Origin: an uncultured Collinsella sp.
GTDB lineage: Bacteria > Actinomycetota > Coriobacteriia > Coriobacteriales > Coriobacteriaceae
NCBI GenBank assembly: GCA_900555765.1
Contig: USMA01000088.1
Span: 1-5,458, forward strand
Length of the DNA stretch: 5,458 bases
Direction: 5' to 3'
Below are positions 1 through 5,458 of this stretch, piece after piece (position 1 is the stretch's first letter; the number at the start of each line of letters is the position of its first letter). A program made the position numbers and the translations under genes. Under the pieces are notes generated by a model. The model made no database searches, was not told the DNA's origin, and saw only the letters and a program-made list of their open reading frames with translations.

Positions 1-1249
1 ATGCCTGGAGACCGCGCTGGCCTGGGTGCGCTTTGAGGGCCTGGAGCTGGTGTTTTCGCAGTCTGCGCAGCTTAACGTGCTCGACTACCGCCTGCTGTAC
101 GTGGTACTGATCGGCACGCTGTATGGGCTCGATTTTGGCCTGGTTGCGGCGCTGCTGGCGTCGGTGGGTTTGGCCGCGAGCTACTTTACTCAGTACGGTT
201 ATACCTTCCAGGGTCTCTTTTACGAGCCGTCCAACTGGCTGCCGTTTATTGCGTACTTTGTGGTGGGTGCCGTGTGCGGCTATGTGCAGCTGCGCAACAG
301 CGAAGCCATTAGGGCGGAGCGCGATTTAAACGAGCTCGTGCGTAATCGCAATACGTTCCTCACACAGCTTTACCACGACGCGATCGAGGACAAGCGCGCG
401 TACAGGCGCCAGATTGTGGGTCGCCACGACAGCTTTGGCAAGATCTTTGCCGTGACGCAGGAGCTCGACGTACTCAACCCACGCGACATCTATCGCAAGT
501 GCTGCGAGCTTCTGGGCGAGATCCTCGAGAACGATTCGGTGGCGATCTACCATGTTTCGGGCGGGGCATTTGCACGCCTGGTGGCAGCAAGTCCCGCGAT
601 TGCCGAAGATGCCGCACGCTCGCTCACGCTTGAGCAGCTTGCACCTCTTTTGGGCGACGGGGGTCGTTCGAACCTGTGGGTGAACCGCGAGCTGACGCCG
701 GGGCTTCCCATGTTTGGATACACGATCGTGCGCGAAGGGGCACCCGCCGTGTTGATCTTTGTGCGTAGTGCGGCCGAAAACCAAATGACCCTCTATTATC
801 AAAACCTGTTCCGCATCTTGTGCGGCCTGGTCGAAAGCGCGCTGGGCCGTGCCTTTGACTATGAGGCGGTGGCACAGGATAAACGCTGCGTTGATGGCAC
901 TTGCGTGCTCAAGCAGGCCGCCTTTGGCCAAGAGCTCGCGGCGGAGCAGGCGCTGGCAGATAGCAAGATGGGGAGTTTTTTGCTCCTGCGCGTGGTACCG
1001 GGCATGGAGCCTGTCGGCGAGCTGGTGGGCGCAATTGGGTCGACAATCCGCGAGAGCGACGCGGCAGGCTTGGTCGACGGCGATGTGCTCTACCTGCTTA
1101 TGCGCCAGGCAAAGGCGTGCGATCTGCCCATTATCCGCGAGCGCCTGAGCGAAAAGCAGATTGAGGTGGAGCCCGTCGACGGCGAGGATATCGTGGCGCT
1201 GTTGCAGCACATCTCTTACACCGGTGACGGTGAGGGGGGTGCCGCTTGA
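1..1249 (+). CDS. pelD: PelD-like membrane c-di-GMP receptor with GAF and degenerate GGDEF domains (5' end outside window)
   Basis: The reading frame is open from position 2 (first codon TGC) to the TGA at 1247-1249, so the true start lies upstream; the GTG at 26 is only the first start-like codon. Residues are numbered from that GTG. Hydrophobic helices at about 20-54 and 69-90 (two or three passes) lead into a charged linker, likely coiled coil, at about 92-128. A GAF-like domain follows at about 133-285, then a degenerate GGDEF-like domain at about 288-398. In the last domain RESD (342-345) is followed after five residues by DGDVL (351-355), which is the inhibitory-site-to-GGDEF spacing of diguanylate cyclases. 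The GGDEF signature is lost, so this should be a c-di-GMP receptor and not an enzyme. PelD is known to activate Pel synthesis in the inner membrane on binding c-di-GMP, and the downstream pelE/pelA/pelF/pelG order supports the call. From memory, some Firmicute homologues carry an N-terminal epimerase-like domain; whether this one does cannot be seen. Confidence 0.85.
   Translation, partial: CLETALAWVRFEGLELVFSQSAQLNVLDYRLLYVVLIGTLYGLDFGLVAALLASVGLAASYFTQYGYTFQGLFYEPSNWLPFIAYFVVGAVCGYVQLRNSEAIRAERDLNELVRNRNTFLTQLYHDAIEDKRAYRRQIVGRHDSFGKIFAVTQELDVLNPRDIYRKCCELLGEILENDSVAIYHVSGGAFARLVAASPAIAEDAARSLTLEQLAPLLGDGGRSNLWVNRELTPGLPMFGYTIVREGAPAVLIFVRSAAENQMTLYYQNLFRILCGLVESALGRAFDYEAVAQDKRCVDGTCVLKQAAFGQELAAEQALADSKMGSFLLLRVVPGMEPVGELVGAIGSTIRESDAAGLVDGDVLYLLMRQAKACDLPIIRERLSEKQIEVEPVDGEDIVALLQHISYTGDGEGGAA
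1049..1090 (+). other. RxxD c-di-GMP site and degenerate GGDEF signature in PelD
   Basis: Codons 1049-1060 read R-E-S-D. After five codons (A-A-G-L-V), 1076-1090 read D-G-D-V-L, in the place of GGDEF. The spacing equals that of the classical I-site upstream of GGDEF. In PelD proteins that bind c-di-GMP, the RxxD arginine and aspartate contact the ligand. Actual binding here is inferred from the motif only. Confidence 0.7.
1232..1239 (+). promoter_or_regulatory. Ribosome binding site for pelE-like gene, supporting a TTG start
   Basis: A purine-rich GAGGGGGG run ends 6 bases before the TTG at 1246-1248. It lies inside the end of the pelD-like gene and supports the unusual TTG start, which overlaps the pelD stop as TTGA. 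The next in-frame ATG, at 1318, would cut off the first transmembrane helix. Confidence 0.65.
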
Positions 1250-2151
1250 TCTCGCTTGTCGTTGCTGCCGTCTTGCTGCTGATTCATGCGCTGGTTTGCC
1301 TGGTGCTGTGGACGCTCATGAAGTTGGGCCTGCTGCCGGTGCGCGGGCACATGCTGCCTGTGATAGTGCTGGTGCCGCTGTGGGGCCCGTTGCTGGTGGT
1401 TCTGCTATCGGTCTGCAGCGCGGTGTTTGGCGAGGGACTGAATGAGTCTGCGCTGGAGTCGCTGCGCTTCAACGACGACCTGCATCGCAGCATCTTAGTG
1501 CACGAACGTGATGCCGATGCAGGCGTGATCCCGCTCGAGGAGGCGCTCATCGTCAACGACCCGGCAGACCGGCGCCGCCTAATGCTCTCCATGCTCACCG
1601 AGGAGCCCGACGCGTACCTGGCGCAGCTGCAGGCGGCTAAGCTTAACGACGACGTTGAGGTGGCTCACTATGCCGCGACGGCGGTGGCGCAGATCTCCAA
1701 GGAGTCCGACCTTAAACTGCAGCAGCTGGAGCGTGCCTTTAAGACGGACCCGAGCGCGCAAAACCTCAACGAATACTGCGATTTTCTTGGTGTATACTTG
1801 GGCTCGGGCTTGGCTGAGGGGCGCGTGGCTCAGATTCAACGCCAACAGTACGCGCGCTTGCTTGCGCGTCGCTGCGAGCGCGAGGACACCCTTGAGCTTC
1901 GCATTCGATACGCGACGGCGCTGGCCGATGTCGGACAGATCGACGAGGCGCAGGCCGTGACCGACCAGCTGGTGCTCGACGTGCCCGAGGAGCAGGAGGT
2001 TTGGATGCTTTGCCTGCGCCTGGCGGTGATGCGCCGCGACGGTGACGAGGTCCACCGCGTGATCGATGCGATTGACAAACAGCATGTATACTTGAGCGCC
2101 GCCAACCGCGAGGAACTGGCGTTTTGGCGCAACGGAGAGGAGGCCCGATGA
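1246..2151 (+). CDS. pelE: PelE-like membrane-anchored helical-repeat protein
   Basis: This encodes 301 residues from a TTG start that overlaps the upstream stop (TTGA), with a good ribosome binding site at 1232-1239. Two hydrophobic helices at about residues 2-26 and 35-60 form a membrane hairpin. The rest (about 65-301) is a soluble, Ala/Leu/Glu-rich helical region of TPR or HEAT-like character, including the segment DDVEVAHYAATAV (about 133-145) and a TPR-like pair of helices near 215-250. No enzyme motif is visible. PelE of the Pel system is known as a membrane protein with a TPR domain that contacts PelD and helps assemble the synthase complex. The gene lies between the PelD-like and DUF2194 genes, as in Gram-positive pel clusters. 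The name rests on topology plus position, since repeat proteins diverge quickly. It ends in an ATGA overlap with the next gene. Confidence 0.78.
   Translation: MISLVVAAVLLLIHALVCLVLWTLMKLGLLPVRGHMLPVIVLVPLWGPLLVVLLSVCSAVFGEGLNESALESLRFNDDLHRSILVHERDADAGVIPLEEALIVNDPADRRRLMLSMLTEEPDAYLAQLQAAKLNDDVEVAHYAATAVAQISKESDLKLQQLERAFKTDPSAQNLNEYCDFLGVYLGSGLAEGRVAQIQRQQYARLLARRCEREDTLELRIRYATALADVGQIDEAQAVTDQLVLDVPEEQEVWMLCLRLAVMRRDGDEVHRVIDAIDKQHVYLSAANREELAFWRNGEEAR
2134..2143 (+). promoter_or_regulatory. Ribosome binding site for the DUF2194/PelA-like gene
   Basis: GGAGAGGAGG ends 4 bases before the ATG at 2148. It fixes the start at 2148, with the ATGA overlap on the pelE stop, in preference to the in-frame ATG at 2124, which lacks this placement and sits deeper in pelE. 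Confidence 0.7.
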
Positions 2152-3512
2152 GCGTGGTGCAGCATATCCGCGACCGTGCGGGCCATTTTCGCTGGATGGG
2201 GCTGCTTGTGGTGTGGGCGGTCTTTATTGCCATGGCGGCCGTGCTGCTGGTGGAGCGCGCCGGCGTGCAGTACAGTGCGGGCCAGCATAAGCTGGGGATG
2301 CTTGCCGCCAACGATGCGGTGCCGGCTTCCTCCGCAATATTTGGCCAAAAGCCCACGTGCCTGGTCATTACCGATTCCGACCAAGCTGGCGTCGAGGACG
2401 TAAAGGAGCAGTTTGACCAGATCCTGCTCGACATGAAGATCGCGCACCGCGACGTGGACCTTGCCCTGGACGGCGTGGATGCCATTCCCTCGCTGACCTC
2501 CTTCGATCGCGTGATTTTGCTCATGCCGTCGCTCGATGGGCTCGGTACGCACCTGAGTGACATTATGAGTTGGGTGAGTGCCGGTGGTTCGCTTATGCTC
2601 GCCATGCCTCCGGATAACTCGAGCTATCTGCAAGTAATTGCCCCCAAGCTTGGCATTGAATCGGCCGGATATGACTATGTAAAAGCCGAAAGCATTGTGC
2701 CGAGCGAGGACTTTATGCTGGGCGGGGGAGAGCGCTACGAGCTCTCGGACCCCTTCGATTCGTCGCTTTCGGTTTCGCTGCGCGAGACGGCTCGTGTGTG
2801 GGCTAAGACCGGCGATGCGGGCGCCCCGCTCATTTGGTCGAATGACTGCGGTAGCGGGCGCACCGTGGTATGCAATATCGGTATCTATGACAAGGTTATG
2901 CGCGGTTTTTACGCCGCGGCGATCAGCCTGCTGGGCGATGCCACGGCCTATCCGGTCATCAACAGCGCCGTTTTCTACCTAGACGACTTTCCCAGCCCCG
3001 TGCCCTCGGGCGATGGCACCTACATCAAGCGCGACTACGGGCTTTCCATTGCCGATTTTTACACCAAGGTTTGGTGGCCCGATCTGCAAAAGCTCGCGCA
3101 AAAATATGGCATTCGCTTTACCGGCGTGATGATCGAAAACTACGAGGACGCGGTCAACCAGACCGAGCCCGCGCGCCAGGCCGATACCACGCAGTTCCGC
3201 TACTTTGGCGGCATGCTGCTGCAGATGGGCGGAGAGCTGGGCTTTCACGGCTACAACCATCAGCCTCTGGCGCTCTGGGATACCGACTATGGCAAGCTGT
3301 ACGACTACAAGACGTGGAAGAACGAGGAAACGCTCGTCGCGTCGCTCAACGAGCTCATCGCCTTTCAGGACGAGGTGCTGCCCAACGCGCACGGCTCGGG
3401 CTATGTGCCACCGTCGAATATCCTTTCGGCCCGTGCGCGCAAGCTTATTGGCACCGACGTTCCGCGCATTAAGACCATCGCCAGTACGTATTTTGAGGAT
3501 GGCACCGTCTAG
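2148..3512 (+). CDS. PelA-deacetylase-like DUF2194 protein, N-terminal part, ended by a premature amber codon
   Basis: The start at 2148 has a strong ribosome binding site and overlaps the pelE stop. The frame stops at TAG 3510-3512 after 454 residues, but the same frame runs on to 4028; without the stop the protein would be 626 residues, about the usual length for DUF2194 proteins as I recall. Residues 17-36 are a single membrane anchor or uncleaved signal. About 50-190 resembles a Rossmann/glutamine-amidotransferase-like (ThuA-like) fold with strands such as CLVITDSD and VILLMPSLD. About 270 to the stop is a polysaccharide deacetylase (CE4/NodB-like) domain: paired aspartates D279-D280 in YLDDFPSP and the metal-binding pair H367/H371 in HGYNH, the H-x3-H spacing seen in Pel/CE4 deacetylases. 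The family role is extracytoplasmic N-deacetylation of the Pel polymer. Cutting here should leave the domain unfinished, so the product is probably inactive unless the stop is read through or is a sequencing error. Confidence 0.85.
   Translation: MSVVQHIRDRAGHFRWMGLLVVWAVFIAMAAVLLVERAGVQYSAGQHKLGMLAANDAVPASSAIFGQKPTCLVITDSDQAGVEDVKEQFDQILLDMKIAHRDVDLALDGVDAIPSLTSFDRVILLMPSLDGLGTHLSDIMSWVSAGGSLMLAMPPDNSSYLQVIAPKLGIESAGYDYVKAESIVPSEDFMLGGGERYELSDPFDSSLSVSLRETARVWAKTGDAGAPLIWSNDCGSGRTVVCNIGIYDKVMRGFYAAAISLLGDATAYPVINSAVFYLDDFPSPVPSGDGTYIKRDYGLSIADFYTKVWWPDLQKLAQKYGIRFTGVMIENYEDAVNQTEPARQADTTQFRYFGGMLLQMGGELGFHGYNHQPLALWDTDYGKLYDYKTWKNEETLVASLNELIAFQDEVLPNAHGSGYVPPSNILSARARKLIGTDVPRIKTIASTYFEDGTV
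3510..3512 (+). other. In-frame amber (TAG) codon splitting the deacetylase gene
   Basis: The frame set by the ATG at 2148 reads D-G-T-V-stop-P-H-V-Q-E. Both flanks read in the same frame, so no frameshift is needed: one base substitution explains the stop (for example TAC or TAT for Tyr, CAG for Gln, or TGG for Trp). It falls at codon 455 of an expected 626. No other gene in the window ends in TAG (three TGA, one TAA). Confidence 0.9.
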
Positions 3513-4028
3513 CCCCATGTGCAGGAGATAGGCGAGGCGCGCGATGGCATTGTGGAGCAGCCACGTATTGTCTCGGGCGGCATGGTCAACGATTCCTATA
3601 TGCGTCTGGCAGCCGTGTCCGAGCTCAACATGCACTACGTGAGTACGCACTTTATGCACCCGGATGATCTGCTCGATCCCGATCGCGGCGCCAAGGAGGG
3701 CTGGGAGGTCTACAAGGGCGGTCTGACCAACTACCTGGAGTGGCTTACCAAGTCTGCGCCCGACCTGCGGCGCCAGACCGGTTCGGAATGCTCGGGCGCC
3801 ATCCAGCGCTTTTCGTCCGTGACGGTGAGCGTGGATACAAGTGCGGATGCCTGGACGCTCAGCCTGGGCAATTTCCACGACGAGGCGTGGCTCATGTTCC
3901 GCGCCAACAACGGTGAGCCCGGTGCAGTCACGGGTGGCGAGATTACGCATCTGACGGGCGACCTGTACCTGGTCAAAGCCACGGACAAGACGGTGACCAT
4001 TGCACGCAAGGAGGGTGGCGACAAATGA
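3513..4028 (+). pseudogene. DUF2194/PelA-deacetylase-like gene, C-terminal part cut off by the amber codon
   Basis: This is the continuation of the gene starting at 2148, in the same frame and ending at TGA 4026-4028 (171 codons). It begins mid-domain and has no convincing start: the GTG at 3519 has no Shine-Dalgarno sequence in front of it, because upstream lies the body of the same domain. It keeps the end of the deacetylase barrel, including THFMHPDDL with histidines at codons 501 and 504 of the joined protein. After this comes a segment ending near SGAIQRFSSV, then a beta-rich tail of about 75 residues. Third positions stay GC-rich and there is no further stop, so decay, if real, is recent. 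If translated alone it would lack the membrane anchor, D279/D280 and H367/H371, and could not work as a deacetylase. Confidence 0.75.
4008..4014 (+). promoter_or_regulatory. Ribosome binding site for pelF
   Basis: A perfect AAGGAGG lies 10 bases before the ATG at 4025, inside the last codons of the DUF2194 gene. This strong site could let pelF be translated even if ribosomes leave at the upstream amber codon. Confidence 0.75.
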
Positions 4029-5440
4029 GAATCTGCTTGGTACTCGAGGGTTGCTACCCCTATGTGCACGGCGGCGTGTCCACCTGGATGCACGGCTACA
4101 TACAGGCCATGCCCGAGCACGAGTTTGTGCTGTGGGTGATTGGCGCGCATGCTGTCGACCGCGGCAAGTTTGTCTACGAGCTGCCCGGCAACGTGGTCGA
4201 GGTGCACGAGGTGTTTCTGGACGACGCCCTGCGCCTATCGGGCGAGCAAGAAGAGGCCGACTTTAACGCCCGCGAGCGCGAGGCGCTGCGCCGCCTGGTG
4301 TCGCTCTCCAATCCGGACTGGGACGTGCTATTCGATATCTTCCAGCGCCGTCGCGTGCATCCGCTCTCGTTTTTGCAGAGTCGCGCCTTTATGGATATCT
4401 TTCGCGACGTGTGCCTGGCCGAGTACCCATACACGCCCTTTGCCGATGCATTCCACACCATGCGCTCCATGCTGCTGCCCGTGCTCTACCTTCTGGGCAG
4501 CGAGGTGCCGGTGGCCGATGTGTACCACGCCATCTCGACCGGCTACGGTGGCCTGCTCGCCTGCCTGGGCTCAAGCGTTCACCATGCGCCGGTGCTGCTG
4601 ACCGAGCATGGCATCTATACTCGCGAACGCGAGGAAGAGATCATTCGCGCTGACTGGGTGGTGCCGTCGTTTAAGGACCGCTGGATCCGCTTTTTCTACC
4701 TGCTTTCGGAGGAGATCTACCGTCGCGCCTTCCGCGTGACCAGTTTGTTCCATAACGCCCGCAAGACGCAGATCGATATGGGCTGCGATGCGGACAAATG
4801 CCTGGTCATCCCCAACGGCATCCAGTTCGACCGCTTTAAGGACATTCCCTTAAAGCCCGATGACGGCTGGGTGGACATTGGCGCGGTGGTGCGCCTGGCG
4901 CCCATCAAGGACGTCAAGACCATGATCTACGCTTTCTTTGAGCTGGCCTCCCGGGTACCCAACGTCCGTCTCCACATCATTGGCGGCGTGGACGATGAGG
5001 GTTACGCCAACGAGTGCTATGCGCTGGTGGAGCAATTGCAGATCAAAAATCTGCTCTTCACCGGCCGTGTGGACGTGGTGCAGTATATGCAGAAACTGGA
5101 TTTCACCATCCTCACCAGCATCTCGGAGGGGCAGCCACTCTCGGTGCTGGAATCCATGGCGGCCCGCCGCCCCTGCGTGACCACCGAGGTGGGCTGCTGC
5201 CGGGAGCTGCTGGAGGGCGCCCCCGGGGACACCTTTGGCATTGCGGGCTACTGCGTGCCGCCCATGTACCGCCAGGGCCTGGCCGACGCTATGGAAAAGA
5301 TGTGCGCCAGCCGTGCCCGCCGGGAGGAGATGGGCCGCATTGGACAGAGACGAGTGGACGCCTACTTCCACCACGAGCAGATGCTGGCCAACTACCAGAA
5401 AATGTACGACGAAACCGCAAAAGAATATCACTTGGAGTAA
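4025..5440 (+). CDS. pelF: PelF, GT4-family glycosyltransferase of Pel polysaccharide synthesis
   Basis: This encodes 471 residues from ATG 4025 (ATGA overlap, strong ribosome binding site) to TAA 5438-5440. PelF is the cytosolic, nucleotide-sugar-dependent transferase thought to build the GalNAc/GalN-type Pel chain and hand it to PelG for export. The N-terminus has the PelF-family opening (DUF3492) with ICLVLEGCYPYVHGGVSTW, where the Gly-rich loop G16-G17-V-S-T-W is typical. The GT4 C-terminal half shows PNGIQFDRF (about 260-268), R290 and K295 in VVRLAPIKD (the usual phosphate-contacting Arg and Lys), and the E-x7-E motif with E368 and E376 in SEGQPLSVLE. There is no membrane segment, as expected. 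The protein looks complete with all key residues. Codon choice changes after about 4945 (AAA for Lys, CGG for Arg), so the 3' third may have another origin. Confidence in the family is high; the exact sugar is family knowledge only. Confidence 0.93.
   Translation: MRICLVLEGCYPYVHGGVSTWMHGYIQAMPEHEFVLWVIGAHAVDRGKFVYELPGNVVEVHEVFLDDALRLSGEQEEADFNAREREALRRLVSLSNPDWDVLFDIFQRRRVHPLSFLQSRAFMDIFRDVCLAEYPYTPFADAFHTMRSMLLPVLYLLGSEVPVADVYHAISTGYGGLLACLGSSVHHAPVLLTEHGIYTREREEEIIRADWVVPSFKDRWIRFFYLLSEEIYRRAFRVTSLFHNARKTQIDMGCDADKCLVIPNGIQFDRFKDIPLKPDDGWVDIGAVVRLAPIKDVKTMIYAFFELASRVPNVRLHIIGGVDDEGYANECYALVEQLQIKNLLFTGRVDVVQYMQKLDFTILTSISEGQPLSVLESMAARRPCVTTEVGCCRELLEGAPGDTFGIAGYCVPPMYRQGLADAMEKMCASRARREEMGRIGQRRVDAYFHHEQMLANYQKMYDETAKEYHLE
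5434..5437 (+). promoter_or_regulatory. Ribosome binding site for pelG
   Basis: GGAG, embedded in the last codons of pelF, ends 6 bases before the ATG at 5444. Confidence 0.55.
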
Positions 5441-5443
5441 CAC

Positions 5444-5458
5444 ATGGCAGGAATTGGA
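5444..5458 (+). CDS. pelG: Start of PelG-like polysaccharide exporter (first five codons only)
   Basis: ATG at 5444 opens a frame M-A-G-I-G that runs off the end of the window, 3 bases after the pelF stop and behind a GGAG site. PelG proteins, multi-pass membrane transporters of the MOP/flippase type, usually begin with this MAGIG-type opening and follow pelF directly. The call rests on five residues plus position, so it is likely but not proven from this window. Confidence 0.65.

What the first reader, a model, noticed from the sequence alone, without database searches (positions are those of the whole stretch)
3510..3512. Single amber codon cuts the Pel deacetylase-like gene inside its catalytic domain
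The frame from 2148 is intact on both sides of TAG 3510-3512 and keeps family-like sequence to 4028, where it ends in the expected ATGA overlap with pelF. The upstream part keeps D279/D280 and H367/H371. The downstream part holds the THFMHPDD segment and the C-terminal tail. Options are a recent loss-of-function mutation (a strain making fully acetylated Pel or none), a reversible phase-like nonsense allele, amber suppression, or a base-calling error. Loss of deacetylation would alter polymer charge and adhesion, so a natural knockout within an otherwise intact operon would be informative.
Basis: partly seen in the sequence, partly recalled or inferred. Interest (0 to 1): 0.72.

Follow-up and report, generated by a model that had tools for sequence, protein, structure and literature searches.

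The report
Artefact stop in chimeric Collinsella contig
The stop codon that cuts this predicted biofilm-polymer gene of a gut bacterium sits inside a 33-base cluster of one-off changes, on a contig whose end does not match its relatives, so it is likely a sequencing or assembly error rather than a natural knockout.

Summary
TAG 3510-3512 is in the sequence and splits a DUF2194 (PF09960) gene, PelA_DA-like, after residue 454. The DNA is Collinsella aerofaciens-like. The codon is sense in 11 of 12 distinct segments of relatives (the twelfth, from a distant gene, could not be aligned), and 0 of 114 full-length homologues stop there. Evidence for an artefact: (1) the TAG is one of seven changes within 33 bases (3508-3540) found in none of 12 relatives' genes; apart from the stop, 5 of 6 alter the protein, all five at columns invariant in 114 homologues. 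(2) The contig is a hybrid: past 4930 it drops to 70-75% identity to all ten Collinsella loci, while its PelF tail is 97-99% identical to another PelF lineage. Against: no reads were available, clusters of differences also occur in some relatives, and 48 cluster members could not be inspected. Amber suppression is unlikely, since pelF, the next gene, ends in TAG in 10 of 10 loci. A real recent null allele remains possible; reads would decide.

The parts
2..1249 (+). PelD-like protein, cut at its 5' end by the contig edge
   Evidence: Open frame; weak sub-threshold DUF4118 (E 1.3e-05, 25.3 bits against cut-off 28.4). Named PelD by position in the operon: inference.
1246..2151 (+). PelE-like TPR protein
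   Evidence: Open frame; sub-threshold TPR match. Named PelE by position: inference.
2148..3509 (+). 5' piece of the DUF2194 / PelA_DA-like deacetylase gene (454 codons; carries D279/D280 and H367/H371)
   Evidence: PF09960 E 1.3e-118; 9ZAU E 1.8e-43.
3510..3512 (+). Amber codon TAG in place of a sense codon
   Evidence: Sense in 11 of 12 distinct segments of relatives, the twelfth not alignable; column 455 has one residue kind and no stop in 114 of 114 full-length homologues.
3508..3540 (+). Tract of seven private substitutions (3508, 3511, 3516, 3528, 3530, 3535, 3540), likely sequencing or assembly error
   Evidence: against 12 relatives; residues 454, 457, 461, 463, 465 at invariant columns; 0 of 7 window alleles in each of the 11 alignable segments.
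3513..4028 (+). 3' piece of the DUF2194 gene with its stop codon (carries R473, H504 and D507, equivalents of B. cereus R458, H488 and D491)
   Evidence: PF09960 E 3.7e-43; 9ZAU E 5.1e-09; positions of R473 and H504.
4025..4929 (+). pelF, Collinsella-like part
   Evidence: NCBIfam PelF NF038011 E 6.4e-96 for the whole ORF; Collinsella-like up to 4929, with exact runs ending there of 107 bases in L009 and 101 in L002 and L003, 8-56 in the other seven loci.
4930..5440 (+). pelF, part matching another lineage (hybrid tail)
   Evidence: 70-75% identity to all ten Collinsella loci in 5001-5400; 13 private differences in 4930-4996; residues 300-471 are 97-99% identical to P0001-P0016, whose N-terminal parts are 56-80% identical to the window's except P0010 at 90% (first 60 of the 120 proteins listed).

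Best explanation
The amber codon is likely a sequencing or assembly error in a Collinsella aerofaciens-like contig whose pelF end matches another lineage, not a natural allele of the Pel deacetylase gene. Shown: the TAG is one of seven changes within 33 bases that none of the 12 compared relatives carries, and the same contig changes to another PelF lineage at about 4930. Inferred: the window is a whole metagenome contig, this stretch rests on one or few poor reads of a low-abundance strain, and the assembler joined two species through conserved pelF sequence. In the living strain the gene is presumably one intact 626-codon frame, whose product would deacetylate Pel as B. cereus PelA_DA does (inferred by homology).
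For: Seven private changes in 33 bp: of the 6 outside the stop, 5 are nonsynonymous, 5 are transversions and 6 hit sites invariant in 12 relatives; the gene's other 13 private changes are 10 synonymous and 3 nonsynonymous, 8 transitions and 5 transversions. The most private nonsynonymous changes at invariant sites in any 35 bp is 6 in the window (stop included) and 0-3 in the 12 relatives. At protein level, five private residues lie at columns 454-465, each invariant in 114 of 114 homologues; leaving each homologue out in turn, the largest cluster in 12 residues was 3, in 1 of 114. Uniform placement of 39 private sites gave a 6-in-30-bp cluster in 2 of 20,000 draws (it ignores that sites differ in rate). 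Hybrid contig. The fragment's row in the protein search names one contig of 5458 bases, the window's own length. A review says that shared k-mers or sequencing errors can lead metagenome assemblers to chimeric contigs (PMC7299287, passages).
Against: No reads, coverage or base qualities were available, so error was not observed. The row for the 454-residue fragment stands for a 90% cluster of 48 member sequences, which I could not inspect; some might end at the same place. The join at 4930 lies 1.4 kb away and does not by itself make 3510 wrong. Raw clusters of 5-14 private differences per 30 bp occur in L004, L006, L007, L008 and L009, and in the gene L009 reaches 10 in 35 bp. Private changes in relatives are less synonymous than one would like: summed over the 12, 206 synonymous to 119 nonsynonymous and 196 transitions to 129 transversions, and in 5 of 12 nonsynonymous outnumber synonymous. 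One homologue has 10 private residues in all, more than the window's 8. Nonsynonymous share inside against outside the cluster: Fisher p = 0.068. Assemblers usually drop k-mers seen once (recalled).
Confidence: 0.8

Rival explanations
1. A real, recent null allele in one Collinsella strain: one mutational event altered several bases at 3508-3540 and created the stop, leaving the strain without PelA_DA and so presumably without Pel.
For: The frame is open and mostly under constraint on both sides (against L002: 44 synonymous and 11 nonsynonymous before the tract, 13 and 6 after it; against L005 76 and 16, then 20 and 12), which fits a recent event. The stop comes before the equivalents of R458, H488 and D491, so the product would be inactive. 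The 48 members of the fragment's cluster were not inspected.
Against: The codon is sense in all 11 alignable distinct segments, no stop at column 455 in 114 of 114 full-length homologues, and none of the 11 matching genomes, of 43 searched in L002's genus, has a stop inside. No template for the tract (10 bases or more over two or more private sites) was found in the window; the longest such match in five relatives was 11 bases.
Confidence: 0.15
2. Amber suppression or recoding: TAG is read as an amino acid and the full protein is made.
For: The frame continues with family-like sequence to 4028.
Against: pelF, the next gene, ends in TAG in 10 of 10 Collinsella loci; the 11 alignable segments have a sense codon at 3510. 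No tRNA gene lies in the window, but no whole genome is held, so suppressor tRNAs could not be looked for.
Confidence: 0.02
3. A reversible, phase-variable nonsense allele.
For: None found.
Against: No tandem repeat in 3300-3740 and no direct or inverted repeat of 11 bases or more in 3350-3700; the changes are scattered substitutions, not a length change or inversion.
Confidence: 0.01
4. A short gene-conversion tract from a distant DUF2194 gene.
For: A cluster of changes can come from recombination.
Against: A distant donor would be expected to bring many synonymous differences; apart from the stop the tract has 1 synonymous against 5 nonsynonymous private changes. No systematic search for a donor was made.
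Confidence: 0.02

Closest known systems
Bacillus cereus PelA_DA (CE26/CBM114; PDB 9ZAU), DUF2194/PF09960
   Same: Sequence match over both pieces; DD, HxxxH, PRI and HPDD motifs in the same order; gene lies before pelF in a pel operon.
   Different: The window's copy is cut by TAG before the equivalents of R458, H488 and D491.
Gram-positive pelDEA_DAFG operon (PMC7112168, passages)
   Same: DUF2194 then PelF in the window, after two genes named PelD-like and PelE-like by position; PelG and then CotH follow in relative L001. The paper reports the core locus in actinobacteria too.
   Different: The window's pelF ends in sequence matching another lineage.
Chimeric contigs of short-read metagenome assembly (PMC7299287, passages)
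   Same: Join inside conserved sequence (exact runs of up to 107 bases to Collinsella before it); the two parts match different lineages.
   Different: Reads not seen, so the assembler's path was not traced; that the window is a short-read assembly is inferred.

Membership tests
PelA_DA / DUF2194 (PF09960) | Significant match to the family profile | tested here: met
   Both pieces above the cut-off (397.4 and 148.2 bits against 30.4).
PelA_DA / DUF2194 (PF09960) | MT1 Asp-Asp and MT2 HxxxH | tested here: met
   D279/D280 and H367/H371 align with D262/D263 and H350/H354.
PelA_DA / DUF2194 (PF09960) | Base-coordinating Arg and MT5 catalytic His followed by Asp | tested here: met
   R473, H504 and D507 present in the DNA, but only after the TAG.
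PelA_DA / DUF2194 (PF09960) | One uninterrupted reading frame | tested here: not met
   TAG 3510-3512.
PelA_DA / DUF2194 (PF09960) | Deacetylase activity on GalNAc oligomers | not testable with these tools
   No assay.
Naturally split DUF2194 gene | Relatives end at the same place with a separate downstream gene | tested here: not met
   0 of 119 other listed homologues (of 3069 found) end at 454: 114 have 626 aa, four 624-625, one 531. Of 64 of the 107 C-terminal fragments examined, alignment starts scatter over residues 322-515; one (75% identical) starts at 455 and seven start at 463, two of these (P0244, P0245) on 22-kb contigs. What lies upstream of those fragments was not seen.
Phase-variable nonsense allele | Repeat at the site | tested here: not met
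Sequencing or assembly artefact | Allele absent from independent copies | tested here: met
   Absent from the copies compared; the exact 27-base pattern has 0 matches in viral contigs. The 48 members of cluster P0121 were not inspected.
Sequencing or assembly artefact | Read support low or mixed | not testable with these tools
   No reads held.
Amber recoding | TAG not used as the normal stop in the organism | tested here: not met
   pelF ends in TAG in 10 of 10 loci of relatives; TAG ends 14 of 36 long frames kept in five loci, a rough count that includes some antisense frames.

The most novel reading that the evidence does not exclude
A gut Collinsella strain carries a real PelA_DA null made by a single multi-base mutation burst of 3508-3540, a Pel-minus variant living among Pel-makers in the same gut.
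Probability: 0.13. Interest if true: 0.35.

Novelty: not a real feature. Interest (0 to 1): 0.08.

Why it matters
It is a caution: a stop codon in a contig should not be read as a natural knockout before its neighbourhood is checked for private, protein-altering changes and for hybrid joins. The useful positive result is that a pelDEA_DAFG-type operon with an intact PelA_DA gene is present in part of Collinsella (10 of 43 genomes of L002's genus hold a 90-97% identical gene, 0 with a stop inside); the core locus was already reported for actinobacteria in general (PMC7112168, passages). If the allele were real, it would be a natural test of what Pel loss costs a gut commensal.

Tried and rejected
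Own genome: none held. Naturally split gene: not supported. Template-switch origin of the tract: no copy of it in the window; longest match in five relatives 11 bases. Repeats for phase variation: none. Exact tract pattern in viral contigs: 0. NCBIfam gave no family for the PelD-like, PelG and CotH proteins of L001 or for the intact DUF2194 protein P0122. No structure prediction was made, because a solved relative (9ZAU) was found. Papers: PMC13254593, PMC7112168 and PMC7299287 were seen as search listings and passages only; one search was a listing only. A search for 'Collinsella aerofaciens' with 'pel operon' found 0 papers; this covers those words in the held library only.

Full report
WHAT WAS CHECKED. 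The TAG at 3510-3512 is there, in frame with ATG 2148; the frame is open on both sides and ends at TGA 4026-4028, overlapping the pelF start at 4025. Both pieces belong to DUF2194: PF09960 positions 2-426 and 433-582. By sequence the only solved relative found (E up to 1) is PDB 9ZAU, which is Bacillus cereus PelA_DA. Aligning each piece apart to it puts D279/D280 and H367/H371 on D262/D263 and H350/H354, and places R473, H504 and D507, the equivalents of R458, H488 and D491, after the stop (chain numbers plus 25, counted by hand; for window positions). If real, the stop would remove the catalytic acid, the base-coordinating arginine and the C-terminal part. Catalytic activity of B. cereus PelA_DA is required for Pel biosynthesis (PMC13254593, passages), so such a strain would be expected to be Pel-minus, not to make fully acetylated Pel.

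WHERE IT COMES FROM. The closest named records are Collinsella aerofaciens and Collinsella sp. (10 loci, 88-98% protein identity in the best segment). The window has no whole genome. The row for its 454-residue fragment names one contig, 5458 bases long, the window's own length, so I take the window to be a whole metagenome contig (inference). The same row stands for a 90% cluster of 48 member sequences, which I could not inspect. In relative L001 the operon continues with PelG and a CotH protein.

IS THE STOP SHARED? Not in anything I could compare. Loci L001-L033 give 12 distinct segments; the codon is sense in 11, and the twelfth, from the 31% identical gene of L033, could not be aligned. 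Of 43 genomes in L002's genus, 11 have a match to the intact protein P0122 (ten at 90-97% identity, one at 31%), 0 with a stop inside. One search found 3069 homologues and listed 120, one of them the window; of the other 119, 114 have 626 residues, and column 455 holds one and the same residue kind in all 114. The five of other length (three of 624, one of 625, one of 531) were not tallied, but all are longer than 454 residues. Among 64 of 107 C-terminal fragments, one starts at residue 455 and seven at 463, two of these on 22-kb contigs; a start codon near 463 may explain the seven (inference), but some of these genes may be broken upstream too.

THE TRACT. Against 12 intact relatives the window's gene has 20 private sites. 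Seven lie within 33 bases: 3508, 3511, 3516, 3528, 3530, 3535, 3540. Leaving out the stop, 5 of 6 change the amino acid, 5 of 6 are transversions and 6 of 6 hit sites invariant in the relatives. The other 13 are 10 synonymous and 3 nonsynonymous, 8 transitions and 5 transversions. All nine private nonsynonymous changes at invariant sites, the stop included, fall in 3295-3729. In any 35 bases the window reaches 6 such changes, the 12 relatives 0 to 3. At protein level the window has 8 private residues, five of them at columns 454-465 that are invariant in 114 homologues; in leave-one-out controls the median is 1 private residue, the most is 10, and the largest cluster within 12 residues is 3, in 1 of 114. 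This fits random base errors better than slow divergence, and import from a distant gene would be expected to bring synonymous changes too.

WHAT SPEAKS AGAINST. Private changes in the relatives are not strongly synonymous: summed over the 12 rows, 206 synonymous to 119 nonsynonymous and 196 transitions to 129 transversions, and in 5 of 12 rows nonsynonymous ones outnumber synonymous ones. Counting all differences, five of ten relatives (L004, L006-L009) reach 5-14 private sites in 30 bases, and L009 reaches 10 in 35 bases of the gene. The Fisher test on nonsynonymous share inside and outside the cluster gave p = 0.068. The 2-in-20,000 figure for the cluster assumes uniform placement. So the case rests on the combination of clustering, invariant columns and the hybrid contig, not on one test.

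THE HYBRID. From 1 to 4800 the window is 70-100% identical per 200 bases to the Collinsella loci, 88-91% in 4801-5000, and 70-75% to all ten in 5001-5400; the last 18 aligned bases are 78-83%. The first private difference of the tail is at 4930, after exact runs of 107 bases to L009 and 101 to L002 and L003. PelF residues 300-471 are 97-99% identical to those of P0001-P0016, whose first parts are 56-80% identical to the window's except P0010 (90%) (which compared the first 60 of 120 listed proteins). P0010 carries a Collinsella-like start and the same tail with an earlier switch point (read by eye), so hybrids of these two lineages arise more than once; whether by assembly or by recombination is not known. 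Collinsella pelF is 475 codons and ends in TAG in 10 of 10 loci; the window's has 471 and ends in TAA.

RIVALS. Suppression is disfavoured because TAG ends the next gene of this operon in all ten relatives. Phase variation is disfavoured because no repeat was found. A naturally split gene is disfavoured. A real recent null cannot be excluded without reads: constraint is kept on both sides of the tract, somewhat weaker after it (against L002 44 synonymous and 11 nonsynonymous before, 13 and 6 after), which fits both an artefact and a recent event.

VERDICT. Most likely this is an error tract in a chimeric metagenome contig (0.80), with a real strain-level null at 0.15.

Noticed in passing
4930-5440: The pelF ORF is a hybrid: Collinsella-like start and a tail matching another lineage, joined inside conserved sequence.
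   Followed up: partly
1-4800: The best-matching relative changes along the window: L010 at 1-1000 (97-100% per 200 bases), L002 (with L001 or L003) at about 2001-3000, L002 at 3801-4600 (98-99%). Strain recombination or a mixed-strain consensus.
   Followed up: no
P0037, P0039: 593-residue proteins that carry PF09960 (DUF2194) and a PelF-like tail (P0037 seen): further possible chimeras of pel operon genes.
   Followed up: no
P0010: A Collinsella-like PelF start joined to the same foreign tail at an earlier point than in the window.
   Followed up: partly
P0244, P0245: 164-residue C-terminal DUF2194 fragments that start at residue 463, on 22-kb contigs; why the upstream part is missing was not seen.
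   Followed up: no
L001:10810-12609: A CotH kinase gene (PF08757) follows pelG in Collinsella.
   Followed up: no
L033: One genome of L002's genus (G015) holds a distant DUF2194 relative, 31% identical over residues 24-562, in a 1098-residue open frame.
   Followed up: no
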